Source: a virus
Length of the DNA: 64,000 nt
Strand: one strand, 5' to 3'
IMG/VR virus record: IMGVR_UViG_3300034158_000023
Location: 1 to 64,000 of that record
Position 1 is the stretch's first letter, and each line of letters starts with the position of its first letter. The notes below the pieces were generated by a model, which was not told the DNA's origin, did no database searches, and worked only from the letters and a program-made list of their open reading frames with translations. This document shows positions 1 through 64,000 of the stretch, piece by piece. The position numbers were made by a program, and so were the translations under genes.

Positions 1-104
1 TCATCGATGAGTTTGAAAACAATATGTCGGCTGAAGACAAATTGTTCTTTGTGGTACCACAGGATATCGTGGACTTTTTGACGGTTTGTAAAACTTACGT
101 CTAA
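1..104 (+). CDS. C-terminal end of an unidentified gene (partial)
   Basis: An open frame enters from the left edge with the first full codon at base 3 and runs 33 residues to a TAA stop. The residues are ordinary coding composition with a hydrophobic stretch near the end. The stop overlaps the first base pairs of a strong terminator hairpin, as do other operon-final genes here, which supports that this is a real gene end. Too little is present to suggest a function. Confidence 0.7.
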   Translation, partial: IDEFENNMSAEDKLFFVVPQDIVDFLTVCKTYV

Positions 105-127
105 GCCCTTCGGGGCTTTTTTTTTTT
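103..127 (+). terminator. Intrinsic terminator with UUCG loop
   Basis: Six-base-pair stem AAGCCC / GGGCTT closed by a TTCG tetraloop and followed by about ten T residues. It ends the operon that enters from the left and separates it from the promoter of the next gene. It is one of the few terminators here with a classical long T-run. Confidence 0.9.
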
Positions 128-150
128 GCGGTCTTGTGCAACCTAATGAA

Positions 151-170
151 GATATATATTACCTAAGTAG
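151..170 (+). promoter_or_regulatory. phiKZ-type early promoter (TATATTAC)
   Basis: Contains TATATTAC at 155-162 in a run of alternating A/T, 33 bases before the next start codon. The same octamer, or one with a single change, stands at a similar distance before five other genes in the window. In phiKZ this motif marks early promoters read by the virion RNA polymerase (established knowledge); that it works the same way here is inference. Confidence 0.7.
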
Positions 171-195
171 TAAACTACAATAAAAGGATTTCAAC

Positions 196-645
196 ATGGA
201 ACACGTCGATTCATTATTTTTACCTGCCGCTGCTGTACGGGAACTAGAGAAAATAAAGCAGAAACAACGAAACCACACCCTGTCGTATAATCAAAATTTA
301 CTACTGTTGTATTTGAGTGTGAATGACTATGGGTTTTTGGTACTACCCACAAAGTCATTTGCTCAGGTAGCAGAGAGACCTACCTGTGACCTTATCGATA
401 ATGTAACTCACAGGCATAATAAAGTCTTACAACTGATGCGTAACCTACTAAAAACGCAGGATGTTGACCGCACAGAGTTAGCCCAGATACTGTTATTAAC
501 TGGAGAAGCATTAATGACTTTGTTTTACGGCAAATGTGGAAGGTTACATTACCAGACTAGTTTGAGCGTTCTTCCTCCTGATCTTCGTGAGGTCGTTAGT
601 GCACTGGTAGCTGGTTGGATTACGTTAGTGGCCTCAATGGAATAA
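196..645 (+). CDS. Hypothetical early protein, distant member of a three-copy paralogue family
   Basis: 149 residues, preceded by the A-rich Shine-Dalgarno AATAAAAGGA that is typical of first genes in this phage and by a TATATTAC promoter. No known domain is recognised. The central part (Q-N-L-L-L-L-Y-L-S-V followed by D-x-G, then F-A-Q-V-A and a helical L-x-x-N-L segment) lines up with the central part of the two related proteins at 61288 and 62234, whose pattern is L-L-x-L-V-D-x-G-S-L-A-F...G-G-M-Q. The protein looks all-helical and cytosolic. Its position directly behind an early-type promoter suggests a role in host take-over, but this is inference. Confidence 0.75.
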   Translation: MEHVDSLFLPAAAVRELEKIKQKQRNHTLSYNQNLLLLYLSVNDYGFLVLPTKSFAQVAERPTCDLIDNVTHRHNKVLQLMRNLLKTQDVDRTELAQILLLTGEALMTLFYGKCGRLHYQTSLSVLPPDLREVVSALVAGWITLVASME

Positions 646-658
646 ACAAGGGGGAAGT

Positions 659-1207
659 ATGGAATTAACTGCAACTGCTAAAGAAGTACGTTCTAGAAAA
701 GAGGCTTGGAAAGCATACAAATCTTCAAAAGTAAAAAATGAAATTGACTTAACGGGGAAAAGAATATTAGGGTTTCGTAAATGTTGCACGCATGGCGGGT
801 ATGATCCGTATGTGCTAGAATACCTACACAATACTCGTCGTGTTAAAGTTAAAATGTTATTGACAGGTAAAGATAATTATCGAGAAATCTCAAAAAGTTT
901 AGGTAAGGGAACAAAAGGCACCATATATCGTGGAGCGATGTACTTTTTAGTTATGGATGGGGATGTTCTTTTGCAAGCTATACAGGAATGTACCGTTATC
1001 ACATATACTTACTGGGATAGCAAATTCGTTATACCAGGACTAGTTAAACTTTTTTACTCTTTAAGAGATCACCTTGCATCTGAAGATGTAGATGAAGAAT
1101 ATGTATTTGATCTACTTTTAAAAATAGCTAACCTAACCACAGATGAACTTTACTGGTTAGCTAAAACTAAATACCCATGGGTGTTTAAGGAGGAAGAACA
1201 GTTATAA
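659..1207 (+). CDS. Hypothetical protein
   Basis: 182 residues; 13 bases behind the preceding gene with a GGGG-rich Shine-Dalgarno, so part of the same early operon. The N-terminal 35 residues are strongly basic (R/K-rich), the C-terminal third is acidic and helical and ends in an E-E-E-Q-L tail. The middle has a basic G-K-D-N-Y-R-E-I-S-K-S-L-G-K segment that resembles a short helix-turn-helix-like region, but not well enough to call DNA binding. No family recognised. Confidence 0.75.
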   Translation: MELTATAKEVRSRKEAWKAYKSSKVKNEIDLTGKRILGFRKCCTHGGYDPYVLEYLHNTRRVKVKMLLTGKDNYREISKSLGKGTKGTIYRGAMYFLVMDGDVLLQAIQECTVITYTYWDSKFVIPGLVKLFYSLRDHLASEDVDEEYVFDLLLKIANLTTDELYWLAKTKYPWVFKEEEQL

Positions 1208-1254
1208 ATTATTCATACGTAGTATGTAATGAATTCATTTATAGGACATCTGCC

Positions 1255-1992
1255 ATGTTCATGCCAAAACAAGTAAACGATATTCCGCCTAAGGCGCGAA
1301 TATTGATAGTAGGAGGACCACCTTTTGCAGAGTTAAATCTAATCGCTAGAAATCTTAGCAGCTTAATGAATGCTCATTTGTGTACCACGTTGTATGTGGG
1401 TTCTTTAACCTCATTAACTGAATACGATGCCCATGGTATCTTTCAAGGTGAAGTTATTGTAATAGCTTATGCGCATGAGTATAAATACCAGTCTACTGAA
1501 GCTAGGGAGTTTGATTTAGTTTTTTACATCAACCAACCGAATTTAGGTTTAACCGAGAACGTGTCTACTGAGGAACTTCATGAGCATCTAAGTGTGCACA
1601 TTTACTATCTAACACTTCAGTCGATTATGCCTGGAGTACATGTGGTGAATAACACACAACGTTCTATAAGTACTGTGGTAGATAAAATCTTAGACAAAGT
1701 TACAATAGAGTGGCCAACCATTATGCAAAAGGAATCTACTGTAGAAGAGTACCAAGAACGTCATAAGACCAACAGTGTGTTAGTGGGTACCATAGGTCAT
1801 GTTAGAACCCCTAGTGGGTTTAACAACATGGTTATCTATGAAGCTATTGCCAGACTTAATGAAAGGCAACCTGAGGTTGAACCACCTCCACCTGCTGAAC
1901 CACCTAAGCGCGCTGGCACTAATCGCAATGCTCCATGCTACTGCGGTAGCGGTCTCAAGTATAAAAAGTGTTGTTTAAATAATAAAGGGTGA
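1255..1992 (+). CDS. Rossmann/P-loop-like protein with C-terminal SEC-C zinc motif
   Basis: 245 residues. The N-terminal ~200 residues begin with a beta strand and glycine turn (R-I-L-I-V-G-G-P-P-F, from about residue 15) that resembles a degenerate nucleotide-binding loop lacking the usual GK[ST]. Residues about 205-218 are a proline-rich linker (E-P-P-P-P-A-E-P-P), followed by the SEC-C motif CYCGSGLKYKKCC ending the protein. SEC-C, first seen at the C-terminus of SecA, binds one zinc ion through CxCxnC(C/H) and in SecA mediates contact with SecB and the ribosome. The next two genes carry the same motif. The start has AGGA eight bases upstream. What the N-terminal domain does is unknown; the zinc motif is clear. 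Confidence 0.8.
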   Translation: MFMPKQVNDIPPKARILIVGGPPFAELNLIARNLSSLMNAHLCTTLYVGSLTSLTEYDAHGIFQGEVIVIAYAHEYKYQSTEAREFDLVFYINQPNLGLTENVSTEELHEHLSVHIYYLTLQSIMPGVHVVNNTQRSISTVVDKILDKVTIEWPTIMQKESTVEEYQERHKTNSVLVGTIGHVRTPSGFNNMVIYEAIARLNERQPEVEPPPPAEPPKRAGTNRNAPCYCGSGLKYKKCCLNNKG

Positions 1993-1995
1993 GGT

Positions 1996-2166
1996 ATGAT
2001 GACTAAGTATAGTAAAGAAGCAACTGCACTAAGTAGCCAATATACCCCACAACCAAAACCATATGTTGCATGGGAACCTCGCAAAGGTAAAATGCGTAAC
2101 ACGTCATGTGAATGTGGTAGTGGTCTCAAATACAAGAAATGTTGTCTCCATAAAAATAAAAGGTGA
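1996..2166 (+). CDS. SEC-C zinc-motif miniprotein 1 (56 aa)
   Basis: Small gene read from ATG-ATG with a GAGG ribosome site 3-5 bases after the previous stop. The 56-residue product has a polar, proline-containing N-terminal half and ends in CECGSGLKYKKCC plus a basic tail. The motif is nearly identical to the end of the preceding 245-aa protein and of the next miniprotein, while the rest differs, so the zinc module is what selection has kept. The product is likely a free adaptor that mimics the SecA tail or binds nucleic acid or ribosomes; that is inference. Start could be the second ATG (1999). Confidence 0.8.
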   Translation: MMTKYSKEATALSSQYTPQPKPYVAWEPRKGKMRNTSCECGSGLKYKKCCLHKNKR

Positions 2167-2172
2167 TTTGCG

Positions 2173-2334
2173 ATGGTAAAACTTAAAAAGCGTAAACTGT
2201 CTAGACAAAATAACAGTCTGTGGGAAACCCCTAATCGTCCGCATCACGCGATGTATCCAGGTGAGGGGACTATTAGGAACAAACCTTGTCGTTGCGGCAG
2301 TGGACTTAAGTACAAGAAATGCTGTTTAGTCTAA
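2173..2334 (+). CDS. SEC-C zinc-motif miniprotein 2 (53 aa)
   Basis: Third gene in a row ending in the SEC-C module (CRCGSGLKYKKCC). The 53-residue product opens with a very basic segment (K-L-K-K-R-K-L-S-R) and carries a W-E-x-P stretch that echoes W-E-P-R of the preceding miniprotein, so the two small genes are full-length paralogues rather than unrelated proteins sharing a motif. It begins six bases after the previous stop and the next gene follows after ten bases with GGAGAG as ribosome site. Four metal ligands (three in CxC..CC form) are all present. Confidence 0.8.
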   Translation: MVKLKKRKLSRQNNSLWETPNRPHHAMYPGEGTIRNKPCRCGSGLKYKKCCLV

Positions 2335-2344
2335 GGAGAGGACA

Positions 2345-2953
2345 ATGGGACAAATTGCTATTGTCGATGGAGCTGACTATGTAGGTAAAAGTACTACGCT
2401 GGCAGCATTGGCTAAGATTTTAACAGACGCTGGTTATACTGTACACATATACAGAGAACCAGGCGGTCACCCATTTGCTGAAACTATTCGGGAATTGCTT
2501 TTTGATACCGCTGGTCTTAAGCAAGCAAAAAAGTACAAAGCGCTGCTCTTTTATGCGAGTCGGGATATTACCTTAAGAGAAAGCGTTCTGCCGTTATTGA
2601 AAGACGACAATACGATTGTACTGTACGACAGGTTCAATTTAACGTCACTCGTGTATCAAGGGTTGTTAGCCGACGACCTAAAGTACGTTCTCGCTCTAGA
2701 CGAGTTAGTAGTAGGGGACGTTTTTGCTGACATCAAGGTATCTAAGTTTTTACTGACGATTACCCCAGATGAAATGAAACGTCGTCTGGCTTGTAGTCGT
2801 GAGGGTAACTCTTATGACCCTAGTGATGCAGAAGAAGCTATGCGACGTCAGCAAGGGTTTAAAGTTATGGGTAGTACTAGAGGTTACATCGAAATAGATA
2901 ACACCATGGGTGGTGCTACTAAAGCTATATACGACCTATTGCAGGAGGGTTAG
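2345..2953 (+). CDS. tmk: Thymidylate kinase (dTMP kinase)
   Basis: 202 residues, the usual size of the family. Phosphorylates dTMP to dTDP with ATP, feeding dTTP to phage DNA synthesis in the cytoplasm. Visible motifs: P-loop DGADYVGKST at residues 8-17, the REPGG loop at 37-41 that contacts the dTMP, and the YDRF motif at 94-97 (DR[YFH] of the family). A lid segment with R-L-A-C-S-R-E-G follows near residue 148. phiKZ also encodes a thymidylate kinase-like protein. The first gene after the SEC-C trio, in the same operon; ribosome site AAGGAGAG. Function is well supported by motifs though activity is not proven. Confidence 0.92.
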   Translation: MGQIAIVDGADYVGKSTTLAALAKILTDAGYTVHIYREPGGHPFAETIRELLFDTAGLKQAKKYKALLFYASRDITLRESVLPLLKDDNTIVLYDRFNLTSLVYQGLLADDLKYVLALDELVVGDVFADIKVSKFLLTITPDEMKRRLACSREGNSYDPSDAEEAMRRQQGFKVMGSTRGYIEIDNTMGGATKAIYDLLQEG

Positions 2954-2954
2954 T

Positions 2955-3512
2955 ATGATTGTTCCAACGGTTATATTTGTCCCTTCTGTTATGTGCTCAG
3001 AAGTAGTAGATGCTGAAATCTTTGCTGGTGCTACATATGGGCCGAAAGCTAATGCCGTATCAATTACACCGTATGGGGCTATAGGACCTACTGAAACTGT
3101 GATGATGCTCAGAGAAGCTTTAAAAACTTCTCGTTTTGTTTTCTGTAGTTGGTCTGTGTTATCTGACATGGAAACTACTAACAGAAAAATCTTTATTATG
3201 GACTTAGCGTTAGATTGCTTAGTGATAGAGATTAAAGAGCATCAGCGTGTAAGGTTTGCTGGAAGAAAGGATAGTGTTCCTAGGGCAATGATACAAAAGC
3301 TTAAAGAACTTTATGAGATTCAACCTGCTGTTAAACTACCTCCGGACGTTAAACGTGATTACATTAACGTGTGGTCTGGGTGGACAGATAAGCAAAACAA
3401 TGCCGCTGCAACTGCACCTTCTGATATCATTGACCTGATACCTCAGAAGCCAGTTACTCCAGTTACCATTATTATAAAAGACAGTCTAAAGGCTAAACTA
3501 GCTAGACTTTAA
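2955..3512 (+). CDS. Hypothetical protein
   Basis: 185 residues counted from the ATG one base after the thymidylate kinase stop, where GGAGGG stands six bases upstream; a longer reading from 2910 would overlap tmk by 44 bases and has no ribosome site. Alternating strands and helices in the first 110 residues (P-T-V-I-F-V-P-S, then F-V-F-C-S-W-S, then a basic R-V-R-F-A-G-R-K), followed by a flexible alanine/proline-rich stretch and a basic C-terminal helix. Translational coupling with tmk suggests related timing. No family recognised. Confidence 0.75.
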   Translation: MIVPTVIFVPSVMCSEVVDAEIFAGATYGPKANAVSITPYGAIGPTETVMMLREALKTSRFVFCSWSVLSDMETTNRKIFIMDLALDCLVIEIKEHQRVRFAGRKDSVPRAMIQKLKELYEIQPAVKLPPDVKRDYINVWSGWTDKQNNAAATAPSDIIDLIPQKPVTPVTIIIKDSLKAKLARL

Positions 3513-3548
3513 GTAACATGGTGTGATTTACTCACGAGGATTCACGCC

Positions 3549-4097
3549 ATGAAAGTTAGACAGCTATTAGAATTAATCAATGTTCAACCATTATCTATAG
3601 TTAAACCAGAAGGACAACAAGTGCTGGAGCTTATTAACAAATATAGCCCTAACACTTATGACATTGTTCATTTCACTGGGTCATCTGCCTTAGAGATGAT
3701 ATCCGACTTACCACCCACAGAAGCCAACTTGATATTGGAGACAGAACTCAATGATGGATTAGATTTAACGAGTTACAGGAAAGAGTTACAGAATGTTGTA
3801 GATGGTTCTAAGTCTGGACTATCTAGAAGTATCGTTGTAGCTATTATGACGTTCTTGGTATTTGCTAGTTCCATTACCTACATCCTCTGTATGGCATACG
3901 TAAGTTACCATATGAAAACGTTACCTGGATGGACAGAGATAGCTCTACCCTTCGGTGTACCAGGTATGGTTATATGGAAATACTTCGGTATCATTAACAA
4001 AGAAAGAACTGAGCTCTTGATGGCAGCTATAGGAAGAACACCTCCTACTCCAGTAAGTGTTTTCTCTGAGGTTTCTAGGAGAGTCAGGAACGACTAA
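3549..4097 (+). CDS. Small membrane protein
   Basis: 182 residues. The first ~90 residues are soluble and acidic; a transmembrane helix spans about residues 95-118 (I-V-V-A-I-M-T-F-L-V-F-A-S-S) and a second, weaker hydrophobic segment about 128-145 contains prolines and glycines. The remaining tail is basic. Probably an inner-membrane protein with a cytoplasmic N-terminal domain. Ribosome site CGAGGA. It is the last gene before the next promoter. Role unknown. Confidence 0.75.
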   Translation: MKVRQLLELINVQPLSIVKPEGQQVLELINKYSPNTYDIVHFTGSSALEMISDLPPTEANLILETELNDGLDLTSYRKELQNVVDGSKSGLSRSIVVAIMTFLVFASSITYILCMAYVSYHMKTLPGWTEIALPFGVPGMVIWKYFGIINKERTELLMAAIGRTPPTPVSVFSEVSRRVRND

Positions 4098-4110
4098 TTC
4101 GAAATACCCC

Positions 4111-4128
4111 AAGATATATATCACCCTT
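4111..4128 (+). promoter_or_regulatory. phiKZ-type early promoter, one mismatch (TATATCAC)
   Basis: TATATCAC at 4117-4124 inside a GATATATATCACCCTT context matching the other promoters (TATATATTACCCTT) with one change. It lies 51 bases before the next start codon, longer than the usual 33-38, and the extra length is taken by a leader hairpin. Confidence 0.55.
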
Positions 4129-4152
4129 AGGATATAGACTTAACTATATCCT
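4129..4152 (+). promoter_or_regulatory. Leader stem-loop in the 5' untranslated region
   Basis: AGGATATAG / CTATATCCT, nine base pairs with a six-base loop (ACTTAA), directly downstream of the promoter core and ending 10 bases before the AAAAGGA ribosome site. No T-run follows, so it is unlikely to terminate. T4-type leader hairpins stabilise strongly expressed mRNAs; the same is possible here. Confidence 0.5.
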
Positions 4153-4175
4153 ATTATTCTAAAAGGAAATGTTCA

Positions 4176-5048
4176 ATGGAAGCTTCACAAAACGTTCCAG
4201 TGTCTACACCACAAATCACTACCGCAATTCAAATCAATGGTAACCAGATGGTAGCATTTGGTACAGACATCGATTGGGCTGAGTCGATGTCACTCACCGT
4301 TGAATCGCCAGATGCTGCGCAATGTATTAAGCGTGTAAGCGAATGGTTAGGCGAACTAGAGATTTACCCTTGGGGCAATTTAGCAGATTACCAAGAGTAT
4401 GCTAACCAAACTCAAGCAGCTCTAACTGACCCACTGATTTATGCACAAATCCGTGAGTATGTTTTAAATGCTCACAGCCAAGCGTTTACGTATTTGCCAA
4501 TGAACATTGGTTACTTAACCGTGGCGTTCACTTTCCGCCGTGTAGACTTAACGTTTACATTGGAAGAAGAGTCTGAAGCTGACATTCAAAATCAGATTGC
4601 TAAGGTAGAAACTGAGTTTGACTTAGATGTGCGTGAGTCAGAGCGAGCTGCTCGTGAGCAAGCAGCGAAAGCAGCGGCCAAGGAGTTTGACTTCGTCGTT
4701 AATCTGCAAAGTACCAAAATGCCGTTCTTAGTATCTGACTTCATTAACGAGGACGGTGTCCTTGTAACCAACATGAAGAAACCTGAAATGCGTGGTGAGC
4801 TTAAACAGGCTACAGTAACCGAGTTGCTCTCGTTCCTGTTAACTGTAGGGACTACCATTACAGCCCCAGATGAAACTACTACTGCCGTAGCACTAGCACA
4901 ACACGCACAAGCGTTTACTCGCCTTAAAGAGCGTTTCTTTGCTCGTGTGCCAGGTGTAGGTACTACGTTCACTGAAAACTGTGAAATCGTAGAAGTTGAT
5001 GATGACCACGGCTTGTCTATTTCAATCCGTGTTACTTTAATCGACTAA
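4176..5048 (+). CDS. Hypothetical protein with central charged helix, possibly abundant
   Basis: 290 residues, preceded by TCTAAAAGGAAATG ribosome region and its own promoter plus leader hairpin, and followed by a strong terminator: a one-gene transcription unit, which often marks an abundant product. Two beta-rich halves flank a long charged, alanine-rich helix at about residues 135-170 (E-S-E-R-A-A-R-E-Q-A-A-K-A-A-A-K). No transmembrane segment or signal peptide. No family recognised; a structural or single-strand nucleic-acid-binding role cannot be told apart from the sequence. Confidence 0.75.
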   Translation: MEASQNVPVSTPQITTAIQINGNQMVAFGTDIDWAESMSLTVESPDAAQCIKRVSEWLGELEIYPWGNLADYQEYANQTQAALTDPLIYAQIREYVLNAHSQAFTYLPMNIGYLTVAFTFRRVDLTFTLEEESEADIQNQIAKVETEFDLDVRESERAAREQAAKAAAKEFDFVVNLQSTKMPFLVSDFINEDGVLVTNMKKPEMRGELKQATVTELLSFLLTVGTTITAPDETTTAVALAQHAQAFTRLKERFFARVPGVGTTFTENCEIVEVDDDHGLSISIRVTLID

Positions 5049-5061
5049 CTATTATGGTTTA

Positions 5062-5090
5062 TAGGGAGAGGGAAACCTCTCCCTAGTTTT
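5062..5090 (+). terminator. Hairpin terminator
   Basis: Nine-base-pair perfect stem AGGGAGAGG / CCTCTCCCT with a GAAA tetraloop and outer T-A pair, followed by GTTTT. It closes the single-gene unit upstream. Confidence 0.85.
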
Positions 5091-5102
5091 GGGGATTGTG
5101 TC

Positions 5103-5363
5103 ATGCCATTAGAATTAGAATACTGGAAAAACATAGCTGCTCTCATATTTGCTTCTTATGAGAACGTAGACTGGGATTTAATAGGGGAAGACATTAAAGT
5201 AGCTAAAAGTATGCATGAACCTTATGCAGCTGCTGAACTAGTAGTGTGGGGATTTGCTGATAAGTCTTATACCGCTAAGGTGGATAAACAGGTAATCCGT
5301 GCTAGACTTTTACATATTCAACTCAATAGTGGTTTGTTTAAAATGGTTCCACTCTCGCTCTGA
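5103..5363 (+). CDS. Small hypothetical protein with a W-x-N-x-A-A-L-I-F module
   Basis: 86 residues. The opening (Y-W-K-N-I-A-A-L-I-F-A-S) resembles the start of the C-terminal module shared by the proteins at 20236, 21657 and 22964 (for example I-W-E-N-L-V-A-A-L-I-F-S), so this may be a free-standing single copy of that module. The start ATG follows GGGGATTGTGTC. No membrane segment. Function unknown. Confidence 0.65.
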   Translation: MPLELEYWKNIAALIFASYENVDWDLIGEDIKVAKSMHEPYAAAELVVWGFADKSYTAKVDKQVIRARLLHIQLNSGLFKMVPLSL

Positions 5364-5392
5364 CATTTACCTATAATAAAAGGAATACCGAT

Positions 5393-6094
5393 ATGCGCAA
5401 GTTAAAAGATTTCTTACACATAAAACAAATGCCTTTACTGCTAGGCTTCATTGGGTACATAGTACTCTTGCATTTTATTTTCCAGAATACCTTTAACGCA
5501 GGTTACATCCTCTTCACTATCCTAGGGATGGTTGCAGTTCTTGTTATTGCAGTAGCGCAGCTCTTACCTCATGAGTTTGGCGCTGTGTGGGTTAAGGTAT
5601 CCCTATCTCGCAAACAGCTGTTAGATATCCGTAACCAAGGACATGCGGTTCCAGGGATTAACATAGTTGGACACTTTAGAAACAGTACTGAATTCTATAA
5701 CTTCTGTTACAGTCCACTAGATCAGTACACCGACGTTTACGTAAAAGTGCCAGTCTATAATTATTGTTTTGCCAGATTCGATTACGGAGTTACTGGGATT
5801 TTCTTATGGGACGTGGAAGTTAAGAAAATGATTATGGATGCTTTACGATTAGCGTTACGTAATGAGGAACCAGATCCAGAAAACCGTATTGATGTAATGG
5901 TATCACCTACCTCTTTAGAACTAGTTAAAAGCTACCCTATTGAAGTAGTGTATTGTAAAGTACCCGAAGACTACTACGGGTGGCGACAAAGCGCTCTGCG
6001 CATTATATTCACCATAGCTGCACAGATACCTATCTGGAGCTTTGCTGATATTTGGGACATGTGTAAAGAAAAAGTTGGATCATGGATAAAATAA
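5393..6094 (+). CDS. Inner-membrane protein, two N-terminal transmembrane helices
   Basis: 233 residues with the classic TAATAAAAGGAATACC leader. Transmembrane helices at about residues 13-31 and 36-58, joined by a very short loop, form a hairpin anchor; the remaining 170 residues are a soluble mixed alpha/beta domain ending in an aromatic amphipathic helix (I-W-S-F-A-D-I-W-D-M). The domain most likely faces the cytoplasm. No family recognised. It is operon-final for this short pair, with a hairpin 6 bases after the stop. Confidence 0.75.
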   Translation: MRKLKDFLHIKQMPLLLGFIGYIVLLHFIFQNTFNAGYILFTILGMVAVLVIAVAQLLPHEFGAVWVKVSLSRKQLLDIRNQGHAVPGINIVGHFRNSTEFYNFCYSPLDQYTDVYVKVPVYNYCFARFDYGVTGIFLWDVEVKKMIMDALRLALRNEEPDPENRIDVMVSPTSLELVKSYPIEVVYCKVPEDYYGWRQSALRIIFTIAAQIPIWSFADIWDMCKEKVGSWIK

Positions 6095-6099
6095 TTTAG

Positions 6100-6134
6100 T
6101 TAGGGAGAGGTTGACTCTCCCTAATATGCCGTTT
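6100..6134 (+). terminator. Hairpin plus TATGCCGTTT box
   Basis: Ten-base-pair stem TTAGGGAGAG / CTCTCCCTAA with loop GTTGA, followed not by a T-run but directly by TATGCCGTTT (6125-6134). The same box follows the hairpins at 17030, 19768 and 61197 on this strand and, on the minus strand, at 7012, 30144 and 42428. Confidence 0.75.
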
Positions 6135-6160
6135 ACCTATTAAAATAAAAGGATTCTGTA

Positions 6161-7000
6161 ATGGAACTTACTAAAATGATTTCTGATGATTATGCAGCAA
6201 CAGTAGTAGCACTTAACCAAGTGTCTAAGCATGCTACTTGTATTGAAAGAGCAATTTCTTTATATGTGGCAAAACCTTGGTTAGCCCCATTTGCTAAGTT
6301 AGATATGCCTACCATGCTGCATTTAGCTAAGGAATATTTAGTACACTGCACGATGATGAACTCAGTGTCTACAGCTAAAGCTACTGGGGATTGGTCTGAG
6401 GTTACCTATGAGGGTTACGCGTGGCTAGTAAAAACCTTTGATGAGTATTATCGCTACTCAGAGGACTCTACAGTTTACCGTAATGGCGAACTTACGGAAA
6501 TGGGGATTAGAGCCTGTAGGCTAGCTCATCCTGAATATGTGGAACTGGCTAAGGTTAAGTCGCTAGACGAGATTATCACACCTAACCCTGTTGGGGATTT
6601 CTGGAAAGCGTTAGAAGTTGCTATGCCTACTGATATCTGGTCTATGTTATTTGATCTACCTGTCCATCAGGTTGATGCAGTGTTAGAGTTGCGTTTAACT
6701 TTAGATGCGTTTGATGCAAGTACTAAGCAGCTTAAAACTCGTGCTAAGGTGCGATTCATTCACACTAAAAACACCAATAACAAAACCCCAGTGTTAGCAC
6801 TATCTGCACAACAAAAACGTTGGGTTGAAATTATACTCAGCCACCTTGATGTAATCAATACTTTACCTGACCGAGTCACCTGTCAGTTAAAGCACATTGG
6901 TTTATCTACAGTAGATGTCCCTGAAGGTGGTTCGTTCATCAAGAAAAGTGCATTAACTTGGGTTCGTAACTACGATACAGCTTGGGCGTTGATTCTGTAA
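6161..7000 (+). CDS. Hypothetical protein
   Basis: 279 residues with leader AAAATAAAAGGATTC before the ATG. Helical, acidic N-terminal two thirds; a beta-rich segment with basic K-T-R-A-K-V-R-F-I-H near residue 200; ends in a W-V-R-N-Y-D-T-A-W-A motif. The start of the protein, M-I-S-D-D-Y-A-A-T-V-V-A-L, could be a degenerate copy of the helical module seen in the 17-24 kb family, but the match is weak. Single-gene unit between two terminators, convergent with the spanin operon. Function unknown. Confidence 0.75.
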   Translation: MELTKMISDDYAATVVALNQVSKHATCIERAISLYVAKPWLAPFAKLDMPTMLHLAKEYLVHCTMMNSVSTAKATGDWSEVTYEGYAWLVKTFDEYYRYSEDSTVYRNGELTEMGIRACRLAHPEYVELAKVKSLDEIITPNPVGDFWKALEVAMPTDIWSMLFDLPVHQVDAVLELRLTLDAFDASTKQLKTRAKVRFIHTKNTNNKTPVLALSAQQKRWVEIILSHLDVINTLPDRVTCQLKHIGLSTVDVPEGGSFIKKSALTWVRNYDTAWALIL

Positions 7001-7004
7001 CTTA

Positions 7005-7038
7005 ACGGCATAAGGAGGGAGCTAATGCTCCCTCCTTT
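7005..7038. terminator. Bidirectional terminator between convergent genes
   Basis: Perfect eleven-base-pair stem AAGGAGGGAGC / GCTCCCTCCTT with loop TAAT. On the plus strand it is followed by TT, on the minus strand by TATGCCGTTA (7003-7012 reversed), the conserved post-hairpin box. It serves the plus-strand gene ending at 7000 and the minus-strand i-spanin gene ending at 7039. Confidence 0.88.
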
Positions 7039-7638
7039 TCACCGCTTTTCTAAAGCACTTATTTTTTTGTTAAGTTCTACTAGGTTAGTGTAGTACTTAG
7101 CAGATACAGCTTGACATGCAGTTAACTGTAGAACTACTTCGTCTGCTCTATCGGCTTCGGTGATAAGAAATCCAGCAGCCGCGTCCGAAAGTTCTGCTCT
7201 CTCGGTATCATCACTGAGGCCGGAGGTGGTGGCACTACCATTGGAGTCAGTATCACAACTGGTTCTAACTTTGGCTCGCTTGAGGTCGATTGACAACCGC
7301 TTATTAGCAGCAGCATACTCAGCAATAATAGCTTCAGGTTTCTTCTTCCCATCTTGTAACCCCTTTTGGTAACTTTCATCTATATGGTTAAATGCTACAT
7401 TCAGTTGATCAGCAAAATCATTAGTCAGCTTAGTAACCTCTTGTTGCAACTTCAGGTTCTTTTCCAAGTTAACTGTCTTTTCGTTTTCCAGCGCAGTTAT
7501 GATCGGTGATAACTCCATGTACTTTTCTAAGTTACCGAACGTCTTACCTAAATTATAAGCACTTGCGACCATTGCCGCAACCGCTAAGCAAATGAATATG
7601 GTCAACCAGTTGTCTTTTAAAAACTTAAGGAGTATCAT
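7039..7638 (-). CDS. i-spanin (Rz-like)
   Basis: 199 residues from the ATG at 7638, which has TGAGG nine bases upstream; a TTG further up overlaps that ribosome site and is not preferred. N-terminal transmembrane helix at about residues 11-29 (W-L-T-I-F-I-C-L-A-V-A-A-M), then a long periplasmic coiled coil rich in E/K/N/Q. This is the inner-membrane half of the Rz/Rz1 lysis complex, which joins the outer-membrane lipoprotein to fuse the two membranes after the endolysin has cut the cell wall. The o-spanin is nested inside it in another frame, the lambda-type arrangement. Overlaps the upstream virion gene by 14 bases. Confidence 0.88.
   Translation of the reverse strand: MILLKFLKDNWLTIFICLAVAAMVASAYNLGKTFGNLEKYMELSPIITALENEKTVNLEKNLKLQQEVTKLTNDFADQLNVAFNHIDESYQKGLQDGKKKPEAIIAEYAAANKRLSIDLKRAKVRTSCDTDSNGSATTSGLSDDTERAELSDAAAGFLITEADRADEVVLQLTACQAVSAKYYTNLVELNKKISALEKR
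7134..7352 (-). CDS. o-spanin lipoprotein (Rz1-like), nested in the i-spanin gene
   Basis: 72 residues from the ATG at 7352, which has AAGGGG eight bases upstream; an in-frame ATG at 7379 lacks a ribosome site. Basic start (M-G-R-R-N-L-K), hydrophobic core, and the lipobox L-L-I-S-G-C at residues 15-20 make it a signal-peptidase-II lipoprotein. The mature part is short and proline-rich (P-M-V-V-P-P-P-P-A), as Rz1 proteins are. It lies entirely inside the i-spanin gene in a different frame. This is coding despite being a shadow frame: lipobox, ribosome site and proline content all fit. Confidence 0.88.
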   Translation of the reverse strand: MGRRNLKLLLLSMLLLISGCQSTSSEPKLEPVVILTPMVVPPPPASVMIPREQNFRTRLLDFLSPKPIEQTK

Positions 7639-8875
7639 CAACAGGAACCTCAATCGTTTTAGAAATAATTAAGAACCTAGCTAACGCTGGTAGTTTAGGT
7701 TCGGTAGTAACTCTATGCATTGGCGTACCAGTCCAACCAGCACGATCGGTCAGCTCAAAGGCAAACTGATCTTGTAAGTACTTAGCCGTACGAAGCACCC
7801 AACCGTTACGTTGGTCAGAGATACTATATTCAGCTATTTTACCATCACCTAGGATTAATGGGTATCTAGGTTTCGTGTAAGTGTAGTACACTCCAGGTAA
7901 CCCAGAGTATTCAACTTCCATAGTACTTACGTTCAAGTCTTTGGTATCTATCAATACAATAAAGGACTGTGATAAACTAAACCATTCTGCAATAACTGCG
8001 TCGCTCATTAAGCTAGCGTAAGCATACGTGCCATTAGGTAAAACTTCTACCTTAAGTGGCGATAGATCAATATCTTTTTTGGCTAAGTTAAAACGTTTAA
8101 CCCAGCTGTAGCGATAGAAATCAAACTTCAATACGTTATCACTAACAGCAGAATAGAGTCCATCTAGTGCGTGTAGGAAGCCACCTAACACTAGGAATGG
8201 AGTTTTGCCTGCCATGCTAACTGGTGACTTGATATAAACGCTTTCTTTATAAGACGCCGACTCAGAGCGTTTAAATAACATGCTCTTAGTTATTGGATAA
8301 CACTTAATAGCACCGATAGATTGGAAATCTAAGAGACCTACCTGAGTATCATCGCCAATACGTCCAGTCTTACAACCGTCATAAATACAGACCCCTTCAG
8401 CTACAGTATCAGCTAAGTGCACAAACCCGTTAACTGTGAATAACCCATACTTAGTTAGGTTATCTTTATTACCTGTAGGATGAGTACCATAAAGGTCTCT
8501 CTGTTGGTCCCAGGAGATATCCATATCTGGATGCATGGATCTGTTCATAGGCTTAAAACTAAAACCACAGTTCCATAACTGCAAAGACCTAACCGTTTTA
8601 TAATCTAAAGCGACCTCAGTAGGTTCTACAGGTAAAGTAGTATTACCGATAGATTGTAAATACTGCGTTAAAGTATAATGCTGGATTTTAACTTCAGGTG
8701 GCAGTTTAGCCATGTTGAGAATGAACTTACCACTTACAACCGAATGGGTTAAGGTAAGATACACACTAACGTATTTAGTGTAAATGTCAGCCATTGACAT
8801 GTTGCCAACATCAACTGGATGGTACTTACCATCTAGGTTATCTAGCAGACCTACGGCTGAAAGCATTTGATACAT
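7625..8875 (-). CDS. Probable virion structural protein
   Basis: 416 residues from the ATG at 8875 (M-Y-Q-M-L-S), which is preceded by AAGGAG at the right distance; the frame stays open 14 codons further up but without a ribosome site. Beta-rich, aromatic-rich, no transmembrane or signal sequence, tyrosine-rich centre: typical of tail or baseplate proteins. It is first in an operon with the spanins, transcribed away from the tail-fibre block that starts 137 bases away on the other strand. A tail/baseplate role is inference from composition and neighbours; no family was recognised. Confidence 0.7.
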   Translation of the reverse strand: MYQMLSAVGLLDNLDGKYHPVDVGNMSMADIYTKYVSVYLTLTHSVVSGKFILNMAKLPPEVKIQHYTLTQYLQSIGNTTLPVEPTEVALDYKTVRSLQLWNCGFSFKPMNRSMHPDMDISWDQQRDLYGTHPTGNKDNLTKYGLFTVNGFVHLADTVAEGVCIYDGCKTGRIGDDTQVGLLDFQSIGAIKCYPITKSMLFKRSESASYKESVYIKSPVSMAGKTPFLVLGGFLHALDGLYSAVSDNVLKFDFYRYSWVKRFNLAKKDIDLSPLKVEVLPNGTYAYASLMSDAVIAEWFSLSQSFIVLIDTKDLNVSTMEVEYSGLPGVYYTYTKPRYPLILGDGKIAEYSISDQRNGWVLRTAKYLQDQFAFELTDRAGWTGTPMHRVTTEPKLPALARFLIISKTIEVPVDDTP

Positions 8876-8920
8876 AAGTAGCTCCTTCGTAAAATGATAA
8901 AATCTCTTCGGTACCACAGC

Positions 8921-8931
8921 TACTGTATGAG
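8921..8931 (+). promoter_or_regulatory. Candidate late promoter element TACTGTATGAG
   Basis: The 11-mer TACTGTATGAG in the 137-base gap between divergent virion operons is repeated exactly on the minus strand at 35961-35971 in front of another virion-type gene. phiKZ late promoters centre on TATG (established knowledge); the shared core here contains TATG. Two copies are thin evidence. Confidence 0.35.
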
Positions 8932-9012
8932 TAAGTGTCAGTACAATATAGGGAAGAAGTCGTGTTCAATTGTATGCGACCCTTTAATCTCCAAAAGTGA
9001 GGCAACCAGATT

Positions 9013-11205
9013 ATGACTCCTAAAGTTTTTACTTATCCATTCGATCCGTCTGGATTAGCATTCAGTAATAAAATCCCATCAGAATCACATACCATAACCC
9101 CGGCTAATGGTAGAGATTTTAGATTCATCGTTCCAAAAGCAGCCCCTTATTTTGCTCGCAGTATGGTAGTCAAACATCCAGGTACTGGTAAGACTTTACA
9201 GAAAGGGATTGATTGGGTTCCAGGACATCGTTTTGTTGCTGCTTCTAATACATCCCCATACCCAGAGGTTTATGGGTCTATCATACTTTTAGATAACACC
9301 TTAGATGGCACATTTAAACTAGAGCCTTATCAAACGCTGGGTGGTGAATATACCATCGATGAAACTACAGCGTTAGAAGTACTGGCTAACAAACTGTTAG
9401 ACCCACGTTTAACTACTTGGGATAAAGTTGTTGATGCGCCGTTAGTGTATGATGTACTAACTCACTTACATCACGTGAGTGGTAGTGTCGGTTATGACGC
9501 TATGGTTACAGCTTTGCAAAACTTAGTAACAGCCTTCACTTTAGAATCTTCAAAACTAAACGACCGTATCTCTGCTCATGCTGGCGACAGTTTAAACCCG
9601 CATAAGTTATCGTTGGTGCAATTAGGCATTGATCGTTTTGCTAACGTGTATCGTGAAAGTTTAGAGGCAGTGTTAAAGGGTGAAGGTAACATTAACTATG
9701 TTACTGCTTATCAGTTAGCACAAAAGATATCTAAAGAGATTGACATAGTAGGTAAGTCTGGTCAGGAAGGACAGTTAGCTTATTACACAGGTGCAGCAGC
9801 AGCCTTCAGTACGATCAGCGATTACGTTTTAAACAACGTAGCTGTAGTAGAAAATGCTGCTGATCTAACTACGCAGTTAGCCGCTCGTGAGAATTTCCTT
9901 CAGGTGTATAACTCATGGCAACGTATCGCAATGAGTGGTAACAGTCTGACTGGTACTCCAGGTGAGTTGACTGGTTGGAGTTATGACGCTGCATCAGATG
10001 CGGTGCTCAGTACTATTAACTCTAACAGTTTGATTGGGTTAGTGTGTCCTGAGCAAGTCAGTGGTGACTACGTCTTTGAAGTGGAAGTAAGTTCTACTAA
10101 TGCTGATGATGACTATATCGGTATCTCTCTGGGCTTAGCCGTTGTAGAGGGCAAGATGCGTAACTTATCTTTGCTGAGATCTGCATCTAACCCTACATCA
10201 TCAGGGGCTCCTACAGCTATTGCTAGTATGACTTTAACTTATGACTTTGGTGGTCAAGGAGCTACGGCTCTAGCTACTATTCCAGGTCTGTTAAACTACC
10301 CTAATGGTTGGGCAGGCTATACAGCAGGTGTGGTTAAGTTGCGAGTGCGCCGAGTAGGTACTGTTCTGTATATGTCTACCACTAACCCAGGTGGCGACTA
10401 TTTACCAGAAGTTGCTTATGACCTAAACTCTAAAGTGCAAACTCAAGTATTTGCTGGTGCAGTTAACTTAGGTTATGTCTCTTTCTCTCAAGCGGCAGCT
10501 AAGTGGAAAACTTTACGTAGAACAGGTGCTAACCCAGTTATCGTAGCCACTCACAACCAGCAAGTATCTGAGTGGAACGGTACTACGTATGTATTAACTG
10601 CTAAGACACCTAAAGACATTCTGAAGAAAGGTCGTTTCTATAAGAACCACCATTTCTCTCGAGTGTATTACTGTCCAGCTCCAGGCACTGTAAACATAGT
10701 CACTAATGCTATTGCCACATATGAACCTACTACTACTGCTAAGCAACGCGGTAGAGCTGCTGTGGTGTTAGACGATGGGGTTGTTTGGACTGGTCATAAG
10801 TTACAGTTAACTAGTGCTGATGGTACTCCAGCTGGTGCTATCCAAGTAACTAATGGTAAAATGGAGTTTGTTAACGCAGCTGGTCAAGTCATGGCCTACT
10901 TCGATACCAACAAACAGTTTATGCATAGTGGTTCTACCTTTATGTCTGATAAACGTTTTAAGGACATCACCCAAATGATTTCTAATAAGGGTGCATTACC
11001 TTACTACGAATGGGTGTGGAAGAAACATCCATGTGTACCAGAACATTTCTGGGGCACTAAAGGTTGGGGTGTACTAGCGCAAGATGTACAAAAAGTGCTG
11101 CCGCAGTTTGTCCATGAATCCCCAGAACACGGATTCCTTTCAGTGGACGAAACTAAACTAGCTCTATACCTGAGTTTAGTAGGTGGTTGTTCTAAGGTTG
11201 ATTAA
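9013..11205 (+). CDS. Tail fibre with C-terminal S74 intramolecular chaperone
   Basis: 730 residues. The N-terminal ~170 residues share a layout with the short protein at 15765 (fibre-root domain ending in a W-D-x-(V/I)-x-D-x-P...H-L-H motif), so this end probably attaches to the baseplate. The middle is beta-rich, with W-S-Y-D and G-D-Y repeats typical of receptor-binding regions. The C-terminus, from the SDKRFKD motif (Ser645, Lys650), through G-W-G-V-L-A-Q-D-V to S-V-D-E-T-K-L, is the peptidase S74 / endosialidase-type chaperone, which folds the trimer and then cuts itself off before Ser645. The ribosome site GAGG is 11 bases upstream. First gene of the fibre-endolysin operon. Confidence 0.9.
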   Translation: MTPKVFTYPFDPSGLAFSNKIPSESHTITPANGRDFRFIVPKAAPYFARSMVVKHPGTGKTLQKGIDWVPGHRFVAASNTSPYPEVYGSIILLDNTLDGTFKLEPYQTLGGEYTIDETTALEVLANKLLDPRLTTWDKVVDAPLVYDVLTHLHHVSGSVGYDAMVTALQNLVTAFTLESSKLNDRISAHAGDSLNPHKLSLVQLGIDRFANVYRESLEAVLKGEGNINYVTAYQLAQKISKEIDIVGKSGQEGQLAYYTGAAAAFSTISDYVLNNVAVVENAADLTTQLAARENFLQVYNSWQRIAMSGNSLTGTPGELTGWSYDAASDAVLSTINSNSLIGLVCPEQVSGDYVFEVEVSSTNADDDYIGISLGLAVVEGKMRNLSLLRSASNPTSSGAPTAIASMTLTYDFGGQGATALATIPGLLNYPNGWAGYTAGVVKLRVRRVGTVLYMSTTNPGGDYLPEVAYDLNSKVQTQVFAGAVNLGYVSFSQAAAKWKTLRRTGANPVIVATHNQQVSEWNGTTYVLTAKTPKDILKKGRFYKNHHFSRVYYCPAPGTVNIVTNAIATYEPTTTAKQRGRAAVVLDDGVVWTGHKLQLTSADGTPAGAIQVTNGKMEFVNAAGQVMAYFDTNKQFMHSGSTFMSDKRFKDITQMISNKGALPYYEWVWKKHPCVPEHFWGTKGWGVLAQDVQKVLPQFVHESPEHGFLSVDETKLALYLSLVGGCSKVD

Positions 11206-11220
11206 AAAGAGGACTGTTTA

Positions 11221-14200
11221 ATGTCAGGTTACCTATTACGCGTAATTGACCTAGACACCATATTTGAACCTCTAGCTCCAGGGGATGCTCGTTATCCCCT
11301 GGACACTGGTTTCTTTAGTGAAAACAATGTAGATGCTAAAGACAAATACGCGCAATTAGCGCTAGGTGATCGTTACCATGAAAACGTTGGTCACGTTAGA
11401 CTAGATACTGACTTGCGTGACATTTTTGCCGCTTTAGGTTCAGTACCTCGTTTTAATCCTTTACCATGGTTAGACAATACTGGCCCTATAACTACTCCGG
11501 TAATTTATAGACAGCCATCAAGAGCACTGTTAACCAAAGTGGATTTAGCTTGCCGTATTTTAGCAGATGGCCGTTGTGAGATAACTGCACAATCCCCTGA
11601 TATCCACAGCAACCCCAATGCAAGAAAAAATGACGTGCTGTATTCATTAGCCCAACCACCGTTGTGGGATGAAGCTAAGGTGCCAGCAGGTGTAGACTTC
11701 GAAGTACGTTACGAGTTAGTTAGTGGGACTGGTTGGACTCTAGATGGGGGCATTCCTTTTGATGCATGGACCAGACTTACCGTTGGGCATCCAGGGACTA
11801 CTTTACGTGGTCAGTTAGTTTACAACCATGCTACTCAAGCTGAAGGGTCAATCGTATCTCAACCTAAAGTCAGAATACATTTACGTAGAACTGACTTCCC
11901 TAACACTAACAAAACCTCTGGGGTTATCACAGCGAATCTAACGTTGTCAGTTAATCCTAGTTTATTCATTCCTGTTAGTGCATGGACTAAAACTATTAGT
12001 AGTACTAACAATGCTGCTACTAACTATCACAATCCAGATGGTAACACTGGTAGTTTCCCTGCTAACGCCAAAGCTGAGTTTAACCTAAACGGTACTTTAA
12101 ACTTCTTCACGATGAACCACACTGGAGCATGGGTTTTAGTTTTAAGTACTAGATGGAGAAGAGATGACGCAGAGACAGCAACAACTGACTATGATGTTTT
12201 ATGTGAAGTAGTCGGCATAACGGGTGGCGGTTCATTAGGTAACCCAGTTGCTGCGTGGACTCAAGTGACGCAAGGTTATGTGATTATGTTGTCTAGTGCA
12301 GCTGCTAACAGCGCTGCTCCAGGTACATACACAGACACCCGCACCATTCGATTAAGCGTTCGTCAAAGATCTACTCGTGGTTATAGAGAAGGTGGTGCGC
12401 TGTTACCAGATAACTTTGTGTCTGGTGATTTCGTACTATCTAACACTGTGGTTGTTAAACCGCCTCTACCTTTAGAGTGGCCTAGTATTGCTGGTTGGAG
12501 TGGGGATTTCAGTGAGACTAAAACTGTTGAACTCAACCCAGGTGTATCGGGGGCGTTAAGTGAAGCCATTAGACTTACATTTGATGCCAGCGGTTCTGTG
12601 ATTGTAGGTAGCACCCAGAAACAACTAGGTAGCGGTAGTTGGTTACCGCCTGGCGTTAACCCTAGCCAAATAGAAATGCGGTCAGTAATGACGGCGTCTG
12701 GAACTGGAGCAGGACATGCTACTGGTTCTGAGTGGGATGAACTGAAAGCTAATTGGGTTTCATTTGCAGCTGGTACTAAAGTGTTGCAATCTTCTATTGC
12801 TATCACTCCAGCCGTAGGTTCAGCTTACCGACAGTATCAGGGTTCTATCCAGATGCGTAGAAAATCATATCCTAGTGATGTGGTTACTATACCTTTACGT
12901 TTATGGTCTCAGGTAGAGTATGGTGCACCACCTGCTTATCAGTGGCCTGCTACTAACTGGGCAGGGGTTAGAACTGCTAAACACTCTGTACCTTTCACAC
13001 CGGAGAACCCTAACGCTATTGCTGAAATGATTGGTATTTATTTTAGCAGTAACGGTAACGTTTCTATTAACCGTAGTGTGCATGGCTCAGCTGACAACAC
13101 TCAGTTAAGTGCTGGTAAATGGTTACCTACTGGGATTGCTGCTAGTGATGTAGAAATTTTAGTAAGTGGTAATTTCTCTGGTTCTGCTGGTGCTGATGTT
13201 AACCAATTGGGGACATGGACACAAGTTTTAACTGGCTCTAAGTATCTGATGGTACAGGTTAGTCACAACTCTGCTGTATCTGGGTTAGGGGCCTCATCTC
13301 GTAACTTTACAGGCACGATCTCATTGCGTCGTAAGTTATACCCTAGTGATGTCATTACGTTTAACGTGGATTTAACTCCCACTGCTGAAATCACTGCCCC
13401 AGTTGCTCCTAACTGGACTGGTATGACGTTACCAGATTTGGTTTACACGGTAACTAAAGACTTAGACCATTTGAGACCGAATTTGTTTGAAACTGTTATG
13501 GTTAGCTACATCATGCATTATGGTACTGGCACCTCAGCTAAGAACGTGGTAGGTCATCACCTTTACGACACTCAGATATCTGGTGCTCCGGATGGCATAG
13601 ATTCTGATATAGTGGTAGTTAACACGCGGATCACTCCAGATGGTTGGAGTCCAGCTGACTTTGAATGGTCTTTCCGTGTAATCTCTGGTAATGTGGATAA
13701 CGTTGATCCAGGGGTTTGGAAAGGGATGTCTAATGCGTCTTATAGCGTACAGTTAGGTGTTACCACTAACCACGGTATGGGTGCAGGTACTTATAAACGT
13801 TCTGGTGTTATAGCCATCGACGTTAGACGTAAAGCCTATCCTAGTCAAATGTATACGTTTACCTGTAAGTTAGAACCAACTATTGTACTTGTGCAAAATG
13901 GTCCTGCTTGGGGGATGATTACTTTACCTGACCATGCTACTACGGTTAACGCAGGTGCGGGGCAAAACTATCCAGGAGAGTCTGATGCTGACGTTTGTTC
14001 AACTGGTTACCAAATTGCTGTAAACGATAGCGGGGTAAACAGTTTCTTAAACAAACACAGTTACTATGGCTCTGATGTGGTACCAGGTAAAATTGACAAC
14101 GTTGTGGATGCTAGGTTCACTCCAAGTAACTGGGATGTGGATGACCTCGAATGGAAATATGATATTGTTTCTGAGGTAGGCGGGAAATTCCAAGCAGGGT

Positions 14201-14895
14201 ATTATCTCCCTGGTGCGGTATTGCCGCCTGGCACATGGGCTAACGTAACTGACCTGAAGTTTGTGGCGTTCTATAGTGCTAACCGCACCACTAAGAATGT
14301 GGGGGATGTTGTAACTGGCGTAGGTAAGTTGAATATATCAGTACGAGTGAAATCTCAACCAGCTTTAATGTTCACTTACCCTACTGTTACATTTACTAAC
14401 CGCATTAACTACGTTGCTCCTAATCTAACCCTGTGGCCTAGACCTGATTTTCAGAATTGGGCTGGCACTTACTATCACACCACATCTGTGGAAGTGCAAA
14501 CTTCTTACAAGAACTGGATTGGTAGTTTTCGGGGTGATACTTACGGGTTAGTGGCAGACTGGGAATTTACATTCTTTAGTGACGGGACCTGGTCCTGGGC
14601 TGGTAATGGAATGAATACTCAGCAACATGATGGACGATGGGCTGCTGCCCCAACCTCTGGTAACGATTACTCCATTAGAGCCACTGGTATAGCCACGTAT
14701 GGTTCAACGGCTACGATTAATGGTACTTGGCAGTCACTGATCGCTAAACGGATAATTACATTTTCTATTAACCGTCCGCCTGCTGGTGAACCGGATAACA
14801 ACGGTCGTTGGGCTGGCACAGTAGAAATCCGTAACAACGTTAGCGGTGAGATAATTACTGGTCAATTGGTGGTTGCAGCTACCTCACACAGATAA
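11221..14895 (+). CDS. Large tail fibre with tandem beta-sandwich repeats
   Basis: 1224 residues. After a ~110-residue root, the protein is a string of roughly 150-165-residue repeats, each ending in a (R-R-K)-x-Y-P-S-(D/Q)-x-(V/I/Y)-T-(I/F) strand followed by a linker and a W-x-x-x-x-W start; clear copies end near residues 550, 707 and 873, with earlier and later degenerate ones. The last ~140 residues, with F-F-S-D-G-T-W, a G-R-W-A turn and a G-R-W-A-G-T-V-E-I-R-N strand, recur at the end of the next protein and may be the receptor-binding tip. All beta, no membrane segment. Directly follows the S74 fibre with ribosome site GAGGA. Tail fibre by architecture and neighbours. Confidence 0.85.
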   Translation: MSGYLLRVIDLDTIFEPLAPGDARYPLDTGFFSENNVDAKDKYAQLALGDRYHENVGHVRLDTDLRDIFAALGSVPRFNPLPWLDNTGPITTPVIYRQPSRALLTKVDLACRILADGRCEITAQSPDIHSNPNARKNDVLYSLAQPPLWDEAKVPAGVDFEVRYELVSGTGWTLDGGIPFDAWTRLTVGHPGTTLRGQLVYNHATQAEGSIVSQPKVRIHLRRTDFPNTNKTSGVITANLTLSVNPSLFIPVSAWTKTISSTNNAATNYHNPDGNTGSFPANAKAEFNLNGTLNFFTMNHTGAWVLVLSTRWRRDDAETATTDYDVLCEVVGITGGGSLGNPVAAWTQVTQGYVIMLSSAAANSAAPGTYTDTRTIRLSVRQRSTRGYREGGALLPDNFVSGDFVLSNTVVVKPPLPLEWPSIAGWSGDFSETKTVELNPGVSGALSEAIRLTFDASGSVIVGSTQKQLGSGSWLPPGVNPSQIEMRSVMTASGTGAGHATGSEWDELKANWVSFAAGTKVLQSSIAITPAVGSAYRQYQGSIQMRRKSYPSDVVTIPLRLWSQVEYGAPPAYQWPATNWAGVRTAKHSVPFTPENPNAIAEMIGIYFSSNGNVSINRSVHGSADNTQLSAGKWLPTGIAASDVEILVSGNFSGSAGADVNQLGTWTQVLTGSKYLMVQVSHNSAVSGLGASSRNFTGTISLRRKLYPSDVITFNVDLTPTAEITAPVAPNWTGMTLPDLVYTVTKDLDHLRPNLFETVMVSYIMHYGTGTSAKNVVGHHLYDTQISGAPDGIDSDIVVVNTRITPDGWSPADFEWSFRVISGNVDNVDPGVWKGMSNASYSVQLGVTTNHGMGAGTYKRSGVIAIDVRRKAYPSQMYTFTCKLEPTIVLVQNGPAWGMITLPDHATTVNAGAGQNYPGESDADVCSTGYQIAVNDSGVNSFLNKHSYYGSDVVPGKIDNVVDARFTPSNWDVDDLEWKYDIVSEVGGKFQAGYYLPGAVLPPGTWANVTDLKFVAFYSANRTTKNVGDVVTGVGKLNISVRVKSQPALMFTYPTVTFTNRINYVAPNLTLWPRPDFQNWAGTYYHTTSVEVQTSYKNWIGSFRGDTYGLVADWEFTFFSDGTWSWAGNGMNTQQHDGRWAAAPTSGNDYSIRATGIATYGSTATINGTWQSLIAKRIITFSINRPPAGEPDNNGRWAGTVEIRNNVSGEIITGQLVVAATSHR

Positions 14896-14905
14896 GGAGT
14901 AACGT

Positions 14906-15754
14906 ATGTCGCGTATCATGGGCACGCACTGTAGTGTTGAATATTCTTATTACAAGGATGTTCTCATCACCATGAGCAACACACAGAAAAAACAGGCCGC
15001 CTTAATACCAACAAATGCTACTTCAAGTGACTATGAATATCAGATTTCCGCTCTGACTTCATCTGGCTCCATACTAACGTTTGGAGCCGTTAACCTCTGG
15101 TCTACATTGCCAGACTTATCTTCTTTCGATCAAAAAGCCTTGCTTTATAGCATGGAAATTAACGTAGATGAATCTGCACCCACCGGGGACACCACTTGTT
15201 GGGTGCAGTTCACTTTAACGGTAAGAAAGAAAAGTAATCACTTGGATTATGCATCTGGAGTTATTAAACTGGTACCCACGTTGAGTATAGTGGGACCTCC
15301 ACCTCCACCTCCTGGATTGTGGGCTAGCCCTGAAGGGCAGTACACATATGGGATACAGTCGTATGTGGCGGTTAACAACAACGGGGAGGCTTGGACACTT
15401 AAAGAAACCTTCTTTAATACTGATGGTACTTGGCAAGACGTTAATAACGTTAACGCTGGATTTAACCGATCTGGACGGTGGTTACCAGCCGGAGCTAATG
15501 CGGCTAACTATTCCTTACGTTGTAGGGATGTAACCACAATAATAGTTGGTAGTCAAGATGTAAACATTACCTCCGTTTGGCAGAAGGCTAACGTTAGACG
15601 GTATGTTAGAATTGAATGCAGGATTCCCAGGAATAATTCTCCGGGTACTCGTGAAACTAGATGGTACGGTATCATCGATGTCCGTAACGACCTTACTGGA
15701 GAGATTGTGTACTCTGGATGGTTATGGACTCGTGCAATTGTTACATTAACTTAA
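14906..15754 (+). CDS. Short tail fibre / tip protein
   Basis: 282 residues. Two beta domains joined by a proline run (P-P-P-P-P-P-G near residue 131). The C-terminal domain (F-F-N-T-D-G-T-W, S-G-R-W-L-P, W-Y-G-I-I-D-V-R-N-D) is a paralogue of the C-terminal domain of the preceding 1224-aa fibre, and the N-terminal half resembles one of its beta repeats, so this looks like a shortened copy of that fibre lacking the long shaft. It begins 10 bases after it with AAGGAG. It probably caps or accompanies the fibre. Which is the receptor binder cannot be said. Confidence 0.82.
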   Translation: MSRIMGTHCSVEYSYYKDVLITMSNTQKKQAALIPTNATSSDYEYQISALTSSGSILTFGAVNLWSTLPDLSSFDQKALLYSMEINVDESAPTGDTTCWVQFTLTVRKKSNHLDYASGVIKLVPTLSIVGPPPPPPGLWASPEGQYTYGIQSYVAVNNNGEAWTLKETFFNTDGTWQDVNNVNAGFNRSGRWLPAGANAANYSLRCRDVTTIIVGSQDVNITSVWQKANVRRYVRIECRIPRNNSPGTRETRWYGIIDVRNDLTGEIVYSGWLWTRAIVTLT

Positions 15755-15764
15755 GAGGCCCACG

Positions 15765-16418
15765 ATGGCAGATATATTAAAATACCCAGAGGATCTAACT
15801 GGTATTAACCCTACCAACTTAGTATCCAATGAGGTTAAACTTCTACCCAGAATTAATAACCGTGGTTTTGCTCCTAGCTATGGGCCATTCTTTGCTGAGT
15901 CGTTCAAGTTATGGCATGTGGCTACTGGGAAACTGTTAGAGCCAGGGGTAGATTATCAGATTCTGGTAATGAACCAAAAAGCCACACGGGTTAGTGGCAA
16001 ATTAGTCTGTAGTTTGATCTACGTAAATAATCCTTTATACGCAGATGAGTTCCGGTATACTTACCAGACCATCGGTGATAACTGGACTATGAACGTAGAA
16101 GCCATTCAGCAGATGATTGACGCTCTACAGTTAGATGGTCGAAGCATTATCTGGGATGACATTCTAGATAAGCCTGTACTGTTCCCTCCTGCTCCTCATC
16201 TACATGACGTAGCAGACTGGTACGGTATGGAAGCAGTAGTTGACTCCATCGACAACTTAACTGAGGCTGTCAAGTATGGAGATGTGGCTTTGAAAGAACA
16301 ACTCTTAGCTCAGTTAGCTAACGTCCAAGCCCAAATTTTAGCACTACTGTCGGCCTCGACTCAAACTAACTTGGCTCTTGGTTCGTTACAAGACCGAGTT
16401 ACCACATTGGAGCAGTAA
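15765..16418 (+). CDS. Fibre-root adaptor-like protein with C-terminal coiled coil
   Basis: 217 residues. The first ~160 residues follow the N-terminal domain of the S74 fibre: K-Y-P-E-D-L-T-G at the start, an (A/S)-x-G-K-x-L-x-x-G-x-D-(W/Y) turn, then W-D-D-I-L-D-K-P and H-L-H-D-V. After that comes a heptad-patterned helix (L-L-A-Q-L-A-N-V-Q-A-Q-I-L-A-L-L) to the end, with no distal domain. So it has the baseplate-binding root and a trimerising stalk but no receptor domain, as expected of an adaptor or a truncated fibre. The endolysin gene starts on the base after its stop codon. Confidence 0.8.
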   Translation: MADILKYPEDLTGINPTNLVSNEVKLLPRINNRGFAPSYGPFFAESFKLWHVATGKLLEPGVDYQILVMNQKATRVSGKLVCSLIYVNNPLYADEFRYTYQTIGDNWTMNVEAIQQMIDALQLDGRSIIWDDILDKPVLFPPAPHLHDVADWYGMEAVVDSIDNLTEAVKYGDVALKEQLLAQLANVQAQILALLSASTQTNLALGSLQDRVTTLEQ

Positions 16419-17018
16419 ATGGCAAAATTAACTAAATGGGAAATCATCAAAGACAAAACAGCTGTAGAAGCTGGTCATGTGGATGACCCTGATGACCTAG
16501 GTAAAGCTACCCATCATGGTATCACCCAAGAAACTTCATTAGAGTGGAAACACTTGTGGCCTAAGTACAACTGGAATGGTGACATGCGTACCATGCCACG
16601 TGAATTGGCTTATGAGATTTATGATTTGGGTTGGTGGCAAAGACTGGGACTGGATAGTGTGCTTATCCTCTCTGATTCGCTCGCAGAGCGCATGTTCGAC
16701 TTTGGGATTAACGCAGGTAGGGCAAATGCTGTTCGTTCGTTACAGCGCATCCTAAACGTTATGAACAAGCGTGGAAGCTTGTGGCCAGATCTTAATCCTG
16801 ATGGAGGATGGGGGGATAAGACATACCGGACGCTAGAAACGTGTTTGAGGATGTCTGATGAAAACTTAAGTAACGTTGAGTATGTGATGTTCTGCATGCA
16901 GACGTATCACTACGTAGACATCAGTGAGAAACGTGAAGCTAATGAGAAGTTCACTAACGGTTGGTTCAATCGGGTACGACGCGATTGTCGAACATACTGG
17001 CAGCGTTACTTTAGTTAG
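16419..17018 (+). CDS. Endolysin, GH108 N-acetylmuramidase
   Basis: 199 residues. Cuts the glycan strands of peptidoglycan at lysis. The GH108 signature is at the N-terminus: V-E-A-G-H-V-D-D-P-D-D-L-G-K-A-T then H-H-G-I-T (residues 16-36), with Glu17 in the ExG motif as the catalytic acid. The C-terminal part (G-I-N-A-G, A-V-R-S-L-Q, G-G-W-G-D-K-T) matches the PG_binding_3 region that follows GH108. No signal peptide, so export must rely on a holin. Last gene of the fibre operon, abutting the adaptor stop codon with GGAG upstream. phiKZ itself has a transglycosylase-type endolysin next to its fibres; the place is kept but the enzyme family differs. Confidence 0.93.
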   Translation: MAKLTKWEIIKDKTAVEAGHVDDPDDLGKATHHGITQETSLEWKHLWPKYNWNGDMRTMPRELAYEIYDLGWWQRLGLDSVLILSDSLAERMFDFGINAGRANAVRSLQRILNVMNKRGSLWPDLNPDGGWGDKTYRTLETCLRMSDENLSNVEYVMFCMQTYHYVDISEKREANEKFTNGWFNRVRRDCRTYWQRYFS

Positions 17019-17029
17019 ACAGCATAATT

Positions 17030-17061
17030 AGGAGGAGCTTAGCTCCTCCTGTATGCCGTTT
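17030..17061 (+). terminator. Hairpin plus TATGCCGTTT box
   Basis: Nine-base-pair stem AGGAGGAGC / GCTCCTCCT with loop TTA, then G and TATGCCGTTT (17052-17061). On the opposite strand the hairpin is followed by TATGCTGTCT, so the whole element is nearly symmetric. It ends the fibre-endolysin operon. Confidence 0.8.
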
Positions 17062-17074
17062 GCAAATATATGCA

Positions 17075-17090
17075 AGTATATATTATTTTG
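17075..17090 (+). promoter_or_regulatory. phiKZ-type early promoter, one mismatch (TATATTAT)
   Basis: TATATTAT at 17079-17086 in a GTATATATTAT context, 37 bases before the start codon of the membrane protein gene and directly behind the terminator of the late fibre operon. Confidence 0.55.
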
Positions 17091-17123
17091 GTGTACTACC
17101 CTAATTATAAAAGGAACACTTAG

Positions 17124-17447
17124 ATGCAAACCACTCCGTTAACAATACTATTAGTTTTATCTTACCTGATCGTCTGTTGGTACAACATTAAAACAGCTTA
17201 TTCTGATGTGCGCCTTAGATCTTCTCCTATGGTAGGAGCAGTAGTTATAGCACTTTTCTTATTACCCTTACTATCGTGGTCAGTGAGTTTTAAGTTGCTG
17301 TTCTGTCTTTTCCTTATGTCTAATACCTTAGCTGTTTTGAATCCAAAGATGATGGCTACTAAGATTGGGCAACTGTGGCTTAAGTATATTAACAGTTTTA
17401 CTTATATGGTAATCCCAATTGCGTTTATTTTCTATTTAATAGATTAA
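17124..17447 (+). CDS. Small multi-pass membrane protein, holin candidate
   Basis: 107 residues, about 70 percent hydrophobic. Transmembrane segments at about residues 6-23, 37-55, 56-75 and 90-106, with few charges between. It stands next downstream of the endolysin and has a size that suits a holin, but it has its own early-type promoter, which argues against a late lysis gene and for an early membrane or superinfection-exclusion role. Leader TTATAAAAGGAACAC. Holin is one possibility only. Confidence 0.6.
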   Translation: MQTTPLTILLVLSYLIVCWYNIKTAYSDVRLRSSPMVGAVVIALFLLPLLSWSVSFKLLFCLFLMSNTLAVLNPKMMATKIGQLWLKYINSFTYMVIPIAFIFYLID

Positions 17448-17449
17448 AA

Positions 17450-17472
17450 TGTAAAATGTGTTTTATTTTACA
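17450..17472 (+). terminator. AT-rich hairpin after the membrane protein gene
   Basis: Eight-base-pair stem TGTAAAAT / ATTTTACA with a seven-base loop GTGTTTT, three bases after the stop codon. A weak, AT-only stem without a T-run; it may act as an mRNA 3' end rather than a terminator. Confidence 0.45.
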
Positions 17473-17517
17473 CAGAGTCTCTATATTTATGTATCTTTAT
17501 ATCTTGAAGGCTCTCCT

Positions 17518-17542
17518 ACGACGTAGTCGTCTATGCTGTTTA
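17518..17542 (+). terminator. Short hairpin plus TATGCTGTTT box
   Basis: ACGAC-GTA-GTCGT stem (17518-17530) followed after one base by TATGCTGTTT (17532-17541), the same hairpin-then-box order as the larger elements. It lies mid-way through the 176-base gap that holds no gene. Confidence 0.4.
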
Positions 17543-17574
17543 TATATAAAGAGAGATTTAAAACTAATACTAGA

Positions 17575-17594
17575 GGGAGGGGATAAACCCTCCC
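17575..17594 (+). terminator. GC hairpin upstream of the 17624 gene
   Basis: Perfect seven-base-pair stem GGGAGGG / CCCTCCC, loop GATAAA, no T-run. Third stem-loop in the 17448-17623 gap; it lies 30 bases before the next start codon and could be a terminator of transcripts from upstream or part of the leader. Confidence 0.5.
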
Positions 17595-17623
17595 GTTATC
17601 TCTAAAAACAAAAGGAATGTACC

Positions 17624-18898
17624 ATGAACCCACAAGTAAATAGAGCAAAGAAATTAGCAGCTCGAATCAAACAAAGCCTGATATCAGAGAAAGTGATACT
17701 AGACACTACTAGAGCGATAGGAACACTACTGCATCCACTACGTGCTCCTAAATCCTCTTTAGAGGAATATCTAAAAACCTTCACTCTAGGTATAAGTGTT
17801 AGCGAAGTCCACAAGCTGATAGATTTACTTCCATATGCCCACCCTCAGGTGAAAAGTTACATTTCATACGAGTTAGGTAATCACTCACCTGAATTAAAAG
17901 GTTGCTACAAATATCTTAGAAGTGAGGGTACTGTTACTATTCATACACCACCGACCCAAATACGTGTTGTTGTGCATCCTCCAACCAGACCAGTCGATGC
18001 AGTAACTATCACCCAGCTCGATGAAAAACAACGCACGTTACTAAAAGGAAATCTACCTGTGGACAAAGTACAAATTGCAGAAGAAATAATTAACACCACC
18101 AATGACGCTATTGGGATTATGTTCTATCAAGCCGATAAACCAAAGTGCCTAATGGAACACTTTCTAAGAGACTTCGATCTACAGTTAAGTGTTACTAACG
18201 TAATCGAGTTTTTAAATGCGCAGTATCCAGGTTGGGAAAAAAGTGGTGCTAGATGTTATTATGAACTTGGTAACATTTCCCCAACTACTACCACTCGTTT
18301 CATTTACAACCCAGATAACGGAGCTAGCGATATAGTTCCAATCCAGATGGTAGTCGATCTTAAGCGTGAGTCTAGCCCAGATTGGTTGTGTGCAAATATG
18401 CAACCTAAACCAGGCCCAGAAATTAAGTTGGAATTCACGGTCCCAGAAGGTATGGAACGTACACCATACTTTATGCGAGCTGTCCCTAAAACCGATCCTG
18501 TTAACCAAGGGGCTGCTGCTTTGGCTAACCAATTAGATACCATCGAACAAAAACTAAAGAATCAACTAGATTCTTTAGCGGCGCTCTTTTGGTTAGCCGA
18601 ACTTCCTAACGTAAGTTTAGCTCAGTATATCAGTGAGTTTAAATGGCCTACGGAAAAAGTAAAAATTAAGATTAACAAAGCTCCACTAACGTATAATGAT
18701 ACCCTCGAGATCTATCGACTCATGGCAGACACTTTACCTGTGGTTAATAATCTGTTTGTTAGAATAGAACAGGTGCGCTATAATCCACACTTAAAAGGTA
18801 AAATTGTCTTCCGTCCAGAACTCGACATCTGTGAGATTAAGACTAAGGTTGTTCCTAGTTTTGCACCAACCCCACATCAACATGATGGCAAGATTTGA
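17624..18898 (+). CDS. Modular repeat protein A (three helical modules)
   Basis: 424 residues. Three copies of a ~85-residue module: the first two (about residues 20-105 and 145-230) share L-(E/M)-x-(Y/H)-(L/F)-x-x-F-x-L-x-(I/L)-S-V followed by S-Y-I-S-Y-E-L-G-N-x-S-P / R-C-Y-Y-E-L-G-N-I-S-P; the third (about 310-400) keeps the L-A-A-L-F-W-L...Y-I-x-x-F start that links it to the C-terminal modules of the proteins at 20236, 21657 and 22964. Modules are joined by proline-rich linkers. No catalytic motif, no membrane segment. First of a co-directional cluster of such proteins. Function unknown. Confidence 0.75.
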   Translation: MNPQVNRAKKLAARIKQSLISEKVILDTTRAIGTLLHPLRAPKSSLEEYLKTFTLGISVSEVHKLIDLLPYAHPQVKSYISYELGNHSPELKGCYKYLRSEGTVTIHTPPTQIRVVVHPPTRPVDAVTITQLDEKQRTLLKGNLPVDKVQIAEEIINTTNDAIGIMFYQADKPKCLMEHFLRDFDLQLSVTNVIEFLNAQYPGWEKSGARCYYELGNISPTTTTRFIYNPDNGASDIVPIQMVVDLKRESSPDWLCANMQPKPGPEIKLEFTVPEGMERTPYFMRAVPKTDPVNQGAAALANQLDTIEQKLKNQLDSLAALFWLAELPNVSLAQYISEFKWPTEKVKIKINKAPLTYNDTLEIYRLMADTLPVVNNLFVRIEQVRYNPHLKGKIVFRPELDICEIKTKVVPSFAPTPHQHDGKI

Positions 18899-18927
18899 TA
18901 AACACAATTAAAATAAAAGGTTCGTGT

Positions 18928-19386
18928 ATGGAAGCTTTAGTAATGCATCTAGGTAAGGATGACTTACCTAGATTTATAGGGTTAGCGCACAAGTTCTTTC
19001 TAGCTAAAGACTTCGATAGCATTAATGAAGTCACTCGTCAAGCGCTAGATAAAGGTGGTGATGTTATTTTCTGGAGAGACCTCAGAAGAGCTAGTTCTGA
19101 ACGAGCTGGTTGGATAGCTGTACCTTATCGCAAGCCTAAGTTTTTACATCGTGACTTGGGCTCGTATAAATACGCTAGTTGGTGGGATAGTGCTAAAAGC
19201 TTAATAGAAGCTGGCGCTGAAGCTAACTACATGGGGGTTAGTAAAATCTTTATAGCCAACATCGCAAAACTGCTAGACACAGTGGATCGTTATGATCTAT
19301 TGCAGATATCTATTGTTTTTAAATCGGTGTCTCGTTCAAGTGTATCTTGTACGTTCACCTTCCACGAAGAAACGTTTGTCCATTAA
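18928..19386 (+). CDS. Hypothetical protein, possible single-module relative of the cluster
   Basis: 152 residues from the ATG at 18928, which follows AAAATAAAAGG; a TTG 33 bases upstream overlaps the stop of the previous gene and lies in front of the ribosome site, so it is not used. Ends in a beta stretch (Q-I-S-I-V-F-K-S-V...C-T-F-T-F) like the ends of neighbouring modules. An R-x-x-W-I-A-V-P-Y-R-K-P-K patch is basic and aromatic. No family recognised. Confidence 0.7.
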   Translation: MEALVMHLGKDDLPRFIGLAHKFFLAKDFDSINEVTRQALDKGGDVIFWRDLRRASSERAGWIAVPYRKPKFLHRDLGSYKYASWWDSAKSLIEAGAEANYMGVSKIFIANIAKLLDTVDRYDLLQISIVFKSVSRSSVSCTFTFHEETFVH

Positions 19387-19395
19387 GGAGCAGTC

Positions 19396-19761
19396 ATGAG
19401 CTTAATCCATATACCGCGATCTATTGAGACTAATGTGCTTATGGCTGTACTTAAAGCCTTACTAGGTCAAAATGCTATTGCCGTAGAACAAGCGCAAGAA
19501 GCTATGCGTAAAGTAAAAGTGATTAACATTTTACGCGTAGTGGTTAACACGAAGAAGACTGAGGTTACGGTTTATGTCAATCGTAAAAAAGTACTTACTT
19601 ATACAGGGTTTGTTGCCTTACCTAGAGTAGCTACTTTAGAAGCTCATGCTTTAGTGAGCTCATCTGTCCCTCACGAAATTGCAACTAGTGAATTATTCAA
19701 TAAAGCCGATACCGTCCTGTCTAGACAAGGTGGTGGGTATTGGACATTCTCTGGTAAATAA
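19396..19761 (+). CDS. Small hypothetical protein of the modular cluster
   Basis: 121 residues, ribosome site AAGGAG, nine bases after the previous gene. Opens with a helical L-M-A-V-L-K-A-L-L-G segment, then A-V-E-Q-A-Q-E-A-M and a beta strand I-L-R-V-V-V-N, the helix-helix-strand order of the cluster's C-terminal module. Likely a stand-alone single module. Ends at a strong terminator. Confidence 0.7.
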   Translation: MSLIHIPRSIETNVLMAVLKALLGQNAIAVEQAQEAMRKVKVINILRVVVNTKKTEVTVYVNRKKVLTYTGFVALPRVATLEAHALVSSSVPHEIATSELFNKADTVLSRQGGGYWTFSGK

Positions 19762-19767
19762 TCCCTG

Positions 19768-19796
19768 GGGAGACTTCGGTCTCCCTCTATGCCGTC
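19768..19796 (+). terminator. UUCG hairpin plus TATGCCGTC box
   Basis: Seven-base-pair stem GGGAGAC / GTCTCCC with TTCG tetraloop, then TC and TATGCCGTC (19788-19796). The next gene starts only 22 bases after the box. Confidence 0.82.
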
Positions 19797-19817
19797 ACAT
19801 CAAATTAGGAATCTATA

Positions 19818-20201
19818 ATGGAAAATCAAAACACTCCCGAAAAAGCGTCTGACACAGATCTATTTTTAGCCGCAGTCTGGGCACTTGCAGTAAAGTCTAT
19901 AACCAAAGAAGAAGCTTTAGCCAACATACAGCAATTAGATAAATTGCACTGTACTTCATTTACGATCTCTGTAGATGACCCGCGTGATATGACAAGTGAG
20001 GATTGGATTGCATTCTTTGCTTACGTACACACTTTAAATTGTGTAATTTCCAATAAAAATGCATTGGAACTACATGAGCAATACCGTGCTATGGTAAGTG
20101 ATATTGGCGAGGAAGTAGGTGCTCAATACCGATATACCTGCGAGCTACAGATATTTCCAGACGCTATGTTTGCAGATTTTAACCACGAGTTGTTAGATTA
20201 G
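19818..20201 (+). CDS. Small hypothetical protein, single-module member of the cluster
   Basis: 127 residues. The pattern D-T-D-L-F-L-A-A-V-W-A-L-A-V, a helix A-L-A-N-I-Q-Q-L, a strand T-S-F-T-I-S-V-D, a second helix pair, and a closing strand Y-T-C-E-L-Q-I-F-P-D follows the C-terminal module of the 20236 and 21657 proteins (I-W-x-x-L-V-x-x-L ... L-x-F-x-x-P-D). Ribosome site TTAGGAA. Acidic overall. Function unknown. Confidence 0.7.
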   Translation: MENQNTPEKASDTDLFLAAVWALAVKSITKEEALANIQQLDKLHCTSFTISVDDPRDMTSEDWIAFFAYVHTLNCVISNKNALELHEQYRAMVSDIGEEVGAQYRYTCELQIFPDAMFADFNHELLD

Positions 20202-20235
20202 TTTTGTCATGTATTAAAATAAAAGGAATGCCGTT

Positions 20236-21597
20236 ATGTCTCTTGGTAACACGTTGGTGCTTGACCTTAACCGTAACAATCCACGCTTCACAGAAGCCCA
20301 GCTTAAATTTGTGGAAGACTCAATCTTACCTAAGTTAGAGTTTTGGGAAATCTGCCAGAATTACATCATTGTCAAACCAGAGTATAAAAATAAACGGTAC
20401 CGTAATAGTGGAATCTTATCGCTGCCGTTTAAATTATGCAAATTAATTTTATCTACCGCCAATCAAACAGAGGAGCAAGATTTTCTAGCGGAAGTAAATT
20501 GCAAACACCCAAATAACACTATTGGTTTAGTTAGTGTCTGTATAAAACCAGGCAGCATAGAGTTAAAAAATTATGCTCCAATTAAATGCACTATTACCGT
20601 AATATGTAGAATAGAGGTTATGCATTACGGTGGGGAGCATACTAAATCACATCTTGTTACCATGGAATACCCATGGGTAGCACAAGAAACTCAAAATAAT
20701 AAAAGGAATACTGAAGTGGCTACTAAAATTGTTAAACCGCACACTCGTAAAAACATCCCAGTTGTAGTAAACTTAGATAACTTCACAGCCGAAGACATCG
20801 GAGCGTTAGATGCTGAGTTATCTAACAATTTCCCATGTTGGAGACGTGACCACGGGTTAGTCTCCGTAGACGTGGAAAACTTCCCAGTGTACAAAAACAC
20901 GGGCACTCGTACAGACGTGTCTTTAAATTTAGCAATCGGTCATGGGGTGAAGTTACGTCCAGAAGACGATGCTATTCGTACAGGAATAGTAGATGAAACT
21001 ATTGCTCTGGTAAGCATTGATCTATTACCTACTAGACAACTGTGTTTCCGATTCATCATTAGTTATTACAAAAACAATCACTCTAAAGCTAAAAGTCTGC
21101 ATCACATGGAGTATATGGTTGACTTAGAACCAGAAACGTCAGATGTGCGTATCACTAGTTCTACAGTGAATGATAACGGTAAACTAATCCTCACAACTTC
21201 TGAAAGGGAGCAAATAAACACAGAGGTTGTAGTTGAAACTCCATTAACAGATGAAGACATTTGGTTAAAGTTAGTAAGCGTGCTGCTTTGGTACTGTGCA
21301 CAACCTACGGATTTAAATGTGTACATGAACAGTTTAAAAGCTGCTTTTAATATAACGCCAACTATTAAAACTGTGTTCTATTGCCATGTGAGTAAAATCC
21401 CAGATGATGTATCCGTAGCTATAGAACTATTTGCCAAGTGGCGGGATAAGTTTCCTTTGTTAACCGCTTTATTCTACATGTTAGAAATTCGTCGTTTAAA
21501 TGGAAAAGAGCAGTACGGCATATTTCCAGATCTAGAATTCACGTTTACTCTTGACCGCATGCGAGCAAGCTTTACCGAAATCAAACGCATAAGTTAA
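20236..21597 (+). CDS. Modular repeat protein B (X-X-Y)
   Basis: 453 residues, leader AAAATAAAAGGAATGCCG. Built of two ~125-residue X modules (about residues 5-135 and 175-295) and one ~105-residue Y module (about 335-445). X has an N-terminal helix, an aromatic (F/C)-W-(E/R) turn, a V-x-V strand and a closing N-N-T-I-G-L-V-S-V or E-T-I-A-L-V-S-I-D strand; Y opens with I-W-L-K-L-V-S-V-L-L-W and closes with F-P-D-L-E-F-T-F. The same X-X-Y order makes up the next protein, so these are full-length paralogues from an old tandem duplication. No catalytic residues apparent. Role unknown; soluble. Confidence 0.78.
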   Translation: MSLGNTLVLDLNRNNPRFTEAQLKFVEDSILPKLEFWEICQNYIIVKPEYKNKRYRNSGILSLPFKLCKLILSTANQTEEQDFLAEVNCKHPNNTIGLVSVCIKPGSIELKNYAPIKCTITVICRIEVMHYGGEHTKSHLVTMEYPWVAQETQNNKRNTEVATKIVKPHTRKNIPVVVNLDNFTAEDIGALDAELSNNFPCWRRDHGLVSVDVENFPVYKNTGTRTDVSLNLAIGHGVKLRPEDDAIRTGIVDETIALVSIDLLPTRQLCFRFIISYYKNNHSKAKSLHHMEYMVDLEPETSDVRITSSTVNDNGKLILTTSEREQINTEVVVETPLTDEDIWLKLVSVLLWYCAQPTDLNVYMNSLKAAFNITPTIKTVFYCHVSKIPDDVSVAIELFAKWRDKFPLLTALFYMLEIRRLNGKEQYGIFPDLEFTFTLDRMRASFTEIKRIS

Positions 21598-21607
21598 ATA
21601 CCACTCC

Positions 21608-21636
21608 GTGGGTTAGACACAACTAACCCACTTTTT
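21608..21636 (+). terminator. Intrinsic terminator
   Basis: Nine-base-pair stem GTGGGTTAG / CTAACCCAC, loop ACACAA, then five T residues. It separates the two X-X-Y paralogues although they are co-directional and only 59 bases apart, so each can be expressed separately. Confidence 0.85.
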
Positions 21637-21656
21637 ATAATAAAAGGAATACCACA

Positions 21657-22955
21657 ATGACAAAAGTAACAGATGCTTTAGTTTTACAAATGACTTCACC
21701 TGCGGAATTAGCAGCTGTAAACAAAATATTAAAAGCGCATTTTCCCTTATGGGAACTGGTAGGTAATAAAGTTTACGTGGCACAATCTGCTCAGAGCCAA
21801 GCTAAAGTAAATTGGAAATGGATTACATTACCAGTAGATGCCTGGTTAGTCCGCGCGCTAATAAAGTTGGATAGTCTAATTGGGGTTGGTGCCCCTGTAG
21901 ACATCGACGTCGATTTAACTAACCCAAATAACACCGTAGCTTTAATGGATATACGTTTATACGCAGATGACAATGACGTAATGTGTATTGGTTTTACCTT
22001 TAGACTAAGTTTTGTACCTACAGGTAAGAAAGGTAATAAAGTAGTTAACTTAAGCGCGTCATTTGTATTAACCGAAGTACAAGCAGATGTCCAGCACGTA
22101 ACTGACCCATTAGATATACCAGGGTTAGCTTCAGGCGCTATAGGAAAAGAATTATTTGAAGTGGTAGCAAACGTCCTACAGCGCGACTACCCTATGTGGG
22201 AGCTAGAAGATGGTAAAGTTTACATAACCGAAAATTTCCAATCTGTGGCGGAAGTAATTTATGTATACAAAGGTGCTGGTGCACCAGTAGAAGAGATCAT
22301 TAGTTTACCAATTAATGCATATACGTTACATCAACTACTACGTCGTAACCACGACTCCGAAGTAGGCGTTTTAGTAGATGCCGATTTCGATATAGATAAC
22401 CCTAACCATAAAATCCACTTACTAGACATTTACATATGTTCGGAAAGTGACACTCCGCAGATAGGTTTTATATTCCAGGTTAATTTGGCTACACGTAACT
22501 CTTCTACAAGAAAACCAGTTAACTTACACGCGTTATATCCACTGCCAGTATTACCCCTACTGCCGTTGCCATCAGCTAGTTTCGATGGAGATGAATTCAC
22601 AGATTCCATCAAAACCACAAAAACTGATAGTATCTGGGAAAACTTAGTAGCTGCACTGATCTTTAGTTGCACCGACTATGGTACTTTAGAAGAGTTTATA
22701 ATTAACATTAAAGGTTCGTTTTTCATAACCCCAATTGTTAATGTGGAAGGTACTGCATTGGTACGTACAGATGCAGAAATGGATGATGTGGTTAACATGT
22801 TCCAGGATGTAGGGTATAAATATCCAGATCTGTTGGCTATTTTCCACCTGATCCAATATCTACGACTCTCTAATGACAACAAACTTAAGTTGGCGTCTGT
22901 GAGTTTTAACTATCCGGATAAAACCTCCAGATACATATTAAGCCAACCATTCTAG
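21657..22955 (+). CDS. Modular repeat protein C (X-X-Y)
   Basis: 432 residues, leader TAATAAAAGGAATACC. Two X modules (about residues 5-130 and 155-285) are easily aligned with each other: F-P-L-W-E-L-V-G-N-K-V-Y-V versus Y-P-M-W-E-L-E-D-G-K-V-Y-I, I-T-L-P-V-D-A versus I-S-L-P-I-N-A, V-D-I-D-V-D-L-T-N-P-N versus V-D-A-D-F-D-I-D-N-P-N, and I-G-F-T-F versus I-G-F-I-F. The Y module (about 325-425) opens I-W-E-N-L-V-A-A-L-I-F and closes V-S-F-N-Y-P-D. Proline/leucine-rich linker between. Paralogue of the preceding gene product. Function unknown. Confidence 0.78.
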   Translation: MTKVTDALVLQMTSPAELAAVNKILKAHFPLWELVGNKVYVAQSAQSQAKVNWKWITLPVDAWLVRALIKLDSLIGVGAPVDIDVDLTNPNNTVALMDIRLYADDNDVMCIGFTFRLSFVPTGKKGNKVVNLSASFVLTEVQADVQHVTDPLDIPGLASGAIGKELFEVVANVLQRDYPMWELEDGKVYITENFQSVAEVIYVYKGAGAPVEEIISLPINAYTLHQLLRRNHDSEVGVLVDADFDIDNPNHKIHLLDIYICSESDTPQIGFIFQVNLATRNSSTRKPVNLHALYPLPVLPLLPLPSASFDGDEFTDSIKTTKTDSIWENLVAALIFSCTDYGTLEEFIINIKGSFFITPIVNVEGTALVRTDAEMDDVVNMFQDVGYKYPDLLAIFHLIQYLRLSNDNKLKLASVSFNYPDKTSRYILSQPF

Positions 22956-22963
22956 GAGGGGTT

Positions 22964-24115
22964 ATGGATTACGGAATAATTAATGAACTTCAGAGAATGC
23001 GCCCTGGGGAATCTCTATGTCTTGACGAAGGTATCTCAGTTAGAGACTTAGATTACGTCATGGCGTTATTTATGTTTAACCCAACGTTATCTGGGGTTAA
23101 TGTTCTACGTAAATTAGGACAAGACAAATTTAAACGAGGTGAGTACGGTTGTAACTACCATTATGATGTATTTCTTTTATACTGCTATGGTAGCACAGAA
23201 GTAGTTGGATACGCTTTGCGCTTTTTCGGCGGGTTATTTCCAACTGCTACATACTCTAACACTGAGTGGTTAGCTGGTTTTGCTGTTCAGGATACTTTAG
23301 ACTTAGTGGGTAAGTTCTTACCTACGGTACTCAGGAAGTCAGGTGCGGTTAGAAGTTGTGAGTATTACTGGGGAGATGCCCTAAACTCAAAACTAGCTAG
23401 CAATCGACTAACACTAGATTTTAAATCTAATGCCAAAGAACACTTAGTGTTTTCTGAGTTTATCACTAAATACCCGGACATACAAAACGCTCAGAGTTTA
23501 GATTTATTGCCGACTGATAAAGTTCTGATAAAAGTGCAGGAAGTAGCGTTTACTGGTTATGCTGCTGAGTGTACATATGAACTGTCTGGGAATACATTCC
23601 CTACTGTGACTGGTGTACTTAGTATCCAACTAATGATACCACTGCGAGAAGCTATCATTACCCAAATTAATGAATTGGTTAATGTGGTGGCTAAACGAAC
23701 ACTAGGGGATGCAGAGATGCCCAAATTAGAAATACGAGCAGAGCCGATGGGGTATAATCCTCCCATTAACCTTACAACAACTGTTAATGATGCAGTAGCA
23801 GCATTGGTTTGGAGAGCTAATCCTAACCATAGCTTGCAAGAAACGGTTGATAACGTTTCTAATATGGTGAACTACATGCCATTCATTAGTGTTGCATGTG
23901 CCCTTGAAAAGAGGGCACCTTGCAGCGATATGAACGTATCTGATTATCATGCCATGTTTAACGTAGTTGGGTTACCTGACTGGGTTGTGATAGCTTACCA
24001 TCAATTAGAATTAGTGTTACTACAGTCTCCTAAAGTGACTACTAACCTAATTATTGATACTGGCGGCAAATCTGTTACAGTAAGATCTAACCCAACCATA
24101 CCTTCTAACTTCTAA
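22964..24115 (+). CDS. Modular protein D with C-terminal Y module
   Basis: 383 residues; GGAGGGG ribosome site, eight bases after the previous stop, so co-translated with protein C. The C-terminal ~110 residues (from V-N-D-A-V-A-A-L-V-W) are a Y module like those of proteins B and C. The N-terminal 270 residues do not match X clearly; they contain aromatic and cysteine-rich stretches (C-N-Y-H-Y-D-V-F-L-L-Y-C-Y) and an E-C-T-Y-E-L-S-G-N-x-F-P segment that recalls Y-E-L-G-N-x-S-P of protein A. Last gene before a bidirectional terminator. Function unknown. Confidence 0.75.
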   Translation: MDYGIINELQRMRPGESLCLDEGISVRDLDYVMALFMFNPTLSGVNVLRKLGQDKFKRGEYGCNYHYDVFLLYCYGSTEVVGYALRFFGGLFPTATYSNTEWLAGFAVQDTLDLVGKFLPTVLRKSGAVRSCEYYWGDALNSKLASNRLTLDFKSNAKEHLVFSEFITKYPDIQNAQSLDLLPTDKVLIKVQEVAFTGYAAECTYELSGNTFPTVTGVLSIQLMIPLREAIITQINELVNVVAKRTLGDAEMPKLEIRAEPMGYNPPINLTTTVNDAVAALVWRANPNHSLQETVDNVSNMVNYMPFISVACALEKRAPCSDMNVSDYHAMFNVVGLPDWVVIAYHQLELVLLQSPKVTTNLIIDTGGKSVTVRSNPTIPSNF

Positions 24116-24124
24116 AGTTAAGAG

Positions 24125-24160
24125 ACGGCAAAAATAGGAGCATTGCGCTCCTATTTTTTT
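24125..24160. terminator. Bidirectional terminator between convergent genes
   Basis: Stem AAAATAGGAGC / GCTCCTATTTT with loop ATTGC. The plus strand continues into seven T residues; the minus strand into TTTTGCCGTCTC, a T-run merged with a TTGCCGTCT version of the post-hairpin box. Serves protein D and the minus-strand spike gene, whose stop codon sits in the T-run. Confidence 0.88.
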
Positions 24161-25139
24161 AGATTGAATCACGAGGTCCTTGGATGGTTTTACTAGAGGT
24201 AATACCATTTGCAGTCATTGGCCCCTCAAAGGTACTAGAGCCAGCTATGTCCAGACCAGCACCTCCTGTAATCCCCCCAGTCACCTTTAGAGAACCAGTA
24301 AACTCAGCAGTAGGACTGTCTACTAAAAACGTATCAGACTTATTAAACCAGTCAACGCATCTATAAGTTACGTTACCTTCTACGATGTTTTTGTAATTAC
24401 CACCGACAGTAGTCGTAAAGTCACCACCTACGTCTAGAGTGTAATTAGCATCACACTTAAAGATGAAGTCATCCGGTGCGTACATGTGGATATTTCTTTT
24501 ATTAAGAGAGACCTCGGTTAAATCTCTATTATGTAAAGTTATCTTAGTCTCAGAGCTGTCTAATTCGATCCAGGTATCGTCGTCATCCGATAAAGTTACG
24601 CAACTTTCAGCTAAGTTAAACTGGAAAGTATATTTAAACGCTTCACCATTAGATTTGGACGTAGTTAAGTTGATCAGCTTCTTATGGGAATTGATCTCAA
24701 ACACGTGACAGTTGTCAATATCTAGTTTGTCATCACTTAAACCATCAGGTAAGTTACTGAACCTGTATATAACAGTCTCTAAACGTCGTAGGTGATCGTC
24801 TAAGCCCAAACTAACCCAATAGAATAAGTCGCTATCGGCAAATCTATAAATCGCTACACGCTCGTCTCTACGCACGTCAGGAGACGACTTGCGGTTACTA
24901 CCCCATTGCAACCATTTACATTTAATAGCTTGTCTAGTGACAATCTTAACTGTATAAGTTTTCCCTTCTTCATCTACACCAGTTGTTTCTAGTTCGGTGT
25001 CTTCTACTGCTAACTCCCCATCTAATAATGGTAGAATCTCAATAGGGATAACTAACGCCACATCTGTACTGGTAGGTTTATTTTCAGCCACTCTGCCGTA
25101 AGAGTATAATCTGAGTTTAGATTGATTTTCAGCAGTCAT
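24159..25139 (-). CDS. Baseplate central-spike-like protein
   Basis: 326 residues; AGGAG upstream of the ATG. An OB-like N-terminal region of about 130 residues is followed by a regular beta-helix of short repeats: Y-T-L-D-V-G-G-D-F-T-T-T-V-G-G-N-Y-K-N-I-V-E-G-N, then L-K-V-T-G-G-I-T-G-G-A-G-L-D-I-A-G-S-S-T to the end. OB fold plus triple-stranded beta-helix is the build of contractile-tail spikes (phage P2 gpV, T4 gp5 C-terminal). The D-V-G-G-D-x-x-x-x-V-G-G-N octads are characteristic. No metal-binding HxH tip is visible at the very end, so a separate tip protein may be needed. Single minus-strand gene, presumably late. Confidence 0.8.
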   Translation of the reverse strand: MTAENQSKLRLYSYGRVAENKPTSTDVALVIPIEILPLLDGELAVEDTELETTGVDEEGKTYTVKIVTRQAIKCKWLQWGSNRKSSPDVRRDERVAIYRFADSDLFYWVSLGLDDHLRRLETVIYRFSNLPDGLSDDKLDIDNCHVFEINSHKKLINLTTSKSNGEAFKYTFQFNLAESCVTLSDDDDTWIELDSSETKITLHNRDLTEVSLNKRNIHMYAPDDFIFKCDANYTLDVGGDFTTTVGGNYKNIVEGNVTYRCVDWFNKSDTFLVDSPTAEFTGSLKVTGGITGGAGLDIAGSSTFEGPMTANGITSSKTIQGPRDSI

Positions 25140-25205
25140 CGCTGTCTCCTATCATAATTTATTAGACGTCCACATTAAATGTAACCTTTCACATAGGTAT
25201 CTGTA

Positions 25206-27668
25206 ATGTCTATATTAAAAATTCTATATTTGCGTTTAGTTAAAAACCGTCGTTTGTTGTCTAAAGGTACTATGGAGGTTGTCTACACACCAGAGTCACC
25301 CATGCAGTTGATCTTAGGATCCAACGGTTATGGTAAAAGTACCTTAGCAGAAGAAATGTCCGTGTTACCAGGGGTTCCCAAGAACTATAGGAAAGGAGGT
25401 TCCAAGCACGTCATTGCTGAATTTAACGAATCTAAGTATGAGCTCATAAGTAACTTCGAAAGCTCGCCATACCATTCGTTCTTAAAAGATGGCGTAGAAC
25501 TTAACGATGGTCACACCTTTTCCGTACAGAAAATGTTAGTAGAACAGCATTTCCAATACACCAGCGATATACATGCGCTACTGTTAGGAAAACTAAAATT
25601 TACTCGCATGACTACGGCACAAAGAAAAGACTGGTTAGTTAAACTGTCGCCTAACGATGTGAGTTATGCTATCAACTTATATAAAGACTTATTGGTACAG
25701 TCTAGAAACGTTGCAGGAGCTTCTAAGCACACCGCTACGAAGATAGTAGAGACTACCGCAGCACTACTACCTCCTGAAGTCGTTGAATCCTTACAAGAGC
25801 AGTCACAAGCTTTAATCGCTACTATCCAGCAACTGCATAACTTAAAAACTAACAGTCCTGTGGATCCTTCCACTGAGGTAACTATAAGTAACTTTAAAGG
25901 CTCTGCGGAAAGCCTGAGAAAGACTTTAGTAGCACAGAAGGCCATGGTAAGGGAAAAGTATAATCCAGCGTTAGAATTGGAATTAGATGCCATTACGATA
26001 GCTCACGCTAAAGCATCTCAAGCATTGACTAGTGAGCTAAAGGAGTTTGAACGTTGTGAAGAAATTCTGAGTAACATAGTTTACTCCGATGGGCGTACTA
26101 ACGAAGAGATAGAAGAAGAAACTGAGACCTTCCGTAGATTTCTCAAGTGTGGTTATGATCGCAAAGGTTTCATCAAACCTAAGTTGCCAGTTCAAGGAGA
26201 GAAAACGCTTCTAGCTATCATGGGCGGGTTCTTAGATAACCTAAGTGATGTAACTCCTAACCCAGATAAAACGTTGTTTAATCCAGAGAAGGAAAAAGGT
26301 AATCGATTAGCTGCTCATCAGTTGGGTATAGAGATAGCTAAGAATGAAAACTTCTTACTTAGAGCTCACTCCAAACTAGATGAACTTAACAATGCCATTA
26401 AAGTTAACTGTGGTAAGTGCGGTCACGAATGGTTGTTAAATCATGATGAGACTGAAAAGGCTAGAGTGGAAGCTTTCATCAAAGGCACTACTAGTTTAAT
26501 AGAAAACCAAAAGTTAGAGTTAGCTGACATTGAAGTCTGGATAACTGATTGTGCTAAATGGAACCGTCAGTTTGAATATCTGTTAGGGTTAGAAAGGAAT
26601 TTCCCTGAGTTAGATTTTCTTATTGACTACGTGTTAACTAGCGGGATGTTTTTCAATACTCCAGAGCAACTTAGGTATATATTACCTAAGTGTGTATCAT
26701 ACGTACAAAAACGAGTAGAAGAACTTGAGTTAGAGGAAAAAATAAAACTTAACACCAGTATTCTAGAACGTCGTCGTAGTGAAGAGCAGTCTAATACTGT
26801 ATCTGTTCGCACTAGGTTACAAGAACTAGAAAAAGAAATTGAACAAGGCCATTTACAAGTAGATGTCTTAGCTAAACAAAAAGTACAAGTAGAGGATACC
26901 TTACGCAATTATAAAACTTTGAAACAAACTTACCAGTCTACTCTAGTAGCTATGGATAAGTTCATAGAGGCTAGTAAGAAAAAGCTTCTAACTGATTTAG
27001 ATGTAATGTTGACAGCAGAGCTAGATGTGTTATACGGACAACTAGCTAAACTGAATGAAACCATTTCAGATGTTAAGTCCAAGGAAGCTATCTTAAAACA
27101 TTTAAACGCTTCAAAAGTAGAGCTAGAAGAAGATAATGAAATATATAAAATGTTGATCGAACATATCTCACCCTCAAGTGGTTTGATCGCCGACGTGTTA
27201 TTAGGATTCATTAAAACTCTTACTGCTCAACTAAATGACTTGATCAGAAAAGTATGGACTACCCCACTGTTTATTATGCCGTGTGGTATGGACTCTACTG
27301 ATCTTAATTACAAGTTCCCATTACAGTCTAAGGATAATCAAAATGGAAGTGCCGATGTATCTGAAGCTAGTGAAGGTGAGTTGGAGTTAATCGACTTTGT
27401 GTTTATGATGGTGGCCAGACACTACCTAGGTTATGGTAAGTATCCATTATACCTAGATGAAGTCGGTAGATGTTTCCATGAAACCCATAGAGCCAACTTG
27501 TACAACTATGTTAAGCTGTTAATAGAAGCAGGGCTAGTATGTCAAGTATTTGTTATTAGTCACTTTGAATCCACTTATAAAACTTTAACCCATGCAGATG
27601 TTAACGTGATGGATCCTACAGGTGTATTAGTCACCCCTGGAGCCAACAAATGTCTGCAAATTAAATAG
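25206..27668 (+). CDS. SbcC / T4 gp46-like SMC-type ATPase
   Basis: 820 residues. ATPase half of a nuclease-associated DNA repair and recombination complex. Walker A GSNGYGKST at residues 38-46; two long coiled-coil arms (about 170-390 and 430-690) around a zinc-hook C-G-K-C at 402-405, where two molecules join through one zinc; signature loop in degenerate form (S-E-G-E-L-E-L near 735) and Walker B Y-P-L-Y-L-D-E-V-G with Asp751/Glu752. Shorter than E. coli SbcC (about 1050 residues) but longer than T4 gp46 (560). The partner nuclease SbcD/gp47 is not in this window. Heads a plus-strand operon; start lies 66 bases from the divergent spike gene. Confidence 0.9.
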   Translation: MSILKILYLRLVKNRRLLSKGTMEVVYTPESPMQLILGSNGYGKSTLAEEMSVLPGVPKNYRKGGSKHVIAEFNESKYELISNFESSPYHSFLKDGVELNDGHTFSVQKMLVEQHFQYTSDIHALLLGKLKFTRMTTAQRKDWLVKLSPNDVSYAINLYKDLLVQSRNVAGASKHTATKIVETTAALLPPEVVESLQEQSQALIATIQQLHNLKTNSPVDPSTEVTISNFKGSAESLRKTLVAQKAMVREKYNPALELELDAITIAHAKASQALTSELKEFERCEEILSNIVYSDGRTNEEIEEETETFRRFLKCGYDRKGFIKPKLPVQGEKTLLAIMGGFLDNLSDVTPNPDKTLFNPEKEKGNRLAAHQLGIEIAKNENFLLRAHSKLDELNNAIKVNCGKCGHEWLLNHDETEKARVEAFIKGTTSLIENQKLELADIEVWITDCAKWNRQFEYLLGLERNFPELDFLIDYVLTSGMFFNTPEQLRYILPKCVSYVQKRVEELELEEKIKLNTSILERRRSEEQSNTVSVRTRLQELEKEIEQGHLQVDVLAKQKVQVEDTLRNYKTLKQTYQSTLVAMDKFIEASKKKLLTDLDVMLTAELDVLYGQLAKLNETISDVKSKEAILKHLNASKVELEEDNEIYKMLIEHISPSSGLIADVLLGFIKTLTAQLNDLIRKVWTTPLFIMPCGMDSTDLNYKFPLQSKDNQNGSADVSEASEGELELIDFVFMMVARHYLGYGKYPLYLDEVGRCFHETHRANLYNYVKLLIEAGLVCQVFVISHFESTYKTLTHADVNVMDPTGVLVTPGANKCLQIK

Positions 27669-27681
27669 AAGAGAATGTAGT

Positions 27682-28041
27682 ATGCTAAAACGATTGATCG
27701 CATTTTTTACCCGTAAGAAGATCCCCATCCCTAAACTTAATCTGGTTTCTCCTAAGGAGCTGGAGAACTATCGGAAACCTGTGTTAACACCTACGCAGGC
27801 TAAGCGTTTGTTTAACATGTTACACGCTACCCTAGTAAGCCACACAGTAAACGAATCAGATACTTTGGCAAAGTACTTATTTACTTATTGCCAATTACCA
27901 TCTGGTGTGTACGACACAGATAAAGTTATCACGACGGCCAATTATTTACTAAAGCAGATTTGGTATGCTGATGGTAAGTTCCACTGTTACGATAAAGCCC
28001 TAACCGCAACTTATCTGAAATTCAGAGGCATCCCTAAGTAA
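27682..28041 (+). CDS. Hypothetical protein, short paralogue of the next two genes
   Basis: 119 residues with a basic start (K-R-L-I-A-F-F-T-R-K-K). The segment L-A-K-Y-L-F-T-Y-C-Q followed by K-V-I-T-T-A-N-Y-L-L corresponds to L-Y-D-L-F-V-N-C-K...Q-V-I-A-T-A-E-Y-Y-L of the next gene product and to its copy in the gene after that, so this seems a shortened family member. Thirteen bases after the SbcC-like gene. Function unknown. Confidence 0.7.
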   Translation: MLKRLIAFFTRKKIPIPKLNLVSPKELENYRKPVLTPTQAKRLFNMLHATLVSHTVNESDTLAKYLFTYCQLPSGVYDTDKVITTANYLLKQIWYADGKFHCYDKALTATYLKFRGIPK

Positions 28042-28052
28042 GGAGATTTGCT

Positions 28053-28862
28053 ATGCAACTGCTATCTAAATTCTTTGTGTGCCTATGGCACACTTTGATG
28101 CGCAATGATTTTGCTATTGAACAAAGCTACCAAGAGTTTGTTGCAATTGAAGAGCAAAAACAAAAACGCAAATCAGAAAAGAAAGCACGACGTAATGTTA
28201 AATCGGCTTTAGAAAATGTTTATTATTCATTCTCTAAAAGTAGACGCCCTTGTCCAAGTAGATCTGGTTTAGTGTACTTAGGGTTTCCAATTCCTTTTTT
28301 TATAGTACACTTGAATCAGGTTATGGTAGGTACTAAAACTGTTACTAAAAGTTCTTACCTATATGACCTGTTTGTAAACTGCAAGACTAAAAAACAAGTG
28401 ATCGCTACAGCTGAGTATTACCTTTCTTTATTAGACAACCCTAGCCAGTGGAATGATACTATCACGTTGTGGGTTAGGGATAGAGAAGAACAAGTGAAAT
28501 GTGAAATTACCGAGTTAGACAACATAACCGATCATATCTACATTCACACGTATGCCAGGCCAATAGCCATCGCCGAAGACCTTGAACCTCCCAGCTATAA
28601 AAAGTTAGGTTTCGTGCACGACAGTGGGGATTCTAAATCTCTACAGGAGTACTTCGTTTTATGTAACACTCCACTAGAACGGCATTATACCGCTGCGTGG
28701 TATATGGAGCATTTCTGTGTAGTTGAGGTGGAAGTAGACGCACGGACTACTCCACCTAACAGCATAGCAGATTTAATTAGAACGTTTACATCCGAAGGTA
28801 TGGAGAACTCGATAACTTCTAAAGAACCACCTAAAACATTTTTATCCTACTGGGGGCAGTAA
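28053..28862 (+). CDS. Hypothetical protein, tandem paralogue 1
   Basis: 269 residues. Shares with the next protein an almost identical N-terminus (F-F-V-C-L-W-H-T-L, then R-N-D-F-A, E-E-Q-K-Q-K-R-K-S-E-K) and, further on, V-H-L-N-Q-(V/I), A-T-A-E-Y-Y-L, and a C-N-T-P-L-E-R-H-Y-T-A-A-W-Y motif. The N-terminal 15 residues are hydrophobic and aromatic, then strongly basic, which suits membrane association or a charged helix lying on membrane or nucleic acid. The H-Y-T-A-x-W-Y motif with conserved His could be functional. Unknown family. Confidence 0.75.
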   Translation: MQLLSKFFVCLWHTLMRNDFAIEQSYQEFVAIEEQKQKRKSEKKARRNVKSALENVYYSFSKSRRPCPSRSGLVYLGFPIPFFIVHLNQVMVGTKTVTKSSYLYDLFVNCKTKKQVIATAEYYLSLLDNPSQWNDTITLWVRDREEQVKCEITELDNITDHIYIHTYARPIAIAEDLEPPSYKKLGFVHDSGDSKSLQEYFVLCNTPLERHYTAAWYMEHFCVVEVEVDARTTPPNSIADLIRTFTSEGMENSITSKEPPKTFLSYWGQ

Positions 28863-28865
28863 TTA

Positions 28866-30125
28866 ATGGATATATTAACTACTTTCTTTGTGTGCCTATG
28901 GCACACTTTGTTACGTAATGACTTTGCTAGAGATAAAAGCTATAACAAGTTTTTATCCTTAGAAGAGCAAAAACAAAAGCGTAAATCAGAAAAGTTAAGA
29001 ATGCAAAACGTAAAGTCTACGTTACCTATGATTAAGGAAAACTCGTCTAATAATGTTAGACGTTCCTTGAGTGATCCTCCTAAAGAAACTTGGAACTTTA
29101 GGGATCCTGTACCAATGGTGATAGTACACTTAAATCAGATCGTAAGTGGTGCTAAGGTGGTAGACAATGATACTTATCTAGGTTCATTGTTTATCCTCTG
29201 TAGAACCCACGAGCAGGTTAAAGCTACAGCTGAGTATTACCTTACGGTGTTCTATGAATGTGAGGTATATGCCCCTTGTTTAGTAGCGTGGTGTTGTAAT
29301 AGGAAACTGTATATTGCGGATCAATCTACTAAGGAAGATAAATGTGCTTTAGATGTATATGTGGATATATATGCTAAGCCTAGTAGTGGGGCAATGGAAG
29401 TGTTGGAAGTGCCTTATAAAACTATGCAGTATATAGCAGACACAGGTAACCCTAAAGCGCATCCAGAACTGTTCACATTCTGTACCAACCCAATAGAATG
29501 CCACTACACGGCTAAGTGGTATTTACGGATGTATAAACACGTACAGGAAGAGCATGAAGTTAATCCAGAGGATACTTTACGCGAGGTTATGAGTAATATA
29601 TCCTTTATAAATGGTAGTGGGGACAAGGACGATTCCGCGGAACTCAACTCAGCCAATGAGATGATAGAAGATGTATCGTCTTATGTGCAGAGAGAACTCC
29701 CCCGACGTAAACTCAGATTAATAAGGACAGCAAATCACGAGCTTACCACTAAACAGATTATGCAGCAAAAGCGCTGGGGGGTTAATCAGCTGTTAAATAC
29801 CTCGTTAGGGCGTATCCATAAATCTATATCTTTGTCTTGGAATGAGCTAGCCCACATGTTGCAGAAAGGGCGCAATTACAGTCTACCAAAGTGCATAAGC
29901 ACTAGGAAAATAATAGGAGAAATGTTAGTTGAACTACAGCTTTTAATTCAGCAGCATAAAAAACTTGGGGAAATTGCCGAGACAAACGATTCTTTTTTAA
30001 TAGAGTATCAAGAAACGTTAACCTTACTATGGGTATTGGAAACTTGGTTAAAACATCAACCCTTCACTGATGCCTCTACTGAACCTTGTCCAGAGGAAGT
30101 AGACGCACCTGACCTAGAGTACTAG
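28866..30125 (+). CDS. Hypothetical protein, tandem paralogue 2 with C-terminal extension
   Basis: 419 residues; begins three bases after the previous stop. The first ~240 residues are a copy of the previous gene product (F-F-V-C-L-W-H-T-L-L-R-N-D-F-A; C-T-N-P-I-E-C-H-Y-T-A-K-W-Y), then a ~170-residue extension: a serine/acid-rich linker, a basic stretch R-E-L-P-R-R-K-L-R-L-I-R, and a helical bundle, ending acidic. Tandem duplication followed by gain (or loss in the sister) of the extension is the simplest history. Unknown function. Confidence 0.75.
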   Translation: MDILTTFFVCLWHTLLRNDFARDKSYNKFLSLEEQKQKRKSEKLRMQNVKSTLPMIKENSSNNVRRSLSDPPKETWNFRDPVPMVIVHLNQIVSGAKVVDNDTYLGSLFILCRTHEQVKATAEYYLTVFYECEVYAPCLVAWCCNRKLYIADQSTKEDKCALDVYVDIYAKPSSGAMEVLEVPYKTMQYIADTGNPKAHPELFTFCTNPIECHYTAKWYLRMYKHVQEEHEVNPEDTLREVMSNISFINGSGDKDDSAELNSANEMIEDVSSYVQRELPRRKLRLIRTANHELTTKQIMQQKRWGVNQLLNTSLGRIHKSISLSWNELAHMLQKGRNYSLPKCISTRKIIGEMLVELQLLIQQHKKLGEIAETNDSFLIEYQETLTLLWVLETWLKHQPFTDASTEPCPEEVDAPDLEY

Positions 30126-30135
30126 TAACAGATAA

Positions 30136-30177
30136 ACGGCATAAGAGGAGCTCCTAGGAGCTCCTCTGCTATGCTGT
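30136..30177. terminator. Palindromic bidirectional terminator with boxes on both sides
   Basis: Perfect stem AGAGGAGCTCC / GGAGCTCCTCT with only TA between the arms (the inner pairs must open to form a loop). On the minus strand it is followed at once by TATGCCGTTT (30143-30134), on the plus strand by GC then TATGCTGT (30170-30177). It lies between convergent genes. Confidence 0.88.
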
Positions 30178-30792
30178 CTATGGAGGTAATAAGCCATTGT
30201 CTCGGAGGATTTGAATCAATACCAGATTCTGCTCTTCTAAGGCAATGCGTTTATTTTTTTCTTTCAATAACTCAGATCTTTCACTTGTACGCATAACGAT
30301 AGCTGCTGTTCTAGCTGCTTCTGCTAACTCATGTTGCTCTGGAGTTACCAATGATCTACTTGGCCCGATGTGTTCTGATACTACGTTACTGACACCGATC
30401 ATGTCACTAGCTAGAGAACTAATCATCTGTTTAAGTGCATCTAACGGCACGTATTCAGGAATAGCTCCCATGCTTATGGATAAGATAACATGTTGGTATT
30501 TTACATCCCCCATGTCTGGGTATCTTACGATATATGTATCAGGTACATAAATGTAATTACCCACTTCATCCACTAGAGTTACAATAACCGCACCATCTCT
30601 GGCATCAGCAGCATAGTCAGTTCTAGATAGGAGCATTGGTTCATAATAGAGTTCAAAGACATCGTCTCCTAACTCTTCTATGTCCCTGAACTTCCTTAGA
30701 GCTATGGTAGTGTACACCATTGTAGGAACTGCTTCCCAAGGAGTTCTTAGGACGTAACGCCCCCTACATTGTATCGGTGGTGTCATTCTCAT
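30178..30792 (-). CDS. Probable virion protein with C-terminal coiled coil
   Basis: 204 residues; AGGAG seven bases before the start. A beta-rich N-terminal 110 residues (G-R-Y-V-L-R-T-P-W, V-Y-T-T-I-A-L-R, G-N-Y-I-Y-V-P) followed by helices, the last one a heptad-patterned coiled coil (E-L-L-K-E-K-N-K-R-I-A-L-E-E-Q-N-L-V-L). It follows the 440-aa protein by ten bases on the same strand, and this operon is on the strand that carries most virion genes. Tail or neck completion role is possible; not recognised. Confidence 0.7.
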   Translation of the reverse strand: MRMTPPIQCRGRYVLRTPWEAVPTMVYTTIALRKFRDIEELGDDVFELYYEPMLLSRTDYAADARDGAVIVTLVDEVGNYIYVPDTYIVRYPDMGDVKYQHVILSISMGAIPEYVPLDALKQMISSLASDMIGVSNVVSEHIGPSRSLVTPEQHELAEAARTAAIVMRTSERSELLKEKNKRIALEEQNLVLIQILRDNGLLPP

Positions 30793-30802
30793 GAGTTAAC
30801 TC

Positions 30803-32125
30803 CTACTGAGGACCAGGTACTTCAGGTTCAGGTTCTGTTACTGGGTTAGACTTTAGTGCCACCAAGTACATTACCTTGTTGTAACTAGAAGCCAAATAAC
30901 GAATACCTTCACGAGTGATACGTGTCATCCCTGTTGGTATCTCAGAGTACTCAGTTAAATTCTCTGCTGTTTCTAGCATGGTGATTAACTTAATGATGAA
31001 CTTCTGAGTTACTGGAGGGATACGATCAAAGTCACCATGGCTAGTACTCAAGTTAATGTAGTTAGGCCATAGGTCTTCAAAGCGGAACAGGTTACCACGG
31101 TTACGTGGGTTACCAATAGCAATAAACGCTAAACCTTTAAAGACAGTCGTACTTGTAGCTACGTTAGCATCTAAGTACGCTTTGTCCATCGCTGGGAAGA
31201 AACTACCAGCGTATTTAGCAGTATCACGAATCGGGAACACAGGACTAAACAAACCAGCAGAGATTGTGTTATTAGGTAAACTATAACGATCCCAAATAGG
31301 CCCAATGTAAAATTCCGTAGGCCGGAACAAATCAGGAAAAATCTTTTCCCATTCATCTCTATCAAATGCACTGTTAGCTAAAATGTGATCGATTAATGCT
31401 TGACGAATCAAGTCATCGTTAATACCACTGGCACCATAAATGGCAACCATAAATGGAGTAGGTACACGAATAGATGGATCGTTCTTATCTACCCAATCGT
31501 ACTCTACAGTGTGCAGTTTAGTTTCTGGGATCTCACCAGTTAGAATACCCTCACGAGTAATCATATCGTGAATGCTGATGCCATCTAACTTAGCTAATGC
31601 AATAGCACGCTCTTTATGTAAGTCATCCATAGGGATCACTGGAGGGATCACCATGATTTCATTGATGTCATACTGAGCACGGAAAGCTGGATCACTAAAC
31701 CAAACACGACAGAGGTTGTCACTACCTAAAACTTTAAAGAAAACGTAAGTAGGTAACCAGTAGATACCGTTAGTTTCCATAGCGCCAACAGTTAGAACTT
31801 CGAGGTCTGTAGCGAACTCAGCAGTAATTGCTTGTTGACAACTTTCTTTATTGTCTGATAGACTGCCGTCTATAGAAGTGTTGAAAAGAAACTGCCCCAT
31901 GGCCAGAATCTTAGCAACCATCGCATCGGGGACAACGGAGTGGACGCCATCCAGCTTGCTATCGAACGAGTGCATAAATACATCAGGGTAAGCTACTTTA
32001 CCGTATTTGCCTACTTCACGGCTAAAGGTTGTGGCATAGCTTGACAGTTCACCTATAGGAGAGGTTACGCCTAATAGGTTTACATTCATTGCGTTCATTG
32101 AGATAAACGCACTAAGATTGCGCAT
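30803..32125 (-). CDS. Probable virion structural protein
   Basis: 440 residues; AGGAG upstream. Mixed alpha/beta, many prolines and aromatic residues, no membrane segment or catalytic signature. The N-terminus (S-A-F-I-S-M-N-A-M-N-V-N-L-L-G) and the long soluble body are like phage head/tail proteins. First in a two-gene minus-strand operon. Structural assignment rests on size, composition and strand; no family named. Confidence 0.68.
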   Translation of the reverse strand: MRNLSAFISMNAMNVNLLGVTSPIGELSSYATTFSREVGKYGKVAYPDVFMHSFDSKLDGVHSVVPDAMVAKILAMGQFLFNTSIDGSLSDNKESCQQAITAEFATDLEVLTVGAMETNGIYWLPTYVFFKVLGSDNLCRVWFSDPAFRAQYDINEIMVIPPVIPMDDLHKERAIALAKLDGISIHDMITREGILTGEIPETKLHTVEYDWVDKNDPSIRVPTPFMVAIYGASGINDDLIRQALIDHILANSAFDRDEWEKIFPDLFRPTEFYIGPIWDRYSLPNNTISAGLFSPVFPIRDTAKYAGSFFPAMDKAYLDANVATSTTVFKGLAFIAIGNPRNRGNLFRFEDLWPNYINLSTSHGDFDRIPPVTQKFIIKLITMLETAENLTEYSEIPTGMTRITREGIRYLASSYNKVMYLVALKSNPVTEPEPEVPGPQ

Positions 32126-32186
32126 GGTCTGCTCCTAGAAGAAAATTTTGAAATTTCATACTAATTACCTATAAAAGGGTTTACTT

Positions 32187-32648
32187 ATGGCTGCTATACT
32201 GTTTAAATTATTTCCTACATTGTGGCCTTTCTTAATCGAGCTTATAGTTGGAGGTAAAGATCACCCTCATTCATTTGAAAGAGATGACGTTAAACGACCA
32301 GGATTAGTTACTGTCCTGTTATTTATAATCACTGCATTGGGATATATTCTGGCTACTACTATAGAAGACAGAGATAAGATATCCAAAGAGCTACAAGAAG
32401 CACACAAACCATCATCTAAGGTACAAGACTTGAGTGTATCCTTATACGTTTGTGAAAAAGCTAGAAAAGATTTAGATGATGAAATCATTTCATTAGAAAC
32501 AAAGTTGAGCATGACCTCATCTGATTTGCTAGTATGTAATGCTAAGCCGATGCCCACATGTTCAACTAACACTGTTACTCCTACATTACCGCAGTCCTTA
32601 GCTGAAAAAGCTAGACAACGTTTGGAAAGTATGAGAACTAAGGACTAG
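32187..32648 (+). CDS. Membrane protein with periplasmic coiled coil; second i-spanin-like candidate
   Basis: 153 residues, leader CCTATAAAAGGG. A hydrophobic N-terminal stretch (residues 2-21), then a transmembrane helix at about 39-58 (V-T-V-L-L-F-I-I-T-A-L-G-Y-I-L-A-T), then a charged coiled coil and a Pro/Thr-rich tail with four cysteines overall. The lipoprotein gene follows after three bases. A coiled-coil membrane protein next to a lipoprotein is spanin-like, but a clear nested Rz/Rz1 pair already exists at 7 kb. Could instead be a superinfection-exclusion or envelope protein. Confidence 0.65.
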   Translation: MAAILFKLFPTLWPFLIELIVGGKDHPHSFERDDVKRPGLVTVLLFIITALGYILATTIEDRDKISKELQEAHKPSSKVQDLSVSLYVCEKARKDLDDEIISLETKLSMTSSDLLVCNAKPMPTCSTNTVTPTLPQSLAEKARQRLESMRTKD

Positions 32649-32651
32649 CGT

Positions 32652-33083
32652 ATGCGTCATTGGATATTGTTTTTTTGTTTTGTTTTATGTGGGTGTATCT
32701 CTACACCCACCGCTAGACCTACTTTTCCAACCCTATCTGCTCCACCTAAGTCAGAAGACTATGTAGTACTGACACAAAAAGAAACGGTGGAGCAGTACCA
32801 TGCCATGTTGACGATCTACCACGTGTATCTAGGTGAGTACATCGACTTCATAGCTAAGCAGTACAAGTTAAAGACCACTCCTGATCCTAAGCCTTGCCTT
32901 ACGGTACTGAAGCAGAATCGCATAGTGATTACTAAACTCCCTGAGCTGGTAGGCTATTCAGATGATAAAGTAGTAGATGCTTTAATCGACCATTTAGCCG
33001 CGGTACTAAAAGAGATTAGACATTACAATGCTGCCGTAGATAGACACAACCAAAAGATAGATGAAATGTGTTCTGGGTTATAA
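32652..33083 (+). CDS. Predicted lipoprotein
   Basis: 143 residues. Short signal sequence (M-R-H-W-I-L-F-F-C-F) with lipobox V-L-C-G-C, so Cys15 is the likely lipidated residue; the mature part opens with a Thr/Pro-rich linker (I-S-T-P-T-A-R-P-T-F-P-T) and continues as helices with a central P-K-P-C and a terminal M-C-S. Too long and too helical for a classical Rz1, closer to the longer outer-membrane partners found in some phages. Partner of the preceding membrane protein by its three-base spacing. Confidence 0.72.
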   Translation: MRHWILFFCFVLCGCISTPTARPTFPTLSAPPKSEDYVVLTQKETVEQYHAMLTIYHVYLGEYIDFIAKQYKLKTTPDPKPCLTVLKQNRIVITKLPELVGYSDDKVVDALIDHLAAVLKEIRHYNAAVDRHNQKIDEMCSGL

Positions 33084-33135
33084 ATTATTCGGATAGCATA
33101 TTAAATGTAGTCCTGCAACTTTTATAGGTGAGTAA

Positions 33136-34647
33136 ATGACAGACAAAAACGAACAACCGCTAACTGATGTGGGTGTAGTCCTTTATACGGATGGCGGTTG
33201 TAAGCCATCTCGTGGTATTGGCGGTTGGGGAGTCCATGGCTATAGTTATAATCTAGAGCCTCTTAACAAAGCTAATCGTAAAGTAAATGCAATCACTAAT
33301 CTAGGGTACTATGATACTAATGGTGCAACGGTTAGATATAAAGAGGATGGTACCTGGAGCGCTGATAAGAAAGGTGAAATAGTTACCTGTCACCAACCCA
33401 TCACTTATGTAGATAGCTTCGGTAGTTTGATTCCTGAGTCTACCAACAACATAGCTGAACTTACAGCTGCTCAAAAAGCATTAAGTATCATTGCCGAGAT
33501 CAAACCTAAGCAAGCTCATCTGCTGTTAGACAGTGAGTATGTGTTAAAAGGCATAACCGAATGGTACCCTAAATGGGAATCCATGGGTTGGGTTAAAATG
33601 GATGGTACTCCTACTCCGAATGCCGATTTATGGAAAGGTTTAATAGCTAAGCATAATGATGTTAAATCTTATGTGGATCTGTCGTGGGCGTACGTACGTG
33701 GACATAGTGGGGATTTAGGTAACGATAATGCTGATCGTCTAGCTAGTCGTGCCATCATAGCTGGCAGAAAAGGTATCGAGTTTGAAGATACGATGTTGTC
33801 CAGTCCTGTTGGTTATGAAAATAAATCTTCTTGCCACAATCGTATTTTTGCGTACCCTAGGTGGTATTTCGTGTGCAATACGCATACCGACAACACGACT
33901 AGTACCGGACACTACGCTTATCACATTGGTACTAATACCAAAGAAGATGAGATAGATGGGAAAGCCGCTAACGATACATCCTTCGCTGTTCTTTATTTGA
34001 AAGACCGTGAAGCTGTATTGGACAAAGTCAGGGAATACCACAACGAGACAACGCAACACGCTTACACTAACGTAGTTAAGGTATCTTTGGATGCCGCGTT
34101 TAATCCTTATAATTATGACGATATCCTTAAAAACGGATGTACTTACTTAGAAAGGAAAGGCGCAGCCATCTACGATTGTGAAGATCGTGTTATATCAGTT
34201 GAGCGCAGTACTCCTCATTTGGTGTTCCGTACTCAAGGTATTTTCAGTTCTTTAGAAGCGTTGTTAGAAGATTTCATAAACGGTTCTCATAAGCTCAGCA
34301 CCAGTATGGATATTACGGGTGAGTTATATGAGATGGTAACCAGCAAGAAGAAGGAGATATCGCAATTAAGAAAAGACTTCAAACAGTCCACTAAGTCTAA
34401 GGACGTGCTGGTAAGTTGTATTCTGTCAGGTGTAGAACAACAGATGAAGGTTAAATTAACCGTTGGTCTGGATATGCCTAACCGAAATACCTTAGTTGCG
34501 TTAGCAGCCGAGGACCCCAAGGTTTATTTGTTAACACAAACCGAAGGGCCAAACGCGTTCCGAGTTCACGTGGTTATCAAAACGGTGGATGACATTAGTA
34601 TATGGTCGTCCGTGTATTCTAACCTTTATGTTAATTTGGATTTATGA
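33136..34647 (+). CDS. rnh: Ribonuclease HI with long C-terminal domain
   Basis: 503 residues. The first ~210 are RNase HI: Y-T-D-G-G with Asp19, E in N-N-I-A-E-L-T (Glu108), L-L-D-S-E-Y (Asp132) and N-D-N-A-D-R-L-A (Asp200) form the DEDD site that cuts the RNA strand of RNA-DNA hybrids, for primer removal. The H-S-G-D loop precedes the last Asp. About 60 residues are inserted between the first strand and Glu108 relative to E. coli RNase HI. Residues 215-503 are unrecognised, mixed alpha/beta with a coiled region near 410, and have no counterpart in stand-alone RNase HI. phiKZ-type phages also carry an RNase H-like gene. Overlaps the next gene by four bases. Confidence 0.9.
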   Translation: MTDKNEQPLTDVGVVLYTDGGCKPSRGIGGWGVHGYSYNLEPLNKANRKVNAITNLGYYDTNGATVRYKEDGTWSADKKGEIVTCHQPITYVDSFGSLIPESTNNIAELTAAQKALSIIAEIKPKQAHLLLDSEYVLKGITEWYPKWESMGWVKMDGTPTPNADLWKGLIAKHNDVKSYVDLSWAYVRGHSGDLGNDNADRLASRAIIAGRKGIEFEDTMLSSPVGYENKSSCHNRIFAYPRWYFVCNTHTDNTTSTGHYAYHIGTNTKEDEIDGKAANDTSFAVLYLKDREAVLDKVREYHNETTQHAYTNVVKVSLDAAFNPYNYDDILKNGCTYLERKGAAIYDCEDRVISVERSTPHLVFRTQGIFSSLEALLEDFINGSHKLSTSMDITGELYEMVTSKKKEISQLRKDFKQSTKSKDVLVSCILSGVEQQMKVKLTVGLDMPNRNTLVALAAEDPKVYLLTQTEGPNAFRVHVVIKTVDDISIWSSVYSNLYVNLDL

Positions 34648-35027
34648 TGGTAACAATTACTCGCTTTTTCAAAAGTGCCATATACGCTCTTCTAGCCTTT
34701 GCTATTCCTAGGCACATGAAGAGAATTATGTTCATAATGGCGTTGTACCAAAGTACTATCAAAGGGGAAGAGTTGACCTACAAGGATTTAGTGGAGCTTA
34801 ACGATGCACTTAAGTTAGCCAAAACTAATCCAGCGGCCTTACGCTTTCCAGCCAAGCTAGCTAAGGGTAATTTTCTTGGATTGACATGTAAGTCGATATG
34901 TGATGTTTCAGAAGATGAGATATCACAATTGTTAGAAAAGTTGCCCTCTTGGATGCGGTATGCTCGAAGTGATGATCTTAAGAAAGACGTGTTGAAATTG
35001 CGGAAGTATTCCGTACAACACGCATAA
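34644..35027 (+). CDS. Small basic protein with N-terminal hydrophobic helix
   Basis: 127 residues, start overlapping the RNase H stop as ATGA (translational coupling); a second ATG at 34647 is also possible. The N-terminus has a hydrophobic segment (F-F-K-S-A-I-Y-A-L-L-A-F-A-I) followed by basic residues, then soluble helices. May be membrane-associated. Operon-final. Function unknown. Confidence 0.72.
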   Translation: MMVTITRFFKSAIYALLAFAIPRHMKRIMFIMALYQSTIKGEELTYKDLVELNDALKLAKTNPAALRFPAKLAKGNFLGLTCKSICDVSEDEISQLLEKLPSWMRYARSDDLKKDVLKLRKYSVQHA

Positions 35028-35030
35028 AGT

Positions 35031-35060
35031 AGAGTAGGGTGTCCTAGGACACCCTACTCT
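35031..35060. terminator. Long palindromic bidirectional terminator
   Basis: AGAGTAGGGTGTCC / GGACACCCTACTCT, fourteen base pairs with TA at the centre, the longest perfect stem in the window. Seven bases on, the plus strand reads TTTGCCGC, a degenerate form of the post-hairpin box. Between convergent genes. Confidence 0.88.
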
Positions 35061-35075
35061 CTTATATTTGCCGCT

Positions 35076-35918
35076 TTACAGTTCTTTTACCAGTAATGCT
35101 TCACCATCTTTCATGGCTTTACTAGCCTGATTTAGAAGGTTTACGAACACTGCGTACATAGTAACTTCTTCTGCTAAACCTTCGATGAGTTTAACAAATT
35201 CAGTTATTACGACTGAAGTAGGTTGGTAGTTAGTACCTGGATCTTGAATGGCTTTAAACAACTTACGTAAAACACCATTGATCTCAGAGACCTTCTCATC
35301 CACTAATTCAGGAGGTACAGATTTAGCTTTTTCTAAGATCACATTTAAGCGAGTTCTGGCTAAACCCCAATCCGCATTACGTGAAACTAAGTTACCATAT
35401 GTAGTTTTAGCAGCCCCACCATCACGGATTAGATGACCGTAATCAGCTTTTAGTTTAGCTGTGTCTGCAACGCGTAAAGCAGATCGGAAAGTAACAGAGT
35501 TCAGCTTAGTAGGATCATTCAAAGCACTGCCTACATAAACTGCAAATGGTTGGAAGATACGTTCCGGCATTTCCAGTATCAATTGTAGGTGATGTTCAAA
35601 CTGAGACATCATGGTATTCCAGTCAGCACTCTGACCTGAGATACATGGTAACTCAATATCCATAATTTCTGTATAGGGATACTTTTGAAGAAGTCTGTCA
35701 ATCTTAGACATAGTTAGAACACTAGCTATGTTAGACAACCCGTTCAATTGATCATTCATGTAGCTAATGACGCCTTCGTAGGTATCGCTTAGTTTATTAA
35801 TGATTTTGATATTAGGGTGGTAAGCTGCCATAGCTTCATTGCCAATACACAGCAAAGTGTAATGCATTTTGTCTATCGGGATGGGCTTCGCAATACGAAA
35901 TTGTGGTCTAAGGGCCAT
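35076..35918 (-). CDS. Probable virion structural protein
   Basis: 280 residues, AAGGAA upstream of the ATG. Mostly helical, with basic and acidic patches, no membrane segment. A single-gene minus-strand unit; in front of it (35961-35971, minus strand) is TACTGTATGAG, the same 11-mer as upstream of the tail fibre operon. A late virion protein by inference only. Confidence 0.65.
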   Translation of the reverse strand: MALRPQFRIAKPIPIDKMHYTLLCIGNEAMAAYHPNIKIINKLSDTYEGVISYMNDQLNGLSNIASVLTMSKIDRLLQKYPYTEIMDIELPCISGQSADWNTMMSQFEHHLQLILEMPERIFQPFAVYVGSALNDPTKLNSVTFRSALRVADTAKLKADYGHLIRDGGAAKTTYGNLVSRNADWGLARTRLNVILEKAKSVPPELVDEKVSEINGVLRKLFKAIQDPGTNYQPTSVVITEFVKLIEGLAEEVTMYAVFVNLLNQASKAMKDGEALLVKEL

Positions 35919-35960
35919 GATAAATTCCTTGATTGGGATAATATGTACGGATCAAAACAT

Positions 35961-35971
35961 CTCATACAGTA
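35961..35971 (-). promoter_or_regulatory. Candidate late promoter element TACTGTATGAG
   Basis: Exact repeat of the 11-mer found before the tail-fibre operon at 8921-8931, here 43 bases before the start of the minus-strand virion-type gene. Contains the TATG core known from phiKZ late promoters. Weak because only two exact copies were seen. Confidence 0.35.
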
Positions 35972-35992
35972 AACATTAATGTAGGATAAAGC

Positions 35993-37501
35993 ATGCATAA
36001 ATTATCATTTAGTAATAACGTTCAAACTGCTCCAGAAATTCGGCCATTGTTCAACGTAGGTTGCTTGATGGACATACAGTGCGGTCGTTACACCATGGGT
36101 GCATATGGCGAAAGTATTCTGAATGGTGGCTTAGCTCGTATCACTGGTATCGGCGGTCGTGCTAACACATACAAGTCTACTTTAGCGCATTTCTTTTTAC
36201 TGCGTATTGTGGATCGTTATTTTAGTTCTGCTGGTATTGTATACGATGCAGAGCTCTCAATGAGCCGTCAGCGCCTGATCGATCTATTCAGTAGCTTGAG
36301 TCCTGAAGCAGCAGAAATCGCCGTAGAACTCTTCTCAAGCGGTCGTCTAGCCCTTACTGACGCTAACGTAATGTCTGGTGATAAGTTCTTTGATCAAATC
36401 AAAGATTACGCCAAAGAAAAGTGTAGCGCTGCCAAATCTAAAACTTGGGGTACTACACCTTTTGTGGATAGTAACGGTGTTCCATTCAAAGCAATGTTCC
36501 CTACTCCAGTAGAGATAGATTCGGTATCACGTTTTCCAATCACAGCAGTCGATACTATCTTGGATGCTAACGCTATTGGTGAAAGTGGTAACAACATCGA
36601 AGCTCTGCGTAGCTCACATGCTAAGAACCAGATGTTGATTCAGTTGCCTGTGTTGACTGAAGAGGCGTGCATGCCATTTATTATGACGGCACACGTAGAT
36701 GATGCTTTAAGTTTAGACCCTTATGCTCCACCACAAGCTAAGTTAGCATTCTTAAACAGTAAGCTAAAATTTAAATACGTGCCTAACCAGTTCTTGTTCC
36801 TACCGAACAACCTGTGGTATTGTTTTAGTGCTCACCCATTGAACAACAAAACTACCAAACTGGCTGAGTATCCATACTCTTCTGACAATGCTGGATCTGC
36901 TAGTGACTTAATGCAAGTTACAATTCAGAACTTGCGTGGTAAGTATGGTGCTAGTGGTGTACCGTACAAACTGTTAATGTCTCAAACTGAAGGTTTGTTA
37001 GTAGGACTCTCTGAGTTCGATTACTGTAAAGACAATGGTCGTTTTGGTATCGAAGGTAATGATCGCAATTACTACATGGCATTGGCTCCTGAGATCAAAC
37101 TACAGCGCACCACAGTGAGACAAAGAATTCGTGAATCTACTAAACTAGCACGCGTGATGGAAATCACTAGTGAATTAGCGCAGATTCAATCCTTGATCAT
37201 TAACCTACCTAGAGCAGCTATTTGCACTCCACAACAACTATATGACGATTTAATCGCCATGGGTTATGACTGGGATGTCTTATTAAACACTCGTGGGTAT
37301 TGGATCTTTAAAGAAGATGAGACTAAATTCACTAAACCGTTCTTAAGTACGATGGATTTAATTCGTATGCGTTTAGGCTTATACGTACCTTACTGGTTAC
37401 CTAAAGACGCCAAAGCCAAGATTAAACCTGCCGTTAGTAATGTTGTACAAATCGGCGCTGTCCATACAGCTGTTTCTAAGGATTTGGAAAAAGCTGCGTA
37501 G
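35993..37501 (+). CDS. UvsX/RecA-like recombinase
   Basis: 502 residues. Strand-exchange ATPase of phage recombination. The P-loop is atypical: G-G-R-A-N-T-Y-K-S-T (residues 54-63), with Tyr in place of the Gly before the lysine, as T4 UvsX also has a non-glycine there (S-F-K-S). It is followed by G-I-V-Y-D-A-E-L-S (Asp85/Glu87), the Walker-A-proximal D-x-E of UvsX and RecA family members. The C-terminal ~150 residues are helical with a final basic/alanine-rich tail. Longer than T4 UvsX (391 residues). phiKZ has a RecA/UvsX-type protein in a comparable place (from memory). The SbcC-like ATPase and RNase H nearby belong to the same DNA metabolism. Confidence 0.85.
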   Translation: MHKLSFSNNVQTAPEIRPLFNVGCLMDIQCGRYTMGAYGESILNGGLARITGIGGRANTYKSTLAHFFLLRIVDRYFSSAGIVYDAELSMSRQRLIDLFSSLSPEAAEIAVELFSSGRLALTDANVMSGDKFFDQIKDYAKEKCSAAKSKTWGTTPFVDSNGVPFKAMFPTPVEIDSVSRFPITAVDTILDANAIGESGNNIEALRSSHAKNQMLIQLPVLTEEACMPFIMTAHVDDALSLDPYAPPQAKLAFLNSKLKFKYVPNQFLFLPNNLWYCFSAHPLNNKTTKLAEYPYSSDNAGSASDLMQVTIQNLRGKYGASGVPYKLLMSQTEGLLVGLSEFDYCKDNGRFGIEGNDRNYYMALAPEIKLQRTTVRQRIRESTKLARVMEITSELAQIQSLIINLPRAAICTPQQLYDDLIAMGYDWDVLLNTRGYWIFKEDETKFTKPFLSTMDLIRMRLGLYVPYWLPKDAKAKIKPAVSNVVQIGAVHTAVSKDLEKAA

Positions 37502-37509
37502 TATTCCAT

Positions 37510-37527
37510 GGGGCAGTTCTCTGCCCC
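37510..37527 (+). terminator. Hairpin after the recombinase gene
   Basis: Seven-base-pair stem GGGGCAG / CTGCCCC with loop TTCT, nine bases after the stop codon; followed by TAATATT, not a T-run. Confidence 0.75.
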
Positions 37528-37589
37528 TAATATTCAATGGGTAATTAAAATGCAAATACAAACAAAAGTCAATAAAATTTGGAGTATGT

Positions 37590-38030
37590 ATGGAAATTAT
37601 TTTAGTAGTAGTAGGAAACCGCGATTACGATAACTATGAGTTCTTTTGTAAGACCATGGATCGTTACATCGCTCACTTTGGTTATGACATTCGCAAGGTC
37701 TACAGTGGTGATGCTCCTGGTATTGATCAGATGACAGAAGACTGGGCTTTATCACGTGGCCATAAATTCGAAGCTATCCCAGCGGTATGGCAATTACCAG
37801 ACGGTACAACTGATCGTGGTGCAGGTATGAAGCGCAATGAAATATTGGTAGCTAAAGGCACTCACGTAGTAGCATTCTGGGATGGTAAATCAACTGGTAC
37901 TAAACACTCTAGTGGCCTAGCCAAAGAGTTAAATAAAACGCGCATGATCGTACCTATCGTGGCGACTAAGAAGCGTTATTATTGTGCTCGTTGGAAAACA
38001 ATTTACGCAGAACGTAATAAGGCGGCATAA
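37590..38030 (+). CDS. SLOG-fold (YspA/DUF2493-type) nucleotide-binding protein
   Basis: 146 residues. Rossmann-like fold of the SLOG superfamily (YspA / cpYpsA-related): opening strand I-I-L-V-V-V-G-N-R-D-Y, the S-G-D-A-P-G-I-D loop at about residues 44-51 followed by helix E-D-W-A, and G-A-G-M-K-R-N-E-I-L then V-A-F-W-D-G-K-S-T-G-T in the C-terminal half. These loops bind nucleotide-derived ligands; other SLOG proteins sense or process nucleotide signals (for example the ThsA SLOG domain binds a cyclic ADP-ribose). Here the ligand is unknown; phage copies are usually annotated as unknown. GGAG five bases upstream. Stop and next start overlap. Confidence 0.85.
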   Translation: MEIILVVVGNRDYDNYEFFCKTMDRYIAHFGYDIRKVYSGDAPGIDQMTEDWALSRGHKFEAIPAVWQLPDGTTDRGAGMKRNEILVAKGTHVVAFWDGKSTGTKHSSGLAKELNKTRMIVPIVATKKRYYCARWKTIYAERNKAA

Positions 38031-38698
38031 TGGGCAATCGCGCAGCATTCGTTAAATCTTTTTTAGCCGACCTGGATGCTATCTGTCCAGGTCATGGGAA
38101 TGAAACTTTCTATGTGCCGTTCTTTGATAGTTTAGATGATAAACAATTCGAAGCTATGGTTGATGCCATTGTAGCCGAGGACTTGGTATTACCGTTAGTG
38201 TTACCTAACGGGAAAGATGCTAACCTAGATGCTAAACGCAACATCGCGCTAGGTCGTAAGTGGGGGCATGAATTCAGAGAGCAGGTATGGCTTACAGATC
38301 CTGTTAATCCAGGGTTAGTTAAACTAACACCACTGAAGTACCTGATCATCAAACTACCAGTACGCCGTCAAGCTCAGACTTTAGAAGATAAACAAAGTAT
38401 CCCTAAAGATGACCATTCGATCGATGACTTGACTGGCCAAGTTTCTAATGAGTCTAAAGGTAGTGGTATCTCTGGCCCAGAAGCACAGATCCTTTACTCG
38501 CATGACTTAAAGGCTGTGTTAATAGAGTATTTGAAAGTCCGTGGTGGTGATGAAACGGCGTATCGTAAGATGTCTTCAGATCTCATCAACTCAGGGGTAG
38601 CATCACTTACTGATGCGGTTAGTCAAGACAGTAGACCTACCTCAGTGGTTAACTTATCCACGATGTTAACCTGTGCACACATAGGGAATAACTTATGA
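38030..38698 (+). CDS. Putative C-terminal fragment of virion RNA polymerase beta subunit
   Basis: 222 residues. The middle and C-terminal parts follow the order of the RpoB C-terminus: V-W-L-T-D-P-V-N-P-G-L-V as in the strand-turn before the conserved V-G-Y-M-Y, then P-L-K-Y-L-I-I-K-L-P-V-R-R-Q in place of M-L-K-L-x-H-L-V-x-D-K, then T-G-Q-V-S-N-E-S-K-G-S-G-I-S-G-P-E-A in place of T-x-Q-P-L-G-G-K-A-x-F-G-G-Q-R-F-G-E, then a helix S-H-D-L-K-A-V-L-I-E-Y like M-E-V-W-A-L-E-A-Y. The large beta-like protein at 52403 stops just before this region, so the two together make a complete beta. phiKZ also splits beta (gp178 + gp149). One-base overlap with the SLOG gene. Confidence 0.68.
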   Translation: MGNRAAFVKSFLADLDAICPGHGNETFYVPFFDSLDDKQFEAMVDAIVAEDLVLPLVLPNGKDANLDAKRNIALGRKWGHEFREQVWLTDPVNPGLVKLTPLKYLIIKLPVRRQAQTLEDKQSIPKDDHSIDDLTGQVSNESKGSGISGPEAQILYSHDLKAVLIEYLKVRGGDETAYRKMSSDLINSGVASLTDAVSQDSRPTSVVNLSTMLTCAHIGNNL

Positions 38699-39210
38699 TC
38701 GATACACGTAGATTAGTAGAGATCTGTGATTGGATTATCAATCGTCGAGCAGTGAATCCTGAACACGAGCATCAGCTAAATTTCGTTGCACTCATTCGTG
38801 GTTTGCGTGAAGGCACTTACATAGCCAGCGTAATCAGTGATTCAGGGCTAAAGGAACTGTGGGCTAAGTTAGACGAGTATGAAGAAGGTCAAGCTACTAT
38901 ACTTGAATGTACAGCTGAGCTTAAAGTACTGAGTGGGTTATCTGTGGATGACTGGAGTGATTTGTGTCGTCATATCGGTAGTAGCTGTACATACAACACT
39001 ATCGTGAAAGGTCGCTATCAAGACGCAGTTGAACCAGATAAACTCTATGCTGCTATCCCCACAGATACCAGAACTCAGGTTTTCCCTACGCAGCAAGCAG
39101 AAGCTTTAGTGGAAGCAAACCACTGGTTTGTGTTTATAGTACTGATGTCCTATGGCACTAGTCGACTGGGAGTAAATCTAAATGGTAAAGTTAAGTCCAT
39201 TAGTAAGTAA
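38695..39210 (+). CDS. Hypothetical protein
   Basis: 171 residues, overlapping the previous gene by four bases (ATGATC over the TGA), so co-translated with the putative RNA polymerase fragment. Helical and acidic; a C-terminal hydrophobic strand F-V-F-I-V-L-M-S-Y is too short for a reliable membrane helix. Its end overlaps the next gene by 29 bases. Unknown function. Confidence 0.72.
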   Translation: MIDTRRLVEICDWIINRRAVNPEHEHQLNFVALIRGLREGTYIASVISDSGLKELWAKLDEYEEGQATILECTAELKVLSGLSVDDWSDLCRHIGSSCTYNTIVKGRYQDAVEPDKLYAAIPTDTRTQVFPTQQAEALVEANHWFVFIVLMSYGTSRLGVNLNGKVKSISK

Positions 39211-39934
39211 CTACTTACTAGATCTAGATAGCTTATTCGATACCAGACTAGGGGTACTTAGTTTGTTAGGGGATGATGCAGTAGATTCACTAACGCATGA
39301 TAACTATGCTAAACGTGAAGACGAAAGTTTCCTAATGGCTATCCCAGGGTACAAGGAACGATGGGAGGCAAGAGACATAGAAGTGTTGCAATCCTCCCAA
39401 GTATCTAAGTTCTTTGCTACGGCAATGCAGTTGATTCTAGATGACGTTCATGATGTCAACGTGTCACTACCAGATAGAAAGTTCTTTCTGTACATAAACA
39501 CGTATCCGTATAAATTGAACGATATCGAGAAAGAAGATCTTGTGTTAATGGTATCTGCTCAGCTACACGGTAGAGTTAAAGTTACCACTAGGAGTTTTAG
39601 TCTAGGGGCATTATCTCCTAGAACTATAGCTTCGAACTGCTATGGTCTAGTGTCGATATATGAGTTTGAGAAATGGGTAAAGCTGCACATAGATGCACTT
39701 TATAAACTGTCTTTAAGTGAGGTAGTTGTAGTAGCTCCAGAGTTAAAGGAAATAGGTGCTAAAGTAATTGAAAAACCTACGGAACTTATGTTACAACTAT
39801 TAGAACGATACTCTAAGTGGGAATGCTTAGAGTTAGCGCTAATGGAAGTACTAGCTTTGAAGTATTACCCAGTCGCCGAGTATTGCAGTTTGCTTTATTT
39901 AGCGCACATAACCGAGCAAAAAGAGGAAGGGTAA
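39182..39934 (+). CDS. Hypothetical protein, possibly virion-associated
   Basis: 250 residues. Starts inside the previous gene with GGGAG 12 bases upstream. Helix-rich with a beta centre (K-F-F-L-Y-I-N-T-Y-P-Y-K and L-V-L-M-V-S-A-Q-L). No transmembrane segment or signal. Last gene of the cluster that begins with the SLOG protein. Not recognised. Confidence 0.72.
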   Translation: MVKLSPLVSNYLLDLDSLFDTRLGVLSLLGDDAVDSLTHDNYAKREDESFLMAIPGYKERWEARDIEVLQSSQVSKFFATAMQLILDDVHDVNVSLPDRKFFLYINTYPYKLNDIEKEDLVLMVSAQLHGRVKVTTRSFSLGALSPRTIASNCYGLVSIYEFEKWVKLHIDALYKLSLSEVVVVAPELKEIGAKVIEKPTELMLQLLERYSKWECLELALMEVLALKYYPVAEYCSLLYLAHITEQKEEG

Positions 39935-39957
39935 CCCCTTCCTCTTCATATGTCGTT
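39921..39957. terminator. Bidirectional terminator overlapping a stop codon
   Basis: Eleven-base-pair stem AAGAGGAAGGG / CCCTTCCTCTT with loop TAAC; the left arm is inside the last codons of the plus-strand gene. The plus strand goes on with CATATGTCGTT (a variant of the TATGCCGTT box), the minus strand with five T residues. Confidence 0.85.
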
Positions 39958-40398
39958 TTATTCTTCACCACTGTCTTTTGCCGCTTCACGCTGCGCAGCC
40001 ATGAATTCGTCGTACATCAATGTAGAATGTCCTTTATCCATCTGACCTTCCACTAGATTGATAGCTGGTAAGGCGGCGTGATCCACAACACCGTCGATCG
40101 CAGCGCGAGCATTGCCAGCAGTACGTTCAAAGATGTTACCAGTAGTACGTTGCAAGTCTTCCAAGATTTTGTTTTGTTGTAATAACAAATCTCTATCTTT
40201 ACCAGCAGAATCTTCTTCTTGCTCTAAACGCTTAAGGCTGATTTCCTGCGAGTCCATGTCTTTTAATGCCGATAAGAAGGTCTTACCCATCTTAGGATCG
40301 TTGACAACATCGCCTCTGATTTTGCCGTCTACCATCAACTCTTCAACGAATGATTTTCTTATACGTTGAGTGAAACTAAGATTACTTTCAACACTCAT
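39958..40398 (-). CDS. Small charged coiled-coil protein, possibly DNA-packaging related
   Basis: 146 residues from the ATG at 40398, which has GGAGGGG directly upstream; the frame is open 16 codons further but without a ribosome site and into a promoter. Helical and strongly charged (D-S-Q-E-I-S-L-K-R-L-E-Q-E-E-D), with an acidic tail A-A-K-D-S-G-E-E. The N-terminal R-I-R-K-S-F-V-E-E-L-M and the M-D-S-Q-E-I-S-L-K-R helix vaguely recall small terminase subunits of large myophages, but that is a weak resemblance. Single-gene minus-strand unit. Confidence 0.62.
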   Translation of the reverse strand: MSVESNLSFTQRIRKSFVEELMVDGKIRGDVVNDPKMGKTFLSALKDMDSQEISLKRLEQEEDSAGKDRDLLLQQNKILEDLQRTTGNIFERTAGNARAAIDGVVDHAALPAINLVEGQMDKGHSTLMYDEFMAAQREAAKDSGEE

Positions 40399-40426
40399 AG
40401 CCCCTCCAATGAATTCAATGTATATA

Positions 40427-40442
40427 TTATCTAATTGCATAA
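40427..40442 (+). promoter_or_regulatory. phiKZ-type early promoter, one mismatch (TATATTAT)
   Basis: TATATTAT at 40433-40440 in a TGTATATATTATCT context, only 20 bases before the next start codon. It lies in the gap between a minus-strand and a plus-strand gene; the motif is not palindromic and points to the plus-strand gene. Confidence 0.5.
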
Positions 40443-40460
40443 ACATCTATAGGATTAGTT

Positions 40461-40946
40461 ATGTTAACAGTGATACGTGAGTTCTTTTTAAAAAGAACCT
40501 ACAATAAAATAAAAGGATTAGATATATTAGGAGCTATTGCTAAATTAGAAATTTTGATTAAACTAACCCCTAATGTAAATGTAAGTACCTTTGTTAAAGA
40601 TAGATTTAATGTTGAGGCTCATTGCGATAACGTTGTAGAACTCCCCGTTATGTTGATGAGTGTAAAGGACGATGTAGAAGTACAACGCTCCTTGTATATC
40701 CCCACTAAGTACACCACGTTAAAAGGAGGTTCAGTTTCCGAATGGTGCTTAACCACAGAAGATGAATATGTGTCACTATTAGAGATGGCACCTAAGATCT
40801 TAAAAGCCCTAAAGGAGCTACAATCCGCATTAGATAAAAGTAAAGATGAAGATGATTTCTATGTGGACTATGTGAAAAGAAAGAGCAGCTACTTTATAAG
40901 TGATGTCCATCAATTCATATCAGCATTGAAAGCTATTCATTATTAA
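40461..40946 (+). CDS. Hypothetical early protein
   Basis: 161 residues, behind a TATATTAT promoter with an ATAGGATTAG ribosome region. N-terminus basic (R-E-F-F-L-K-R-T-Y-N-K-I-K), then helices. A central strand N-V-E-A-H-C-D and a long helical C-terminal half rich in K/D/E. No family recognised. Confidence 0.72.
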   Translation: MLTVIREFFLKRTYNKIKGLDILGAIAKLEILIKLTPNVNVSTFVKDRFNVEAHCDNVVELPVMLMSVKDDVEVQRSLYIPTKYTTLKGGSVSEWCLTTEDEYVSLLEMAPKILKALKELQSALDKSKDEDDFYVDYVKRKSSYFISDVHQFISALKAIHY

Positions 40947-40963
40947 TATAAAAGGAATACCAC

Positions 40964-41368
40964 ATGAACGATAATGAAGAAGGAAAAGAAAAAGGAATAT
41001 ACGAATTACTTAAGACTAGAGATAAAGGTATACATTCCTCTCAGGGTGTTCTAAGTAAACTTTTCCGCATAATGCTTGTGAACTACAACATAAGTCCAGT
41101 CGTATACGACAGACTATTAAGCAGTTATATAAAACGTCACAACTTACCAGCATCTGAACGAGGTAACTTTAACAAGTCAATCCTCAGGGATATTATGAGT
41201 ATCAAGACGTGGTTAAAAGGTTTAGATTTCTTAGCCATCACAGATATTAAAATTACTGTGGAGGCCAGACGAGTAAGAGAGAAGACACCTTTAACTCATG
41301 TGCTGGAAGTAAACAACATTCAGTCCTTGCTTAAAAGAAGGAGGACTAAAGACGACAATTACCTGTAG
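40964..41368 (+). CDS. Hypothetical protein with GIHSSQGVLSKLFR motif
   Basis: 134 residues, leader AATATAAAAGGAATACCAC. An acidic start is followed by L-L-K-T-R-D-K-G-I-H-S-S-Q-G-V-L-S-K-L-F-R and, later, E-R-G-N-F-N-K-S-I-L-R-D-I-M and K-G-L-D-F-L-A-I: a set of motifs that recurs, as I recall it, in short conserved proteins of many large myophages, of unknown function. Very basic C-terminus (L-L-K-R-R-R-T-K) suggests nucleic-acid binding. Part of an early-type operon. Confidence 0.72.
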   Translation: MNDNEEGKEKGIYELLKTRDKGIHSSQGVLSKLFRIMLVNYNISPVVYDRLLSSYIKRHNLPASERGNFNKSILRDIMSIKTWLKGLDFLAITDIKITVEARRVREKTPLTHVLEVNNIQSLLKRRRTKDDNYL

Positions 41369-41376
41369 GAGTGGAT

Positions 41377-42420
41377 ATGGCTAGTAAAATTGCCAAAGGT
41401 ACAGCATCTACTGGGCCAGATGATTCGCTAATAGCAGTAGATGCTAATGGCACTACAACAGACATGGTGTTAAGTAAAGTTTTAAGTACTTCTAACACTG
41501 TCGGTGGTACCATTATAGACACCGCTAAAAAGACAGCTCTTGACCCAAAAGCTTTAGCTAAAGCCATATCAGTTGAAGATGGTAAATTTTCATTATCTAC
41601 CAAGTCATTAAAAGATATAATGACTAAAGGGTTATTGAAAAAGGGACTAGGAGCTCGAGTAGGTGGAGTAGCTGGTCCTAACTTGACTGGGATACCTGGA
41701 TTAAGTAAAACCCAAACTGGGTTAGCTGAAAAGTATTTAGGGGAGTTAATCGGTAGTGATAATACTGACCTTGTAAACAAAGCTGGTAAGCTATTCAAGA
41801 TCGGTAATGGGATTGACACCTCAAGTGCATCAGGGTTAATGAAAGGTATAGCTAAGCTTGCAGATTTCCCAGACTTTGCAAACATAGCTGACCAACACTC
41901 ATTCACCGCAAGTGCGTTAGCTTATCTAGATACTGCAATATCAATGGGGATTCCTGATGCTATTGATGTACTCTTAGGTAAAATCAAAGACGATAAGTTA
42001 AAGCGTAAACGCATCTTAGCTAACGTCAGAGGTGCAGTCCTTAGAGCAGACATTCCAATCATCAAGAAAATCATTTCTTATATTGGAGCTAGAGCAGTAG
42101 TAGATCAAGTTCCTGACGCTTGCGTGTATATTCTAGCAGCGTACAATTTCCCTCGTGGAACGCTCCCTAAGGACTATCCAGGTTTAAGGGCAGAGTTACT
42201 AGGGTTATTGGAAGAACTCGATTCTGAGTGGGATAGAGAGCGTCGTAATGGGGTTCTAGTGAGTAAGTTAGATCCGTTCACTAGAATATCCAGAGCAGCT
42301 AAGTCTATATTGCAATTACAGCCTGACTATGATGTACCTATGGCCATGGCATTGACTTATAAGAAAGTGGATTTGAATGCTGTACTTAAGAAGTCATACC
42401 CGCTAATGGTTAAGTTATAA
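41377..42420 (+). CDS. Hypothetical protein, helical, possibly virion-internal
   Basis: 347 residues from ATG 41377, with AGGAG five bases upstream; a GTG six bases earlier overlaps that site. The N-terminal 150 residues are Gly/Ser/Thr/Lys-rich and low in complexity (G-K-G-A-S-T type runs with G-L-G-A-R-V-G-G-V-A-G); the C-terminal 200 residues are a regular helical domain. No membrane helix. A flexible basic N-terminus with a folded helical C-terminus is seen in some packaged inner-head proteins. Last in its operon, convergent with the 667-aa virion gene. Confidence 0.7.
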   Translation: MASKIAKGTASTGPDDSLIAVDANGTTTDMVLSKVLSTSNTVGGTIIDTAKKTALDPKALAKAISVEDGKFSLSTKSLKDIMTKGLLKKGLGARVGGVAGPNLTGIPGLSKTQTGLAEKYLGELIGSDNTDLVNKAGKLFKIGNGIDTSSASGLMKGIAKLADFPDFANIADQHSFTASALAYLDTAISMGIPDAIDVLLGKIKDDKLKRKRILANVRGAVLRADIPIIKKIISYIGARAVVDQVPDACVYILAAYNFPRGTLPKDYPGLRAELLGLLEELDSEWDRERRNGVLVSKLDPFTRISRAAKSILQLQPDYDVPMAMALTYKKVDLNAVLKKSYPLMVKL

Positions 42421-42469
42421 CGGCATAGGGAGAGAGCTTTCGCTCTCTCCCGTTATGCTCTTTTTTTTT
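42420..42469. terminator. Bidirectional terminator with box on both sides
   Basis: Ten-base-pair stem GGGAGAGAGC / GCTCTCTCCC with loop TTTC. Minus strand: TATGCCGTTA directly after the stem. Plus strand: GTTATGCTC and then nine T residues, a box and a T-run together. The stop codon of the plus-strand gene overlaps the minus-strand box. Confidence 0.9.
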
Positions 42470-42470
42470 G

Positions 42471-44474
42471 CTATCCTCGGTCTGTGGCGTTCCAGAAACC
42501 TGAGATGGCTCTAGAAACATCCCAACCCCCTACCCAGTTAGCAGCGTGTGTAGCACTAAACCAGTCATCTAAGTTAGCCATGGTTTTATTATAATTCCGT
42601 TTTAGTTTACGCCAAGGATAAACTTGGTTTGCTAAAGAGGAACTTGCTAATACCGCCATGTAGTCAGAAAACGCAGAGTCATCCGTAGTTAACCAACCAG
42701 CTAAACCTTCTCCCAGTATTGTAGTCACTGGGTTAAAGTTCATAGTAAGTGGCATGTGCATGATGGTAGACATGTCAATAATACTAAACTGTACGTTGAT
42801 CGACAACGGACGACCATCACGTGTAAACTCACTACGAGTAATAGCTAAACTGTCGATGATACCAGTACGAGTTTGTGCTCTACCCTGACAGTATGCTTCT
42901 ACTAAGAAAGGACTAGTATAAGAAGCACCACCAGTGGATAAAGGTAAAGCTGCTGCCAGTAACGCAAACAGTGGAACCATCAACGTCTGCATACGTACTA
43001 ACTCAGACTGATACGGAGCTTTAAGATCAAAGCTGTAGGTCTGTCTAGGTAAGTTTGCCGTAGAACTATCCCAGTACTTAGGGATGTCGATATTAGCATT
43101 ACCAGCTAGAGCGGCTAACCCAGAGATACCAACAGCAGAAGCGGCTCCTGATATAAACGATGTAACTGCACCTACAGCACCTTCCAACATTTCAACGACC
43201 ATGTTATCAGACATGTTACCGTTCGCAAAGTTGAATTTAAACGCTCTAGACGCATTAGACATACCGTTGATAGTAGAAGCTAAATCAGACTCTCTGGTGG
43301 AGTTTGAGAAGCTCTCAGAGCCATCACCAGGATCATCTACCCTGAAAGAGATAAACTGAGAACCATCTCGCATCTCTGCTTTTAACAAGTCAAAGAAAGA
43401 TGTAGTAGAACCAGCAAATGGGGCAGCCGTGCCAGGGGTACCTAATATGCTACTAGTGTTTTCTGCTACCACGTCGTACAACGTATAGTTCTGCTCTAGT
43501 GGCTTGCCCTCTTTATCAGTTAAAGCCTTTTCAGTGTTAGCATCAGTTTTACCACCTGGATTATTAGCCCACAGTTTTAGGATGTCAGATAAAGCTGCAC
43601 TTCTGTTTCTAAGATCGATAGGTCCACTCATAGCCGCGTTAAATGACTTAGCAGCTTCGGCAGAACCAAAATTACCTTGATAACTATCCCGCCAGTTTTT
43701 AGCTTTCACGTATTGAGCGTTAGCTAAAACTTGATATCTGTTGGCAACTGCATAAATGTCGATACCTTGATACAGCTGTCCATCTTCTCCTTTCACCCCT
43801 GAATACACAGAAGGGAACATCAAGTTAAGATAATCCGCAGCTCCTGCATCCCGCTTAGCTATAGCCGCAGATGAGGTAGGATCTACTTCAGAGCCATCTT
43901 GCATACCGCGTTCAGCAGCATACGAGTTCACTAACCCGTTCAGGGCGTTCCAATAAACAGGCATAGATGGTTTTAGGTAATAGAACTTGGTACGTTGTTT
44001 ACCCACCATGAAGTTCCACATATCACCTAAAAGCATAAACGGTTTGAATGGCAGAGTTAAAACTGTACCACCCAGTAAGCCTAGGTTAAAGAATAACCCT
44101 TGTGCTCTACCTGTTCTAGCCATATACGCTGCTTGAGAGTTATAGAAGATCCCAAAGAAATCAGATAACGCAGTGTGGGTTGGGTGACCACAACGTACAT
44201 TTAAAATAACTTGGTTGTCGTCGTGTATCTCAGAGTAACATCTCCCCATGGGATATGACACCTGGGAAAATATACGTTCCTCTTCTATATCACAAAAACG
44301 AGTACTTTGAGGAATAGGGTTAATTGCAGCATTGCCACCCAATGTAGTATCGGAGAATTTAGTTCTGCCTTTACTATACATTCGGCGTTCTTTATCGATG
44401 TTATCGATCATGTCTGGTGGCAGTAAGAAAGCCTGCCTCATCCAATGCCTGTCTTTAATTCTTGGCGAAACCAT
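42471..44474 (-). CDS. Large virion structural protein
   Basis: 667 residues from ATG 44474 with AAGGAG five bases upstream (a GTG two codons earlier lies in that site). Two hydrophobic Gly-rich stretches, G-L-F-F-N-L-G-L-L-G-G-T-V-L-T-L (about residue 125) and F-I-S-G-A-A-S-A-V-G-I-S-G-L-A-A-L (about 435), suggest interaction with a membrane or a channel. It follows the 2074-aa transglycosylase protein on the same strand, beyond a terminator. In phiKZ the gene next to gp181 is also a virion protein. Likely baseplate or tail-associated, or an inner-head protein; family not recognised. Confidence 0.72.
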   Translation of the reverse strand: MVSPRIKDRHWMRQAFLLPPDMIDNIDKERRMYSKGRTKFSDTTLGGNAAINPIPQSTRFCDIEEERIFSQVSYPMGRCYSEIHDDNQVILNVRCGHPTHTALSDFFGIFYNSQAAYMARTGRAQGLFFNLGLLGGTVLTLPFKPFMLLGDMWNFMVGKQRTKFYYLKPSMPVYWNALNGLVNSYAAERGMQDGSEVDPTSSAAIAKRDAGAADYLNLMFPSVYSGVKGEDGQLYQGIDIYAVANRYQVLANAQYVKAKNWRDSYQGNFGSAEAAKSFNAAMSGPIDLRNRSAALSDILKLWANNPGGKTDANTEKALTDKEGKPLEQNYTLYDVVAENTSSILGTPGTAAPFAGSTTSFFDLLKAEMRDGSQFISFRVDDPGDGSESFSNSTRESDLASTINGMSNASRAFKFNFANGNMSDNMVVEMLEGAVGAVTSFISGAASAVGISGLAALAGNANIDIPKYWDSSTANLPRQTYSFDLKAPYQSELVRMQTLMVPLFALLAAALPLSTGGASYTSPFLVEAYCQGRAQTRTGIIDSLAITRSEFTRDGRPLSINVQFSIIDMSTIMHMPLTMNFNPVTTILGEGLAGWLTTDDSAFSDYMAVLASSSLANQVYPWRKLKRNYNKTMANLDDWFSATHAANWVGGWDVSRAISGFWNATDRG

Positions 44475-44484
44475 ATACACTCCT

Positions 44485-44512
44485 TAAAAAATGAGGGACC
44501 GAAGTCCCTCAT
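44485..44512 (-). terminator. Intrinsic terminator with UUCG loop (minus strand)
   Basis: Read on the minus strand: ATGAGGGAC / GTCCCTCAT-type stem of nine pairs with TTCG tetraloop and six T residues. It follows the stop codon of the giant transglycosylase gene by five bases and precedes the start of the 667-aa gene by eleven, so that gene needs its own promoter or read-through. Confidence 0.9.
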
Positions 44513-44517
44513 CAGTT

Positions 44518-47500
44518 TCACACGTTGCGAGCCATAGAGACCGCAGGTTTAGGCGCATCACTCGGTTGTCTTGCTGAGTTAGGCTTAGACGGTGGAGCCA
44601 CTCCAGATAAAGCCGCAACCATTTTATCCAAACTAGCCGCCATGCTTTTCTGCACACTCAAGCTCTCTGTAAGAACAGAGTGTACTTGTTGGACAGTTTC
44701 AGCCATAGCTGTACTAGATAGAGTTTGCTGCGAAGCAGCTTGGTTACGTCTTAACTCTTCCCGCTGATCAATCGCGGCAAGTCTGGAAGGAGCAGTAGGT
44801 CTTGATGGTTGTTGTGGAGCAGGCGCTCTAGTAGCCGAAGCTGCTTGAACTGCCTCTGCTGTTGTATTACGAGGATTCCCTCTTTCAGGAGCAGCCATAG
44901 CTACCGCTGTGTCTTCTGCTTGGGGTTTAACCTTAACAGATGCACTAGGGCTAACCCCAGCTGACTTACGGCTTGCTACTTGTCCAGTTGCACCACTAAC
45001 CTTAGCATTTAAGATTTGATAAACTTCATCCACTGTACGCTGACGTGCACCATCGAAGAAGATGGCTTGGTTAGCAGCACTAGCCGCAGGCATCACCATA
45101 GCAGCAGAAGCATTACGATCAGCATTTAAGAACTTAGTTGCACCACCTGCACCAAAGAAATGCGCAGCGTACAACTCAGTATCACCAACTGACTTACCTG
45201 TAGTTCTTTCTAGATAAGCTTTGTTGGACTTCAGATACTCCGCACCTAACAAACTGTTTGCAACAGGATCATCAGGTGTAGCGTTCTTAGGAATCCCATA
45301 CTTCTCAGCATGTTTACCCATTTGCTCTTTCCAGGTGTCCTTAGTGAATTGGAATAACCCAACTGCACTACTAGCGATTTTACCGTTCTTATCTCTAGAT
45401 TGAACACCTATGCGGTAACTAGATTCTACCCCAGCTACTGATAATGCTATCTTCTCATCAAACCCTACGGCATTAGCTGCCGCACTGATAGTAGGTTGTA
45501 CCCGTACATAACCATCACCTGTAGGAACTGGGATGTTTCTGTAGATACCACCTTCACCATTACCTGTATCACCTACCTGCGTTATAGCCTCCTGTACCGT
45601 GTCCTGTACCGACTTAGGTGGAGCAACTGGTACGTTAGGTGGTAACAATGGAGAGTTGGGAGTAAACGCTTTCTTAGCAGCCGCATCAGCTTGGTTCTTA
45701 AGCACGTAGGCTTCGGCTTGTGACTTAAGACCAGTGTTAGTAGACATAGCTTTCTGTGACTCTGAACGCTTACGCATCATCTCAATGTTTTTCTCCTCCG
45801 CGCTACGGGTGTCCTTGGTAGGAACATTACCGATTTGGTTAGTCTTAGTTGTGGCTTTAGGATCACTTGTAAGTTTGATTTTCTCTAAGAGACCTTCAAT
45901 CACACTAGTCCCTCGTTGAATCTCACTATCTGGGAATATGTTCTTGGCGTAAACATAATAAGGACCCATGAACCCAGTAGAAGACATAGTCTTCTGAGCA
46001 TAGGCGTACTTAGTAGCTTCCACTAGTTTACTATCCACATCTAGCAACTCACATGCAGCGTCGTGTATCTTTAACGCAGCAAGGTTACTTAAGAACACTG
46101 GTTTAAAGCGCCCTTCGTACCAATCACTTAAAGCTTTAACGTTAACTGGGTTAGAAGTATCGCAACCCATAACCTCCAGGATTTTATTCCCTTCAGATTT
46201 ATCGATTGAAATCCGTACAGGTTTATTACCTTCCCATACTACCTTCTTCGCCAACAACCGTTCTAGTTCAGCCACACGAGTACACGCATCTTTATCCTCT
46301 AGACTAACACCATACTGAGCCATACGTAACTGATTCAGTAATCCGATTTGTCCTTTGAAGTATTTATACGTGTAATAACCAGCCACTGCTAAAGCACCTA
46401 CAGCCACCGCTCCTAGCACTACAGGGACGCTTACCACAGAGGCAATAGCACCAGCAGCCCAGATACCACCACGCAAAGCCCAACCTCCAGCTGATAGTAA
46501 ACCACGACCTACACCCATAGCACCACGACCTAAGCGTTTTAGCAACCCAGCTTTACCTTTAGGTTTCTTCTTAGTCTTATCCCCATCAGGGCCATCGCCT
46601 AATTCACCTAAAGCATCCGCAGCTGCACCAGCACCTTTAGCTGCCACTAGCGCAGCACCAATACCTTTTACGGTACTCCATATACCAGATAAAGTACTGA
46701 CGATACCCATTAAAGGCATCATTAAGCCATTACCTTCCTTAACGTCTGGTCTATGTGGCCCTGTGAACGCAGGATTAGCCTTCTCAGCCTGTTTTACTTT
46801 ACGCGCAGCCATGACTGAGGCATAGCTATTTGCTCTCGTAGAATCGCTTGCTAGGCGGTCTTTGATACGATCACGAATAGACGTATAAGGCTTAGAGGTT
46901 TTAGTTTGGTCTTTCAAGCTACCATATAAACTTTTCAGTTTATCTAGGTTACCATAACCTTCACCTTTCTCTTTACGGTCAGATGCCATTCTACGCATGA
47001 CTCTACCACGAATACCTTTAACTGTATTCCCAACAGTGTCTTCCATCCCGATTTTATCTTTGATGGCTTGCGCAGTTTTAGCTCTCTTCTCTCTAAGGCT
47101 TGCTACAGTAACATCTATGTTAGCACGATACTGTCCTAGCTTTTCGTCGTCAAATCCATGCTCTGCTAACTTAGCCTTACCTTCTGCTATTTTAGCATCC
47201 TTAAACTCTTTAGCTTTAGTCTTCAGGTTGTCACGTATTCTTTTAGTGCGACGCCACTTCTTAAGTCCATCTTTAAACCCTTTCTTAACTCCAGCGAAGA
47301 CCCCTTTGATTCCGGGACCTTTTGGGCCGTCAGAACCATCGCTAGGAGTAGGCTCCATGGGATCACCCATTCCGTACTTTGAACAAAGTAAGTTATAGAT
47401 GGCTTTTAGTACGTTGATGTTCTCTATCTGGTAATGAGTGCTTGCACGCCCAGGACCAAAGATCCCACCACCTAGACCACCAAAGCCTCCTTTAATGCCT

Positions 47501-50500
47501 CCAAATAAGCCGGATAACGCGCCTCCTGCCTTATCCAATAACCATCCAGCACCACGCTTAGCGGCACCTAAAGCTTTACCTGCCAATTTAAACGGCGCAG
47601 ATAACACTCCAAGAGCTCGATCACCATTCGATCGTACTGGGTTCCCTTTGTAATCAACTACGCCTTTGACGAACTCGGAGTAGTACAGTACTGGTTTATC
47701 TGATTGATCTTTGTGGAATACATCTGTTTTAATCTCCCCTACGCTAGACAATGGTTTACCAGCTGTGTCGAAGTACGTTTGACCGCCATCCAACAACTTA
47801 CCAATAATCCTTGGACTAGTTTCACCTGGCACAAAGATGTCAGGAGCAGCTAGTACCTTATCCTTAATAGATTTTAAAACATTGTACATGCCTCTAGCAG
47901 GAGCAAAAGCTAAACTTACAGCTTTACCTCCAAGTCCTAAAGCCGTGTCAAATAACTTTGCAGCTCCAGTTTTGATGGGTTTCCAAGCGCTGTCATACAG
48001 ACCAGCTTTAAACTGTTCTAACGTAAGTACAGTTTCTTCTTTCCCATCAACTATTTTAACTACAGCCCCTTTGATATCATTAATGGACTTAATGACCTTC
48101 TTAGTTACCGCATCAAAATAAATGCCAGCTCTCATCCCCTCAGCAGTTAATGCAGGATCCTGTTTACCAGGGATCTTGATGTCCATTACCTTACCGAAAA
48201 GAGCACTACCAGCCCACTTAATTGCCTTAAGTGGTAACTTTGCTAAACCCCATGCACTTCTAGCACTAAACTTACTAGCACGCCATCCAGCACTACCAGC
48301 TCGTTTTGCACCTCTCCACCCTAATTTTGCAGCCCTTGAAAAGAAACCTCCCTTGGGCTTACCTATAGGTTTACCGTCACCAGTACCACCACCATTACCT
48401 TCTACCCCGATATTCATTACGGCAGCTAAGATATCATTTAGCGTTTGTAACATACTGACTGAAGTCTCTCTACTAGAAGCGGCTTCAATTGCTGTCACTA
48501 CACGATCAATGTGCGCGTCTAACTCCATGTTACCTGAAGCAACTGATTGCTGTTGAGTAGAGGTAGTACCAGGGGCATTGTCTGCACCTAGCATCCAAGT
48601 CTTTAACTTGTGGAAGATACCGCTAGCCACAACCTCCGAATCCACCGAAGGGCTAGCAGCGGCAGCTGGTATAGGAGAACTACCAGGACCCACGTTAGAA
48701 AGACCACCATGTCTGCTGTTATCAAAACTATCATCCACGCTGCGCTTAGCCAATAACGTATCAAGGACTTTCTCATAGTCTTGATCCTTATCGCGATAGT
48801 TTCTTTGAAATTCATTAACTGAGGATTCTTTTAACGATTCTCTCCCTTTGTCGTTTTCAAGTATCCCTAGCTTTCTGACAATATCTTGGTACCCTAAATT
48901 GTAATACAATGTCGCGTTAGCTTGAGCACCATTTTCAGTGGTGGCCATGTTACGATATAAAGTATCTAAAGAGGTATGTCGCTTTTGCGCTGCGACTGAA
49001 CCTATTTTGGTTTCTCCCTTTTCATCTAAATCTAGAGAAGTTAAGAATTGCTTGGCGATTGCTGCCGCATTCTCGTCCGTAGTGTACTTGGCAAAGTTAC
49101 CAGCCTTAATGAAGTCTAATGGATCGAATTCACTTTTCTCTGTTACTCTTTGCTGTAGATACGATTTAAGGGCTTTCTGTTGCTCTGGGGTAAATGCTTT
49201 CTCATCGAAATACTCAAGGAAAGAATTACTTTGCCATTCGCGGTTTTCTAAGTCGTCCTTCTTGAAAATCTTGCTAGCTATTTTCCTTGTTAATGCAGAT
49301 TCTCCAATGAACCCTCTACCCTCGTAATCCCAACGAGTTAATTCAGGAAGTTCACCTGTCCTAATACCTTCACTTGATTGTAAGATCCTAGATAGTAAAC
49401 CAGGGATAATGTCAACCAAGGTTAAGTGAGCTTTGTTAGTGAACATGCTAGGACCCATAAGGTCACTGATGTTACTTTGAGCCACTTCTCTGTTTCTACC
49501 TTGAGTAGGTACAGCTTGTTTCACTGCATCTACAATGCTACCCCACAAACCAAAGTTTTCAGTAGGACTCTGTGCCCACTTTCTGACTTTGTTAGGGATA
49601 GAACTTCTAAGTCTGGCTAACTGATGACCGCGACCTACCAGCTTCTCATTTTTTGCTAAGTATGGTCTAAGTTTGCTGCCTACCATTCCTGCTAGGCTCT
49701 GGCTAAGTACACCACCTACCATTTTACCAGTAGCTTCAGTTGAGTCCTCACCACCATCTACAGCCATTTGCTGCATTTGTTCGAACTGTTCTTTTAGATC
49801 AACTGCTGTTTGTACGTTACCTACGAAATTACGAATACCTGTTTGCCCAGCTGTCTTTAAGTTATTAAAGAACTGGGAAACGAAAGGTCTAAACCCACTA
49901 GTCATAGACTGCTGGATCTTACCTGTTAAAGCATCGCGGAATTGTTGTTTAACGGCTTCACTAGAAGACAGTTTAACAAACTCTGGTAACCCGGTGTTCT
50001 TAGCAATGTTTTGTAACAGTTCTAAGGTTTTACCAGTTGAGTCAGTAGCTATCTTCAGCATATCACGCTGAGCAAAATAACTTCTATAACCTAGCTCTAA
50101 AGATTTTCTTTGGAATGCATTAGTTACAGTGTCTTGATATGCTACGAGTTGGGCTAAATTACTTTGAATAGCAGAGCTAGATTCTAGCGTAGCTGAGTGA
50201 CGTTTAGTGTCTACCAAATCACGCATGGTATCACGAGCACGGTCTTCAGTCTGCGCTTCAGTCTGCGCTTTAAAGATCTCACCTAACTCAGTAGCTATCT
50301 TAGATTCATCAATCTGTTCTTGAGACAACGTAGGAGTGGAAGGACGGCTATCGTCTTCTATTAAGTGATCTAGTCGCTTAGAGAACCACTTAGGCATCAC
50401 AGGTTCGACTTTAGGTTTCACGTAACGCATGAAACGTTTCATCTGCCTAGTGGCTGGGCGTATCTCTTTCTTTAGCTCATTGTATAGTCCGACGCCTTCT

Positions 50501-50742
50501 GACGTAACGTCGTCAACTGAATCCCAAACGGAACCGTATTCTTTGGGTAAGGCATCTTTTAAAATAGATTTATAGAAAGAAGGTGTTTTCGCTTCTTCTA
50601 CGATACCTTTGAATATACCGCTACCCATTTTGGTAACTGGTTTTCTATCGTCTTTTGGTGGTGTACCACTATAGTCACCATCCCATTCATCGAAATCATC
50701 TAGACCAAAATCGTCTAAATCGGTATTCTTTTTCTTACTCAT
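44518..50742 (-). CDS. Giant virion protein with lytic transglycosylase domain
   Basis: 2074 residues from ATG 50742 (M-S-K-K-K-N), with a weak GGAA site. Probably cuts peptidoglycan during DNA entry, from inside the virion. SLT domain near residues 1755-1880: V-A-G-V-E-S-S-Y with catalytic Glu1773, G-L-F-Q-F-T-K-D-T-W, and Y-A-A-H-F-F-G-A-G-G-A. A cluster of hydrophobic Ala/Gly/Val helices near 1425-1465 is membrane-active or channel-like. A middle region (about 840-1130) repeats a basic amphipathic Trp/Lys/Gly segment followed by a Y-F-D-x-x-x-K...E-F-K-x-G-x-x-D module. Length and position beside the beta' gene match phiKZ gp181 (2237 residues, from memory). Tail-tape role possible. Confidence 0.9.
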   Translation of the reverse strand: MSKKKNTDLDDFGLDDFDEWDGDYSGTPPKDDRKPVTKMGSGIFKGIVEEAKTPSFYKSILKDALPKEYGSVWDSVDDVTSEGVGLYNELKKEIRPATRQMKRFMRYVKPKVEPVMPKWFSKRLDHLIEDDSRPSTPTLSQEQIDESKIATELGEIFKAQTEAQTEDRARDTMRDLVDTKRHSATLESSSAIQSNLAQLVAYQDTVTNAFQRKSLELGYRSYFAQRDMLKIATDSTGKTLELLQNIAKNTGLPEFVKLSSSEAVKQQFRDALTGKIQQSMTSGFRPFVSQFFNNLKTAGQTGIRNFVGNVQTAVDLKEQFEQMQQMAVDGGEDSTEATGKMVGGVLSQSLAGMVGSKLRPYLAKNEKLVGRGHQLARLRSSIPNKVRKWAQSPTENFGLWGSIVDAVKQAVPTQGRNREVAQSNISDLMGPSMFTNKAHLTLVDIIPGLLSRILQSSEGIRTGELPELTRWDYEGRGFIGESALTRKIASKIFKKDDLENREWQSNSFLEYFDEKAFTPEQQKALKSYLQQRVTEKSEFDPLDFIKAGNFAKYTTDENAAAIAKQFLTSLDLDEKGETKIGSVAAQKRHTSLDTLYRNMATTENGAQANATLYYNLGYQDIVRKLGILENDKGRESLKESSVNEFQRNYRDKDQDYEKVLDTLLAKRSVDDSFDNSRHGGLSNVGPGSSPIPAAAASPSVDSEVVASGIFHKLKTWMLGADNAPGTTSTQQQSVASGNMELDAHIDRVVTAIEAASSRETSVSMLQTLNDILAAVMNIGVEGNGGGTGDGKPIGKPKGGFFSRAAKLGWRGAKRAGSAGWRASKFSARSAWGLAKLPLKAIKWAGSALFGKVMDIKIPGKQDPALTAEGMRAGIYFDAVTKKVIKSINDIKGAVVKIVDGKEETVLTLEQFKAGLYDSAWKPIKTGAAKLFDTALGLGGKAVSLAFAPARGMYNVLKSIKDKVLAAPDIFVPGETSPRIIGKLLDGGQTYFDTAGKPLSSVGEIKTDVFHKDQSDKPVLYYSEFVKGVVDYKGNPVRSNGDRALGVLSAPFKLAGKALGAAKRGAGWLLDKAGGALSGLFGGIKGGFGGLGGGIFGPGRASTHYQIENINVLKAIYNLLCSKYGMGDPMEPTPSDGSDGPKGPGIKGVFAGVKKGFKDGLKKWRRTKRIRDNLKTKAKEFKDAKIAEGKAKLAEHGFDDEKLGQYRANIDVTVASLREKRAKTAQAIKDKIGMEDTVGNTVKGIRGRVMRRMASDRKEKGEGYGNLDKLKSLYGSLKDQTKTSKPYTSIRDRIKDRLASDSTRANSYASVMAARKVKQAEKANPAFTGPHRPDVKEGNGLMMPLMGIVSTLSGIWSTVKGIGAALVAAKGAGAAADALGELGDGPDGDKTKKKPKGKAGLLKRLGRGAMGVGRGLLSAGGWALRGGIWAAGAIASVVSVPVVLGAVAVGALAVAGYYTYKYFKGQIGLLNQLRMAQYGVSLEDKDACTRVAELERLLAKKVVWEGNKPVRISIDKSEGNKILEVMGCDTSNPVNVKALSDWYEGRFKPVFLSNLAALKIHDAACELLDVDSKLVEATKYAYAQKTMSSTGFMGPYYVYAKNIFPDSEIQRGTSVIEGLLEKIKLTSDPKATTKTNQIGNVPTKDTRSAEEKNIEMMRKRSESQKAMSTNTGLKSQAEAYVLKNQADAAAKKAFTPNSPLLPPNVPVAPPKSVQDTVQEAITQVGDTGNGEGGIYRNIPVPTGDGYVRVQPTISAAANAVGFDEKIALSVAGVESSYRIGVQSRDKNGKIASSAVGLFQFTKDTWKEQMGKHAEKYGIPKNATPDDPVANSLLGAEYLKSNKAYLERTTGKSVGDTELYAAHFFGAGGATKFLNADRNASAAMVMPAASAANQAIFFDGARQRTVDEVYQILNAKVSGATGQVASRKSAGVSPSASVKVKPQAEDTAVAMAAPERGNPRNTTAEAVQAASATRAPAPQQPSRPTAPSRLAAIDQREELRRNQAASQQTLSSTAMAETVQQVHSVLTESLSVQKSMAASLDKMVAALSGVAPPSKPNSARQPSDAPKPAVSMARNV

Positions 50743-50774
50743 AATGACATTCCATATAAAGGGAGTAACATAGC

Positions 50775-52406
50775 ATGAACCATCCGCTACCACCATTTAA
50801 CGTTTGGTTGATTACGCCTGAAACTCAAGCATTAAAATCTACAAGGTCTGTAAGGGTATTAGACACCTTTGATAGTAGTGGTAGTCTGTTCCATCCCGAC
50901 GGTTTATTTAGTGTGGAGACCTTTGGTCGTCAAGGTTCCCCAGAGCGTGATAAAACTATTTCATACGTAGCATTAAACACTACGATTTTACATCCAGAAG
51001 TATTCGTAACACTAAAAAGACTTCGTGCCTTATATATAGGCATTATAAGTGGTAAGCGTTACGCTGTCTGGAACGAAGTAGATAAAGACTTTGATCCTAG
51101 TGACAGTGCAGATGCTAAAACTGGATTTAGCTTTTTTATTTCGCATTTTCCAGATATCGTATTTAAGCGTAACAACTCAGACGTACGTAACTTACGTATT
51201 GATCTAGTAGAGAAGTATCAAAACAAAGCGTTACTGACTAACCATTTGATTTTACCAGCTGGTTTACGTGATGCTTATGTAGCCCCTGATGGACAAGTAT
51301 CTGAAGATGAGATCAACGATCTTTATCGTAAACTGATTTCTACTTCGACTACTATATCTAACTTAGAAGAAAACAAAAACTCTCCTAACTTGGATACTTC
51401 AAGATGGTCTTTACAGTTAACTGCTAACTCTATCTTTGAGTATATCGTTAAACTTCAGATCTCTGGTAAGCGTGGATGGTTCCAACAGAAGTTTGGTAGC
51501 CGTAAGACTCGTAACGGCTCTGCAAGTGTTATCACTGCTATGACTACAGCTGTGCCTATGTTGGGTGCTCCTAGTGCTATATCAGTGACTGATACTGAGA
51601 TTGGTTTACTCCAGACTTTACGTAACAACATCCCTGAAGTAATCGGCTTATTAAAGCGTAATTGTTTTTCTAGGATCTTCAGTGAACAAGCTAGTGAAGC
51701 ATGGCTGATTAACCCTAAAACCTTACAACGAGAATTAGTAAACGTTTCCACCTATACGATGGACTTGTTTACCACGAACGAGGGGATAAACAAATTCGTT
51801 AACAGGTTCTTCCTAAGGGATATTCGTAATAACCCGGTCTTAGTAGAAAAACATTACTTAGGCTTAGTATATGTAGACAAACATAATTTTAAGTTGTTTT
51901 ATGACATTAACGAGTTACCTGAGCATTTGGATAAGTCTAATGTTTCTCCTGCTACGTTAGCTGACATATTACATTTAACTACGTATCAAGCTTTGAAATC
52001 AGCTTGTGGGACTATCACTCGTTATCCTATCACGGGTGACGGTTCTATTTACCCCACGTTTTATAAAACCAGAACAACCACTCTGACTAAATCTTTAATC
52101 CCCTTAGGGGATGATTGGCAACCTGTAACTGAGGAAGTGTGTTATAACTTCCACGACCGCAGTTCTAATGCAGAATGGATAGACAGTTTAACTCCTCACA
52201 TCACCAGACTTGTAGGTTTGGGTGCTGACTTTGACGGAGATAAAAACAACTCTCCTTCTGTTAATACCAAAGAAGCAAAAGCTGAAGTGAAGGCATACTT
52301 CTCTAAGAAAACTTCTTTCGTGGGTGCCAACGGTAGACTTTTAGTTTCAACCACAATCGATACTGTGGAACTGGTAGTTCGCAATTTAACAGGTGACGCA
52401 GAATGA
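50775..52406 (+). CDS. Virion RNA polymerase beta'-like subunit, N-terminal half
   Basis: 543 residues; GGGAG before the ATG. Multi-subunit RNA polymerase large-subunit half that carries the active site. P-D-G-L-F-S-V-E-T-F-G at residues 41-51 matches the zinc-region/clamp start of RpoC (D-G-L-F...I-F-G) without the cysteines; G-K-R-G-W-F-Q-Q-K-F...N-G-S-A-S-V (231-250) matches G-K-x-G-x-F-R-x-x-L...S-G-R-S-V; and A-D-F-D-G-D-K-N (484-491) has Asp485, 487 and 489, the three Mg-binding aspartates. It ends ~55 residues later with A-N-G-R-L-L, matching P-A-N-G-E-P. The rest of beta' must be encoded elsewhere, as in phiKZ (gp180 + gp80). Divergent from the giant gene with only 32 bases between. 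Confidence 0.9.
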   Translation: MNHPLPPFNVWLITPETQALKSTRSVRVLDTFDSSGSLFHPDGLFSVETFGRQGSPERDKTISYVALNTTILHPEVFVTLKRLRALYIGIISGKRYAVWNEVDKDFDPSDSADAKTGFSFFISHFPDIVFKRNNSDVRNLRIDLVEKYQNKALLTNHLILPAGLRDAYVAPDGQVSEDEINDLYRKLISTSTTISNLEENKNSPNLDTSRWSLQLTANSIFEYIVKLQISGKRGWFQQKFGSRKTRNGSASVITAMTTAVPMLGAPSAISVTDTEIGLLQTLRNNIPEVIGLLKRNCFSRIFSEQASEAWLINPKTLQRELVNVSTYTMDLFTTNEGINKFVNRFFLRDIRNNPVLVEKHYLGLVYVDKHNFKLFYDINELPEHLDKSNVSPATLADILHLTTYQALKSACGTITRYPITGDGSIYPTFYKTRTTTLTKSLIPLGDDWQPVTEEVCYNFHDRSSNAEWIDSLTPHITRLVGLGADFDGDKNNSPSVNTKEAKAEVKAYFSKKTSFVGANGRLLVSTTIDTVELVVRNLTGDAE

Positions 52407-55400
52407 TAGAGCCAGCTTTTGGTTTAGAAGATTTTTCTGACGGGTTAGAGTCCCTTCGCTATGAACACTACTATAGGAAGCATGGAGTCAAAACATTTAA
52501 GTCTTTGTTAGCTCCACGTTACTCCTCTATGGAAAACCTGGAGTTACCACTTAAATCAGTACTGCACTATTTACCTGAGTTGAGTTCAGAACTAGGTATT
52601 ATGCCAACTAACGTTTTCTTACGTAATCATAGTGGCATGATTCTAGTGCATAACGCCGAAGCGTATGTGGAGCCAGAAGGTACTCCTATGTTGGCTGCTG
52701 CTAAACCCACGCAGTTAACTTTGCAGTATCGTAAGGCAGCAAGATCACTACGTCCTATGCGCAGTTATGAAACTGCTTTCCGTAACGATAAAACCCTAGT
52801 GATAGAAAACTATTGTTTCTTAAATCACTTGTATCGTTATCGCAATACCTTTATGGCACGCATCTATAAGTTCAATAACTTGATGCGAGTATTTGTTGCT
52901 AAAGTAAATGAAATCGCTGAGATCTCTGATCGTAAGCAGTTCTTAGAACTACGTTTACCTAAGCAACAGATTCTATTGCAACGCTTTATAATGGGTAGTA
53001 AGAGAACCTCTCGTCAAACCTTAGGGTTCTTCCCAGATGATCACAGTTTGTTTCTTCTGGAACTGTGGAAGTTCATGGGTGAGAATCGTGAGACTAGTGC
53101 ACTAGCTGGACTTACACCAAAAGCTATAGCTTCTCTCCAGTTTGTGTTAATCGAGACTGGTAAGTACAACGTCCTTAGTTTAGGCTTACTAGAGAACTCT
53201 AGAGATGGCGCTAGTGAACCAGCATCCACTACTTATAAACCACGACAGATACAGTTAACGTTTTACAAGTATCTGAACTCTGGATATGAGTTACGTAACG
53301 TGGCTAACAAACAAGTAATCGAAGTTCGTGAAAACGAAAACGGGGAAGAAACTTTAGTTACTATCGGGGAAGATGGTGAAGAAACAGTTTTAGACGTTGA
53401 TTCAGTAGATGACTTAGATGTGATGACTGAAGCCGAAACTCAAGAAGCTATGGATGAATCTGAGTCTGGTCAAGAGATTGATTTTGATTTAGAGGATGAA
53501 CTCGATCCTGGGGTACAGGAAAGCGAAGTTTACATCCCTGTTGATGACAGTGACTTAGATGACGTACCAGTAGAAGTTACTGAGTTATCTGCTGGTGTAG
53601 TTGCTGAGTCTTTGAAGTTATTAGAGTTAGGGTTAATTTCTGCTGCTGCACATAAGCGCAATGAACAATTAGCCACTGCTTATAAGCGGATACCTAACCC
53701 ATGGGGTCAAGGTACTCTAGCTGATGCCATCGTGGTTGATCCTGCTAAGCTAGCTGTGCGTAATCCTAAATTCGTAGAAGACATATCGTTCGTTATGGAC
53801 AAGTCTATGTTGAAGTCTGGTCTTAAGAACTTCGACCGTGATTACGTAGATAACGTAATGAATTCTGACATTGCTGGTATGGTTGTTAACTTACAGAAAG
53901 CTGGAGTTATCATCCACAATTACCGAGTGGAAGAAAAGGAAGATGCTAACAACCACTTCGACGTACATTACGTACAGATGTCTTTAGTGGAAGGTAAAGT
54001 TTCTACTGTGGCGTTCCGTGTGCCTAGAGTAACCAAAGATGGTACCTTTAGAGCACGTGGTACTAACTATCGTTTACGTAAGCAGCGTGTAGATATCCCT
54101 ATTCGTAAAACTGCTGAGAACGAAGTTGGGTTAACGTCTTATGTGTCTAAGGTATTTGTAACCAGAAGCGTGATGAAAGTTCACGACTATACTTCTTGGT
54201 TACAGTCTCAGATTCTGCGTCAAGTGGAAGCTGGGGTTATCAAGCACGTCGACTATGGTAACGTATTCGACCGTACTGTTAAAACACCTAGAGCACATTC
54301 CACGATTGCTGCCAAATACACTATGTTTGCCGTAGGGGATCTTAATTTCGATTGGAACCTGAAAACGTTTACGGCTATGCCAGATATAGATGTGCCTGCG
54401 TTATTAAAAGAAGGTTTATGTCCTTGTGGTTTTAAAGGAAAGGAACTTTTGGTTATTGATACGTTAGGTGTAGTGTCACTGGGATCTACTTCTGAACCTA
54501 TTGGTAACATAGAAGAAATCCTAGGGATTGAATCGGCTAAAGCTCCAGTCGATACCATCTTTGTTAAGGTGTTAGATAAGCAGATACCCATTAGTGTTAT
54601 AATGGCGTACCACTTAGGTTTAACCAATTATCTTAAGTCGCTAAAGGTACCTTACCGTCTGGTGGCTAAAGGTAGTAAGTTAGATTTAACCCCAGATGAG
54701 TTTACGATCAAGTTCTCTGATACGACACTAATCTTAAACCGGAACCATCAGCGCAGTGCTTTAGCTGTAAGTGGTTTCAACGTGTTCAAGAAATCCATCT
54801 CTAAGTATCCGATGATGGAGTTCGACAGTGAAGACGTGTATGGTGCAGTGTTTGACCAAGAAGGACTGGGTGGTCGTTATTTACGTGAACTGAAGATCAC
54901 TAACGATTTATGGGTAGATCCTATTACGTTAGGTATTCTGGCTAAGCGTAAAGAACCTACTGAGTGGTTAGCTATCTTACGGTACAGTATTGAGTTGTTA
55001 ACTTCAGATACGCATCCTGCTGAAGGTGCTGGTACTATGCGTCGTACTCGTGGGTATGAACGTATCTCCGGTCACGTGTATTCTGAAATGGTTCGTAGTG
55101 TACGTAAAGCTAAATCTCGTCCACTTACTGCTAATGCTGCAATTGAACTGAACCCTAATGCCGTTTGGATGAACATTCAGAAAGACGCCAGCGTAGGTAT
55201 CGTCAACGAACTTAACCCAGTGGAGGAAACTAAAGAAGTCGAGTTAATGACGTTTGCTGGTAGCGGCGGTCGTACTGGCCGTACTATGGTACACTCTACT
55301 CGTGGTTTTGATCATGAAGACCTAGGTACTGTATCAGAAGCTGGTGTGGATAACTCGAACGTAGCAGTTAACACGTACTCAGTGCCTGATCCTAACATCG

Positions 55401-56608
55401 ACGACTTACGTGGTATGCGAGGAGACTGGATCTTCAACGTGGATGAAACTGCTCGCATTTTAAGTACCTCTACCTTATTAGGTGTTGGTGCAACTACCGA
55501 CGATATGAAACGCGCCGTGTTTAGTGGTGTGCAACATTCACACGTAGTTGCTACAGTAGGTTATGGAGTTTGTGCTGTACAGACTGGCTATGAAACTGTT
55601 TTAGCGCATCGGGTATCTGATACGTTTGCGGTTACTGTAGATAGTCCTGCAACTCTAGTCCATGTATCTAATGACCACATCGTTATTGAGTACGATGATC
55701 CTGATCGTCCTAACGATAAAATACCTATTGGTATCAAGTATGGTGTCAGTACAGGCCACGCTATCTTACATGATGTGATCTGTGATTTACCGCAAGGTAC
55801 TAAGTTGAAAGCTGGTCACGTGGTTGCATTCAACCGTGGGTTCTTTGCTCGTAACTATATAGATCCTTCACAGGTAACTTGGAAGACTGGTGCATATGCT
55901 ACCGTCATGTTGGTTGACGATGATGATACTCTAGAAGACTCCTCAGCAATCTCACCTGAGTTAGCTGGCAAACTCTTAAGACCGACTGTCGATTATCGTG
56001 AGGTAACTTTACGGTTTGATCAAGGGATTTTGGATCTAGTGAAGGAAGGGGATAAGGTAGAAGTTGACTCCATTCTATGTAGTATAGAGGATTCTGTCAC
56101 CAGTGGCGGTAACTTGTTTGATGACACCACCAAAGACTCTCTTAAATTACTAGCACGGAATACACCTAAAGCTAAAACTGTAGGGGTTATAGGTAAAGTA
56201 GAGGTTCTGTACTGTGGCGACACAGAAGATCTATCTCCTTCACTAGCCGAGTTAGTATTAGCTGCTGACAAGAAAAGAACCAAATATGCTAAGTCGATAG
56301 GTAGTAAAGTGTTGACTGGACAGGTAAACGATTTAGATCTAGATACTGTGAAAATCGGTATTTATATTAATCGTGAAACCAAGATGGCTGATGGCGATAA
56401 GTTGGTAGTTGGCAACCAGTTAAAATCCGTTGTTAAACGTGTTATGACTGGTAAGAATGAAACGCTGAGCGGCAAACGAATTGATGCTAAATTCGGCAAC
56501 CTAAGTGTTGACGCGCGGATAGTAGGTGGGCCTGCAAAAGCTGGAACTACTATAGTACTAGTAGAAATGGCAAACAAACGCGCCGCGTCTGCATATAGAA
56601 ACAAATGA
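52403..56608 (+). CDS. Virion RNA polymerase beta-like subunit, large part
   Basis: 1401 residues; start overlaps the beta'-N stop by four bases. Conserved beta regions in order: V-A-T-V-G-Y-G-V-C-A...D-S-P-A-T-L-V-H-V-S-N-D-H-I-V-I (about 1050-1095, like the K-R-x-G-x-V-x-x-V-D-x-x-x-I-V-I of RpoB); G-H-V-V-A-F-N-R-G-F and T-L-E-D-S-S-A-I-S with Glu1178/Asp1179 (F-E-D-A-I-L-I-S in RpoB); and G-D-K-L-V-V-G-N-Q-L-K with Lys1333 and Lys1341 in the exact K-x7-K spacing of the catalytic lysines. An ~85-residue Asp/Glu-rich insert lies near 310-400. The protein ends just after the lysines; the C-terminal clamp piece is probably the 222-aa protein at 38030. Confidence 0.9.
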   Translation: MIEPAFGLEDFSDGLESLRYEHYYRKHGVKTFKSLLAPRYSSMENLELPLKSVLHYLPELSSELGIMPTNVFLRNHSGMILVHNAEAYVEPEGTPMLAAAKPTQLTLQYRKAARSLRPMRSYETAFRNDKTLVIENYCFLNHLYRYRNTFMARIYKFNNLMRVFVAKVNEIAEISDRKQFLELRLPKQQILLQRFIMGSKRTSRQTLGFFPDDHSLFLLELWKFMGENRETSALAGLTPKAIASLQFVLIETGKYNVLSLGLLENSRDGASEPASTTYKPRQIQLTFYKYLNSGYELRNVANKQVIEVRENENGEETLVTIGEDGEETVLDVDSVDDLDVMTEAETQEAMDESESGQEIDFDLEDELDPGVQESEVYIPVDDSDLDDVPVEVTELSAGVVAESLKLLELGLISAAAHKRNEQLATAYKRIPNPWGQGTLADAIVVDPAKLAVRNPKFVEDISFVMDKSMLKSGLKNFDRDYVDNVMNSDIAGMVVNLQKAGVIIHNYRVEEKEDANNHFDVHYVQMSLVEGKVSTVAFRVPRVTKDGTFRARGTNYRLRKQRVDIPIRKTAENEVGLTSYVSKVFVTRSVMKVHDYTSWLQSQILRQVEAGVIKHVDYGNVFDRTVKTPRAHSTIAAKYTMFAVGDLNFDWNLKTFTAMPDIDVPALLKEGLCPCGFKGKELLVIDTLGVVSLGSTSEPIGNIEEILGIESAKAPVDTIFVKVLDKQIPISVIMAYHLGLTNYLKSLKVPYRLVAKGSKLDLTPDEFTIKFSDTTLILNRNHQRSALAVSGFNVFKKSISKYPMMEFDSEDVYGAVFDQEGLGGRYLRELKITNDLWVDPITLGILAKRKEPTEWLAILRYSIELLTSDTHPAEGAGTMRRTRGYERISGHVYSEMVRSVRKAKSRPLTANAAIELNPNAVWMNIQKDASVGIVNELNPVEETKEVELMTFAGSGGRTGRTMVHSTRGFDHEDLGTVSEAGVDNSNVAVNTYSVPDPNIDDLRGMRGDWIFNVDETARILSTSTLLGVGATTDDMKRAVFSGVQHSHVVATVGYGVCAVQTGYETVLAHRVSDTFAVTVDSPATLVHVSNDHIVIEYDDPDRPNDKIPIGIKYGVSTGHAILHDVICDLPQGTKLKAGHVVAFNRGFFARNYIDPSQVTWKTGAYATVMLVDDDDTLEDSSAISPELAGKLLRPTVDYREVTLRFDQGILDLVKEGDKVEVDSILCSIEDSVTSGGNLFDDTTKDSLKLLARNTPKAKTVGVIGKVEVLYCGDTEDLSPSLAELVLAADKKRTKYAKSIGSKVLTGQVNDLDLDTVKIGIYINRETKMADGDKLVVGNQLKSVVKRVMTGKNETLSGKRIDAKFGNLSVDARIVGGPAKAGTTIVLVEMANKRAASAYRNK

Positions 56609-56627
56609 CCTATATGGGAATTAGAAA

Positions 56628-56798
56628 ATGAATGAAAACACAGTAACACAGGTAGCAACAGTAGCCAACATCCAAGAAGCTACCTTACGTGTAATGGTCG
56701 CGGTTGTGGGTGAAGACATTGCTGCTAAACCAGAATCCGAAATGGCTGCTGATATCGCTGCTATGTTAAATCAAAAGTTGCAAGGAGTTAGAGCATGA
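56628..56798 (+). CDS. Small hypothetical protein (56 aa)
   Basis: 56 residues, in the gap between beta and the 468-aa gene, with a start overlapping ribosome-like GGGAATTAGAAA and a stop overlapping the next ATG as ATGA. Codon use is like its neighbours. Ala/Glu/Val-rich, one probable helix-turn-helix of two amphipathic helices; no motif. Translational coupling suggests that it works with or helps fold the next product. In phiKZ a small gene also lies between the vRNAP gene and the following head gene (from memory, uncertain). Confidence 0.7.
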   Translation: MNENTVTQVATVANIQEATLRVMVAVVGEDIAAKPESEMAADIAAMLNQKLQGVRA

Positions 56799-58201
56799 TT
56801 TCTGAAAACACTCGTCCTGGCATCGCCGCAGTTGTTTCTAATACACGTGACTCTAAGTTGATCCTAGAAGTCATGCCTAATACGCCATTGTCGCACTTGG
56901 TAGTTGAAACGACTCCTGTCGTAACTCCTACTGTAGGGTTAGAAGCAGAAGCCGTATACCAACAAACTGAACTTACTGATATCACTGGTGTTAACCGCCA
57001 TGAAATGGTCTTAGACGAAGTTGTAGGCACTCTAGGCGAAGCTATCGTCGAACAGATGCGTATGGTTCGCTGTGACGTTATCCCAATGGTTAAACGTGTC
57101 ACTAGCTTAGCTATTGACGCAGCCAATGAAGTTAAGTTGGGTGAATACGTTATTGAAACGTTCTTCTTGTCTGAGATCCATGACAACGAAGCTATTGTAG
57201 AGTTACTGTCACGTTGGGATAGTTTCCCTGCTGGTAAAGTTATTTCGCCTATCGGTTTCCAGAAACTGGAAGAGTCTGAGGTCATCGCGTTAGCTGCTAC
57301 AGGTAGCCCTCGTTTAGATGAACCTATGGCTGAGATGATTGGTAAACATCCTGCTGGTTGGGCAACAGCTGTTTATGAAGAGTACTTTGGTATTACTGAT
57401 GTGAAAACATTCACTCCAGTAGTGCAATTGAATTCCATGGATGAATGGTTGCTAGCGCATTTCATTGCGCGTAACTTAGCTGATAACCCACAAGAAGGTA
57501 GTGGTTTAAGTTTACTTAACCATAACAACTTCTGTGCTACTTTAATGGCACAGTTAGCTGTGGCAATGACTTCTACTCACAAGAACTGGGATTTCCTACG
57601 TACTTCAGGTAGTTTAGTATTAAGTTGGCCTATTGCTACTGATATCCCAATAGATGCAAAATCTGCTGTGATTCAAGTGATTGGTGACAACTACAACAAC
57701 TTCTTAGGTGCAGGTGGTAGTCCTGAGATCTTAATCGGTGCTAGCATGGACGATCGTCCTTACTCTGGTGCTGCGTTCACTACTAACTCTGAGCGTTATC
57801 AGAAGCAGTATGTGGCGTATAAGAACCGTTTAGCTATTTACCGTGAACGTCAGTTAGGCGGAGTATTACGTACTGCGCTAAATATTGAAATCGCTAAAGA
57901 GGTTCTGACTTTACCAGAAGGCCTATTAGAGAACAGCATCTCTATCGAGAAGATGCAAGCGCATGTAACTGGCTTACTGGGTTCTAAGTTAGACCATGAG
58001 TTAGTGGGTGATCTGTACATGGTGGCTCGTGAAGTTATCTGTAAGGTTATCTACGGACATACATCTGCATTAGAGATAGCGGAAAAGATTGACGCCGTTA
58101 TGACTAAGCGCTCATGTGATGGTCGACGTGCTGCTTATTACGTAGCGATTGATTTACTGTTAGAGTACTGGTTAAACCAGACTACGCCTAAATACCAATA
58201 A
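56795..58201 (+). CDS. Probable head structural protein
   Basis: 468 residues; overlaps the small upstream gene by four bases, GGAG ribosome site. Mixed alpha/beta, with a 180-residue beta-rich N-terminus, a basic/aromatic centre (H-K-N-W-D-F-L-R-T-S-G-S), and a helical C-terminus. No membrane segment. It lies between RNA polymerase beta and the prohead protease, where phiKZ has gp177/gp176-type virion genes; no P-loop or protease motif. Could be a minor capsid or inner-head protein. By position only. Confidence 0.7.
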   Translation: MISENTRPGIAAVVSNTRDSKLILEVMPNTPLSHLVVETTPVVTPTVGLEAEAVYQQTELTDITGVNRHEMVLDEVVGTLGEAIVEQMRMVRCDVIPMVKRVTSLAIDAANEVKLGEYVIETFFLSEIHDNEAIVELLSRWDSFPAGKVISPIGFQKLEESEVIALAATGSPRLDEPMAEMIGKHPAGWATAVYEEYFGITDVKTFTPVVQLNSMDEWLLAHFIARNLADNPQEGSGLSLLNHNNFCATLMAQLAVAMTSTHKNWDFLRTSGSLVLSWPIATDIPIDAKSAVIQVIGDNYNNFLGAGGSPEILIGASMDDRPYSGAAFTTNSERYQKQYVAYKNRLAIYRERQLGGVLRTALNIEIAKEVLTLPEGLLENSISIEKMQAHVTGLLGSKLDHELVGDLYMVAREVICKVIYGHTSALEIAEKIDAVMTKRSCDGRRAAYYVAIDLLLEYWLNQTTPKYQ

Positions 58202-58216
58202 CACTAAGGGGTCACT

Positions 58217-58942
58217 ATGGACGTTACAAAACTGAAGCGTGACCCTAAAGTAGTTATAGCTAGTTTAAAAACCCTGCCAGATGGTAGGGTTGTGACTTTA
58301 ACTGGGTGTCACATGCATATTCCTGCGGAGTATGTAGATAAGCAAATTGCTTTCTTAAGTGGTGCTCAGAAGTCCACACTAGGTATTTTCGCTTTAGTGG
58401 TGGGTGACTCATATGGAGTGTGGTCTACGCCTAACATGTACACGATTGAACCACAAGAGTACAGTCGTATTATGATTGGCGAAGAAGAGTATATCGAATG
58501 CTATTTTCCAGAAGGGTCTACCGTATTTACAACGCTTAACGTAATTATGATGGACAGCTTAGCATATGAGATATATGACTTATACGCAGATACTGATATT
58601 AACCCTTGGTTTCTTAGTTACTTTGATAGGGCTGCCATTCTGGATGACACTAGCCACTATCTTGGTGCCTCATTTGGAGCGAAGTGGTCTATTCTAAAGA
58701 TGGTCTGGGCATTCACTGCAAGATCTTCCAAAGACAGAACTAAGTATTGGCGTAACCAAATAAAAACTCAGCAGGATACGATAACTATCAGGCCATCTTA
58801 CATCCCATTCAAAAGTGTTATCTATGGGCCTAAGACTACAACTGCTAAATTAATGGGTGCGTATTTTGACTTAGGTCTTAATGCTGCTTTAGTTAACCCT
58901 TCTGAGAAATCAGACGACATGGAAAAGATGCTGAGGTTATAA
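58217..58942 (+). CDS. Probable virion-associated protein
   Basis: 241 residues, AAGGGG ribosome site. Beta-rich N-terminal half (V-V-I-A-S-L-K-T-L, G-C-H-M-H-I-P, G-I-F-A-L-V-V-G), helical middle, and a tail rich in K/S. A hydrophobic aromatic patch M-V-W-A-F-T-A is short. One-base overlap with the next start (TAATG). Corresponds by order to a gene between phiKZ beta and protease. Function unknown. Confidence 0.7.
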   Translation: MDVTKLKRDPKVVIASLKTLPDGRVVTLTGCHMHIPAEYVDKQIAFLSGAQKSTLGIFALVVGDSYGVWSTPNMYTIEPQEYSRIMIGEEEYIECYFPEGSTVFTTLNVIMMDSLAYEIYDLYADTDINPWFLSYFDRAAILDDTSHYLGASFGAKWSILKMVWAFTARSSKDRTKYWRNQIKTQQDTITIRPSYIPFKSVIYGPKTTTAKLMGAYFDLGLNAALVNPSEKSDDMEKMLRL

Positions 58943-59667
58943 TGGCTACTGAAAAACAATTGGAAGCATTTGCTCAGTACATCAAAACTGTGTTGGGGCC
59001 TAGAGCTAAACTAGTTAAACCTTACACTGGCACTAAACAGAACCCTAGCTTAATACACATATCCACCGATGGGAAAATCAAAGAGTTTATTCCCATGGTG
59101 TCTAAGCGTACTGCTAAAGCAGAAGATAGGACAGTGCCTCGGGTTTCTACCGCTCCGCATCTCTTGGGGTGTATTAATGGGTACGCAGCAACAGTTGAAG
59201 ATTTCTTAGGGAACTGGAAGTGTGACTGGGAAGGGGGTTATTACATTTACGATGTCCCTTATGCGGTAGCTGGGTCCCCTGAAGCGGAACTGTTGTACGA
59301 TGTAGGTTGGACTGATGAAAAGTGGATCGTTCCCTTCGACCCTAAACATCGTTCAATCGAGCCAAAGAAACTAGGTAAGTTGATCTTAGTCTCAGTGCAC
59401 ATAGAAAATGCTAAGGACACCAATAGGATATGGAGCCCCACATTCTTTGTGCAGGTTACTGATAAGACTCCGGTCTTCCTAACTGCAACTGTAGCTTTAA
59501 CACAAGGTTATTGGAGAGTCCAAATAGACTCAGCCACTGACACTGCCGCCTTCTCTGAGAACTCATTGTCCTTTTCTGAAATCTCCAGGACTGAGTTTAT
59601 GGCAGTGAAAAAAGTTACGGCTGGGTTACTTTCATACGAAGCCACTGCTCCTAGTGACAGTTGGTAA
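58942..59667 (+). CDS. Probable virion-associated protein
   Basis: 241 residues, same length as the preceding one but not its paralogue. Start overlaps the previous stop by one base. Predominantly beta after the first 30 residues (W-K-C-D-W-E-G-G-Y-Y-I-Y-D-V-P-Y), with a basic start K-L-V-K-P-Y-T-G-T-K-Q. Directly upstream of the protease gene, so probably a head protein or a cofactor of head assembly. No family recognised. Confidence 0.7.
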   Translation: MATEKQLEAFAQYIKTVLGPRAKLVKPYTGTKQNPSLIHISTDGKIKEFIPMVSKRTAKAEDRTVPRVSTAPHLLGCINGYAATVEDFLGNWKCDWEGGYYIYDVPYAVAGSPEAELLYDVGWTDEKWIVPFDPKHRSIEPKKLGKLILVSVHIENAKDTNRIWSPTFFVQVTDKTPVFLTATVALTQGYWRVQIDSATDTAAFSENSLSFSEISRTEFMAVKKVTAGLLSYEATAPSDSW

Positions 59668-59683
59668 TTAAATGGGGTAGTGT

Positions 59684-60442
59684 ATGTCTAAACAAACTAT
59701 CGCGTTTGGTTGTACTGCTTTAATGGGTACTAACAAAGGCGGGATCTTAAAGCCTGATGCTGATGGTTATTATACCGTTATCTTAGGCGCACTAGATTTT
59801 GAGAACTCTTATGGTGCCGTCTATCCTTTAGTCAGCGCTAAGGAAATCTTTAAAGAGTCTAGTGGCTTTATGCGTCGTTTGCGTAAAGGTTATTGTCGTG
59901 GTGAATACGGGCATCCTAAAAGACTGCCTGGACAAGATCACGATAGTTTCATTCGCCGCATTATGACGATTGAAGAAACTCGTATCTGTATGCATATTGC
60001 TGAGGCGTGGATCGATTATGATTCTGTGCAACATCAAGGCAAGAAGATAGTTACCATTTGGGGTAAGATTCGTCCAGAAGGCCCTTACGGTGCTTACCTG
60101 AAAGAGTCGTTAGATAATCCTAAGTGTAACGTAGCGTTCTCTCTGCGTAGTATCACTTTAGATGAATACATCAATGGTCGTTTACATAAGAACATCGATG
60201 ACATCGCTTGTTGGGATTTCGTGGTAGAACCTGGTCTAGCTGTAGCTAACAAGTACGCCAACCCTGCATTAGAAGAGTTCTCTACTGTTGCGGTACCTAT
60301 CAGCATGGTTAAACATTTAGTGGCGCAGGAAGATGGTCACTTCGGTTTAGAGTCTGCTGACATGTTACGAGAGTTAGTAACAAGGGTAGAAGCACAAAAT
60401 CCTAAGGCAGCTTATAAAGTTGCTCCTAGCGCAAACTGGTAA
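59684..60442 (+). CDS. Prohead protease (S80 family, T4 gp21 / phiKZ gp175 type)
   Basis: 252 residues. Serine protease that trims scaffold, capsid and packaged proteins during head maturation, often at E-rich or S-x-E sites. The family's two motifs are clear: Y-C-R-G-E-Y-G-H-P-K-R with His77 (T4 gp21 G-E-L-N-H-P) and V-A-F-S-L-R-S-I-T with Ser153 (T4 V-S-S-R-G-L-G-S). Asp178 in C-W-D-F-V is a plausible third residue. Size as T4 gp21 (212) and phiKZ. GGGG ribosome site; operon-final, with a GCAA-loop hairpin seven bases after the stop. Beta-sheet core, soluble. Confidence 0.92.
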   Translation: MSKQTIAFGCTALMGTNKGGILKPDADGYYTVILGALDFENSYGAVYPLVSAKEIFKESSGFMRRLRKGYCRGEYGHPKRLPGQDHDSFIRRIMTIEETRICMHIAEAWIDYDSVQHQGKKIVTIWGKIRPEGPYGAYLKESLDNPKCNVAFSLRSITLDEYINGRLHKNIDDIACWDFVVEPGLAVANKYANPALEEFSTVAVPISMVKHLVAQEDGHFGLESADMLRELVTRVEAQNPKAAYKVAPSANW

Positions 60443-60444
60443 TC

Positions 60445-60478
60445 TTAGATGGATGGGGCAACCCATCCATCTATACCG
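60445..60478 (+). terminator. GNRA-loop terminator plus TATACCGT box
   Basis: Stem TAGATGGATGGG / CCCATCCATCTA, twelve pairs with a GCAA tetraloop, followed at once by TATACCGT (60471-60478), one base off the TATGCCGT box. It closes the RNA polymerase-protease operon. Confidence 0.88.
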
Positions 60479-60510
60479 TAATGTTATGGTCTCACCTAAA
60501 AGGAATCCCC

Positions 60511-61185
60511 ATGTCTAGAAAAATTATGTTAGTTACACCAGTTACGGTAACCAATGATCTACCTGTGTTATCTGCTGGTTCTGTACTAAAGAAACCAGAT
60601 GCTCCTATGTTTAATGAACCGTTAGACCATAACTACACTGGTGAAGAACTACTCGCAATAATGAAAAAGCATAACGTCGAGTTAGTAGGTGGAGTTAAGA
60701 TCCTTCCTGGAGTATTAAACAGTTTAAGCCCTGACTACGTGTTTGAGTTATATATGAACACACGTTACGGTTTGCCTACTTCTCCATCAGTAATGCCAGT
60801 GCGTGCTATGCAGGCATATTCCACATCGTATTTGGCACTGAAAGCTTACCCTGTAGTAAGTTTACTGTTTAGTAGTTTGTATCAAGAGAACATAGCTACG
60901 ATCAATCCACTAACTAAATATGAATCTGAGAACATGGTGCGTATCTTACGTCATGTTAACTACAGTTGGTTAGAGGCAGCTAAACGTTTTGAACTAGCCC
61001 CTCAGGACGCAGCTAAAGTGATTGTAAGTAAAGCATTAGAATCACAACGTCTAGGTACTCTAGTGGAAACTCATGACATCTATTACCTCAATGCCGATAA
61101 TGCTAACCCATTGCTCGTGAATGGCGTTACAGTCAACGATCTAGTTGACTACTATGAATCTACTGGCTTACAACCTACAGCTTAA
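60511..61185 (+). CDS. Hypothetical protein
   Basis: 224 residues from ATG 60511, directly behind CCTAAAAGGAATCCCC; an in-frame ATG 30 bases upstream precedes that ribosome site and is not the start. Helical and beta elements mixed; L-A-L-K-A-Y-P-V-V-S-L-L-F-S-S-L-Y is hydrophobic but broken by prolines and polar residues. Y-S-W-L-E-A-A-K-R-F-E-L is a helix with basic end that could be HTH-like. Single-gene unit between two terminators. No family recognised. Confidence 0.72.
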   Translation: MSRKIMLVTPVTVTNDLPVLSAGSVLKKPDAPMFNEPLDHNYTGEELLAIMKKHNVELVGGVKILPGVLNSLSPDYVFELYMNTRYGLPTSPSVMPVRAMQAYSTSYLALKAYPVVSLLFSSLYQENIATINPLTKYESENMVRILRHVNYSWLEAAKRFELAPQDAAKVIVSKALESQRLGTLVETHDIYYLNADNANPLLVNGVTVNDLVDYYESTGLQPTA

Positions 61186-61196
61186 CCAGCATACAC

Positions 61197-61229
61197 AGGG
61201 AGCGTTTAAACGCTCCCTTTATGCCGTCT
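61197..61229 (+). terminator. Palindromic terminator plus TATGCCGTCT box
   Basis: Perfect eleven-base-pair palindrome AGGGAGCGTTT / AAACGCTCCCT, followed by T and TATGCCGTCT (61220-61229). On the minus strand it is followed by GTGTATGCTGG, again a TATGC box. Sits 18 bases before the next TATATTAC promoter. Confidence 0.85.
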
Positions 61230-61240
61230 CCAAACTTAAC

Positions 61241-61260
61241 TACGTATATATTACCCTTAT
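61241..61260 (+). promoter_or_regulatory. phiKZ-type early promoter (TATATTAC)
   Basis: TATATTAC at 61247-61254 in GTATATATTACCCTT, 33 bases before the GTG start, exactly the spacing of the first promoter of the window. The extended match TATATTACCCTT is shared with the promoter at 63832. Confidence 0.72.
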
Positions 61261-61287
61261 GTCAATACACAATAAAAGGATTACATC

Positions 61288-61845
61288 GTGAATTCAGAAT
61301 TAGCTACTAAATTACACTTACTGCTGGAGTTGTATCAACCAGTTATTAAATATCGCTTTCACAGTGCCACCGCGCGGTCTTTAACTATCTTAGAAATTTG
61401 CACTATGTCTGATAACCACATGCTTACTGGTTTGCACCCAACTGGCTTGACTCAAGTGCAGTTACTCTTATTAACATTAGTGGATAACGGTAGCTTAGCC
61501 TTCACTAGTGGCGGCATGCAAGTTGTTGCCGACAAATGGTACCAATACGTTAAACGTGTTACCAACGACAATGATGAATACGTCAAGTTACGTAAAAACC
61601 TAGAGCGTCTGAGTAAAACGTTGGAAGAAGCTTCTCCTGATCGCAACGTTATGCACATGTACCAACAACTAGCGGGCAGAATCTTTTTACTTACATTAAA
61701 TTGGGAAGGATGTTGGTCGATATCTTATCACTACGTCGTTGCTACATTAGAAACATTTGAACAGTCTTACCCAAAAGATTTGTTCCAACATGTAGAAGAA
61801 CATCTAATGATCTTAGTAAATGGTTTATTAATCGAGGCGTTATAA
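61288..61845 (+). CDS. Early-type hypothetical protein, paralogue of the 62234 product
   Basis: 185 residues from a GTG start that has ATAAAAGGATTAC upstream. All helical. Strong paralogy with the product at 62234: G-L-(T/A)-x-x-(Q/E)-L-(L/V)-L-L-x-L-V-D-x-G-S-L-A-F-T-x-G-G-M-Q, then A-D-(K/H)-W, L-x-x-(L/I)-S-x-x-L-E-E and M-(H/Q)-(M/V)-Y-Q-(Q/K)-L-(A/S)-G. A more distant copy starts the window at 196. First in its operon behind a TATATTAC promoter. Function unknown; conserved G-G-M-Q loop suggests a binding site. Confidence 0.78.
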   Translation: MNSELATKLHLLLELYQPVIKYRFHSATARSLTILEICTMSDNHMLTGLHPTGLTQVQLLLLTLVDNGSLAFTSGGMQVVADKWYQYVKRVTNDNDEYVKLRKNLERLSKTLEEASPDRNVMHMYQQLAGRIFLLTLNWEGCWSISYHYVVATLETFEQSYPKDLFQHVEEHLMILVNGLLIEAL

Positions 61846-61855
61846 CGAGGTATGT

Positions 61856-62218
61856 ATGGATCCACTGGACAGAGTGTTGATCATTGAGTGTCGCTACGGT
61901 GGCGGTTTTTATGCCAGCTACCTGAGAGACCACGAAAAAGACTTCTATTTAATCGATAGAGGGATTACTGGGGGTGATACTGACTGGGAACTTTTTAGTT
62001 GGTTAGCAGGCCTCGAATTTATACCCATCGCGTTTGGTGGTACTAGAGCCGAAGCTTTAACTAAGTTAGAACTTAAATGTGCAAACTTTACCTATGACAC
62101 ATATTCACAATTCCATTTCATTTTACAGAATTGGGATGTCTTCACTCGCAAAGTTCTACACAGAACACCTAGTGAAATCAGTGACTACCTAATCCAGTTC
62201 CGTCAAGAATTCATGTAA
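61856..62218 (+). CDS. Small hypothetical protein
   Basis: 120 residues from ATG 61856 after ACGAGG; an out-of-frame ATG four bases earlier opens only a short frame. Sandwiched between two paralogues. N-terminal strand V-L-I-I-E-C-R-Y-G-G-G-F-Y-A-S-Y and an acidic D-R-G-I-T-G-G-D-T-D-W loop, then helices. Small mixed alpha/beta fold. No family recognised. Confidence 0.7.
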   Translation: MDPLDRVLIIECRYGGGFYASYLRDHEKDFYLIDRGITGGDTDWELFSWLAGLEFIPIAFGGTRAEALTKLELKCANFTYDTYSQFHFILQNWDVFTRKVLHRTPSEISDYLIQFRQEFM

Positions 62219-62233
62219 AAATAAGGAGGACTT

Positions 62234-62770
62234 ATGTCCCAATCGCTACAAGTAAAACTTAATGCTCTTTGTGCAATCCACGTGCACGTACAGCAGTTCC
62301 GAACTCAGCGTGGTATTCAACACGCGATGCAAGTGCTAAAGACCATAAGCTCTAGTTCCCCTAACCCAGTGGAAATCCCCCCTACAGGATTAGCACCCAA
62401 TGAGTTAGTGCTCTTAGCCTTGGTGGATGGCGGAAGTCTGGCATTTACTGTAGGTGGTATGCAAGCAATTGCTGATCATTGGTTTAACTTCGCGTCGCGT
62501 CTGGAATCCCCAGATAACGAATACACCCTACTCTGTGCTACTTTACTGCGTATCTCTGCTGAGTTAGAAGAGCAAGCCCCAGATAAAGATGTGATGCAAG
62601 TGTATCAAAAGTTGTCAGGTGATATGTTGCTAAGTGCACTGAACATGAGCGATTTATCTTTAGACTTCATTGATCAGTTATTAAATGCGTATCAACTGAC
62701 CTACCCAGATGAAACATATCCTAAAGCTCTAGAGCATCTAGACATTTTAGTAACGGCTTTGCTAAAGTAA
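62234..62770 (+). CDS. Early-type hypothetical protein, paralogue of the 61288 product
   Basis: 178 residues, AAGGAGG ribosome site. Helical; shares the L-V-L-L-A-L-V-D-G-G-S-L-A-F-T-V-G-G-M-Q core and the D-K-D-V-M-Q-V-Y-Q-K-L-S-G segment with the 61288 product. The two have diverged in their N-terminal 40 residues and at the C-terminus. The intervening 120-aa gene was inserted between them or the pair arose by non-adjacent duplication. Function unknown. Confidence 0.78.
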   Translation: MSQSLQVKLNALCAIHVHVQQFRTQRGIQHAMQVLKTISSSSPNPVEIPPTGLAPNELVLLALVDGGSLAFTVGGMQAIADHWFNFASRLESPDNEYTLLCATLLRISAELEEQAPDKDVMQVYQKLSGDMLLSALNMSDLSLDFIDQLLNAYQLTYPDETYPKALEHLDILVTALLK

Positions 62771-62842
62771 CCGCGCTACAATTATACAACATTGCAAAAG
62801 TTTTATTAACTATCCCGCACGTAAAATAAAAGGAAGATTACC

Positions 62843-63763
62843 ATGATCGACATTATTAAGAACCGTACGTTAGATGCAAACTTTAAGAAACTGAAGTTGA
62901 TCACTAACGAAGAGTTAAAAGATTATCGCGTACAACTTAACGGTCCCTCTACATATATTCCGCATGTAGTAAATAAGAACACTGGTGAACCTGTCAGTGA
63001 CACGCATGTGGTTTTGTTAGATACTGTAACTAATGAACTCCGTGTGTTTGAGTGGACATCACCACCACCTGTTAACCCTGGCGTTGCACCAATGTACTAT
63101 GGCGTCGCGCCAATACTAATGGATTATTCTGGGCGTTATGTAGTTCCCCCAGTGGCAATGCATCCATCGTATATGCCTAATGGTCACAACTCGCCGCGCT
63201 ACACGCAAGACGTTATGCCAGATGATACGTATATAACCATGTTTCAACCACATGGTCCAGATACCATCGAACCGATGTTATCCATCGAAGGGCAGGTATT
63301 AAAAGACCAAACCAAGCTGAACACAGTCACGTTCAAACGCGTAACTTTACAAAACCAAATGGATGGCAAAGGGGTAACTTGGCGCTTACTTAACAACTAT
63401 TTATGTATTGTGCAAGAGTCTAGTGTGTGGTATCACTCCAATGCGGGGATGGCTCCATTAACTATTGATCAAGCAATTGAAATCGGTTTAAATCCGATTA
63501 TCGGTTTGTGTGATGCAAATGGGCTGCATGGGTTGGAAAGTAAATGGATAGCTCATGTTCCAACGTATAACCCCCTGATAGCATCGGAGAACGTGGTGAT
63601 TCCCTGTGATGGTAGCGGTGCCAACCAGTATCACTATCCTCAACCAGCACATGCGTTTCAAGAGGTTTTCCCGCAACATTTTCCGCACCCTAATCAAGTA
63701 GTGTTTGGAGAAGGTCAACCAGCAAGACCTATGCCTAAAGGGTACAGACGCGGTAATTACTAA
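62843..63763 (+). CDS. Hypothetical protein with Pro/His-rich tail
   Basis: 306 residues, leader GTAAAATAAAAGGAAGATTACC. The N-terminal 85 residues are mixed; a Pro/Tyr-rich centre (P-P-P-V-N-P-G-V-A-P-M-Y-Y-G-V-A-P) repeats G-V-A-P; the C-terminal 45 residues are rich in His, Pro, Gln and Phe (Y-H-Y-P-Q-P-A-H-A-F-Q...F-P-H-P), probably unstructured and able to bind metal. No membrane segment. Early-type operon. Function unknown. Confidence 0.72.
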   Translation: MIDIIKNRTLDANFKKLKLITNEELKDYRVQLNGPSTYIPHVVNKNTGEPVSDTHVVLLDTVTNELRVFEWTSPPPVNPGVAPMYYGVAPILMDYSGRYVVPPVAMHPSYMPNGHNSPRYTQDVMPDDTYITMFQPHGPDTIEPMLSIEGQVLKDQTKLNTVTFKRVTLQNQMDGKGVTWRLLNNYLCIVQESSVWYHSNAGMAPLTIDQAIEIGLNPIIGLCDANGLHGLESKWIAHVPTYNPLIASENVVIPCDGSGANQYHYPQPAHAFQEVFPQHFPHPNQVVFGEGQPARPMPKGYRRGNY

Positions 63764-63771
63764 GATGTTAA

Positions 63772-63808
63772 AATAAGGGGTGGGGAGTTACTCCCCCCTT
63801 ATTTTTTG
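63772..63808 (+). terminator. Intrinsic terminator
   Basis: GC-rich stem GGGGAG / CTCCCC extended by AATAAGG-type pairs (one bulged T), loop TTA, then ATTTTTT. Closes the last complete operon of the window. Confidence 0.85.
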
Positions 63809-63824
63809 TATATTCAATTCATAT

Positions 63825-63846
63825 GCAGGTATATATTACCCTTGTA
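63825..63846 (+). promoter_or_regulatory. phiKZ-type early promoter (TATATTAC)
   Basis: TATATTAC at 63832-63839, in GGTATATATTACCCTT, 38 bases before the next ATG. Best match to the promoter at 61247 (12 identical bases). Confidence 0.72.
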
Positions 63847-63877
63847 GTGAAACCTAATAATAAAAGGATTGTAGTAG

Positions 63878-64000
63878 ATGTTAAAGCTAGTTAAATTAAA
63901 TGCTGATTATGGTACAACTTTAAACATGGCTAACAAAGGCGTAAGAAAAGTTGTAAGAATCCCACTGAAGTATTGGGAACTAAGAGCAGCACTATTTCCA
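63878..64000 (+). CDS. N-terminal end of an early-type gene (partial)
   Basis: 41 codons run to the right edge of the window. The ATG follows CCTAATAATAAAAGGATTG and a TATATTAC promoter, so it is a first gene of an operon. The visible N-terminus is basic (L-K-L-V-K-L, then K-G-V-R-K-V-V-R-I). Too short to identify. Confidence 0.75.
   Translation, partial: MLKLVKLNADYGTTLNMANKGVRKVVRIPLKYWELRAALFP

Follow-up and report, generated by a model that had tools for sequence, protein, structure and literature searches.

A virion RNA polymerase (vRNAP) built of five subunits is already known (PMC5694885, PMC7598289), and gp180 and gp178 of phage phiKZ are among the proteins recognized as subunits of such an enzyme (PMC8287921, PMC10612078). 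The vRNAP of phage SPN3US consists of gp240 (β′N), gp241 (βN), gp42 (β′M), gp218 (βC) and gp244 (β′C), the last of which is encoded next to the prohead protease gp245 (PMC5694885). The subunits assemble prior to packaging (PMC5694885), and the phiKZ head carries about ten polymerase molecules (PMC10612078). After injection, early genes are transcribed, including those of a second polymerase (PMC7598289).

Here we analyzed a window of 64,000 nt, which is part of the 215,386-base virus record IMGVR_UViG_3300034158_000023, with a focus on two overlapping genes. This pair almost certainly encodes the core of a phiKZ-like virion RNA polymerase, an enzyme of five polypeptides. The enzyme itself is already well known; the present one is a further member, from a distinct lineage of the phiKZ-like family. 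The two genes are as follows.

50775 to 52406, plus strand: vRNAP β′-N subunit, 543 aa, ATG start; orthologue of phiKZ gp180 and SPN3US gp240, with DFDGD at residues 485-489
52403 to 56608, plus strand: vRNAP β-N subunit, 1401 aa, ATG start; orthologue of phiKZ gp178 and SPN3US gp241, with E1178-D1179 and K1333/K1341

Reading frames and family membership of the pair

Both open reading frames described in an earlier note on this DNA are present, and they share the four bases ATGA at 52403-52406, an overlap that could couple the translation of both subunits. Where the two genes are adjacent in relatives (about 90 cases, with start codons picked mechanically), the junction shows an exact four-base overlap in 10, another overlap in 14 and a gap of up to 30 bases in 61. 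As short gaps and overlaps vary among relatives, the four-base overlap is not a defining feature.

The best family of the 543-aa protein is PHROG 2986 (E=2e-178) and that of the 1401-aa protein is PHROG 3148 (E=0, 1380 bits), both named “RNA polymerase beta subunit”; Pfam alone did not recognize the 1401-aa protein. Relatives of each of the two proteins occur in 295 of 50,697 phage records, every one below 60% identity. The closest relative of β′-N is found in Serratia phage KpHz_2 (about 43% identity), and those of β-N in Xanthomonas phage LucasX and Klebsiella phage Eowyn (35-36%). The tblastn orthologue of β′-N in phiKZ, gp180, shares 33.7% identity with it. At the nucleotide level, megablast revealed neither a near-identical genome nor a close relative. 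Scanning viral contigs with a single sequence found no relative, and scanning them with alignments found 346 and 277.

Catalytic residues and structural similarity

Profile alignment by hhalign showed that nine β′-N proteins match E. coli RpoC over residues 22-357 (P=7e-8) and 446-516, with DFDGD lying upon DFDGD. The catalytic motif pointed out in the earlier note is thus at the expected place, and none of its residues D485, D487, G488 and D489 varies among 79 aligned β′-N proteins. The PDGLF...FG motif was likewise found, at residues 41-51, and the protein indeed stops just after the catalytic loop, 54 residues beyond D489, at a position corresponding to about RpoC 516. It is an N-terminal piece of β′, as had been proposed; the accompanying idea that β′ comes in two halves has to be replaced by a division into three pieces, N, M and C.

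A profile of 15 β proteins aligned residues 933-1375 with RpoB 514-1109 (P=1e-7, hhalign), in which D1033/D1034 coincide with RpoB D674/D675. The acidic pair E1178/D1179, within the sequence EDSSAIS at residues 1178-1184, falls on RpoB E813/D814, and the two lysines of K1333-x7-K1341 are aligned with K1065/K1073. Across 65 β proteins, D1179, K1333 and K1341 are invariant, and position 1178 is Glu in 62 and Asp in three. The cross-comparisons of β′-N against RpoB and of β-N against RpoC gave no match. Judged from the sequences, the near-invariance across homologues indicates that the named motifs are not chance occurrences. The identification of the 1401-aa protein as β stands, but the label is incomplete, because the protein ends near RpoB 1135, without roughly the last 200 residues of β, and is β-N only.

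Single-sequence searches of solved structures gave a weak match for β′-N and none for β. With larger profiles, hmmsearch matched β′-N to AR9 β′ (2e-17) and to bacterial β′ (~1e-10), and β-N to β chains (Thermus thermophilus, E=6e-15). AlphaFold predicted both structures with good confidence, at a pLDDT of 87.6 for β′-N and of 88.1 for residues 561-1401 of β-N. Foldseek placed the β′-N model closest to the β′ of the AR9 non-virion RNA polymerase (nvRNAP; E 5e-17), followed by cyanobacterial and bacterial β′, and the β-N model closest to T. thermophilus and other bacterial β subunits (E 2e-25). No solved structure from the virion polymerase of this family was among the matches of the PDB search. 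Global TM-scores were 0.34 and about 0.5. Such modest values are to be expected when flexible subunits of several domains are modelled alone. The sequence identity in the Foldseek matches is 12-15%.

Such low identity to solved enzymes, together with the naming of the orthologues as head proteins in the phiKZ record, could suggest a piece of polymerase that has decayed or been recruited and lacks catalytic function, for example a structural head protein. However, none of the catalytic residues has been lost and they hardly vary within the family, neither reading frame is disrupted, and the genome encodes the other subunits, which makes this explanation very improbable compared with a working polymerase core.

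Remaining subunits, gene order and the second polymerase

The other subunits and the neighbors of the pair are listed below.

38030 to 38698, plus strand: vRNAP β-C subunit, 222 aa; orthologue of phiKZ gp149 and SPN3US gp218
44518 to 50796, minus strand: phiKZ gp181-like tail protein with a transglycosylase domain; PHROG 3201, E=2e-266; divergent neighbor in relatives too
56631 to 56798, plus strand: small ORF of ~55 aa, at the position of phiKZ gp177.1; placed by translation and gene order, boundaries approximate
56795 to 58201, plus strand: head protein, 468 aa, at the position of phiKZ gp177 and SPN3US gp243; PHROG 3841, E=1.5e-45; resembles the proteins at the same place in relatives
58217 to 58942, plus strand: putative vRNAP β′-C subunit, 241 aa; orthologue of phiKZ gp176, at the same position as SPN3US gp244
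59684 to 60442, plus strand: prohead protease, 252 aa; orthologue of phiKZ gp175 (40.1% identity); adjoins β′-C in relatives too
Genome positions 151163 to 152455, outside the window: vRNAP β′-M subunit; orthologue of phiKZ gp80; PHROG 2962, E=1e-120

The 222-aa protein, which the earlier note proposed to model together with the pair, belongs to PHROG 3233 (E=4e-69), shares 35.7% identity with gp149 and has relatives in 273 phage records. Its profile matches RpoB 1161-1311 (P=1.6e-4, hhalign), and no match to RpoC was found by hhalign. The protein is β-C, as both its orthology to gp149 and its alignment to RpoB rather than RpoC indicate. Just downstream, at 39182-39934, lies a gene for a phiKZ gp147-like protein, and the gp147-gp149 neighborhood of phiKZ is kept.

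For β′-M, a weak match to the bridge-helix region of RpoC was found (P=0.026). The protein encoded at 58217-58942 belongs to PHROG 2926 (E=1e-63) and shares 35.3% identity with gp176. Because direct profile comparison with RpoB and RpoC detected no similarity, its role rests on the assignment in SPN3US (PMC5694885) and on gene order, by analogy with which it is probably β′-C. Searches of the record, which may be incomplete, for α, ω and σ70 (PF01000, PF01192, PF04542) found none, with positive controls. Together, the pair, β-C, β′-M and probably β′-C would form a five-polypeptide core without α or ω.

The order of a tail protein on the minus strand, β′-N, β-N, the small ORF, a gp177-like protein, a gp176-like protein and the protease is common to phiKZ and most of 16 relatives. 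In its listed form, the gp181-like ORF shares 22 bases with the start of β′-N. Its translation probably begins 18 codons further in, at a Met near 50742 (MSKKKNTD), which would leave a short divergent intergenic region. Elsewhere, the genome encodes a complete non-virion polymerase (genome positions 128049-143660 and 184024-185634), with orthologues of gp55, gp68, gp71-73, gp74 and gp123 found by tblastn and PHROG. In addition, a gene for the nuclear shell protein (chimallin) lies at genome positions 126134-127972 (PHROG 4795, E=6e-53), which fits the nucleus-forming phages of Chimalliviridae.

The second polymerase raises the question of whether the pair itself might be of the non-virion type (phiKZ gp55/gp71-73). 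Both enzymes have a β′-N with DFDGD and a split after the first barrel, and β′-N weakly matches the nvRNAP family PHROG 2987 as well as AR9 nvRNAP β′. Nevertheless, the match to PHROG 2986 far exceeds that to PHROG 2987 (E=4e-5), a separate complete nvRNAP set is present, and the pair is flanked by head genes arranged like gp175-gp181 of phiKZ, so that a non-virion assignment is hardly credible. Orthology, gene order, profile alignment to RpoC and RpoB, and structure prediction all agree with the virion-polymerase arrangement of phiKZ (gp180/gp178). Nothing observed pointed to the structural outcome that the earlier note named as refuting, with the aspartates or lysines away from a double-psi β-barrel active site. 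Altogether, the earlier note was correct in what it observed and largely correct in what it took this to mean.

As a virion polymerase, the enzyme would hold its catalytic magnesium by DFDGD of β′, with the ED pair and two lysines of β completing a two-barrel active site. By analogy with phiKZ and SPN3US, it is presumably packaged in the virion: the five subunits would be assembled into the head before packaging and injected together with the DNA, after which the enzyme would transcribe the early genes, the non-virion polymerase genes among them.

Group I intron sites and comparison with known polymerases

Of 170 loci, 16 show an interruption of the match to β′-N at about residues 485-489. The first phiKZ exon ends with GAD and the second, past gp179, starts with FDGD, and between them Rfam detects a group I intron (92 bits). 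Across the relatives, including phiKZ, group I introns between the first D and the F of DFDGD are placed at L010 (31397-31718, minus strand) and L069 (8472-8755), the latter short and without an ORF (85 bits). The equivalent site of the present phage, at 52227-52232 between codons 485 and 486, is empty. With DFDGD split by the intron, gp180 as annotated in phiKZ terminates at the first D of the triad. In the literature searched, we found no description of an intron in gp180, although an earlier report, for example in the 2014 phiKZ transcriptome paper, is possible.

Two more sites lie in β. At residues 564/565, in the conserved DIPIRK motif, group I introns are found in L177 (8211-8693) and L085 (12669-13126). 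At residues 1034-1036, by the DD pair, they are found in L069 (12980-13301) and L062 (12811-13120), and this site is the intron site of PhiPA3 gp210 (PMC11620839). The match in L069 is broken at all three vRNAP sites, with Rfam introns at two of them. By contrast, the present phage is continuous at all three, and a search of the 64-kb window for group I introns gave no hit. We consider it likely that the vRNAP genes offer three functional sites as a recurrent homing ground to group I introns, with the present phage representing an intron-free lineage in which all three are empty. As for the non-virion polymerase, the equivalent of gp71-73 is a single ORF of 697 aa (genome positions 139554-141647; L006, 554-2647), and its phiKZ counterpart is broken up by gp72 together with a group I intron.

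Phages like phiKZ, with an annotated gp180 that breaks off after the first residue of the triad, gain a full-length reference from the uninterrupted β′-N. Moreover, the intron map extends the case of PhiPA3 gp210 to further sites where phages may compete via homing endonucleases. The genome also contributes another complete set of two polymerases, at only about 40% identity to its nearest relatives.

Compared to the bacterial RNA polymerase, the subunits are collinear with RpoC 22-516 and RpoB 514-1109 with the catalytic residues aligned, but the enzyme is probably divided into five polypeptides and no α, ω or σ70 family member was found in the record. The nvRNAP of phiKZ and AR9 shares the DFDGD barrel and the split site after the barrel, and AR9 β′ is the best solved-structure match of β′-N; however, in the present genome the nvRNAP is encoded by other genes, and its β is split elsewhere. 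The probable five-piece architecture is that of the SPN3US vRNAP. In SPFM16, a relative of SPN3US, β-N has an identical length of 1401 aa, despite only about 30-37% sequence identity to the present phage. In phiKZ, a group I intron with gp179 separates the catalytic codons of gp180, whereas the gene here is uninterrupted and has a four-base overlap with the next. Nevertheless, all subunits of the phiKZ vRNAP (gp180, gp178, gp149 and gp80, with gp176 as the presumed fifth) have orthologues here at 31-36% identity, and gp180-gp178-gp177-gp176-gp175 and the divergent gp181 follow in the same order.
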